This document shows, piece after piece, positions 1-33,607 of a DNA stretch of 33,607 bases. A program made the position numbers and the translations under genes. Under the pieces are notes generated by a model. It was given only the letters and a program-made list of their open reading frames with translations. It had not been told where the DNA came from and made no database searches. This DNA is from Bacteroidota bacterium (GTDB lineage Bacteria; Bacteroidota; Bacteroidia; UKL13-3). The stretch's first letter is position 1; every line of letters begins with the position of its first letter. Where the stretch lies: assembly GCA_030680835.1 (NCBI GenBank), contig JAUXUD010000059.1:1-33607 (forward strand). Reading direction: 5' to 3'.

Positions 1-105
1 TGAGTGAATACTTGGAGCGAATTCGGGAATGTGGCTTACAGGATGCTGGAGGTTGCTGCTGAGTGGAAGTTCATCACCTGCATAACCTATGACAAGCTGC
101 GAAGC

Positions 106-183
106 ACCCAAGGGGACAGGCAGTGCTTGTATGCCTTAATAAAAGGCAATACATACAAGCTCTATCTGGGCTTGGCGTTGGGT
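106..183 (+). other. Folded GC-rich segment, possible attC-like site
   Basis: This stretch is richer in G+C than the surrounding DNA and folds well. A 9-bp perfect inverted repeat (GCTTGTATG 125-133 with CATACAAGC 152-160) extends inward with CCTT/AAGG. It is enclosed by ACCCAAG (106-112) and GTTGGGT (177-183), whose ACCCAA/TTGGGT parts pair. GTTGGGT fits the integron core site GTTRRRY and is followed by ATGC; the left box ends in AAG rather than the expected AAC. The layout resembles an integron attC site, but the inner L boxes pair poorly and no integrase is in the window. It could equally be part of a structured RNA. A 65-codon frame across it (4-201) matches nothing I recognise. Confidence 0.25.
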
Positions 184-235
184 ATGCGTGGTGAACTGTA
201 ACGAGCACCGATTTACCGGGTTGAAATGTGTTTTC

Positions 236-265
236 TTGTTTCTTAATAATTGATTGTTATTTTTG
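236..265 (+). promoter_or_regulatory. Bacteroidota-type promoter for the orphan hsdS
   Basis: TTG at 236-238 is followed, after 19 nt, by TATTTTTG at 258-265. This matches the -33 TTG and -7 TAnnTTTG elements of Bacteroidota housekeeping promoters. Transcription would begin about 35 nt before the ATG at 307. So the orphan specificity gene appears to have its own promoter rather than depending on an upstream hsdM. Confidence 0.55.
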
Positions 266-306
266 AAGCGAAGGCAAAGTAAAGCTTATATCTGAAATGA
301 TTCAAA

Positions 307-1803
307 ATGATTAAAGATACAATACCACATAAATTGCCTAAAGGATGGGTTTGGACGACTCTTGAAGAGTTAGGAATAATTGTGAGTGGTGGAACCCCGT
401 CCACTGACGAACCTCAATTTTGGGGTGACGAAATTTCTTGGATAACACCTGCTGATTTGTCAGAGTATAAAGGTAAATTTATATCGAAAGGAAGGAGGAA
501 TATATCTCAGATTGGATTGGACAATTCTTCGGCGGTACTATTACCTAAAGGGAGTTTATTGTTTTCCTCTAGAGCACCAATTGGGTATGTTGTTATTGCC
601 CAAAATGAAGTAGCAACTAATCAGGGTTTTAAAAATCTAATTCCTACGGAATCAACCTACACTGATTATTTATATTATTACTTGTTGTCGGCAAAGCAAT
701 TAGCTATAAATATGGCAAGTGGAACGACTTTTTTGGAATTATCTGGTGCTAACTTCAAAAAAATACCTGTGCCATTAGCACCATTAAATGAACAATATAA
801 CATTGTTTCAAGGATTGAAGAATTATTTGGTGAATTGGATGCAGCCAAAGAGAGTTTAGAAAAGGCTCAAAAGATGCTGGTCGTGTATAGGCACTTAATT
901 TTAAAGGATGCTTTTGAGGGGAAATTAACTAACGTTAAAGTTAAAAATGGGAACCTCCCTATATCATGGAAATGGGTCAGATTTAATGATTTTTGCAAAC
1001 TCCAAAGGGGTTACGATTTATCAATATCTAAGTTAGTTAAAGGAAATTACCCTGTAGTGACATCTAGTGGAGTAAATGGGTATCATAATGAGTTTAGAGC
1101 GAATGGCCCATGTTTAATAACAGGACGAAGTGGAAATGTTGGGAATGTCGTTTTTTTTGAAACTGAAAAATATTGGCCCCATAATACAGTTTTGTTCGTA
1201 AAAGACTTTTGCAACAATTTTCCTAAGTTTGTATATTATTTCTTTCTACAATTAGATTTTAAGTCTTTTAGTTCCAGTACTGCCGTACCATCATTGGATA
1301 GAAAAAAACTATATGATAAATTAGTACCATTACCCGAACTAAATGAACAAATAAAAATTGTTCAAGAAATAGAGTACAGATTAACCATTGCTGAAAACCT
1401 TGGAAAAACAATAAAAGAAAATTTAAAAGAAATAAGCGTACTTCGTCATGGCATATTAAAAAAAACTTTTCAGGGTAAGTTAGTAAAACAAGATTCAGGT
1501 GACGAATCTTCAGAAATCTTATTGAGAAAAATAAGTAAAGAAAAAGAGGTTATTTTATTGAATCAAAAAGCTATTTTAAAAATAAAACCAAAATTTAAAA
1601 AATTTATGGAAGAGAAAAGAACAATACTCCAAATTATAGAATCGGCTGACAAACCAATGTCTGCAAAAGATGTTTGGTTACAATCTGAACATAAGGGCAA
1701 TATTGAATCTTTTTATTCTGCTCTTAAAAAGATTCAAGATAAAATAATTGAAGTAAAAGAGAAATCAGAATCTATATTAACTTTAAAAAATGAGGATAGA
1801 TAA
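307..1803 (+). CDS. hsdS: Orphan type I restriction-modification specificity subunit (HsdS) with C-terminal helical/winged-helix-like tail
   Basis: HsdS selects the DNA target of a type I restriction-modification complex through two target recognition domains (TRDs) separated by long helices. The usual duplicated layout is visible. TRD1 covers about residues 1-155 (start LPKGWVWTTLEELG). The first conserved helical region begins near 156 (PLAPLNEQ) and ends with AFEGKLT. TRD2 starts near 217 (LPISWKW). The second helical region begins near 341 (PLPELNEQ) and ends with FQGKLVKQ. Residues about 432-498 form an extra charged domain that looks like a small winged helix, an extension seen in some HsdS proteins. 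No hsdM or hsdR is adjacent. The next gene, which overlaps its 3' end, is an AAA ATPase start that is immediately truncated. It may be the remnant of a broken operon or an alternative specificity subunit for the operon at 13279. Confidence 0.9.
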   Translation: MIKDTIPHKLPKGWVWTTLEELGIIVSGGTPSTDEPQFWGDEISWITPADLSEYKGKFISKGRRNISQIGLDNSSAVLLPKGSLLFSSRAPIGYVVIAQNEVATNQGFKNLIPTESTYTDYLYYYLLSAKQLAINMASGTTFLELSGANFKKIPVPLAPLNEQYNIVSRIEELFGELDAAKESLEKAQKMLVVYRHLILKDAFEGKLTNVKVKNGNLPISWKWVRFNDFCKLQRGYDLSISKLVKGNYPVVTSSGVNGYHNEFRANGPCLITGRSGNVGNVVFFETEKYWPHNTVLFVKDFCNNFPKFVYYFFLQLDFKSFSSSTAVPSLDRKKLYDKLVPLPELNEQIKIVQEIEYRLTIAENLGKTIKENLKEISVLRHGILKKTFQGKLVKQDSGDESSEILLRKISKEKEVILLNQKAILKIKPKFKKFMEEKRTILQIIESADKPMSAKDVWLQSEHKGNIESFYSALKKIQDKIIEVKEKSESILTLKNEDR

Positions 1804-1855
1804 AGTTTATATAGAAGACTTTAAAAACCTAAAAAAGTTTTGCATCGGAGAGTGA
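1790..1855 (+). pseudogene. 5' remnant of an AAA-family ATPase gene, truncated at the tRNA-like repeat
   Basis: An ATG at 1790 overlaps the hsdS 3' end by 14 nt and opens a frame reading MRIDKVYIEDFKNLKKF. This is the typical N-terminus of RecF/SMC-like AAA ATPases (first beta strand followed by FKNL). The similarity ends near 1840, exactly where the tRNA-like repeat begins, and the frame stops at 1855 after five unrelated codons. There is no Walker A motif, and I found no continuation beyond the repeat or next to copy B. HsdS genes of this kind are sometimes followed by such an ATPase. The reading rests on 17 residues. Confidence 0.6.
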
Positions 1856-1978
1856 GGGATTCGAACCCCCGGACCTGAATAATTTTTTAGCTGCTTTAAA
1901 CATTACTCTATCCTCTAATACCCTCTCCCCTTCGGAAAATCGTCTTTTCCGAAGGCATGGTCCCAATATTGGGACCAA
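1841..1978 (-). repeat. tRNA-derived repeat, copy A, with two trailing hairpins
   Basis: On the minus strand this reads as a decayed tRNA. The 5' acceptor GGAGAGG (1928-1922) pairs six of seven positions with ACTCTCC at the 3' end. A D-stem ATTA/TAAT encloses GAGGATAGAG. The T-arm GGGGGTTCGAATCCCTC is intact, while the anticodon arm is degenerate, without U33 or a sound stem, so it is not a working tRNA. Beyond the tRNA-like part come an 11-bp hairpin (1929-1955) and a perfect 20-nt palindrome (1958-1977). A diverged copy in the same orientation lies at 12986-13107 and a fragment at 2150-2184. The 60-codon minus frame across it (1829-2011) is a by-product. Confidence 0.7.
1929..1977. repeat. 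Tandem hairpins within repeat copy A
   Basis: CCTTCGGAAAA (1929-1939) pairs perfectly with TTTTCCGAAGG (1945-1955) around a 5-nt loop. It is followed at once by a perfect 20-nt palindrome (1958-1977) centred on AATATT. In copy B the first hairpin survives with one mismatch (13068-13094). They could act as a terminator or protective RNA structure, or be the recognition structure of a dispersed REP-like repeat. Confidence 0.65.
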
Positions 1979-2149
1979 AAATTCATACCTTTTAAAGTAA
2001 AATACTATCATTTTTTTTACAATTTGATCAGATTTCTCAAAACCTCAACCGGAGATTCCCATGAGGTTTTGGAAATTATCCGGATATGAGCTTATTAAAT
2101 TCATGGCCAAATTAGTGATTTTTACCATAAAATTAGTTTTTATTTCGTT

Positions 2150-2184
2150 CGCATTTTCCGAAGGCGAGGTCCCAGACTTGGGAC
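2150..2184 (-). repeat. Partial copy (C) of the hairpin part of the tRNA-like repeat
   Basis: CATTTTCCGAAGGCGAGGTC here matches the end of copy A near 1943-1962. It runs into a hairpin GTCCCA (2169-2174), GACT loop, TGGGAC (2179-2184). The tRNA-like part is missing. Between copies A and C (1979-2149) I see nothing further that I can name. Confidence 0.5.
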
Positions 2185-2233
2185 TTTGAAGACTAAGAAT
2201 TAATGGGTAATATCTCACTTTTTATGTGGACTC

Positions 2234-3535
2234 TTATATTCTTGCCCCTTCATCACAGATACAAATGGTACAATCACAATTTTTGTTTTTCTTGAACCTT
2301 ATTGCCTTGGCTGCTTTAAAATCTTTGCTTAAATCTGGCATTTTAATTCCTGAAAATACTTCGGCTGGAGTCAGGTGATTTAATGCATAATGAGGTCTGA
2401 GATAATTGTATTCGTAGATTATTTTTTCCAATGCAAGCACAAGCTCTTCATGAGCAAATGGTGTATTAAAATACAAATAGTTGGATTTCATAATCCTAAA
2501 AAATCTTTCAATCATTGAATTAGATTGTTTGATTGTTTTGAGAGCTACCAAATGATCAACATGAATTTGTTGTTGATCCAAAAACTGAGTTAAAAGGTGG
2601 TTGATATAATGGTTTATATTTTCTGAACCACCGTCACTTACCAGGTTTAGTTTATGGATGCTAACAGTCTGTAAAGCCTTGCAAATAACCTCACCTACAA
2701 CTTTCTTACTTATATATGTTTTGCAATCCCATGCTATTATTTTCCGTGAAAAATTATCTATAATGGCATAAATATAACTTCTGTTACCATTTTTTGTAGT
2801 AAAATAACTAAGATCCATGTGCCAATATTCGTTTACATAACTTGCCCTCAATGGACTATAAGATGGTTTCTTTCCTTTACCCCGGATATTATCAGGCAAA
2901 ATAAAACTCGCATGTTTGTAAAATGTTGAACGGGAAATATGCAGCCTCCCTTTTTTTAGTAATTCGCTGTGAATAGCACTCTTGGGCCAATTTAAGTAAT
3001 CAGGGTCTTTTAAATTGGTTTCAATGATCCTAAATTCCCTATTTGTTATTTGAAAGGGATGCCTCTTAGCACATAGTTTCATTTTACTCGAATCACATTC
3101 ATAATGAACCTTTGAATACCAGATTTGGTATAGGCTTGGACTAATCCTAAACCATTTCAACAAATCGGATTTTGAGAAATATGCTGAGAATTGTTCAATC
3201 AGAATTATAAATTCTTCCTTTTTGCTCCCTAACAATTGCAAATATCTTTCTCTGCCAATAAAATCAATTACCTTAAAGTGGAGTTTCACCACACCCAGGA
3301 GTAGTTTCTTTTTTCTGTGCCAGTTCAAATCCTCTTTTTCAAGTAATACATCCAACTGTTCTTTGATTCCTAACTCTTCCTCCAGCAAATGTAAGTCACT
3401 TTGAGTGGTGCATCTCCAATTGCTTTTGGTTTGTTTGGGGATTAAATTCTGCTGATTCATTGGAATCAGTTCCCTTTCTCTCCCGGTTGCATAAGCCCAG
3501 CGGTAAAGTGCCGGGTAAGTGTTTTTCTTTTTCAT
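2234..3535 (-). CDS. DDE transposase/integrase (rve-type catalytic core)
   Basis: This is a 433-residue transposase of the retroviral-integrase-like class (IS3/IS481-type core), which cuts and joins DNA ends with a DDE triad. The triad is visible as D241 in WHMDLSYF, D301 in SDGGSEN and E343 in SNSMIERFF, with the family marker AIIDNFSRKI after the first Asp and YNYLRPHYALNHLTP near the end. The N-terminal half is helical with probable helix-turn-helix character. The C-terminus is Cys-rich (NCDCTICICDEG). I found no convincing terminal inverted repeats or target duplication, so it cannot be delimited as an insertion sequence. It lies between the tRNA-like repeat and the replication module and may be an old insertion or that element's own recombinase. 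Confidence 0.82.
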   Translation of the reverse strand: MKKKNTYPALYRWAYATGRERELIPMNQQNLIPKQTKSNWRCTTQSDLHLLEEELGIKEQLDVLLEKEDLNWHRKKKLLLGVVKLHFKVIDFIGRERYLQLLGSKKEEFIILIEQFSAYFSKSDLLKWFRISPSLYQIWYSKVHYECDSSKMKLCAKRHPFQITNREFRIIETNLKDPDYLNWPKSAIHSELLKKGRLHISRSTFYKHASFILPDNIRGKGKKPSYSPLRASYVNEYWHMDLSYFTTKNGNRSYIYAIIDNFSRKIIAWDCKTYISKKVVGEVICKALQTVSIHKLNLVSDGGSENINHYINHLLTQFLDQQQIHVDHLVALKTIKQSNSMIERFFRIMKSNYLYFNTPFAHEELVLALEKIIYEYNYLRPHYALNHLTPAEVFSGIKMPDLSKDFKAAKAIRFKKNKNCDCTICICDEGARI

Positions 3536-3623
3536 AATAAATTAATTTATCTTGAAAAGTTCGGAATAGTTTTTTAAATCATTGAAGGGATTAGAATGAA
3601 TAAATATTTTTGGAAATTATAAG

Positions 3624-3782
3624 CGGGTAAGATGGGTAAGATTCCTCAGCCAAAACTTGCTAAATACAAATTGGCTCAAATGTTTGAAGGATTTTGAAAC
3701 AATTTGAAATGAATTGAAAAGAAAAAACCTCCGGAATACATTCCCGGAGGTTTTGATCAACTTATCTTACCCATCTTACCCG
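3624..3782. repeat. Iteron-like non-coding block with 19-bp inverted repeats beside the primase gene
   Basis: This lies in the gap between the transposase (ends 3535) and the primase (ends 3789). A perfect 19-bp inverted repeat bounds it (3624-3642 and 3764-3782). Each arm holds two tandem copies of the 9-mer GGGTAAGAT or its complement. Inside are four TTGAA boxes at exactly 10-bp spacing (3684, 3694, 3704, 3714) in AT-rich DNA, then a terminator hairpin (3724-3754). Phased direct repeats next to primase and helicase genes suggest a replication origin of the element. The outer repeat could instead be a recombinase arm site. Confidence 0.5.
3724..3754 (-). terminator. Rho-independent terminator of the primase operon
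   Basis: An 11-bp stem (AAAACCTCCGG 3724-3734 with CCGGAGGTTTT 3744-3754) with a 9-nt loop lies 35 nt past the stop of the leftward primase gene. Read on the minus strand it is followed by a T-run, as expected for the end of this operon. Confidence 0.8.
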
Positions 3783-3788
3783 ACCTTC

Positions 3789-5825
3789 TTAAAAAGGCGG
3801 ATCATCGGTTTGAGGGTGCGAATTGAGATCACCCAATGCTGATATATTTTTGGAATCGGATTCAACTTCATCATAATTGCGTTCATAAAGTGCATACACA
3901 AAAATGCCTCCCTTCTTTATGCGCTCATAACCTTGTTTGCGCAATGCTTTCCCTAATAGGTTTAGGGTTGAATTGTTAACTTGTAATTTGCTGTGAATTG
4001 CTAATTTACTTGCAATTTGTGAGGTTGTGAGGTAGTTTGTTTGATTGGTCTGGCTTGGTTTTTCGAACCAGATTTGAAGTGCATCTTCTTCAAGTGATTT
4101 CATCTGGTATTGTTCGTTGTTCTGGTTAATCACGTCAATTTCATTTTTATCAAACCAAAATTTGAACCCAGTTTTATATAAGTGTAAAGCCTGGGCATAT
4201 ACTTTTGAAAGTTCTATGGAATGATGGTATTCAATTTCAATTACTTCATGACAAAGAAATCTGCGGCTCCCGGTTGAATCATTTAAAAATTGTGCGGTAT
4301 TTACACTCCCTGCAAAACTGGCTCTTCGGGGTAAACCTTCATTGTTATGTCCGTATGCCTTGCGAATGCGGATATGTGATTTTGTGATCAGCTCTTTTAA
4401 TGCGCCTATTTCCGATTTATTGAGATTTTCTAACTCATCCAGATTAATGAGCATACACTCTGAAAGGTGAATTAAGGTATCTTTATTGTTTGGGTTTATG
4501 GTACCTGAAAACAGATGATCTTTTAGTTGTTTAGGAACAAGATTTTCAACCCAGGTGGTTTTACCGACCCCTTGTTTACCGGTAAAAACGATAACAGTAT
4601 GATTTATTGTTTTATCATCAATGGCTGTTCCAACCATACCTACCAGCCACTTTTTAAAACACAGTTGCCAATAATCAGGATCTGTTGTGGTAATGGTATT
4701 GGCTAATGCTGATATATGATCTGTGGTTTTATCCCAGCCAGGCAGACCTTTAAAGTAATCCAGAAACGGATTATAGATTTCACAAAAATCAGATCCTAAA
4801 ATCCCTCTTAACGTGGTAATATTACATTTCAACCTTGCTTTTTGAATCTCGCGGTGCAAAGAGTTTTCAATATAGTCATTGATATTTTGGAATTCAGTGT
4901 CACCAATGGATTTGTATTCAATTTTACCGGTAACCACATTATACCGGAACTCATACCGGTCGGTAAGATATTTTTCTACCAGGTCAATTACCGGTAGTTT
5001 GGGCTTGTCTTCTTCAAAAGTATCGGTATTGTGTTCAATGGTTTTGCTATACGCACTGGTAACAGCGGTAATAATTTCATCATGTGGTAAATCAAAACCG
5101 GTAATAATAAAGTTTAAGGTATCTTTTTCACTCAATCCTTTGCGGTTACAATTACTTGCAAGCAAATGAATATAATTATTCCGGTTGCCTTCACTGTATT
5201 TTTTCTTCTTGTTGGTAAACTTCAGGCAATTTTCAAATAAGGCTTTAGATGGATCTGGACTTGCAAGTGCAACAATAGCAGAAGGTGAAAAAATCTGGCA
5301 CTGTTCATTTAGAAATGCATTTGGATCATAAGAAACATAACATAAGCGGGTAATGTCTTTTCCTGATGGATCAATTTTGATCTGTAATAATTGCTCATAA
5401 TAATCTTTTACCTGATTAAATGTTTCCAGGTGATCTTCTTGGCCGGAACTAACACAAACCAGAACTTTCATCCCATTGCCTCCGGGACTTCTAAAGCAGG
5501 CATAAGTATACTTACAGGCTTTTGCTTTCTCAAAACTTGAGTTGAATTCTGCCTCACTCAGTTTATCAAAATCCAGAACAATATATTGCGAATAGGTATC
5601 TATAAATTCAGGCTTTCTGCCAGTTGTAAAGGATGCTGAAGGTGTAAAGGCTAGTAATTGTTTCTTTTTCTTTTGCGCCTCTTCATGCTTTCCCTCATCA
5701 ATTAATTTCCGGATTTCATCAACTTCATTTTTGTAGATTCCACCAATAATTTCCTGAATGACGGATTGTAAGGATATGTTTTTAACAGGTTTATTAAAAC
5801 CGGTAAAATAGGTTACGTTTTTCAT
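3789..5825 (-). CDS. Primase-helicase: BT4734/VirE-N type primase domain fused to a VirE/VapE-type superfamily 3-like ATPase
   Basis: This is a 678-residue replication protein typical of Bacteroidota mobile elements. The N-terminal part (about 1-190) looks like the BT4734/VirE-N primase-polymerase domain, with the acidic strand YIVLDFD (D85, D87) and the SPGGNGMKVLV motif near 113-123. A linker and helical region follow to about 275. The C-terminal VirE/VapE-type helicase has Walker A GKQGVGKT (416-423), Walker B LINLDE (459-464), a GSVNT sensor motif (506-510) and a GSRRF arginine-finger motif (519-523). It would prime and unwind DNA for the element's own replication. It is the last gene of a leftward operon, 2 nt after the RecA-like ATPase gene, and a terminator follows. 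Family confidence is high; the in vivo role is inferred. Confidence 0.85.
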   Translation of the reverse strand: MKNVTYFTGFNKPVKNISLQSVIQEIIGGIYKNEVDEIRKLIDEGKHEEAQKKKKQLLAFTPSASFTTGRKPEFIDTYSQYIVLDFDKLSEAEFNSSFEKAKACKYTYACFRSPGGNGMKVLVCVSSGQEDHLETFNQVKDYYEQLLQIKIDPSGKDITRLCYVSYDPNAFLNEQCQIFSPSAIVALASPDPSKALFENCLKFTNKKKKYSEGNRNNYIHLLASNCNRKGLSEKDTLNFIITGFDLPHDEIITAVTSAYSKTIEHNTDTFEEDKPKLPVIDLVEKYLTDRYEFRYNVVTGKIEYKSIGDTEFQNINDYIENSLHREIQKARLKCNITTLRGILGSDFCEIYNPFLDYFKGLPGWDKTTDHISALANTITTTDPDYWQLCFKKWLVGMVGTAIDDKTINHTVIVFTGKQGVGKTTWVENLVPKQLKDHLFSGTINPNNKDTLIHLSECMLINLDELENLNKSEIGALKELITKSHIRIRKAYGHNNEGLPRRASFAGSVNTAQFLNDSTGSRRFLCHEVIEIEYHHSIELSKVYAQALHLYKTGFKFWFDKNEIDVINQNNEQYQMKSLEEDALQIWFEKPSQTNQTNYLTTSQIASKLAIHSKLQVNNSTLNLLGKALRKQGYERIKKGGIFVYALYERNYDEVESDSKNISALGDLNSHPQTDDPPF

Positions 5826-5827
5826 AG

Positions 5828-6793
5828 TTAAAATATTTTAAAGGTGGCTCCAATCTGACCGGCGTTAAAGGTTGCGAATCTGTTCTTTTCAATGATTGCT
5901 TCACCATTTTTGATTTGGATGATGATATCCACCTCATGTCCCCAACCGGAATCACCTTTGTAGGTTTTACCATCTTTTTGAGAATGGGTAATGAAAATAT
6001 GACTCAAAATACTGTTAAATACTTTAGCCCTGCTTTGTTTTTCCAGTTCAGCCGGATACATGGGCGAGATCCCCAATACACTGATGGAATCATAAAAAAC
6101 ACAATGATATACCGGTAATAAAGCTCCATTGGGTGTAATTAAAGTATCCCATTGCTTCACTGATGGAAGCCGGTCAACCACCTGAATTTTCCATTGACGG
6201 TCAAATGCTACACACCTTATGACTTTTTCGTTGAAGGTCTTTCCTGAAGGTTTTTCTTCACCGGAAATAAATATAACCTTTTTTAATTCTGCCAAAAGCG
6301 AAGCCAGTTGGAGACAAAATGTAGATTTGCCTTGTCCGGGTTCACCCCATACAAGCATCTTAAAAGGGGAGGTTAATTCACCTAAAAGTTTAAACCACAG
6401 TTCAGGTAATTTTATAAGGTTTACACCAATTTCCTTTGCCGACAATGAAGCAGACATCATTAGGTTTTGCACTTTTAATGGAGCATCATCATTAGTGGAT
6501 TGCAAGACTGATTTGATTGATAAATCAGTTCCATGCATAAGTTTATGCGCTACAACATCAATACCCTTTTTAATGATATAAGAGCCAATACTACCTGTGT
6601 TTGTCCGCCCTTTTCCGGACAATGGAGGAACAGGAGTTCCTGCAATCGGCAAATTTGAAGCTATTGAGGCACCGGATTTGGTTAATCCCGGATTACGTTT
6701 TTCATATTTCCGGCAGCTATCTCCGCAGAATATTTTGTTGAGATTACCCCAAAATTCTTCAAGGCAAACCGGACAAGTTTTTTTGTGCGCCAT
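5828..6793 (-). CDS. RecA/RepA-like ATPase with N-terminal zinc-binding motif
   Basis: This 321-residue P-loop ATPase has Walker A GEPGQGKST (150-158), a following LISGEE-like strand (VIFISGEE) and a hydrophobic strand ending in Asp that serves as Walker B (CVFYDS 231-236), a RecA/RepA-type arrangement. The N-terminus carries CPVC and, 13 residues on, FCGDSC, probably a zinc ribbon. A Ser/Thr/Pro-rich linker lies between. Such proteins sit next to VirE-type primases in mobile elements and probably act as helicase loader or replicative ATPase. Its start codon overlaps the stop of the upstream HTH gene by one base (TAATG), and the primase follows after 2 nt, so the three genes look translationally coupled. 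Confidence 0.7.
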   Translation of the reverse strand: MAHKKTCPVCLEEFWGNLNKIFCGDSCRKYEKRNPGLTKSGASIASNLPIAGTPVPPLSGKGRTNTGSIGSYIIKKGIDVVAHKLMHGTDLSIKSVLQSTNDDAPLKVQNLMMSASLSAKEIGVNLIKLPELWFKLLGELTSPFKMLVWGEPGQGKSTFCLQLASLLAELKKVIFISGEEKPSGKTFNEKVIRCVAFDRQWKIQVVDRLPSVKQWDTLITPNGALLPVYHCVFYDSISVLGISPMYPAELEKQSRAKVFNSILSHIFITHSQKDGKTYKGDSGWGHEVDIIIQIKNGEAIIEKNRFATFNAGQIGATFKIF

Positions 6794-7155
6794 TAGTTTA
6801 TGCTCCCTTCGCTAACTAATTTTTTAATTTCATCGAGCGAATAGAAAACTTTGGCACCGACCTTGGTGAATTTCAACTGGCCGGTTTTGCGCATTTGCCA
6901 GAACCAGGTTGCCCGCTTTCCAACGAGTTCAATGGCTTTTTTCTCATCCACATAATTGAGAGATTCTGAATTGCTTTTGGGTTTGTTTTTAAGCAACTCC
7001 AGAATTTCTTCCTGTGCTTTTTCAATTGCCTCAAGTCTTTCATGAGGAATCATAACGAAACTTTGTTCGTTACTTCGGTTTGTTTTTAATGGGTTCATTT
7101 TTGGTTGGATTTGATGGGGCAAACCTACCATTGAAGCCTTTTGAACTTGACTCAA
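6793..7155 (-). CDS. Excisionase-like helix-turn-helix protein
   Basis: This is a 120-residue protein. The C-terminal half fits the short winged HTH of excisionases and element-borne DNA-binding proteins (HTH_17 type). YVDEKKAIELVGKRATWFW is the first helix-turn-helix, and the FTKVGAKVFYSLDEIKKLV segment is the wing and last helix. The N-terminal half includes a probable coiled-coil helix (ERLEAIEKAQEEILELLKN), suggesting dimerisation. It heads the replication genes and overlaps the start of the RecA-like gene. Likely roles are recombination directionality or control of replication; the sequence does not separate these. Confidence 0.7.
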   Translation of the reverse strand: MSQVQKASMVGLPHQIQPKMNPLKTNRSNEQSFVMIPHERLEAIEKAQEEILELLKNKPKSNSESLNYVDEKKAIELVGKRATWFWQMRKTGQLKFTKVGAKVFYSLDEIKKLVSEGSIN

Positions 7156-7199
7156 ATAATCTTAGGGGAGGGGTGATTTTTTTGAAGCACAAAGAATAA

Positions 7200-8192
7200 T
7201 TATTTTATTAAGGCTTCAACTTTCCGGATTTTGGCTTGTCTCAAATCTTTATGAGAAAAGGTAGAATAGATTCCATTAAGTGCCTCTTCATTACTAATAA
7301 TTCCCGGATGATTGTATAGTGTGAAAATCTCATGTAAAAGCAATTTTTTATGACTGTCATCCATCTTAGTTTGGACACCGAACACATCTTTCAATTTGTG
7401 AAATTGAGTATTCTCAAAACCAAATGAATCATAATTTAAAACATATTCAAGCAGTTTTTTCAGTAAATTACCGGTAATGGAATTTTTAAAAATCTTTTCA
7501 TTAAGCTCAATATAAGGTTCCAGTGATTTTTGAATTGCAGCAATAATGTCGGGAGTAAAATAAAACCCCTGGTAATTGTTGTTATCCCCATAAACGGTAG
7601 ATTTTTTGTTCACGAATTCATTCAGGTCTTTATCCATAAAGGATGCCGCATTGCCCATAGAGGACACTAAATTTGCCTTGATCTCCTTAAAGATTTTGAT
7701 CCATTCAGGATTGAGTTTTGGGAGGATGGTTTTTATTTCTTTGAAAAATTCATAATCAAAAAAAATGGAGTAAATTAATTGAGTATCTACAGCCAAAGTC
7801 CCAGTAGGATTATTTGTTTTATTATAATCACCGATTAGCTTTTGAAGTTTATCCCAGTTTATGTGATGGTTTTCATTCAAAATGGTTTGCTTATACAATT
7901 GAAAAAACAGATTTAGGAATTCTCTGGCATCCGGGTCAATAACCTTTTCTTCATAGTTATGTTCCTCAATACCGCTCATATGCAAAATTGAATTTATAAA
8001 GACCAGGTGTTTGGCTACTTCGCTTTTGCCAAGTATATTTTTGCTTAAGGTTTCGGTAATTTCATTGAATAAATTGCTGTATTGATGAAACTCTTCAAAG
8101 TCACCTGGTGGCAGATCCTTTTTAATGGTTTCTTCATCAATTTCACCAATTTTTAGTAGGTTAAGAATATCAGCCAGACTTTGTTTTTTCAT
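7200..8192 (-). CDS. Hypothetical protein of the mobile element
   Basis: I do not recognise this family. I chose the start at MKKQSLADILNLLKIGEID (8192), because the preceding 20 in-frame codons are AT-rich and look like leader sequence; the frame is open back to 8252. The protein of about 330 residues is predicted mostly alpha-helical, acidic to neutral, with no signal peptide, membrane segment, P-loop or nuclease motif that I can see. It is 44 nt upstream of the HTH gene on the same strand, so it is probably the first gene of the replication operon. It may be an accessory replication, mobilisation or defence gene. Confidence 0.65.
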   Translation of the reverse strand: MKKQSLADILNLLKIGEIDEETIKKDLPPGDFEEFHQYSNLFNEITETLSKNILGKSEVAKHLVFINSILHMSGIEEHNYEEKVIDPDAREFLNLFFQLYKQTILNENHHINWDKLQKLIGDYNKTNNPTGTLAVDTQLIYSIFFDYEFFKEIKTILPKLNPEWIKIFKEIKANLVSSMGNAASFMDKDLNEFVNKKSTVYGDNNNYQGFYFTPDIIAAIQKSLEPYIELNEKIFKNSITGNLLKKLLEYVLNYDSFGFENTQFHKLKDVFGVQTKMDDSHKKLLLHEIFTLYNHPGIISNEEALNGIYSTFSHKDLRQAKIRKVEALIK

Positions 8193-8448
8193 GGATTTAT
8201 TTGCGATTATACTATTTTCAAAAATGAAGTTATAAACTAAAACTGAACGCAAACTGGCAAGAACCTATTTATTTTGTTTCTTTTATTCAATAATTTTTGT
8301 CCCGGATTATAGATAAAATTGGGACAAATATTATAACAAGATTGGTGCAAGTATTTATTAAAAAAATATTCGTAATGTTTGTATCCAAAATATTTATAAA
8401 TTGCATTAATCTGCTCCTCCTGATGCAAATGTGAACAGTTAACACTTG

Positions 8449-8478
8449 TTGTTAATGCAGAAAATTGAACTATATTTG
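8449..8478 (+). promoter_or_regulatory. Promoter of the AbiE operon
   Basis: TTG (8449-8451), 19 nt, then TATATTTG (8471-8478) matches the Bacteroidota TTG-N19-TAnnTTTG pattern exactly. A second TATATTTG lies at 8493-8500. The predicted transcription start falls inside the operator described next, giving a leader of about 35 nt before the ATG at 8522. The rest of the 8193-8521 gap shows no other feature I can support. Confidence 0.6.
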
Positions 8479-8504
8479 TCGCAAATAGTTGCTATATTTG
8501 CGAC
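8478..8504. promoter_or_regulatory. Probable AbiEi operator (10-bp inverted repeat)
   Basis: GTCGCAAATA (8478-8487) and TATTTGCGAC (8495-8504) form a perfect inverted repeat with a 7-nt spacer. It starts at the last base of the -7 element and covers the expected transcription start. AbiEi antitoxins of characterised type IV systems bind inverted repeats in their own promoter and repress it; by analogy this is the binding site of the protein encoded just downstream. Confidence 0.7.
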
Positions 8505-8521
8505 TGAAATGTTAAAATATT

Positions 8522-9124
8522 ATGATATTAAGCATTGAAATACAAATACTTGATAAAATTAAAAAAGCCAGAAGGGGCACGCTATACTTTCCAGAAAGTT
8601 TTTTATCCTTTGGGAATGCCAAAGCTATTAGCAAAGCTCTGGAAAGGCTAACAAAAAACGGTGAATTGACAAGGGTGGCAACAGGCATGTACGTAAGGCC
8701 GGAAAACGACCCTGTAATTGGTATGGTAACACCGGGAATTGAGGAAATTGCCAAGGCTATTGCTAAACGGGATAAGGCCAGAATTGTGCCTACCGGTATT
8801 TATGCACTTAACAGATTGGGATTATCTACACAGGTGCCACTAAATGTAGTGTATCTTACGGATGGAGCAGCCCGCAAAATAAAAATTGGGAAACGGTCAA
8901 TTACCTTCAAAAAATCAACTCCTAAAAATGTCTCTGCGATTGGTGAATTAAGCCGCCTTGCTATTCAGGCACTCAGAACCATTGGCAAAGACAAAGTAAC
9001 TTCAACTGAAATTGAGAAAATACTCTTTGTCCTCAAAAATGAAAAGCCAGCTCATTTGTTACATGATATTCGATTAGCACCGGAATGGATACGAGTAATA
9101 TTACAACCACTAATACCTCAATAA
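8522..9124 (+). CDS. AbiEi-type antitoxin / transcriptional repressor (DUF6088 family)
   Basis: This 200-residue protein is the likely antitoxin of a type IV (AbiE) toxin-antitoxin pair. The N-terminal 60 or so residues form a winged HTH (FGNAKAISKALERLTKNGEL followed by the wing TRVATGMYVRP). The rest (about 75-200) fits the AbiEi/DUF6088 C-terminal domain, with ALNRLGLSTQVPLNVVYLTDG and a basic stretch KIKIGKRSITFKK. In this class the antitoxin does not bind the toxin; it represses the operon and counteracts the toxin's effect. The toxin gene starts 3 nt after its stop, and a perfect inverted repeat sits over its promoter. Confidence 0.85.
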   Translation: MILSIEIQILDKIKKARRGTLYFPESFLSFGNAKAISKALERLTKNGELTRVATGMYVRPENDPVIGMVTPGIEEIAKAIAKRDKARIVPTGIYALNRLGLSTQVPLNVVYLTDGAARKIKIGKRSITFKKSTPKNVSAIGELSRLAIQALRTIGKDKVTSTEIEKILFVLKNEKPAHLLHDIRLAPEWIRVILQPLIPQ

Positions 9125-9127
9125 CCT

Positions 9128-10147
9128 ATGAATAAAATTTCATTACAGGAATGGCTTAAATTAAGCGACCAAACCAAACATAATATCTTTGAAGAAATTT
9201 CAAAAATTATTGGTTTACCTCCCGCTGCCGTAGAAAAAGATTGGTGGGTGGTCCGTACCTTAGAAATTATATTTAATAGTTCCATTGCCAATCATACTGT
9301 TTTTAAAGGAGGCACATCATTAAGCAAAGCATGGGGATTAATTGACCGGTTTTCGGAAGACATAGATTTGGCATTGGACCGGAAATTCCTGGGTTTTGAA
9401 AAAGCAGACAGCGAAATGACAAGTTCTCAGGTATCCAAATTACGAAGGCTTTCATCTAGTTTTATCGCTGAAAAGTATTTTCCTGAAATAAGTGAAAAGT
9501 TTATTGAATCCGGTCTGGATGTAAAAATTCAACTCGGTGAAATTAAAGCCGACGATCAGGACCCATTGGTTATAGAAATATATTATCCTTCGGTCACCGA
9601 TCCAATCGGATATTTGCAACCAAGAATATTAATTGAGATTGGGAGCCGCTCACTTATGGAACCATTCTCAACAAAAAGTTTTGTTTCCATGGTTGGAGAA
9701 CATTATGCAGGCCGGGCTTTTGCGGATCTTCATATCTCAGTTCCAACAGTTAACCCTGAAAGGACATTTCTTGAAAAAATATTTCTGTTGCATGAAACTT
9801 TCCAGATACCCAATGAAAGAACAAAAATTGAGCGAAAGAGCCGACATTTATATGATCTTGAGAAATTGATGGACACCGATTTTGCCATTGAAGCTTTAAA
9901 TAATAAAGAACTTTATCAAACTATTGTTGAACATAGAAGAAAACTCACAACCATAAGAGGCATTGATTATGCAAATCATACCCCTGATAAAATAAATCCC
10001 ATTCCTCCGGATGAAATTATTGGGGAATGGGAAAAGGATTATATTGCCATGCAGCAAAGTATGCTTTATAATCCATCACTTCAATTTGATAAATTGATCG
10101 CGAGAATTAAAACTCTGAAAGATAAAATAAATGAGATCAAGCATTAA
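9128..10147 (+). CDS. AbiEii/AbiGii-type nucleotidyltransferase toxin
   Basis: This 339-residue protein belongs to the AbiEii/AbiGii family, DNA polymerase beta-like nucleotidyltransferases that act as growth-arresting toxins; characterised relatives add nucleotides to tRNA ends. The signature is clear: VFKGGTSLSKAWG (GGTSLSK 61-67) followed by RFSEDIDLAL (76-83), the GG..S and DxD metal-binding motifs. A later conserved block PERTFLEKIFLLHETFQ and a C-terminal helical region are also present. Length is in the usual range and the frame is intact, so it should be active. It forms an operon with the antitoxin gene. It probably serves abortive infection or stabilisation of the mobile element that carries it. 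Confidence 0.9.
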   Translation: MNKISLQEWLKLSDQTKHNIFEEISKIIGLPPAAVEKDWWVVRTLEIIFNSSIANHTVFKGGTSLSKAWGLIDRFSEDIDLALDRKFLGFEKADSEMTSSQVSKLRRLSSSFIAEKYFPEISEKFIESGLDVKIQLGEIKADDQDPLVIEIYYPSVTDPIGYLQPRILIEIGSRSLMEPFSTKSFVSMVGEHYAGRAFADLHISVPTVNPERTFLEKIFLLHETFQIPNERTKIERKSRHLYDLEKLMDTDFAIEALNNKELYQTIVEHRRKLTTIRGIDYANHTPDKINPIPPDEIIGEWEKDYIAMQQSMLYNPSLQFDKLIARIKTLKDKINEIKH

Positions 10148-10333
10148 GATAATTGTTATCATAAATGGAAGTATTTTTAAAATCAAAAAGGACCCCAAAA
10201 AACAGGGTAGGGGTCATGCAGACCATGTTTGCCAAATGTTTGCCAAAACTAAATGAGTGTCCAATATACCATTGATTTGTAGTCTATTCTGTACAGAAGC
10301 GGGACCCCAGTGGAATCACGTTAGGAACTTCGA
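10148..10333. other. Intergenic stretch: hairpin and tandem 11-mer, possible element end
   Basis: The 10148-10509 gap has no gene. GACCCC (10191-10196) and GGGGTC (10210-10215) can form a hairpin that, read leftward, is followed by a T-run. TGTTTGCCAAA occurs twice in perfect tandem (10226-10236, 10237-10247). GGGACCCC at 10303-10310 begins a short GC-rich stretch that I cannot assign. Tandem short repeats beside mobile DNA often mark recombinase arm sites, so this may be the right end of the replication/AbiE element. Confidence 0.35.
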
Positions 10334-10371
10334 AAAAAACCCTTTAATCGAATATGATTAAAGGGTTTTTT
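10334..10371. terminator. Strong bidirectional terminator
   Basis: A 16-bp stem (A-run plus CCCTTTAATC, 10334-10349) pairs with GATTAAAGGG plus a T-run (10356-10371) around a 6-nt loop. It has T-runs on both strands. It lies between the rightward AbiE operon and the leftward T9SS gene, where a shared terminator would be expected. Confidence 0.8.
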
Positions 10372-10509
10372 GTTTCATTTTGTTTCGGAACCTATAAGTT
10401 CAAGACAACCATTCTACAATCCCATTTCAGGTTTAAAGGTATGAGAGATCAAAATAATAGCAACTGTTCTTACAACCAATAGCTCTTATTGAAAATTGGA
10501 GAAACAAAA

Positions 10510-12867
10510 TTATTCTATTTTAAAAAGCTTTACAGTTTTTTTGAAATCACCTTGCACCACTTCTGCCAGATAAGTTCCATTTGTAAGTTCATCTCTCACG
10601 ACAATTATTTGCTTGCTTTTGTTGTTGGAAATGGAAGAAACAAGTCTACCGCTTATATCATAAATTTTAATAAACACAGGCTCATCACTTATACTTTCCA
10701 GATTAAAATTAAAACTGTTATTCGATGGGTTGGGGTAAACGGAAAGTTCCGTTTCTTTCTTATTATCTTCATCAATTTGGTTTATGTTTTCTTTAGTTTG
10801 TGCTTTTTTACCTAAGCCACAGGGTAGTCCATTACATATGCCAAGCACATCGCCATGTCCTATATGCCCGTTAATCGCAGCAACCGGGTAATCTGATGTG
10901 GTGCCGTTATGACAAATATTTACTCTCCCAACGCTTCCTGGTGTGCGGATATCACGAACACATATAACAATATTGCATGTGGTCTGGCATCCACAAGAAT
11001 TTGTAACGGTACACACTATGTTATACTGTCCATGCATAAGTGGCGTAAACACTCTTGAGGCACCTGTACCACTTAATCCTGTTCCACTCCAACTATAGGT
11101 GAAAGGAGCACATCCTGTTGGAGTACAATTAATTATCATACTCTGATAACCATATCCGATAAACATCTGATTGACCGCTGCACCGGTGTTGGCATTTCCT
11201 ATCAAAACACCTGCAGTATTTGCTGAAGAAATAAGCGTGCAAACCGGTACGACAGACGAAGCGGATAATTTAAGAATAAAGGCATCTGATAAACCAGTAC
11301 CTGAAGAAAGGTTTGTGGCTCCAATTCCAGGATCAAAATCCAATGTTCCGGCAAATTGGCCTCCCATAAAAATATTGTTGGAGCCATCAAGTGAAAGCGC
11401 ACTAAAACTTTGATTATATTGTGAGGGTGCTGACCAAGATTTTACGTATTGGAAATCGCCGGCGTTGTTTAGTTTAAGTAAAAATTTATCATGCACATAT
11501 TGGATCGAAGTACTCAAGTTGTAAGTAGAAGTTCCCGGATCAAAATCTATAGTTCCATAAAAATCCCCAATGGAATAAACATTTCCGCAGTTATCGACAC
11601 ACAGATTGTTTATTTTGTTTGTCGTGACACCACTTATGCTTTTTGCCCACTGCAAAACTCCTATTGAGGAGTATTTGGCAATATATGAATCTAAATCATA
11701 GGGATTATAAGCATGTGAAGTGAGGGTATTTGTACCGATACCCGGATCAAAATCGAGGGTTCCGGCGTATTGTCCGGAAGTAAATATATTTCCTGCCCCA
11801 TCGGTACGTATTTTGAAGTAGTTTGCAAAAGCTTCGGTGCCTGCAATTTGTATTACGTTCACATATTCTCCTGCGGCATTAAGTTTTAAGATAAATCCGT
11901 CATATGCGTAGTGTCCGGCAGTTAGCTCATGTACTCCGGTACCCGGGTCAAAATCAACTATGGTGCTATACTGAAATGATCCTGCTGTGTATACATTTCC
12001 TGATGCATCGGTGGCAATTGAATACCCATAAGTAGGTGCAGCTGACATTACCGAAGGATTCACAGCAAGTTTTTTGGCCCACACAAAATTTCCTGCCGCA
12101 TCAAGTTTGAGAATGAAGGTTGTATTCCATGAAACTCCATTCCAGGTTCCCATCAATAGATTCGTACTGCTGCCAGGGTCAAAATCCAGGCCAATAGTTG
12201 GGCCTGTAGAAAAAGACCCTGTAAAGAGTATATTGTTTGAAGGATCAACCACCATTTCAGCAAAAGACAAATTACATCCAAACCCTGATTCTCCAATTGT
12301 TTTGACCCATTGAAATGTTCCGGAGGAGCTGTATTTCAGAATGAAACCGGCATGTTCGCTTGAACTATATACAACATTCACACCGGGGTTTAGAGGATTG
12401 AAATCCTGCAACCCACTGAAATAACCGCATAATACAGGATTCCCAGACAAATCAAGTGCAACACTGGCCACAAAGCTGATAGGATAGTCAGATCCACCAA
12501 ACTGACGAGCCCAAAGCAAATTTCCGGAAGGGCTAAATTTTGTTAAAAAACCTCTTCCCGCTGTAGAGTTTAAATTTAAAACCGTTGCTCCAGGATCAAA
12601 ATCTGCTATACCCGAAAAGGTTCCGATTGCATAAACATTCCCTGAGACATCTGCCACTGTTGCAATTATTCCTACATTATTCGATCCAGATAGGCCCTTA
12701 ACCCATTGAAAAGTTTGTGCATTTAAAGTTATTGCTGGCATTACAATTGTTAGTAATGCAATTGATAAATATTGTCCCATTTTCATTATGGGAGTATAAA
12801 TACCACATATATTTCGATAAGGAATATTTTGGTATTCAAGGGATTGATGTTTTTTTTTTGTTTTCAT
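10510..12867 (-). CDS. Secreted SBBP-type beta-propeller protein with T9SS type A sorting domain
   Basis: This is a large exported protein of up to 785 residues. The signal peptide starts near residue 28 (MKMGQYLSIALLTIVMPAI, cleavage after LNAQ), so the true start may be 12786 rather than 12867. Seven repeats of about 60-80 residues follow, each with a DFDPG or DFNP motif and a GN(I/V)(Y/F) strand, the SBBP pattern of a beta-propeller. Then come a PKD/Ig-like region with paired cysteines (CTPTGCAPFTYSWSG), a Cys/His segment (NICHNGTTSDY ... INGHIGHGDVLGIC), and a C-terminal T9SS sorting domain (LSVYPNPSNNSFNF ... ISGRLVSS ... VKLFKIE). It should be exported across the outer membrane and anchored or released. 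A two-box site lies upstream. It is not obviously related to the defence genes around it. Confidence 0.88.
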   Translation of the reverse strand: MKTKKKHQSLEYQNIPYRNICGIYTPIMKMGQYLSIALLTIVMPAITLNAQTFQWVKGLSGSNNVGIIATVADVSGNVYAIGTFSGIADFDPGATVLNLNSTAGRGFLTKFSPSGNLLWARQFGGSDYPISFVASVALDLSGNPVLCGYFSGLQDFNPLNPGVNVVYSSSEHAGFILKYSSSGTFQWVKTIGESGFGCNLSFAEMVVDPSNNILFTGSFSTGPTIGLDFDPGSSTNLLMGTWNGVSWNTTFILKLDAAGNFVWAKKLAVNPSVMSAAPTYGYSIATDASGNVYTAGSFQYSTIVDFDPGTGVHELTAGHYAYDGFILKLNAAGEYVNVIQIAGTEAFANYFKIRTDGAGNIFTSGQYAGTLDFDPGIGTNTLTSHAYNPYDLDSYIAKYSSIGVLQWAKSISGVTTNKINNLCVDNCGNVYSIGDFYGTIDFDPGTSTYNLSTSIQYVHDKFLLKLNNAGDFQYVKSWSAPSQYNQSFSALSLDGSNNIFMGGQFAGTLDFDPGIGATNLSSGTGLSDAFILKLSASSVVPVCTLISSANTAGVLIGNANTGAAVNQMFIGYGYQSMIINCTPTGCAPFTYSWSGTGLSGTGASRVFTPLMHGQYNIVCTVTNSCGCQTTCNIVICVRDIRTPGSVGRVNICHNGTTSDYPVAAINGHIGHGDVLGICNGLPCGLGKKAQTKENINQIDEDNKKETELSVYPNPSNNSFNFNLESISDEPVFIKIYDISGRLVSSISNNKSKQIIVVRDELTNGTYLAEVVQGDFKKTVKLFKIE

Positions 12868-12941
12868 AATTGTTGATTTTTTGGGTAAATATTTTTATAC
12901 CTCAACAATAAAAAAAAAATATTAAAAATGAAACGTTTTTG

Positions 12942-12973
12942 AGGGAACGGTATTTCTCATTTAGGGAACGGTA
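12942..12973 (-). promoter_or_regulatory. Two 11-bp direct repeats at 21-bp spacing (LytTR-like box)
   Basis: On the minus strand TACCGTTCCCT occurs twice (12973-12963 and 12952-12942), with start points exactly 21 bp apart, two helical turns. The pair lies 75-106 nt upstream of the T9SS gene start at 12867. Paired direct repeats with an ACCGTT-like core at this spacing are typical of LytTR-family response regulators, so an activator site is likely. The regulator itself is not in the window. Confidence 0.5.
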
Positions 12974-12985
12974 AATTTTCAGATT

Positions 12986-13107
12986 CGGAGAGGGGTGATT
13001 CAAACCCTCGGTTTCTGAATAATTTTTAAATGTCTTAAGAATCATTCTATCGCTCGAAACCATCTTCCCTTCAGAAAATTGTCTTTTCCGAAGGCATAGT
13101 CCCAATT
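12986..13107 (-). repeat. tRNA-derived repeat, copy B
   Basis: This matches copy A (1846-1978) along most of its length at roughly three-quarters identity. Shared parts are the acceptor end CGGAGAG, a degraded T-arm (minus strand GAGGGTTTGAATCACCCC), the central CTGAATAATTTTT, the hairpin at 13068-13094 (one mismatch) and CTTTTCCGAAGGCATAGTCC. The orientation is the same as copy A. It breaks off before completing the 20-nt palindrome. The remainder to 13278 is AT-rich, with no gene and no clear promoter for hsdR beyond a weak TACTTTG at 13250-13256. The 67-codon minus frame across it is a by-product. Confidence 0.65.
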
Positions 13108-13278
13108 TTGTTTGTCTTTTATTTACTCATTGATTTTTAAAAAATATAATTGATACCAGAAATAAACGTTTTTACGCACTCATAGGATCAAATCAAGGTT
13201 CAGATTAAAGAAATTATCATTCCTTTAAATGAAAAATCCTCAAATTCCCTACTTTGCAAAATATTCCACCCCTGCAAT

Positions 13279-15696
13279 ATGAACGATAAAAAGAGTCTAT
13301 CTGAACGCGATATTTGCACCAAGTATATTACTCCTGCTATCGAAAAATCTGGCTGGAACAAGCTTACACAGCTATTAGAGGAGGTTACTTTTACGGATGG
13401 TAAAATATATGTGCGGGGTAAATTAACGGCCCGGGGCAATCAAAAAAGGGCTGATTATATCCTTTATTATAAACCCAATATTCCTATTGCCATTATTGAG
13501 GCTAAAGATAACAAACATACAGTGAGGGCGGGAATTCAACAGGCTTTGGATTATGCAACCATATTGGATATTCCTTGTGTTTTTAGCAGTAATGGAGATG
13601 GATTTTTATTTCATGACCGGACAGCAAAAGAGGATAATCTTGAGTCAGAACTCCATATTGATAATTTCCCGTCTCCTGAAGAACTTTGGGAGAAATACAA
13701 AACATACAAAGGAATTAGTACACCTGCTGCTGAAAAGATTGCAGCTCAGGATTATTTTTTTGATGGTGCTGGCCGCAAACCACGCTACTACCAACAAATT
13801 GCAGTGAATAGGACAGTAGAAGCCATTGCTGCCGGTCAAAACAGGATTTTGTTGGTAATGGCTACCGGAACCGGAAAAACCTATACGGCTTTTCAAATTA
13901 TTCACCGACTTTGGAAAGTTGGAGCTAAAAAACGCATTTTGTTTTTGGCAGATCGCAATGCATTAATTGACCAAACCCGGAGAAACGATTTTAAGCACTT
14001 TAAAGATAAAATGACTGTGGTTAAGCACCGGCAAATTGATAAGAGCTATGAAATCTATCTGGCCTTATACCAGGGCTTATCTGGCAATGATGAAGATGCC
14101 AATGTGTACAAGCAGTTTTCTACTGAATTTTTTGACTTGATTATTATTGATGAGTGCCATCGGGGAAGCGCGAAAGAAGATAGCTCCTGGCGTGAAATAT
14201 TATCGTATTTTAAAAACGCCACGCATATTGGTTTAACGGCTACTCCTAAGGAAACCAAAGAAACAAGCAATACCGAATATTTTGGCGATCCTGTATATAC
14301 CTATTCATTAAAGCAAGGCATTGATGATGGGTTCCTGGCTCCATACCGCGTGGTGAGGGTTGCATTAAATGTTGATGTGGAAGGATGGCGGCCACCAAAA
14401 GGGTTTTTAGACAAAGAGGGCAATTTGGTTGAAGACCGAATCTATAACCGGACTGACTTTGACAAAAAAATTGTGGTTGAAGAAAGGCGAAAATTGGTTG
14501 CTCAAAAAATTACGGAATTACTCAAGGGCACCGACCGTTTTTCGAAATCCATTGTATTTTGTTGTGATATTGAACATGCAGAAGGTATGAGGAGTTGTAT
14601 TGCCAATGAAAACAAAGATTTGGTTTTGGAGAATTACAAGTATGTGATGCAGATTACCGGTGATAATGAAGAAGGGAAAAGAGAGTTGGATAATTTCACC
14701 AACCCCGAAGAAAAATACCCGGTAATTGCAACTACCTCCGAACTTATGACTACAGGCATTGATGCACAAACCTGCAAAATAATTGTACTGGATGCCAATA
14801 TCAATTCAATGACCAAATTCAAACAAATCATCGGTAGGGGAACCCGGATCAATGAAGAATTTGGGAAGTTTTATTTTACCATTTTGGATTTTAGAAACGC
14901 CACCGATTTGTTTGCAGATAAAGATTTTGATGGTGATCCTATCCGGCTTAAACCGGTTTCGGAAGCGGAGGATTTATCATTGGTGGTGATTGAAGAAGAA
15001 GAAAATACCTTAACTGTATTAGATGAAATTACCGGTGAAGAAATCAAATTTGAAAAAGCAAAAATTCGTTATCCGGATGGATCACAACCGGAGGGTACCT
15101 GGGCTTTCAGGGCTTCGCCCAATCGTTCCTTTCAAAAAATATATGTAAATGGGGTGGATGTTTCCGTTTTGGTAAGCCGTGAAATGTTTTTCGACCAAAA
15201 TGGTAAACCCATAACAACAAGCCTGAAAGACCATACGAAAGAAATAATAAAACAAAAATATGCATCACTTGATGACTTCTTAAATGTTTGGAATGCCACC
15301 GACCGCAAAGAAGCAATTATCAAAGAACTTAGAGAGCAGGGAGTATTGGTGGAGGCATTAACCGAAGCCGTAAACAAGGAAGTAGATTTATTTGACCTGA
15401 TTTGCCATGTAGCATATGACCAGCCACCTCTAACCCGAAAGGAAAGAGCCAACAATGTGAAAAAGCGCAATTACTTCACAAAATATGGCGAACAGGCAAA
15501 AAAGGTTTTGGAAGCCTTATTGGATAAATATGCCGATGAAGGTATTACCAATATTGAAAGTATGGAAGTGCTGAGGGTAAATCCGTTTGATGAATTTGGC
15601 TCTGTGCCAGAAATTGTTAATGGGATATTTGGGGGGAAGAAAAAGTATCAGACTGCAATCAGGGAACTGGAAATTGAATTATATAAAACGGCATGA
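13279..15696 (+). CDS. hsdR: Type I restriction endonuclease subunit R (HsdR, EcoEI-like)
   Basis: This is the motor and nuclease subunit of a type I restriction system; it translocates unmodified DNA and cuts it. At 805 residues it is of the shorter EcoEI class. The N-terminal PD-(D/E)XK nuclease has RADYILYY (D59) and IAIIEAKD (E74, K76). The superfamily 2 helicase follows: Walker A ATGTGKT (195-201), the DECH box (291-294), motif III LTATP (319-323) and motif VI QIIGRGTR near 516-523. The C-terminal third is the helical region that docks on the methylase. The frame is intact. Its TGA stop (15694-15696) lies at the edge of the inverted repeat bounding the GxxExxY gene. It heads the restriction operon. 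Confidence 0.95.
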   Translation: MNDKKSLSERDICTKYITPAIEKSGWNKLTQLLEEVTFTDGKIYVRGKLTARGNQKRADYILYYKPNIPIAIIEAKDNKHTVRAGIQQALDYATILDIPCVFSSNGDGFLFHDRTAKEDNLESELHIDNFPSPEELWEKYKTYKGISTPAAEKIAAQDYFFDGAGRKPRYYQQIAVNRTVEAIAAGQNRILLVMATGTGKTYTAFQIIHRLWKVGAKKRILFLADRNALIDQTRRNDFKHFKDKMTVVKHRQIDKSYEIYLALYQGLSGNDEDANVYKQFSTEFFDLIIIDECHRGSAKEDSSWREILSYFKNATHIGLTATPKETKETSNTEYFGDPVYTYSLKQGIDDGFLAPYRVVRVALNVDVEGWRPPKGFLDKEGNLVEDRIYNRTDFDKKIVVEERRKLVAQKITELLKGTDRFSKSIVFCCDIEHAEGMRSCIANENKDLVLENYKYVMQITGDNEEGKRELDNFTNPEEKYPVIATTSELMTTGIDAQTCKIIVLDANINSMTKFKQIIGRGTRINEEFGKFYFTILDFRNATDLFADKDFDGDPIRLKPVSEAEDLSLVVIEEEENTLTVLDEITGEEIKFEKAKIRYPDGSQPEGTWAFRASPNRSFQKIYVNGVDVSVLVSREMFFDQNGKPITTSLKDHTKEIIKQKYASLDDFLNVWNATDRKEAIIKELREQGVLVEALTEAVNKEVDLFDLICHVAYDQPPLTRKERANNVKKRNYFTKYGEQAKKVLEALLDKYADEGITNIESMEVLRVNPFDEFGSVPEIVNGIFGGKKKYQTAIRELEIELYKTA

Positions 15697-15733
15697 ACTA
15701 TGATTTAACTGATTTAATGAAGACTATGATTTT
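15695..15733 (+). repeat. Left inverted-repeat end of the GxxExxY unit
   Basis: The outer arm GAACTATGATTT (15695-15706) pairs perfectly with 16153-16164. An inner arm ACTATGATTTT (15723-15733) pairs with 16125-16135. TATGAT recurs a third time at the GxxExxY start codon (15742-15747). The outer arm begins inside the hsdR stop codon. Confidence 0.75.
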
Positions 15734-15742
15734 AATAAAATT

Positions 15743-16177
15743 ATGATTAAAGAGCAATATCCGGAAAGTGAATTGACTGGTAAAATAATTGGATGTGCAA
15801 TGGAGGTACATAAAATCCTTGGGAATGGGTTTCAGGAAGTGATTTATCAAAGAGCACTGGCGATAGAGATGAGCAGTCAGGGTTTGGCATTTAGCCGGGA
15901 ACATCAAATGGATATATACTATAAGCAAGAAAATATAGGAACAAGAAGGGTTGATTTTTTTGTGGAAGAAAAAATTATGGTCGAACTGAAAGCTGTTATT
16001 CAATTAGAGGACGTTCATCTGGCACAAGCCATAAATTATTTAGAAGCATATAATATGAAAATTGGATTACTCATTAACTTTGGCAATCAAAGCCTGCAAT
16101 TCAAAAGAGTAATGAAACCAATAAAAAATCATAGTACATCATACAATCAAAAAAATCATAGTTCAGACAATGAGTAA
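15743..16177 (+). CDS. GxxExxY family protein (probable PD-(D/E)XK-like fold)
   Basis: This is a 144-residue protein of the GxxExxY family, named for the motif present here as GFQEVIY. A nuclease-like core follows: RVDFFVEEKIMVELKAV gives the D...ExK spacing of a PD-(D/E)XK fold. The biochemical role of the family is unknown. The last 20 or so residues (NHSTSYNQKNHSSDNE) are encoded by the right inverted repeat rather than by conserved domain sequence. The gene sits between hsdR and hsdM, and its stop overlaps the hsdM start (ATG 16170, TAA 16175-16177). Relatives are often found as stand-alone inserts in Bacteroidota genomes; here it looks inserted into a restriction operon without breaking it. 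Confidence 0.88.
   Translation: MIKEQYPESELTGKIIGCAMEVHKILGNGFQEVIYQRALAIEMSSQGLAFSREHQMDIYYKQENIGTRRVDFFVEEKIMVELKAVIQLEDVHLAQAINYLEAYNMKIGLLINFGNQSLQFKRVMKPIKNHSTSYNQKNHSSDNE
16125..16164 (-). repeat. Right inverted-repeat end of the GxxExxY unit
   Basis: AAAATCATAGT (16125-16135) and AAATCATAGTTC (16153-16164) are the inverted partners of the inner and outer left arms, with another ATCATA between them (16138-16143). They encode the low-complexity tail of the GxxExxY protein and end 5 nt before the hsdM start codon. Confidence 0.75.
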
Positions 16178-17606
16178 TATAAGCGGAATAATAAAAAGCA
16201 TCCAAAATATCATGTGGCAGGACTCTGGGCTGAATGGCGATGCGCAACGCATTGAACAATTGGGCTGGATGCTTTTTTTGAAAATTTTTTCGGATAAGGA
16301 CAAAGAACTGGAACTGATTGATGATAAATATACTTCACCCATCCCAGATAAATTTCATTGGGTAAAAGAAAGAGGAAATTGGGCTGGAGATGATGAAGGA
16401 ATGACCGGAGATGAGCTCCTGGAGTTTGTTGACCGGCAATTATTTCCTGCATTGCGGAACCTGGATTTAAGCACAGGCAACCAGCGGGCTGTAATTGTGC
16501 GCGAAGTTTTTGAGGGCAATAATAATTACATGAAAAGCGGTATCAATATCCGTAAGGTATTGAACAAGCTCAATGAAATTGATTTTAACATTGCCAAAGA
16601 CCGCCATGCTTTTGGCGAATTGTATGAAACCATTTTAAAGGAACTGCAAAGTGCTGGTAAAAGTGGTGAGTTTTATACGCCTAGGGCCATTACCCATTTT
16701 ATAACCGATATTATTGATCCTAAACTGGGTGAGAAGATTTTAGATCCTGCCTGCGGAACGGGTGGCTATTTAACTTGTGCCATTGAGCATTTAAAAAAAC
16801 AAGCAAATAATGTCGCTGACCGGAAAAGTATCGAACAAAATATTAGCGGTTGGGAGTATAAACCCTTACCTTATTTATTGGCAACTACTAATTTAATTTT
16901 ACACGATATTGAAGTGCCCAATATTAAATTCGGGGATGCCCTGGATCAGCCCTTAAGTAATTTTACCGAAAAACACCGGGTAGATATCATTTTGGCAAAC
17001 CCTCCCTTTGGGGGCATTGTAGCCAATAACAACGAAACCAATTTTCCGCAAACCTACCGCACCAAAGAATCTGCCGACCTGTTTCTGATTTTAATGATTC
17101 ATCTGTTAAAGCAGGGTGGAAGAGCCGGAATTGTTTTGCCCGATGGCAGTTTAACCGGTGATGGCGTGAAGCAAAGAGTAAGGCAAAAACTGCTGGAAGA
17201 ATGCAACTTGCATACCATTATTCGCCTGCCTAATTCTGTTTTTCAACCTTATGCGACGGTTGCAACCAATTTATTATTTTTTGATAAAGGTAAACCGACT
17301 AAGGATATTTGGTATTACGAACACCGGATGCCGGAAGGCTACAAAGCCTATAATAAAACCAGACCCATCCAGGCAAAAGAGTTTGAACCCATTAAAACAT
17401 GGTGGAAGAAGAGAACCGAAAGTGAAATTAGCTGGAAGGTTAATATCAAAACCATTATTGAAAGGGGCTATGATTTAGACATCAAGAACCCAACAAAAAA
17501 AGAAGAAGAGAAAGAGCATTCGAGCGCTGAATTGATGGAAATGCTCCATGCTTCATTCGAAAAAAGCAATGCTTTGTTAGAACAATTAAAACAGGCCGTA
17601 AAATGA
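16170..17606 (+). CDS. hsdM: Type I restriction-modification DNA adenine methylase (HsdM)
   Basis: This 478-residue N6-adenine methyltransferase subunit of the type I complex protects host DNA and, with HsdS and HsdR, forms the restriction enzyme. The helical HsdM N-terminal domain covers about 1-135 (DSGLNGDAQRIEQLGWMLFLKIF). The catalytic domain has the SAM-binding motif DPACGTGG (192-199) and the catalytic NPPF (277-280). GEFYTPRAITHF (167-178) is the conserved approach to motif I. No defect is visible. Its start is overlapped by the GxxExxY stop, and its own stop overlaps the DUF1016 start (ATGA at 17603-17606). Confidence 0.95.
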   Translation: MSNISGIIKSIQNIMWQDSGLNGDAQRIEQLGWMLFLKIFSDKDKELELIDDKYTSPIPDKFHWVKERGNWAGDDEGMTGDELLEFVDRQLFPALRNLDLSTGNQRAVIVREVFEGNNNYMKSGINIRKVLNKLNEIDFNIAKDRHAFGELYETILKELQSAGKSGEFYTPRAITHFITDIIDPKLGEKILDPACGTGGYLTCAIEHLKKQANNVADRKSIEQNISGWEYKPLPYLLATTNLILHDIEVPNIKFGDALDQPLSNFTEKHRVDIILANPPFGGIVANNNETNFPQTYRTKESADLFLILMIHLLKQGGRAGIVLPDGSLTGDGVKQRVRQKLLEECNLHTIIRLPNSVFQPYATVATNLLFFDKGKPTKDIWYYEHRMPEGYKAYNKTRPIQAKEFEPIKTWWKKRTESEISWKVNIKTIIERGYDLDIKNPTKKEEEKEHSSAELMEMLHASFEKSNALLEQLKQAVK

Positions 17607-18694
17607 ATTTAGAACAACAATTTGCTGAAATAATAGCTATTATTAAGCAAGCGCGGAGCAACGCTTATAAAGCAGTTAATACCGAGTTGATCAATCATTA
17701 TTGGAATATTGGCAGCTATATTCATATTAAGTTGGCAAACGCCCAATGGGGTGAAAAAACGGTTGAAGAGTTGGCCTCATTTATAGAAAAAAAGCATCCT
17801 GAATTAAAGGGGTATAATCGCCGGGGCTTGTATAGAATGAAACAATTTTATGAAACTTACGCCTCTTCTGCAATTGTGTCCCCACTGGTGACACAATTGC
17901 AAATGACTGAAAAACAGGGAGATGAAATTGTGTCACCAGTGGTGACACAATTAGAAATAAGTGATATAAAAAAAAGCATTTTGACCCAAATAAGCTGGTC
18001 GCATCATTTGATTATTATTTCGAAAGCTAAGTTAGCAGAAGAAAGGGAATTTTATATCCGACTATGCATAAAAGAGCGATATGGCAAAAGAGAATTGGAA
18101 CGACAAATAAATAGTGGGGTTTTTGAAAGAGTTATTTCGGGAAACTTAAAACTCTCAACGGTGCTGAGAGAAATATATCCAAACATAGAAGATACTTTTA
18201 AAGATACTTACGTGTTTGAATTTGTAAATCTTCCCGACCCCCATTACGAGAGTGATTTGCAAAAAGGCCTGATCAAACAAATGAAAAATTTTATCCTGGA
18301 GCTGGGTAAAGATTTTTTATTTGTTGGAGAAGAATACCGCTTACAGGTGGGAAACAAAGATTTTTTCAGCGATTTGGTATTCTATCACCGGGGCTTGCAA
18401 TGCCTGGTTGCATTTGAGCTAAAAACCACCGAATTTGAACCGGAACACCTGGGTAAACTAAATTTTTACCTGGAAGCCCTGGATCGGGATGTAAAAAAAC
18501 CACATGAAAATCCAAGCATTGGGGTGCTCTTATGCAAAAACAAAAACGAAGAAGTAGTTGAATATGCCATGAGCCGCAACCTATCGCCAACGCTCATCAG
18601 TCAATACACCATTGCCTTGCCCGATAAAAAGTTACTCCAGGCAAAATTGCATGAATTATATGAATTGTACGAATCTAAAGAGGATGCAGAATGA
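17603..18694 (+). CDS. DUF1016/YhcG-type PD-(D/E)XK nuclease-domain protein
   Basis: This 363-residue protein has two domains. The N-terminal DUF1016 domain (about 1-185) has the typical NTELINHYWNIGSYI and YNRRGLYRMKQFYETY, and the ISWSHHLIIISK motif at 130-141. The C-terminal YhcG nuclease domain has FSDLVFYHRGLQCLVAFELK, with D257, E272 and K274 as likely active-site residues. Such genes commonly sit inside type I restriction operons; their contribution is unclear. It overlaps hsdM and hsdS by 4 nt on each side (ATGA), so it is translated with them. Unusually, the linker just before the SWSHH motif contains two copies of IV-SP-x-VTQL (91-99, 109-117), each encoded by a palindrome. Confidence 0.9.
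   Translation: MNLEQQFAEIIAIIKQARSNAYKAVNTELINHYWNIGSYIHIKLANAQWGEKTVEELASFIEKKHPELKGYNRRGLYRMKQFYETYASSAIVSPLVTQLQMTEKQGDEIVSPVVTQLEISDIKKSILTQISWSHHLIIISKAKLAEEREFYIRLCIKERYGKRELERQINSGVFERVISGNLKLSTVLREIYPNIEDTFKDTYVFEFVNLPDPHYESDLQKGLIKQMKNFILELGKDFLFVGEEYRLQVGNKDFFSDLVFYHRGLQCLVAFELKTTEFEPEHLGKLNFYLEALDRDVKKPHENPSIGVLLCKNKNEEVVEYAMSRNLSPTLISQYTIALPDKKLLQAKLHELYELYESKEDAE
17871..17899. repeat. Palindrome 1 inside the DUF1016 gene
   Basis: This is a 29-nt palindrome with 14-bp arms, an odd centre base and a single mismatched pair (CAATTGTGTC ... GACACAATTG). It encodes the in-frame peptide IVSPLVTQL. Confidence 0.8.
17926..17952. repeat. Palindrome 2 inside the DUF1016 gene
   Basis: This is a perfect 27-nt palindrome (13-bp arms around a central G) with the same core as palindrome 1. 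It encodes IVSPVVTQL, 18 codons after the first copy. Confidence 0.8.
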
Positions 18695-20130
18695 GTAGAG
18701 GTAGAAAACCAAATTCAAAAATTAATTCGTTAAATTGGGAAGAAATATTTTGGGAAAATTTGCCTATTTATATACGATGCATAAACTCTTATTTTGATGC
18801 AAATGATATTGATTTCATTGAAGTTGGTGATTGTTTAGAAAAACTTACATTTAACATTCCTAAGGGACTTAATTCAAAGGAAATAAAATCACAGGGTAAT
18901 TATCCTGTAATATCACAGAGTAAAGAATTTATAATTGGTTATAATGATAATGAGAATTTATTGATTAAAACCGATTTGCCTTTAGTGATATTTGGGGACC
19001 ATTCTAAAACAATAAAATTTATTGATCAACCCTTTGTAATTGGCGCAGATGGCGTAAAATTGTTAAAACCAAAAAATATTTTTGATGAGAAATTTTTTTA
19101 TTATTTTTTGCATGGTATAATTACGGATACTAAGGACTATGGAAGACATTATTCACTATTGAGAAAGGGTGTTGTTGCAAAAGTTGAAAATAAGGCAATT
19201 CAGAAATTTGTTGTGGAATTTCTTGACGATTTAAAAAACAATTCAATTTCAAATGAACGGATATACTTTAATAAGGGAGTTGAAATTAAAATCATCACAC
19301 TTCATGAAAATCAGATAACCGGGAATATTCTCTCTTCCGAACTCACCCACCAACTCTCATTAGTAAAAAAACTCCGCCAGCAATTATTGCAGGATGCAGT
19401 CCAAGGAAAACTGGTTAAGCAAAATCCAAAAGATGAATCGGCCAGCGAATTGCTTAAGAAAATAAAAGCGGAACGAAGTAAAATAAAAAAAGCAAATCAA
19501 TTAGAACCCATAAACTATAATAAAATCCTATACGATGTACCTGACAACTGGATTTGGTGTAGATTAGGCAATATTGTTCAAATGACTAGAGGTAAATTCT
19601 CAATTCGACCACGGAATGATCCAAGTTATTTTGGTGGAGAATATCCGTTTATTCAAATAGGAAGTTTAGATGAAAAAGGTTCAGTGGTTAATGAAGCACC
19701 TCAAATGCTAAATGAGAAAGGAATTAGAGTTTCAAAAAAATTTCCTAAGAATACTATTGCTATTGCTATAGTTGGTGGGACAATTGGAAATTTAGGAGTA
19801 TTAGGGAGAGAGATGTATTTTACAGATAGCATAATTGGGATTATCCCATCTTCATTTTATAATCAGGATTTTATTTTAAATTTTTTAAGATACAAACAAC
19901 CAGAAATTAAAGCCGAAGCTTATCAAATGGCAGGTCAACCCAATATTAAAATCCCAACTTTAGAAAATCTGATTTTGCCGCTGCCACCGCTTGATGAACA
20001 AATTCGAATTGTAAAAAAATTGGACCAACTCATGAGTATTTGCGATGAATTAGAAGCAAGTATCAAACAAAGTGCAGCCCAAAATGAAAAATTATTGCAG
20101 CAGGTTTTAAGGGAGGCGTTGAGGAAATAA
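18691..20130 (+). CDS. hsdS: Type I restriction-modification specificity subunit (HsdS)
   Basis: This 479-residue specificity subunit belongs to the complete operon. The first half carries a TRD (VGDCLEKLTFNIPKGL, NYPVISQSKEFIIGY) and ends with the helical region KKLRQQLLQDAVQGKLVKQN near 225-248. The second TRD begins at VPDNWIWCRLGNIVQMTRGK, and the final helical region starts at LPPLDEQIRIVKKLDQL and ends at the C-terminus. Unlike the usual pattern, the first TRD is preceded by about 45 residues that do not look like a TRD start (MSRGRKPNSKINSLNWEEIFW), and its central PLPPLxEQ motif is weak. The protein differs from the orphan HsdS at 307 and lacks that protein's C-terminal extension. The gene overlaps the DUF1016 gene by 4 nt. 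Confidence 0.92.
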   Translation: MSRGRKPNSKINSLNWEEIFWENLPIYIRCINSYFDANDIDFIEVGDCLEKLTFNIPKGLNSKEIKSQGNYPVISQSKEFIIGYNDNENLLIKTDLPLVIFGDHSKTIKFIDQPFVIGADGVKLLKPKNIFDEKFFYYFLHGIITDTKDYGRHYSLLRKGVVAKVENKAIQKFVVEFLDDLKNNSISNERIYFNKGVEIKIITLHENQITGNILSSELTHQLSLVKKLRQQLLQDAVQGKLVKQNPKDESASELLKKIKAERSKIKKANQLEPINYNKILYDVPDNWIWCRLGNIVQMTRGKFSIRPRNDPSYFGGEYPFIQIGSLDEKGSVVNEAPQMLNEKGIRVSKKFPKNTIAIAIVGGTIGNLGVLGREMYFTDSIIGIIPSSFYNQDFILNFLRYKQPEIKAEAYQMAGQPNIKIPTLENLILPLPPLDEQIRIVKKLDQLMSICDELEASIKQSAAQNEKLLQQVLREALRK

Positions 20131-20142
20131 ACATAAAATAAT

Positions 20143-21258
20143 ATGCCAGAACAACCTAAAATATGTTATTTGCTAGGAGCAGGGGCTAGTTATAACTCGC
20201 TGCCTTTAGTGAATGAAATCGCAATAGATTTAGAGCGAATGTTAAAATACTTATGCGATTATAATTCACTATATTTAAGGACTTTTGATTTTGATTTGAA
20301 TCGGGATTTTAAACAATACCATTCCATTTTAAGTGAAATAAAGGAGCATTTTTCTGTTGATACTTTGGCAAGAAAATACTGGTTAATAAAGAACAATATC
20401 GTAGAACGCAAGGAAAAGCAATGGTGGGAGAATAGGTATATTCGACTCAAAAATATTATTGCTTGCTTAATAACATTTCGAAGGCTTAAATTAGTTGATT
20501 ACTCGGTTAATCATAATGATATCCTGATTGAAAGTTATACAGATTCATATGATGAATTGGGCGAGAGAATTTCTAAATCCAGAAAATCATTCAAGATTGA
20601 TCCCAGATATGATGCATTATTTTCAGCAATTCTTTCTCCAAATCTCAGTTTACCTGAAAATATAAAAATCATTTCCTGGAATTATGATTTCCAGATTGAA
20701 CAATCATTTAATTTCTTTCAAAGTCACAAGAGTCTTAAAGAAACTGGTAATCAGCTTGGGATAGATTATTCCAAAGAATCAATTGGTCCAATTGTAAAAT
20801 TAAATGGTTCAGCTATTCTTTATAATGGAGCCACAATGGAAACCTTCAAGGAATATGATCGGGAAACACATCAAGTTTTCATAAATGCACTTAAAGATAG
20901 CAGTGATCCAAGTATTTATTCAGGAATAAAATTTTCCTGGGAGCAAGAGGGTTTTATTTCAACTAATCGCATCCTTGCGGCAAATTACATTGCTGAATGT
21001 GATTATGTCGTTTCAATTGGTTATTCTTTCCCAATTTTTAATCGAGAAACAGACATTCAAATATTTGAAAATTTTGGTAAAATTGGAGAAGGAAAAATAT
21101 TTATTCAAGCACCGGAACCAGACGCAATAAGATTTAAAGGCCAACTGGAAAGTATCAAAGAGGGACTGAGTAAGGATGCGGAGATTGTTACAAATCTTGA
21201 TCAATTCTTTGTCCCTAACCAGTTCTGGAAACCTGAAAGTGGTCCCATTTATGCTTGA
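20143..21258 (+). CDS. SIR2-like domain protein, possible defence effector
   Basis: This 371-residue protein has a Rossmann-type SIR2-like fold. The N-terminus has the NAD-binding motif YLLGAGAS (GAGAS 12-16). SWNYD (178-182) is the second nucleotide-site motif, and DYVVSIGYSFP later in the chain is the typical SIR2-like strand. SIR2-like proteins in defence loci cleave NAD+ to abort infection. The motif expected as KLHGS, with the catalytic His, reads KLNGS (219-223, codon AAT), so activity is uncertain. It starts 12 nt after hsdS on the same strand and probably belongs to the restriction operon. No membrane or STALD domain is visible. Confidence 0.75.
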   Translation: MPEQPKICYLLGAGASYNSLPLVNEIAIDLERMLKYLCDYNSLYLRTFDFDLNRDFKQYHSILSEIKEHFSVDTLARKYWLIKNNIVERKEKQWWENRYIRLKNIIACLITFRRLKLVDYSVNHNDILIESYTDSYDELGERISKSRKSFKIDPRYDALFSAILSPNLSLPENIKIISWNYDFQIEQSFNFFQSHKSLKETGNQLGIDYSKESIGPIVKLNGSAILYNGATMETFKEYDRETHQVFINALKDSSDPSIYSGIKFSWEQEGFISTNRILAANYIAECDYVVSIGYSFPIFNRETDIQIFENFGKIGEGKIFIQAPEPDAIRFKGQLESIKEGLSKDAEIVTNLDQFFVPNQFWKPESGPIYA

Positions 21259-21318
21259 AAATGTTTTAGATAGTTAGGAAGTTAGAATTAGTTTAAGAGT
21301 TTAAAGAATCAAAACCTT

Positions 21319-22164
21319 TCATAATTCTACCATGTCAAGTTCGTAAGTTCTCCTCTTAACGGAAGCCTGGTAGAGCATAACATTAGGTTGACTCTCTTTC
21401 AATGTTTTTACAATTTCATCTTTGTGTTGGGGTGGAATTGAACATCCAAGAATGACCGATCTAATGACATCAGGAGGTAGGGTTAAAATTCTACCTTCTT
21501 TAATGTGTTTCATTAATCGATATTCTATTTCATAATTCCAAAAATGTGCTTTTGAATTTGTTTGATGCATTGATTGTTCGATTGGATGCAACAAAGGAGA
21601 TATCAATGGATAGTTATCTCTATAAAATACCTGGCCACCACGGCCATTAATCAATGAAAACAATTTAACTGAATCAAAACCAACACAGAAACCTTTATGA
21701 GAATTTGAGTAATGCGACCACATTAGAATATTATCAGGTACCGGTGTGACACAGAAAAAGCCAAATCGCTTATTAAGTTCAAGCAATGATTGGTTATGCA
21801 CATATTCAAGCCATTTATTGTTTTCATATCGCTTTTCAGCTATCAGCTTTTCGACCTCAGCACTTTGTTGCAATGGTGTTAGATCCTTACGCGCTCTTGA
21901 AACAAAAGTGCTGAAATACTCAAATCTTAACCTTTCATCTTTTTGTAGCAAGTCATATGCTATCTCTATTCCACAATCAAAGGGGTCATTAAATTCCTCT
22001 GGAGAACTGAGATACACTTCATTGTGCGTTAAGATTCTTTTGTGATAATCATCGCGCCAATCCCTATACTTATATACAGTTTTAGGAATTTCTCCAAAGG
22101 CTGCATGGTTAATCATATCAATCTCCTTTTTCCCAAATACGGTATCTATTATTTTTAATGCCAT
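21319..22164 (-). CDS. DUF2971 family protein
   Basis: This 281-residue protein belongs to DUF2971, a family of unknown function that is common in accessory and defence regions. The diagnostic blocks are PKTVYKYRDW, YLSSPEEFNDPFDC (51-64) and MWSHYSNSHKGFCVGFD (148-164), with a late block FWNYEIEYRLMK. An alternative start at Met17 is possible. The gene is 1 nt downstream of the GIY-YIG gene on the same strand, so the two are very likely co-translated. It converges on the SIR2-like gene; the 60-nt gap between them shows no clear terminator. Confidence 0.85.
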   Translation of the reverse strand: MALKIIDTVFGKKEIDMINHAAFGEIPKTVYKYRDWRDDYHKRILTHNEVYLSSPEEFNDPFDCGIEIAYDLLQKDERLRFEYFSTFVSRARKDLTPLQQSAEVEKLIAEKRYENNKWLEYVHNQSLLELNKRFGFFCVTPVPDNILMWSHYSNSHKGFCVGFDSVKLFSLINGRGGQVFYRDNYPLISPLLHPIEQSMHQTNSKAHFWNYEIEYRLMKHIKEGRILTLPPDVIRSVILGCSIPPQHKDEIVKTLKESQPNVMLYQASVKRRTYELDMVEL

Positions 22165-22165
22165 C

Positions 22166-23125
22166 TTATTTTAAACTCAGATGTAAAGTAAAACTAGAGT
22201 CCATACGCAATTTAACCCATTTGTCTTGCATAAGAGCTTTAAACAAACTTTTAGATTCCAGGACTGCTGCCAAATCGCGGGCAACGGCACTCCCGCTAAT
22301 GTTATTAGTTACCTTTCCATTATTAAATTCTAAATTAAAGGTGTAGGATTTTCTATTACCCACCTTTTTAAAAAGGCTTGCACCAATTTCCAATTGTATT
22401 GATTGCCCGGCTTTGATAGCGTTCAATATTTCAAAACTATACTTTTCCCAAATTTCAATATATTTATTCGAGCTGGATAAAGTGCCATTTGAAGTCATAA
22501 TCTTTTGTTCCTTGGATATTTTTAAATTTTCTTTTGTTGGCTTTTTTATGCTGGCTGTTGTAAGTTGATAGGCAATTTGTCCGGTCATTTTTCTAAACTC
22601 TTTAATTTTATTTGCGTAAATATTATTTGGATTCTTACGGTCAATATTCAAAACCGGTACAATTTCGGCAATCAAGGCTGTTTCTAGTTCATCAATTTCC
22701 GTTTTAGATTTTGGGTATTCAAAAAAAGATAGACCAAGATTGGTTTGCATCCATTTTGTTAACTTAAGTTCAGAGTCATTATCGAATTTATAATGCGTAA
22801 GCCGGCCCTTTATAGCATCCGTTTCGCTTCGGGGTATTGGCACTAAATTTAAATTATCCTTTAATAATGCACCAAAGCTTCTTCTCACAGTTGAACTTCC
22901 GGTTTTACCGGATGCAAAATGTGTATTTAAATCACGGGATTGCTGACTGCTTTCTGTTTTGCCGATATAAATGATCTCATCAATTTTGGGTTTATAACCT
23001 GTGAAAGGAAATGATTTTCCATAAAAGAAGAATGCATAAATGCCCGGTTTATTTGAGTATTTGGTAATCTCATTAAAGGGTTTGGCATTCTTTTTTAGGT
23101 AGTTAATGATTGAATTTGTTTCCAT
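22166..23125 (-). CDS. GIY-YIG nuclease-domain protein with an unassigned C-terminal domain
   Basis: The N-terminal part has the GIY-YIG endonuclease hallmarks: PGIYAFFF (27-34), EIIYIGKTESS (50-60) about 22 residues later, a basic segment TVRRSF (79-84), and ELETALIAEIVPVLN supplying the metal-binding Glu/Asn positions. Two features differ from small GIY-YIG proteins: a long insertion between the YIG motif and the last motif, and about 110 extra C-terminal residues (from about 210) that I cannot assign. The gene is followed after 1 nt by the DUF2971 gene. The pair faces away from the protease pair at 23274, and the 148-nt gap must hold both promoters. A nuclease plus DUF2971 suggests a two-gene defence unit, but this is inference. 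Confidence 0.75.
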   Translation of the reverse strand: METNSIINYLKKNAKPFNEITKYSNKPGIYAFFFYGKSFPFTGYKPKIDEIIYIGKTESSQQSRDLNTHFASGKTGSSTVRRSFGALLKDNLNLVPIPRSETDAIKGRLTHYKFDNDSELKLTKWMQTNLGLSFFEYPKSKTEIDELETALIAEIVPVLNIDRKNPNNIYANKIKEFRKMTGQIAYQLTTASIKKPTKENLKISKEQKIMTSNGTLSSSNKYIEIWEKYSFEILNAIKAGQSIQLEIGASLFKKVGNRKSYTFNLEFNNGKVTNNISGSAVARDLAAVLESKSLFKALMQDKWVKLRMDSSFTLHLSLK

Positions 23126-23273
23126 ATTCCTTTAATTTACAGGAAAATTAGAAAAGATTCCCTATAAAACACAAAAATGACTAATATAAAATACTATTTA
23201 CGGATTTATTCTGTTTATGAACATTGTTTTATACAAAATTTTGCACATATTCGAACCTTAATTTAAAAGTCAG

Positions 23274-23477
23274 ATGAAATCCAAAGACGAAAAAGCACAA
23301 AATACTTTCGAAGAGGATTATACTGAAATTATGAAATCCTTTCAACTGCCTGAAATACCTTTTAATCAGGCACCGCAATGGCTAAACCCGAATGATTTTA
23401 TTATTAAATTTTCATTATTCGAGGAAACCCCAAACAGCATAACCTCAACCGATACGCTGGTTTATCCCGGATACTAA
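23274..23477 (+). CDS. Small hypothetical protein coupled to the SDH-type protease gene
   Basis: This 67-residue acidic protein has no recognised domain. It starts MKSKDEKAQNTFEEDYTEIM and ends in LVYPGY. It begins after the divergent promoter gap and stops 2 nt before the protease start, so the two are almost certainly co-translated. Its frame and base use look coding. It has no signal peptide or membrane segment. It could be a small partner, adaptor or substrate of the protease. Confidence 0.6.
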   Translation: MKSKDEKAQNTFEEDYTEIMKSFQLPEIPFNQAPQWLNPNDFIIKFSLFEETPNSITSTDTLVYPGY

Positions 23478-23479
23478 TT

Positions 23480-24403
23480 ATGCCAAACTGGAAAGAAGTT
23501 TTAGAAGAAATTCAAACATTAGCAAAACAGGGTGTAACCAATAACCTTGATGTTATTAGAAGAAAATACCTGCTTAAAATTTATAAGAAAACAGGTCGCA
23601 ATGTAATTGCCTATTATTCAGGTTGGTTACAAAGACCCAATTCAATTGACGTAATTGTTAATGATAAGGACAAAAATGCCTTTATGGTTAACATACATAA
23701 ATTGGATCGTACAAAAGGGCTTGACTTAATATTGCATACACCTGGAGGAGATTTAGCTGCCACTGAAAGTATTGTAGATTATTTAAATCAAATGTTTAAA
23801 AATGATGTCCGCGCCATAATTCCTCAAATATCAATGAGTGCAGGAACAATGATTGCTTTATCCTGTAAGGAAATTATTATGGGAAAACAATCAAATTTGG
23901 GGCCGATAGATCCACAAATGGGAGGTGTAGCATGTCAGGCAGTATTAGACGAATTTGAAAAAGCTAAAGATGATATCAAAGCAAATCCACAAGCTGCTCC
24001 TTTATGGCAAGTTATAGTTTCTAAATATCATCCCACATTTCTCGGTTCTTGCCGAAATTCCATTGATTGGTCTGAGAAACTTGCACATGATTGGTTGAAA
24101 AGAAATATGTGCGCAGGTGATGAAACCAGAACAAATAAAATATTAAAAGAATTCAGTGATCATAAAACAAACAAATCTCATGCTCGTCACATTTCAAAAG
24201 ATAAATGCAAAGAAATTGGTTTATCAATTCTGGATATGGAAGAAGATAATGAATTGCAGGATCTGATTCTAACCGTCCATCATTCATTTATGCATACTTT
24301 TTCACAGAGTGCTACCACAAAAATCGTAGAAAACCATTTGGGAATAGCTTACGTTGAGAGTTTGCCGCTTCAAATCCCACAAATCCCGCAATTCAAAGTA
24401 TAG
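23480..24403 (+). CDS. SDH-family Clp-fold serine protease
   Basis: This 307-residue protein matches the serine dehydrogenase proteinase (SDH/SppA-like, Clp-fold) family. The fold markers are LILHTPGGD (GGD 89-91), with the oxyanion-hole glycines, and the nucleophile motif ISMSAGTM with Ser120. LGPIDPQMGG (140-149) follows, as in Clp-fold peptidases. The usual family members are membrane-linked; no membrane helix is visible here, so it is probably cytosolic. It forms a two-gene operon with the 67-residue protein upstream. Its place at the edge of a defence island raises the possibility of a proteolytic immune or regulatory role. A pair of tandem 12/13-mers follows it, and then glnS begins the stable chromosome. 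Confidence 0.85.
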   Translation: MPNWKEVLEEIQTLAKQGVTNNLDVIRRKYLLKIYKKTGRNVIAYYSGWLQRPNSIDVIVNDKDKNAFMVNIHKLDRTKGLDLILHTPGGDLAATESIVDYLNQMFKNDVRAIIPQISMSAGTMIALSCKEIIMGKQSNLGPIDPQMGGVACQAVLDEFEKAKDDIKANPQAAPLWQVIVSKYHPTFLGSCRNSIDWSEKLAHDWLKRNMCAGDETRTNKILKEFSDHKTNKSHARHISKDKCKEIGLSILDMEEDNELQDLILTVHHSFMHTFSQSATTKIVENHLGIAYVESLPLQIPQIPQFKV

Positions 24404-24411
24404 CATTATAC

Positions 24412-24436
24412 GATTCCGGGTGTCGATTTGGGTGTC
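24412..24436 (+). repeat. Tandem 12/13-mer at the island-glnS boundary
   Basis: GATTCCGGGTGTC (24412-24424) is followed directly by GATTTGGGTGTC (24425-24436), two near-identical copies in a row. They lie between the last accessory gene and glnS. They may be recombinase arm sites left at the island edge, though two copies are weak evidence. Confidence 0.35.
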
Positions 24437-24505
24437 AGGGTTATGGTTAATGAAACTAAATCCTAAAAATTCAAAAATTAAACACCTGATATAATATTAA
24501 GCATA

Positions 24506-26182
24506 TTACTCCTTACTAATTTTTGCCCATGCATCTTTTAAGGTAACCGTTCTGTTGAATATCGGCTTCTCTTTGGTAAAATTTTTATCCGGACAATAAT
24601 ACCCTTTTCGCATAAATTGAAAACGGTCTGTCATTTCGGACTCCAGTATTGAAGGTTCAGCGAACGCATTTGTATTGATGGTTAAGCTATTCGGGTTGAT
24701 GAAGTCTTTGAAATCACTTTCTTCCAAAGCCAGGTTTTCACTGGTAAATAAACGATCATACTCGTTAATTTGAATGGGAATTGCATGCGGAATGCTGACC
24801 CAATGAATGGTTCCCTGCACCTTAACACCCGAGGTATCATTCCCACTCCGGCTTGCTTTTATATAATCGCAATGAAGCTCTCTGGGTCTTCCTTTTTCAT
24901 CATTTATTACATCATTGCAGGTAATTATATAAGCATTTTTAAGGCGTACACTTCGGCCAATTGCCAGCCTAAAATATTTCTTAGGAGGATCAACCATAAA
25001 GTCATCGGCTTCAATATATAATTCTTTCGAGAAGGGTATGGTTCTTGTGCCGGCACCCGGATCTTCAGGATTGTTTTCACTTGTTAATTCTTCAACGATG
25101 CCTTCTTCCCAATTATCAATAATCACTTTAATCGGATTAAAAACAACCATTCTGCGAATTGCTACTTTATTTAAATGTTCGCGCACGCAAAACTCCAATA
25201 ATGACATATCTATTAAACTATCTCTTTTGGCAACGCCTATTCTATCGCAAAATTCTCTGATGGACTCAGGGGTATAACCCCGTCTTTTCAGACCCGAAAG
25301 TGTGGGTAAACGCGGGTCATCCCAACCATCTACATAATTCTCTTTTACCAGTTCCAAAAGCTTTCGTTTGCTCATGATTGTATAAGTAAGGTTTAATCTG
25401 GCAAACTCGTATTGTTTTGAAGGAAATAATTCTAACTGTTCAATAAACCAATCATATAATTCGCGGTGCGGAATAAATTCCAGGGTACAAACCGAATGCG
25501 TAATTTGTTCAATCGCATCGCTTTGTCCATGCGCAAAATCGTACATGGGATAGATACACCATTGGTTCCCGGTACGGTGGTGCGGAAAAAACTTAATCCG
25601 GTATAATATCGGGTCGCGCATATGCATATTCACAGAGCCCAAATCAATTTTAGCCCTCAATGTTTTCGACCCTTCAGGGAATTCACCTGCTTTCATTTTA
25701 AGAAATAAGGATTCATTCTCTGCTATTGTCCGGTCTCTGTATATACTACCAATGCCAGAGGTGGTTGGCGTACCTTTTGATTTTGCAATCTCATCCGCAC
25801 TTGAATCATCAACATAGGCCAATCCTTTTCTTATTAATATTAATGCAAATTCAAATAACTGAGTAAAATAATCACTCGCATAAAATTCATTGGCCCACTC
25901 AAATCCCAGCCATTTTATATCGTTTTTAATGCTATCAACATATTCAACTTCTTCTTTCGAGGGGTTTGTATCATCAAACCTCAAATTGGTTTTACCTCCA
26001 AATTTTAAGGCAAGACCAAAATTCAGGCATATAGACTTGGCATGCCCAATATGCAAATATCCATTCGGTTCAGGCGGAAACCGGGTTAATACCGATTTAC
26101 ATTTCCCGGATTTTAAGTCCTGTTCTATGATTTCTTCAATGAAATTGAGTGCGTTTTCCTTGCTGCTATTTATTATTTCCAT
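24506..26182 (-). CDS. glnS: Glutamine--tRNA ligase (GlnRS)
   Basis: This 558-residue class I aminoacyl-tRNA synthetase charges tRNA-Gln with glutamine. The signature PPEPNGYLHIGHAKS (HIGH at 44-47) and the KMSKS-equivalent IMSKRK (near 269-274) are intact, and the catalytic domain keeps DDTNP, YDFAHGQSDAIEQITHS and CTLEF. The C-terminal anticodon-binding beta-barrels run to the end, with no YqeY-like extension. Length is close to the usual bacterial enzyme (about 550). As a housekeeping gene it marks the return from the accessory region to stable chromosome. Confidence 0.97.
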   Translation of the reverse strand: MEIINSSKENALNFIEEIIEQDLKSGKCKSVLTRFPPEPNGYLHIGHAKSICLNFGLALKFGGKTNLRFDDTNPSKEEVEYVDSIKNDIKWLGFEWANEFYASDYFTQLFEFALILIRKGLAYVDDSSADEIAKSKGTPTTSGIGSIYRDRTIAENESLFLKMKAGEFPEGSKTLRAKIDLGSVNMHMRDPILYRIKFFPHHRTGNQWCIYPMYDFAHGQSDAIEQITHSVCTLEFIPHRELYDWFIEQLELFPSKQYEFARLNLTYTIMSKRKLLELVKENYVDGWDDPRLPTLSGLKRRGYTPESIREFCDRIGVAKRDSLIDMSLLEFCVREHLNKVAIRRMVVFNPIKVIIDNWEEGIVEELTSENNPEDPGAGTRTIPFSKELYIEADDFMVDPPKKYFRLAIGRSVRLKNAYIITCNDVINDEKGRPRELHCDYIKASRSGNDTSGVKVQGTIHWVSIPHAIPIQINEYDRLFTSENLALEESDFKDFINPNSLTINTNAFAEPSILESEMTDRFQFMRKGYYCPDKNFTKEKPIFNRTVTLKDAWAKISKE

Positions 26183-26316
26183 TTATTTAACTTATACATT
26201 ACTAAAAAACAGGCGAATTTAATATTCTTCCCAGAGTTTTAATCAAAATTCGAATTAAATCATTTACCCAAATGTCATACCTTTACCTGATAAAATTTGA
26301 TTCAACCGGATTTACG

Positions 26317-27240
26317 ATGAAAAATACTTCACTGATTTATTGTGTATTTGTATTTCTTGTTTTTTTTGAATTACACGCTGTAAAAGCACAGGACCGTATT
26401 ATTTTGGAAGGTAAAAAGGATACACTTACCGTAAAAGTTACGCTAACAGATAAAGATCAAATTTATTATTATTTATGGAATGATTTAAATAAGGAAAAAG
26501 ATTCAATTTCACGAATTCAGGTGTTTAGGATAATTTTTGAAGATGGAAGAGTAATACGTTATGTTGAATCAAGGCCTTATAGACCAAGTTATGAAAACCA
26601 GCGAAAAATGGCTGTAAAATGGGATATTTTTGCCCTTGTATATGGAACCTATTCTTTTTCTTTTGAAAAAAGTATTGGAGAAAAAAAGTCGCTTGAATTT
26701 GCATTGGGAGTGATTTATAATAATTTTCCACCCAAGAGTAAAGGATTATATATGAGGGCGGGTTATAAAATTGGATTTACGCCCTTGAGATATAGAAATT
26801 TGACAAAATCACATATATTAAATGGTTGGTACCTGCGACCTGAAGTTTTTATAAACAGCTACACACAAGATGACTTTTCGTTGTATTCTACCGATTACAA
26901 ATATGCAAACGGCCAACCAACTTTTACATTAAACAATCATTACAAAACGTATCAAAGGAAAAGCCTGGCCTTGTTATTAAATACAGGTAAGCAGTGGGTA
27001 TTTGGCAACCGGATTTGCATCGACGCTTTTGTTGGGTTTGGTGCGGGCTATGGTTCTCAGAAAATGATTTCAGAAACAAATTACAAAACCAGCGAGTCGG
27101 GATATCCTTCCTGGTATTATTCGGAAAAAGAGTATATAGACCAAACTACCGGCACAGGATTAATCATGGCGCATAGCAATAATATTTATTTAGCAGCACA
27201 ATTCAGCATAAAATTTGGGTACCTGTTTTCAGTCAATTAG
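26317..27240 (+). CDS. Exported protein, probable outer-membrane beta-barrel
   Basis: I set the start at 26317 (MKNTSLIYCVFVFLVFFELH, a signal peptide ending KAQ before DRIILEGKKD), although the frame is open from 26272. The mature part begins with a short domain common in Bacteroidota exported proteins (a promise of regulated product: KDTLTVKVTLTDKDQIYYY, ISRIQVFRIIFEDGR). It continues with alternating aromatic strands and ends with LAAQFSIKFGYLF, as in a small outer-membrane barrel. No specific function can be given. It is the first of four same-strand genes for exported proteins, 36 nt before the next. Confidence 0.7.
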   Translation: MKNTSLIYCVFVFLVFFELHAVKAQDRIILEGKKDTLTVKVTLTDKDQIYYYLWNDLNKEKDSISRIQVFRIIFEDGRVIRYVESRPYRPSYENQRKMAVKWDIFALVYGTYSFSFEKSIGEKKSLEFALGVIYNNFPPKSKGLYMRAGYKIGFTPLRYRNLTKSHILNGWYLRPEVFINSYTQDDFSLYSTDYKYANGQPTFTLNNHYKTYQRKSLALLLNTGKQWVFGNRICIDAFVGFGAGYGSQKMISETNYKTSESGYPSWYYSEKEYIDQTTGTGLIMAHSNNIYLAAQFSIKFGYLFSVN

Positions 27241-27276
27241 GAATTACAATCTCTTTTTTTGTACATTCGTTCCACT

Positions 27277-27741
27277 ATGCCTGCCAGATTCATTCATGCC
27301 ATTATTATTGTGTCATACCTGGTATTCATGAGCTGTGGTCAGGGTGATGATGGGCCACAAATCGATTATTCCTATTATGGAGTAATCAAATGTGCCGATA
27401 CCAATGAAATAATCAAAAGAATTTATTATCCGGATGCAAGCATAAGTGACAGTCCGAATACATACAGAGCGAAATTAAAACTATCGACTAATTTTCCAAC
27501 GCACGTCTTGGTTCAAAGTACCTCTTATAATTATGATTTCACATTTAACCTGAAATTTACCATCAAATACTCTGGGGATGTTGAAAGAAATTCTTATACT
27601 CAAACTTTTGAAGGCCTGGAAATATTGAACAGCAATGCAAAAGAAATTCAGGTTAGGAGGTATGAAATTCCAAATTATTCACAAGGTGGATTAAATGGGG
27701 GTTACCATTATTTACTGATAGATACAATAAACATTAAATGA
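27277..27741 (+). CDS. Probable lipoprotein
   Basis: This is a protein of about 154 residues starting MPARFIHAIIIVSYLVFMSC. The Cys after LVFMS is a lipobox (signal peptidase II) followed by GQGDD, so it is probably a lipid-anchored protein. A TTG start at 27259 is possible but less likely. The rest is beta-rich (ISDSPNTYRAKLKLS, NYDFTFNLKFTIKYSG), without a named domain. Its stop overlaps the start of the next gene (ATGA at 27738-27741), so the two are coupled. Confidence 0.7.
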   Translation: MPARFIHAIIIVSYLVFMSCGQGDDGPQIDYSYYGVIKCADTNEIIKRIYYPDASISDSPNTYRAKLKLSTNFPTHVLVQSTSYNYDFTFNLKFTIKYSGDVERNSYTQTFEGLEILNSNAKEIQVRRYEIPNYSQGGLNGGYHYLLIDTINIK

Positions 27742-28406
27742 AAATTCATGCAATTCTAATTTCTGTTTTGCTTTTGTCATTAAAGTCAGGTTCCGGTCAA
27801 TCATTGCTATTTAATCAAACCAACAAGCTGTGTGGAATATATGCAGTCAGCAATTGGAGTGCCCCTTTGTTTGTTGCTTTTTATCATATTAAAAAGAGTA
27901 AAAATGGATTTGGTTTAAAGGCAGGTTATGGGAAGAAAAGCGAAAGAATCAATAACATTTATCAAAGTGGAAACATAATAAACTTTGGTAATTGGTGGTA
28001 TGATCAAAATTCAACCTACTATTATATTACCCCCATCTATATTCCAGTAATGGTTTCAACTAACGGCAAATTGGGAATATTCAGTTTTGGTTTACCCATT
28101 GGTTTTTCCCGAGATGAAATGGTGGGCTATTATCAATCCGATCCTTTATTTGGTAACTTTTCCCGCACTTTTGAGGAAACTCATTTTTATGCAGGCATGG
28201 AATTCGAATTCCAATATTGGATAGACATAGGGAAGAAATTTATTTTATCAACAGGAATAAACACAGGAATAAAGTACTATGGAGAAGCTCCTTTTCAGAA
28301 TCAATTACATAATGCAAACAGAAATATTTCCTATTACCCCGGAATGACTCAGGGTGTTTATTTTAATTTACATATGGGAATTTTAATTTCTGCACATAAA
28401 AAATAA
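27738..28406 (+). CDS. Exported hypothetical protein, probable outer-membrane barrel
   Basis: This 222-residue protein has a signal peptide (MKIHAILISVLLLSLKSGSG). The remainder shows repeated short amphipathic strands rich in Tyr, Phe and Gly (YYITPIYIPVMVSTNGKLG, GVYFNLHMGILIS) ending at the C-terminus, the pattern of a small beta-barrel such as PorT or OmpW-like proteins. I do not recognise a named family. It overlaps the lipoprotein gene by 4 nt and is 2 nt before the next gene. Confidence 0.65.
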   Translation: MKIHAILISVLLLSLKSGSGQSLLFNQTNKLCGIYAVSNWSAPLFVAFYHIKKSKNGFGLKAGYGKKSERINNIYQSGNIINFGNWWYDQNSTYYYITPIYIPVMVSTNGKLGIFSFGLPIGFSRDEMVGYYQSDPLFGNFSRTFEETHFYAGMEFEFQYWIDIGKKFILSTGINTGIKYYGEAPFQNQLHNANRNISYYPGMTQGVYFNLHMGILISAHKK

Positions 28407-28408
28407 GA

Positions 28409-28900
28409 ATGAGAAGGTATCTAATTATCATAGTTTTCTTATTAACTAATTCAGAGTTGTTTGCTCAAACTTTGAAAATGGAAAATATTTATACCGGTAA
28501 AAGTTATTTTCTCAAGCCGGGGGATATTATTTCTGTTCAGACTTTTGACGACCCGGAAGGATTTAGTACCCGGGCAAGATATATTTCCTTTGATGGGAAA
28601 AATATGCTGTTTGACCGGCCCTTTAATCCCTTTAACAAAAAGAAAACAATACAAACTCCGCTTTCGCATATTTGTGCTTTCTATATTCATAATAAAGGTG
28701 CAGGCACTCTGAAATTTGTATTAATTACAGGAGGTATTGGATTGATTTTTGAATCGCTTGTTTTAGCTTATGAAAAAGATTATTATTTATTTTTTGATAT
28801 TTTGCTCGGAGTGCCTTTAATAAAAATGGGGTTTGATATACCTCTCTGGAAAAGGATCTATTTACCATCATACGAAATTTATAAAATGCAGGGAAAATGA
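28409..28900 (+). CDS. Exported hypothetical protein with a hydrophobic C-terminal hairpin
   Basis: This 163-residue protein has a signal peptide (MRRYLIIIVFLLTNSELFAQ), then a beta-rich region with SYFLKPGDIISVQT and RYISFDGKNMLFDR, and then two hydrophobic segments (LKFVLITGGIGLIFESLVLA and YYLFFDILLGVPLIKMGFDI) that could be membrane helices. The function is unknown. The next gene has the same architecture, so the two look like diverged paralogues. They overlap by 4 nt (ATGA). Confidence 0.65.
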   Translation: MRRYLIIIVFLLTNSELFAQTLKMENIYTGKSYFLKPGDIISVQTFDDPEGFSTRARYISFDGKNMLFDRPFNPFNKKKTIQTPLSHICAFYIHNKGAGTLKFVLITGGIGLIFESLVLAYEKDYYLFFDILLGVPLIKMGFDIPLWKRIYLPSYEIYKMQGK

Positions 28901-29463
28901 AACTGGTTTTGATTTTATTTGTAATGTTAACTTTGCCACTTTATGGGCAGGATATTGAATGCCCAATGCTTCATTTTACACATTCTGTAAAAGGGCATGT
29001 GAAATCGTACAAGCTTAACCATAGGGTTCTGGTTCTTTTAAAATCAAGACCCGCGAATCCATATCGTTTTCCCAAATCATTAGATAATGACGGAAAATAT
29101 TTTTCCTTAAAGCTAAGCCGACAAAATGGGCAGGAACTGGTTTTTAATGACAGTATTCACTTTCTATATTCTGAAATAGAAAGTATATACCTGAAAGACC
29201 GCAAAAATCCCGGACGTTATACAGCAGGTATTATAACATTTGCTGGAATTGGAGCCAGCATGGCATATAACAAGAATTTGGGAATTGTTATTTTAGCCTT
29301 GTATGGGGTGCTACCGGCAATATATTTTTATCAAATTTCCAAAGATGTTATTTATACCAAAGAATGGAAACTTGACAACCAGCATACTCCTGAAATTTAT
29401 TACCCGCAGAAAAATGTAAAAGCCTATAATATCTGGCCGGACCTGTTTGAACGCTATAAATAA
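28897..29463 (+). CDS. Exported hypothetical protein, likely paralogue of the preceding gene product
   Basis: This 188-residue protein has a signal peptide (MKLVLILFVMLTLPLYGQ), a beta-rich domain (FSLKLSRQNGQELVFND, EIESIYLKDRK) and a hydrophobic hairpin (TAGIITFAGIGASMAYN, LGIVILALYGVLPAIYFY). Layout and length resemble its upstream neighbour, although identity is low. The function is unknown. It is the last gene of the exported-protein cluster. The following 130 nt hold only a short weak hairpin and an AT-rich promoter region. Confidence 0.65.
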   Translation: MKLVLILFVMLTLPLYGQDIECPMLHFTHSVKGHVKSYKLNHRVLVLLKSRPANPYRFPKSLDNDGKYFSLKLSRQNGQELVFNDSIHFLYSEIESIYLKDRKNPGRYTAGIITFAGIGASMAYNKNLGIVILALYGVLPAIYFYQISKDVIYTKEWKLDNQHTPEIYYPQKNVKAYNIWPDLFERYK

Positions 29464-29593
29464 AGAGAAATCAAACAGGTTATTTGTTTGCAACAATTCC
29501 TGTATTTAACATGATTTTAGTCAAAATTTACAATTATCGTTTTAATATCCAAAAAGTTGAATTAATATTGAATAGTATTTAAATCACACCGTT

Positions 29594-30034
29594 ATGCTAA
29601 CAGTAAAAACCATCTTGGAAAAAAAAGGCAGTCAAGTATATTCAGTGAGGGCCGATCAAACTGTTTTTGATGCTTTAAAAATATTTGCCGAAAAACAAAT
29701 TGGCGCCGTTTTGGTTATGGATGGAGAGAGCCTTTGCGGTATTTTTTCGGAACGGGATTACGCCCGTAAAATAGTTTTGAAAGGCTTGTTTTCAAAGGAC
29801 ACACTGGTAAAGGAGGTTATGACGAATGATGTAATCACGGTGGGTCCCGATGCAAATGTTCTGGAATGTTTATCGCTGATGACGGATAAACATATTCGTC
29901 ATCTTCCGGTTTTGGAAGGAAATAAAATTTTAGGAATGATCACCATCGGGGATGCCGTAAATAAAGTGATTCACTCGCAGCGCGAAACCATAGAAAGCCT
30001 TGAGAATTATATCAAGGGTGGATACTACTCATAA
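29594..30034 (+). CDS. CBS-domain protein (two tandem CBS motifs)
   Basis: This 146-residue cytosolic protein consists of two CBS motifs (about 8-65 and 73-135). The first has FAEKQIGAVLVMDGESLCGIFSERDYARK, the second VLECLSLMTDKHIRHLPVLEGNKILGMITIGD, both with the GI(F/I)(S/T) turn before the Asp that contacts ribose. Such stand-alone pairs bind adenine nucleotides (AMP, ATP or SAM) and act as energy sensors or regulators. It stands alone, with gaps of more than 100 nt on each side. Confidence 0.92.
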   Translation: MLTVKTILEKKGSQVYSVRADQTVFDALKIFAEKQIGAVLVMDGESLCGIFSERDYARKIVLKGLFSKDTLVKEVMTNDVITVGPDANVLECLSLMTDKHIRHLPVLEGNKILGMITIGDAVNKVIHSQRETIESLENYIKGGYYS

Positions 30035-30180
30035 TAAAACGTATAAACTTTTATAGAAAATAGCGGGCCTGATTATCGGGAAATATGCGAAGCGGAATAA
30101 TTTTACAAAAATTATTTATGTAAATTTATTGAAATTAGATAAAATACATTTTATTGATAATCAAATAAATATAAAAATTA

Positions 30181-30221
30181 TTTTTGACAAATACGGAATT
30201 CAATTCCGTATTTGTCAAAAA
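30181..30221. repeat. 41-nt perfect palindrome upstream of the AAA/DUF4143 gene
   Basis: Two 20-bp arms pair without mismatch around a single central C (30201); the core is GACAAATACGGAATT and its complement. It overlaps a TATTTTTG (30179-30186) that could be a -7 promoter element, and it ends 16 nt before the ATG at 30238. It could be an operator or leader hairpin, but a very similar palindrome lies just past the gene's end (31414-31458), which suggests a paired boundary. The preceding gap (30035-30180) shows nothing else. Confidence 0.85.
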
Positions 30222-30237
30222 GTATTATTTTCGAAAC

Positions 30238-31398
30238 ATGATTCATAGGAATGCCCAGGTAAAGATAAAACAGCTGGCCAGGAAGTTTCCGGCAATCGGA
30301 TTATTGGGTCCAAGGCAGTCGGGTAAAACTACATTGGTACGAGAAATTTTCCCCAACAAACCGTATATCAGTTTTGAAAACCAGGACAATGTTTGGCTGG
30401 CCACACAAGATCCCCGGGCTTTTCTTGCAGCATATGCAAGGGGAGCTATTTTTGATGAAATACAGAAAGTACCGCATTTGTTGTCGTATCTGCAGGGAAT
30501 TATTGATGCGCAACCATCCAAAACAGGATTGTTTATTATTACAGGATCACAAAATCTGTTGTTGCTGGAAAGCGTGAGCCAGACCCTGGCCGGCCGGATT
30601 GCATTTATTCATTTGCTGCCTTTTAGTATTGCTGAACTGAGTGAAAGTAAATTCAAAAGTCAGAGTTTAAACCGGTTTATATTGAATGGGGGATACCCGC
30701 GTTTGTACGACCGCAAAATAGCTCCTTCCGATTTTTATCCCAACTATCTGCTTACCTATGTTGAACGGGATGTGCGACAGATCAAGAATATTTCCAGCCT
30801 CAGTATTTTTCAGCGCTTCCTGAAAATATGCGCTACACGCGTTGGGAAGGAAGTAAATTATACTTCTATCAGCAATGATGCGGGCATCGATCAGAAAACG
30901 GTGATGAGCTGGTTTGGCATACTGGAAGCGAGTTTTATTGCTTTTCGCTTACAACCATTTTACAAAAATCTGGGCAAGCGGATTACCCAAATGCCCAAGC
31001 TGTATTTTTATGATACCGGACTCTGTTGTTCACTGCTCGAACTCGAAACAGAATCACATGTAAATACGCATCCCTTGCGTGGTGCCCTGTTTGAAAACCT
31101 GATGATACTTGAATTACTGAAGCAAAGGCTGAATAACGGGCAGAGAAGTAATTTATTTTTCTGGCGCGACCGGACTGGAAATGAAGTAGATGTTTTATTG
31201 GAACAATCATCTCAGGTAATTCCGGTGGAAATAAAAACCTCCGCAACCTTTAATGCAGATTACCTGAAGGGAATCCGGTTTTGGAATAAACTGAATCCGG
31301 ATACGATGAAATCCTACCTTATTTTTACCGGCAAAACATCGGCAATTGATAATACAAGCATCCTTAACTGGAAAGAGATTACAGGTATTAAAAACTAA
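30238..31398 (+). CDS. AAA ATPase with DUF4143 domain
   Basis: I chose the ATG at 30238 (MIHRNAQVKIKQLARKFPAIG); an in-frame start at 30184 lies inside the palindrome. The product is about 386 residues with an AAA_14-type P-loop ATPase at the N-terminus: GPRQSGKT (24-31) as Walker A and AIFDE (70-74) as Walker B, and a TGSQN sensor. The C-terminal DUF4143 domain ends with FFWRDRTGNEVDVLLEQ and VIPVEIKTS, the EVD...E-x-K pattern of a PD-(D/E)XK-like nuclease. Members are abundant and highly mobile in Bacteroidota and archaea; their function is not established. The gene is bounded by near-identical long palindromes. Confidence 0.9.
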   Translation: MIHRNAQVKIKQLARKFPAIGLLGPRQSGKTTLVREIFPNKPYISFENQDNVWLATQDPRAFLAAYARGAIFDEIQKVPHLLSYLQGIIDAQPSKTGLFIITGSQNLLLLESVSQTLAGRIAFIHLLPFSIAELSESKFKSQSLNRFILNGGYPRLYDRKIAPSDFYPNYLLTYVERDVRQIKNISSLSIFQRFLKICATRVGKEVNYTSISNDAGIDQKTVMSWFGILEASFIAFRLQPFYKNLGKRITQMPKLYFYDTGLCCSLLELETESHVNTHPLRGALFENLMILELLKQRLNNGQRSNLFFWRDRTGNEVDVLLEQSSQVIPVEIKTSATFNADYLKGIRFWNKLNPDTMKSYLIFTGKTSAIDNTSILNWKEITGIKN

Positions 31399-31413
31399 TA
31401 ATTGGATTCACTA

Positions 31414-31458
31414 TAAAAATGACAAATTCGGAATTCAATTCCGGATTTGTCATTTTTA
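31414..31458. repeat. 45-nt near-perfect palindrome downstream of the AAA/DUF4143 gene
   Basis: Two 22-bp arms pair with one mismatch around a central C (31436). The core GACAAATTCGGAATT matches that of the upstream palindrome (30181-30221) apart from one position per arm. It starts 15 nt after the gene's stop codon and could double as a terminator. Frames starting within both palindromes read MTN-x-EFNS-x-FV and are by-products. Confidence 0.85.
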
Positions 31459-31548
31459 CCCTGCTTCATATCAAACCTGATATTTATTTGAAAATGTTAT
31501 TAGGATTTGCCTTTTATTTTATTTTAATTTTGAACAAAGATTCATTAT

Positions 31549-33009
31549 ATGAAAACTTTAATCAACCCAATCAAATTAAGCCTTATTTTATTACTACCCG
31601 TTAACCTGCACGCCCAGCCCGGAAAGCTTTTATGGAAGGCTGGTTTCTTTCCTCCGGCAACATGGAGTACGCCTGCTATTGTTCAAAATAAAATAATTAT
31701 TCAAGGGCAGGATGGAGGCATGTTTTGTTATAACGTAACCAACGGCAACCTGCTTTGGAAAGACAGCATCAATTTTGGCGGACAAATGCATCATCCCAAA
31801 GTGTCAAATGGCTATATTTATACAACCAGTGGCATCAGTGGTTTTTGTAAAGTTGATCCAAACGACGGAAAAATTATCTGGAACCGTACAGACCTTAAAT
31901 ATTATATTACACAGGGAACTCCGCTTGCAAAAGGAAATATTTTTTTTGCAACTGAATTAAGCGACTTATATTGTCTCAATGAAACCAATGGAGCAACCCG
32001 CTGGAAAAAAACAATGCAGACAGCTTCTTTACTGCTTCATCCCAATGGCAATGAACTGATTGTTTCAGAATTTGGTAAAGCACGGATTTTCGGATTAAAT
32101 GTAACAGACGGTGCTATAAAGTGGACGATTAATTTAAGCGACACATTAGGAAAGGCAGGGGTTATGGCACTTAGAGACAGTTCTATTCTTATTGTTTGCT
32201 CCGATATGACCTATACACCGGAAACGCAAAAATATTATGGGATCAACCTGCAAACCAAAACCATTATGTGGGAAACCGACAGCATAGGATATACTGCAGA
32301 CTATGCACCACCTGCCATGTTCGATTCCATTATTGTAATTTCAACCCGTAAAAACCTGGGTACCGAACCGCAGAAATTAAGAGCATTGAGTATTTATTCA
32401 GGCAAACAAATATGGGTGAAAGACAACCGCTATGGCAGCTCGGGGAGAAGTATTATTCCGGTTGCATTGGATGGTAAGGTGTTTTATTGTAATAACTCGG
32501 ATACAGCCACTAAAGAGGGATATGTTTGTGCAAATATTTATACCGGTCAGAAATTATGGGTTGCGGATGCCGATACATTAACCCATATGTTTTCTTACGG
32601 AGGATTATTGGTTTACAACAATAAAATATATGGCGCAACACATATGAGTGGCTTGTTTTGTTTTGATGCGGGAACTGTAAATGGAAACTGGACCATGTAT
32701 GCTGCCAACGCATATAATACTTGTAATGCAGCATTTAATCCGGGGACTTTAATTGAAGAAAGCACTAATCCAATAAAGGTTCAGGGAACTGTATCTCCCA
32801 ATCCGTCTTCGGGTAATTTAATATTACATGAGTTTGAGCGTGGAACAAAATATGAAATTATGGATATTAAAGGAACCCAAATTATATCTGATGTATTAAG
32901 CTCAAACAATTATCAACTGGATTTGTCGGGTCTCTCTCCGGGTATTTATTTTGTAAGATTATCAATGGATGGGAAAATGAGCAATACATACAAGTGGGTG
33001 AAGTGGTAG
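31549..33009 (+). CDS. Secreted PQQ-like beta-propeller protein with T9SS type A sorting domain
   Basis: This 486-residue exported protein has a signal peptide (MKTLINPIKLSLILLLPVN, cleavage after LHAQ). The central part has repeated blades of about 40-45 residues with the pattern Y/CLNxxNGxxxW(K/R) (for example CYNVTNGNLLWKD, CLNETNGATRWKK, YSGKQIWVKD), as in PQQ-type propellers such as BamB-like proteins. The C-terminal 75 residues are a T9SS sorting domain (VSPNPSSGNLILHEF, YEIMDIKGTQI, LSPGIYFVRLSMDGK). It should be secreted across the outer membrane. The propeller ligand or function cannot be told; enzyme residues for a quinoprotein dehydrogenase were not seen. Confidence 0.88.
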   Translation: MKTLINPIKLSLILLLPVNLHAQPGKLLWKAGFFPPATWSTPAIVQNKIIIQGQDGGMFCYNVTNGNLLWKDSINFGGQMHHPKVSNGYIYTTSGISGFCKVDPNDGKIIWNRTDLKYYITQGTPLAKGNIFFATELSDLYCLNETNGATRWKKTMQTASLLLHPNGNELIVSEFGKARIFGLNVTDGAIKWTINLSDTLGKAGVMALRDSSILIVCSDMTYTPETQKYYGINLQTKTIMWETDSIGYTADYAPPAMFDSIIVISTRKNLGTEPQKLRALSIYSGKQIWVKDNRYGSSGRSIIPVALDGKVFYCNNSDTATKEGYVCANIYTGQKLWVADADTLTHMFSYGGLLVYNNKIYGATHMSGLFCFDAGTVNGNWTMYAANAYNTCNAAFNPGTLIEESTNPIKVQGTVSPNPSSGNLILHEFERGTKYEIMDIKGTQIISDVLSSNNYQLDLSGLSPGIYFVRLSMDGKMSNTYKWVKW

Positions 33010-33021
33010 AAGAAGCCTCTT

Positions 33022-33606
33022 TTATCTGCCAACTTTTGTAAAAACTGGAAAACTAAGCGGAAGTGTTTTGTTGTTGCCATATGCAAGGGTTATGGCATCT
33101 GTGATTAATGTTATTGGGTTCAAACCGGTTGCTTTGAGGTGATGCTGTACAGCCGACCAGGTGCTTAAATAACCCAATAAATCAGCAGCACTCCATTGGT
33201 AGTGAACCTCAAATTTTCCAATCGCAATTTCATCAAAAGGAAAGGGAATATCTTTATATTCATTTTCAACATGACGGCGTTCAGCATCCCAGTATGAACC
33301 TATAACATGCTTATAAAAGTGTTCAATAATCTTTTCTATGGGTTCATCAATTTTTAAAAAACCATAAGCAAAAGTTGCAATAATTCCGCCGGGTTTTAAC
33401 ACTCTTTTTGCCTCTGCAAAAAAATGTTCGAAATGAAACCAGTGTAATGCCTGGGCAACAGTAATCAGGTCAACACTTTTATCGGGCAAACTGCAGGCGT
33501 CGCTAGGTTCAGTTGCATACCTGATTTTGTTATTGGGTATGGCCTGATCCAATTGTTTCTGACTGATATCTGAAGCAAATACTTCATTAAAATAGGGTGC
33601 CAACAT
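33022..33606 (-). CDS. Class I SAM-dependent methyltransferase (N-terminus beyond the window)
   Basis: This is the C-terminal 195 or so residues of a methyltransferase; the 5' end lies past the right edge. The frame enters at MLAPYFNEVFASDIS, which follows the GxGxG loop in this family. It then shows the acidic end of strand 2 (ASDIS), DACSLPDKSVDLITVAQALHWF (motifs II-III of a Methyltransf_11 type) and RVLKPGGIIATF. The N-terminal SAM-binding loop is not in the window. It most resembles the UbiE/Methyltransf_11 group of unknown substrate. The gene converges on the T9SS gene, with only 12 nt between stops and no clear terminator. Confidence 0.85.
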   Translation of the reverse strand: MLAPYFNEVFASDISQKQLDQAIPNNKIRYATEPSDACSLPDKSVDLITVAQALHWFHFEHFFAEAKRVLKPGGIIATFAYGFLKIDEPIEKIIEHFYKHVIGSYWDAERRHVENEYKDIPFPFDEIAIGKFEVHYQWSAADLLGYLSTWSAVQHHLKATGLNPITLITDAITLAYGNNKTLPLSFPVFTKVGR

Positions 33607-33607
33607 G

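Follow-up and report, generated by a model that had tools for sequence, protein, structure and literature searches.

We asked what kind of element places a small GxxExxY gene between hsdR and hsdM, two genes of one operon, and frames it with inverted repeats. The window, meaning the whole stretch of DNA that was analysed (33,607 nucleotides), holds the following features at this seam, all on the forward strand:

13279..15696, +: hsdR, type I restriction subunit of the EcoAI/FtnUII family, the upstream host gene (NF046051, 1157 bits)
15694..15747, +: left arm, with an outer repeat at 15694-15706 (TGAACTATGATTT), an inner repeat at 15723-15733 and a third TATGAT unit (15742)
15743..16177, +: GxxExxY gene, 144 aa, predicted PD-(D/E)XK nuclease fold (TIGR04256, PF13366, conserved columns, Foldseek)
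16125..16169, +: right arm, with an inner repeat at 16125-16135, a middle ATCATA at 16138 and an outer repeat at 16153-16165, then GACA
16170..17606, +: hsdM, the downstream host gene (N6_Mtase and HsdM_N above their cut-offs; 93.8 bits against TIGR00497, under that profile's cut-off)

Our analysis confirmed the inverted-repeat layout around the gene. The arms (15694-15747 and 16125-16165) align with a score of 45, which was reached by 0/5000 dinucleotide shuffles (maximum 32) and, among 890 pairs with the same spacing across the window, only by the element itself. The outer pair (15694-15720 / 16139-16165) spans 27 nt at 81% complementarity, with the outermost 13 bp perfectly paired, and the inner pair (15723-15733 / 16125-16135) is perfect over 11 bp. 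TATGAT stands at 15699, 15725 and 15742, and ATCATA at 16128, 16138 and 16155. The preliminary description of this DNA had the inner repeat and the three units per side right; its 12-bp outer repeat measures 13 bp. As it stated, the left arm starts in the hsdR stop codon: its first base is the T of the TGA at 15694-15696, which gene and element share. The right arm does end shortly before hsdM, at 16165, with a gap of 4 nt (GACA) instead of the 5 nt given earlier before the ATG at 16170. GACA completes a frequent right end, AATCATAGTTCAGACA, and the hsdM start codon comes immediately after it. The common left end among relatives is (T)GTCTGAACTATGATT, and the left end in the window appears to be this sequence minus a few bases. 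The third TATGAT unit of the left arm (15742) supplies the GxxExxY start codon, and the frame overlaps hsdM by 8 nt (16170-16177). The protein's low-complexity tail, previously ascribed to the repeat, is encoded mostly by the right arm and for the remainder by the hsdM start.

The window protein scores 141.6 bits against TIGR04256 (curated cut-off 35) and 135.6 bits against PF13366 (PDDEXK_3; curated cut-off 22) and carries the motif as G29-x-x-E32-x-x-Y35; profile score and motif make it a full member of the family. To our knowledge this common family has no assigned function, and neither family name mentions repeats, mobility or function. D71, E81 and K83 sit in invariant or nearly invariant alignment columns, and we take them to be the catalytic set established for the PD-(D/E)XK fold. 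The structural model gives pLDDT < 50 to the last 16 residues (129-144), the part encoded by the right arm and the hsdM start. A Foldseek search with the model returned PD-(D/E)XK folds, Cas4 SSO0001 among them. The predicted likeness to Cas4, ACE1, lambda-type exonuclease and archaeal Holliday resolvase lies in this fold and is weak (TM-scores at most 0.49); only Cas4 chains reach E <= 0.001. A PDB sequence search up to E 10 found no relative, and in a Pfam scan PF13366 was the sole match, with no HUH/tyrosine (Y1) transposase, DDE transposase or S23 domain.

We then compared the junction with related operons. In two relatives hsdM directly follows hsdR with no GxxExxY gene (L121 and L124; 84% and 82% identity at the hsdR C-terminus, 92% and 91% in hsdM), and two further hsdR-hsdM pairs (L126, L125) likewise lack it. 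Because these related operons exist without the unit, we regard the GxxExxY unit of the window as a junction insertion, and its placement exactly at the junction is borne out. In another hsdR family, six genes run into GTCTGAAC followed by GxxExxY, whereas in eight relatives the gene closes with GAGTAA or a similar sequence and no GxxExxY lies in the examined stretch. Among unit pairs at >=75% nucleotide identity, similarity continues more than 200 nt into a flank in only 4 of 163; it mostly ends at or near the arms, and the surroundings are unrelated. What was found is the opposite of a gene always present between conserved, non-repeat flanks. The empty junctions, the same-type ends elsewhere and the similar units in unrelated flanks all support the insertion-unit reading first suggested for this locus; that the unit is also selfish and self-moving, we infer. 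Although ATGA flanks the window's unit on either side (GGCATGA / ATGAGT), as it does two other units (L166, L204), trying duplication lengths of 3-5 on 47 units gave no offset beyond permutations and no target-site duplication of constant length; because no consistent one was seen we do not claim any. In this respect, and in lacking a DDE transposase, the unit differs from DDE insertion sequences. Duplicate loci (L066 = L185, L040 = L151) were dropped from the flank-similarity and target-site-duplication tests and retained in the own-versus-other-arm, mismatch and right-end counts.

Arms of this type are recurrent. GxxExxY genes are carried by 40 of the 60 genomes searched, the window genome included; 129 matches were counted, 111 loci fetched and 109 scored for arms. 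An arm score of at least 30 was obtained for 64/109 GxxExxY genes vs 4/217 control ORFs (45/71 vs 1/133 in an initial comparison), with 45/109 below 30. As a group the arms show a periodicity peak at lag 9, that is, a 9-nt period. The family spans several phyla, and its members occur at gene ends unrelated to one another. Units usually follow a co-directional gene at its 3' end, with the stop codon often coming from the unit: 48 of 60 left ends (duplicates removed) coincide with the stop of an upstream co-directional ORF, vs 5.6% of random positions. For this and the right-end test (49 units after subtracting a duplicate, 50 with it), random positions are a loose control because operon genes stand close together. 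In 35 of these 48 left ends the recognised upstream stop lies inside the element, which fits the earlier view that the insert does not harm its host operon. Units outside clade A are co-directional in 57/77 cases vs 16.7% of random positions, a figure that we do not count as evidence and that may merely reflect normal operon structure.

The neighbours bear on whether GxxExxY is an accessory part of restriction-modification or of another defence system. Type I genes are common around clade A: 16/61 upstream genes match Methylase_S, 6 EcoR124_C and 1 EcoEI_R_C (first 25 of 47 families), and HSDR_N is found in 10/58 downstream genes (first 25 of 45 families). However, adenylosuccinate synthetase, RuvX and saccharopine dehydrogenase also stand upstream among the families listed, related hsdR-hsdM pairs do without GxxExxY, and hsdR-hsdM junctions elsewhere hold unrelated genes too, one with a Y1_Tnp match. 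Since the listed neighbours are so varied, we reject a function specific to restriction-modification and consider an accessory defence role highly improbable. Spread on mobile carriers was likewise discarded as a candidate: at E <= 1e-5 the protein had matches in 8 plasmid records out of 72,556 and in none from phages.

The layout recalls the intervening sequences (IVS) of 23S rRNA. PMC4990558 describes a 28-bp terminal inverted repeat with an S23 ORF in the loop and tandem heptamers, and calls the element selfish. An RNA element of this kind, in which the arms pair in the mRNA to form a stem for RNase III, whose cuts excise the segment or split the hsd mRNA, would share with the GxxExxY unit a short ORF in an inverted-repeat loop and tandem short units beside it. 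S23 genes in our own sample also have this layout, with arms scoring at least 30 in 19/28 (28 of 30 loci, scored on the best-scoring candidate ORF, which is probably wrong for L223), and the predicted sense-strand fold of the window unit pairs both arms with each other. However, the S23 arms peak at lag 7, whereas the GxxExxY arms have a period of 9 nt and no tandem heptamers; the protein is not S23, and the window unit lies at a gene junction between hsdR and hsdM in an operon instead of in 23S rRNA. The GxxExxY units also carry no sign of selection on the sense RNA. Arm mismatches on the sense strand numbered 57 G-U vs 101 A-C (62 units) and, in a larger set, 139 G-U vs 181 A-C (81 units), a sign opposite to that expected under a sense-RNA reading, although the count is only weak evidence against RNA-level selection because arm composition can bias it. 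The sense-strand fold is modest (z -1.98; 3/100 shuffles as good) and the antisense strand folds relatively better (z -2.94). Rfam gave no match in 15400-16400 up to E 1, group I and II introns included, which sets the unit apart from those introns. The earlier suggestion of a removed or processed RNA segment is not upheld by these results, and we judge an IVS-like RNA element distinctly unlikely.

In sequence comparisons, the two arms of a unit vary together, and they also vary with the protein. Own arms match each other better than arms of other units (mean score 30.6 vs 23.2, sd 0.68; 0/5000 permutations), with the own right arm the single best match in only 13/87. In Mantel tests on those 81 of the 109 loci that had an arm score of at least 24 and a domain of at least 90 columns, protein and arm distances were associated between genomes (rho 0.203, 0/500 permutations) and between families (rho 0.212, 0/1000 permutations), compared with -0.02 on control flanks; the association fades under 45% protein identity, where 50/500 permutations reach the value. 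Arm types were sorted by eye, and the statistical tests were run on k-mers or alignment scores. By eye, a single genome (G045) carries units with differing arms (L004, L032, L043). The nearest relative lies in the same genome for only 8/81 genes, which indicates that recent within-genome copying is rare; one same-genome pair (in G043) is 94% identical.

Hairpins with unit-type ends and no gene, again read by eye, are dispersed in some genomes. Their ends resemble those of a same-genome unit in G573 (L313) and G188 (L324), and in G316 and G143 the units' arms are unlike the hairpins of their own genome. Clade-A genes (E <= 1e-39, a cut-off chosen after seeing the score gap) are commoner in repeat-positive genomes (OR 5.75, p 2e-5), also after removal by hand of G029 and G064, whose sole repeat is the unit's own arm (OR 4.7, p 3e-4). 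A clade-A gene is absent from 20 of 35 repeat-positive genomes, and no GxxExxY at all was found in G231, G126 and G446 (11, 4 and 4 pattern matches), so that the repeats do not strictly depend on a gene in the same genome. These genomes, like the scarcity of recent same-genome copies, would suit a unit that does not move itself, with hairpins that spread otherwise and a GxxExxY gene that is settled cargo or uses them as regulatory or protective ends. However, arm sequence follows the protein across families and units with different arms coexist in one genome, which suggests a long-lasting partnership of gene and arms, and we hold this alternative to be unlikely.

We favour, as the reasonably probable account, a family of short mobile units to which 15694-16169 belongs as one copy and whose nuclease drives their copying in the manner of RAYTs (REP-associated tyrosine transposases) and REPINs. 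Each unit would consist of a PD-(D/E)XK nuclease gene of about 145 aa between inverted arms of 9-nt period. The nuclease would recognise its cognate arms, probably in hairpin or cruciform DNA, and by analogy with RAYTs and their REPs or REPINs may drive the copying of the unit and of gene-less hairpins into new sites. Since a stop codon lies early in the left end and a start codon can follow the right end immediately, insertions would survive chiefly behind co-directional genes, at their 3' ends. The operon would therefore keep working, and the gene would need no promoter of its own to be transcribed.

The parallel is close in several respects. In PMC2817692 (see also PMC3116915 and PMC8266576), a RAYT gene lies between two inverted palindromic repeats that are also dispersed without the gene and vary with the protein. 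GxxExxY genes are similarly flanked (64/109 at the same threshold as above), gene-free repeats are dispersed, with a clear same-genome end match in G573 and G188 and not in G316 and G143, and the arms vary with the protein. Unlike the HUH/tyrosine enzyme of RAYTs, the GxxExxY enzyme is PD-(D/E)XK; its arms string together short units at a 9-nt period, its units often adjoin stop and start codons, and the arm association is not found for every gene. The TAACTGA heptamers of Beggiatoaceae, Cyanobacteria and Bacteroidetes (PMC4679880) are also short tandem repeats between genes across distant lineages, but the abstract of that article presents them as direct repeats before start codons and mentions neither inverted arms nor a nuclease gene flanked by the repeats.

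More tentatively, and with somewhat less than even confidence, we propose that the 9-nt-phased hairpin arms are cut by the unit's own Cas4-like PD-(D/E)XK nuclease, which spreads the unit, and hairpins lacking the gene, to the ends of genes. Bacterial mobile DNA would then include a distinct class with GxxExxY units as its autonomous members, and the 7-nt-phased S23 units, 23S rRNA intervening sequences included, would form a sister class with another protein and the same architecture. The recurring units and scattered gene-free copies suggest a widespread, little-noticed kind of mobile DNA. If GxxExxY is the partner of the dispersed hairpins, the gene family and many CACAGAG- and TATGATT-type repeats would be explained together, the origin of rRNA intervening sequences might be covered too, and each clade would offer its own predicted DNA substrate.

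The window, contig C19 of its 4.30-Mb genome (104 contigs), carries the GxxExxY unit (15694-16169) within an hsd operon, and its relevant genes are as follows.

13279-15696, hsdR, co-directional with the GxxExxY gene and hsdM
15743-16177, GxxExxY gene, co-directional with hsdR and hsdM
16170-17606, hsdM, co-directional with hsdR and the GxxExxY gene
17603-18694, DUF1016/YhcG gene for a PDDEXK nuclease, sharing 4 nt with hsdM on one side and 4 nt with hsdS on the other
hsdS-like gene, in the same direction as the hsdR, GxxExxY, hsdM and DUF1016/YhcG genes
307-1803, second gene for a type I specificity subunit (hsdS-like, scoring under the model's cut-off), away from the hsd operon
2234-3535, rve integrase-type transposase gene, adjoining the hsdS-like gene at 307-1803
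8522-10147, AbiEi/AbiEii type IV toxin-antitoxin pair, the AbiEi match lying below its cut-off

The inverted arms that the preliminary description had placed around the GxxExxY gene are present: 0 of 5000 shuffles reached their score, and no other pair in the window scored as high. That description had also proposed an insertion at the hsdR-hsdM junction and a comparison of related junctions with and without the gene. Searching 295 class genomes gave relatives of the hsdR C-terminus in 17, the window's own included, and the comparison recovered four junctions lacking GxxExxY. In two close relatives, loci L121 and L124, hsdM directly follows hsdR (hsdR 84 and 82%, hsdM 92 and 91% identical to the window's), and hsdM likewise lies immediately 3' of hsdR in L126 and L125. 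The empty junctions of L121, L124, L126 and L125 read GCGTAAGAAATAATGAGC, GCATAAAAAAGAATGAGC, GCATAACAATGAGC and GCATGAGTAAC, compared with GCATGAAC...TTCAGACAATGAGT in the window. Comparison of occupied and empty junctions shows the GxxExxY unit to be an insertion at this site.

Unrelated genes, with ORFs of 311, 298, 256 and 212 aa, occupy the same junction in other relatives; three of the unrelated ORFs lie in L122, L123 and L128. The 212-aa ORF (L132:850-1488, minus strand) matched Y1_Tnp barely above the cut-off (23.9 versus 23 bits), and its product is possibly a RAYT, the transposase associated with dispersed palindromic repeats (REPINs). A second hsdR family provided an independent comparison. 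Six of its members (L174, L181, L199, L204, L166 and L182) continue into the left end GTCTGAAC and are followed by GxxExxY; five of these six hsdR genes read TATGATGTCTGAAC, and the five identical positions would reflect either one old insertion or repeated ones. Eight relatives of this family from the 295 class genomes end in GAGTAA or similar, with no GxxExxY in the stretch examined.

The GxxExxY family was present in 40 of 60 genomes, the window's own included. Left and right arms aligned with a score of at least 30 at 45 of 71 GxxExxY loci versus 1 of 133 control ORFs; in a larger set, whose controls were scored identically, the counts were 64/109 and 4/217. Inverted arms are therefore a general feature of GxxExxY genes; the preliminary description had suggested seeking such ends around other members. 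Sorted by eye, the arm kinds comprised TATGATT/CTGATTT (the window unit), CACAGAG/CGCAAAG, CGCAGATT, ACAGGATT and others. S23 genes (PF05635) in relatives also had arms scoring at least 30 (19/28), and one paper describes a 23S rRNA intervening sequence with a 28-bp terminal repeat, an S23 ORF in the loop and tandem heptamers 5' of the ORF (PMC4990558). Arms occur in both families, but their periods differ: autocorrelation peaked at 9 nt for GxxExxY (z 21.2, 63 units; z 10.8, 56 clade-A units), whereas the peaks for S23 arms fell at 7 nt (z 21.2) and 14 nt (z 23.6; 21 units). Examples of the 7-nt period in the S23 arms of L217-L246 are GTTTAAx, TTAGGxx and GACCATA.

Scanning genome_contigs with eight proteins of clade A, a group within GxxExxY, yielded at least 567 relatives, of which 80 were kept; among the matches listed, titles named Bacteroidota, Nitrospirae, Chloroflexi (Oscillochloris, Anaerolineales), Cyanobacteria, Calditrichota and others. 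Only 4 of 163 locus pairs with at least 75% nucleotide identity extended more than 200 nt into a flank, a comparison that shows units travelling between unrelated sites. Of 60 distinct left ends that could be recognised, 48 lay at the 3' end of a co-directional ORF (at least 100 codons), compared with 5.6% of random positions. The stop codon fell inside the element for 35 of the 48, which extends the upstream product by a short C-terminal stretch, for example V-stop or SEL-stop. At 17 of 50 recognised right ends, an ORF of at least 60 codons began with its ATG within 3 nt; 38 of the 88 loci had no recognised right end. No target duplication of fixed length appeared across 47 units.

Protein identity correlated with arm 5-mer similarity in between-genome pairs from 81 loci (rho 0.203, permutation sd 0.036, 0/500), whereas equally long flanks further outward did not (rho -0.02, 361/500 permutations). 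The association held between families (rho 0.212) and under 60% identity (0.163; 0/1000 permutations each) and weakened under 45% identity, where 50/500 permutations reached the value. Clade-A left arms matched their own right arm better than others' right arms (mean 30.6 versus 23.2, 0/5000 permutations), a pattern that maintained complementarity between the two arms would produce; the own right arm was the single best match for only 13 of 87. By these correlations, the arms and the GxxExxY protein form a partnership.

The predicted protein structure (pLDDT 85, pTM 0.77) was confident apart from the repeat-encoded tail. Its top match was the Cas4 protein SSO0001 (E 9e-5), followed by weaker matches to Cas4-like ACE1, lambda-type exonucleases, tRNA splicing endonucleases and a Holliday junction resolvase, with TM at or below 0.49 throughout, SSO0001 included. 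One paper reports a GxxExxY annotation where a different program called cas4 (PMC8934634). These matches place the protein among PD-(D/E)XK nucleases, which gives its fold rather than its substrate.

Arm sequences also occurred without the gene. Allowing one mismatch at most, TCTGAACTATGATT matched at eight sites in the window's genome and its control at none: one is the window unit, three (L073, L074, L079) read by eye as solo left ends, one (L078, 1380-1560) shows by eye an apparent C-terminal remnant of GxxExxY with a left-type end behind it and is probably a decayed unit, and the other three may be chance. TCTGAACYATGATT was found in 35/295 class genomes (reversed control, 6), and five of 20 stretches fetched (L277, L278, L279, L280, L296) held an 86-134-nt hairpin with both ends exact and no gene inside. 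The CACAGAG pattern occurred in 16/296 phylum genomes, with 39 copies in genome G573; in G573, G316 and G446, 14 of 16 stretches had, by eye, facing left and right arms with a gap too small for a gene. These distributions show gene-less hairpins dispersed in genomes. Separately, G478 (C1:3186762-3186856) carries a direct tandem run of CACAGAGG units with period 8 and eleven overlapping matches.

Fourteen GxxExxY loci were fetched from repeat-bearing genomes. Unit ends resembled the same genome's hairpins in G573 (L313) and G188 (L324), matched partially in G258 and G158, and were unlike them in G316 and G143. Clade-A genes (E <= 1e-39) were more frequent in repeat-positive genomes (15/45 versus 20/250, p 2e-5), also with own-arm-only genomes left out (13 versus 20, p 3e-4); 20 repeat-positive genomes had no clade-A gene, and a search of 12 repeat-bearing genomes gave no GxxExxY in three (G231, G126, G446). 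G231 has eleven TCTGAACYATGATT copies, some in L284-L290, and no GxxExxY gene was found there.

The preliminary description had offered a folded or removed RNA segment as an alternative. Selection on a sense RNA stem predicts more G-U than A-C mismatches; on the sense strand, G-U did not exceed A-C (57 versus 101; in a second count, 139 versus 181), so this alternative lost ground and, with modest confidence, the arms are taken to act as DNA. The unit falls outside the RAYT system because its enzyme is unrelated to RAYT's. In the open-access journal literature searched, titles and abstract openings on S23, intervening sequences and REP-like repeats gave no recognised description of such units; GxxExxY was named in two papers, and neither PDDEXK_3 nor six repeat strings were mentioned. 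Insertion, unit boundaries, the arm-protein partnership and gene-less hairpin dispersal make up the established part of the mechanism at the level of sequence comparison. The nuclease would act on cognate arms, this action would cause copying, and units would persist at gene ends via selection for harmless sites.
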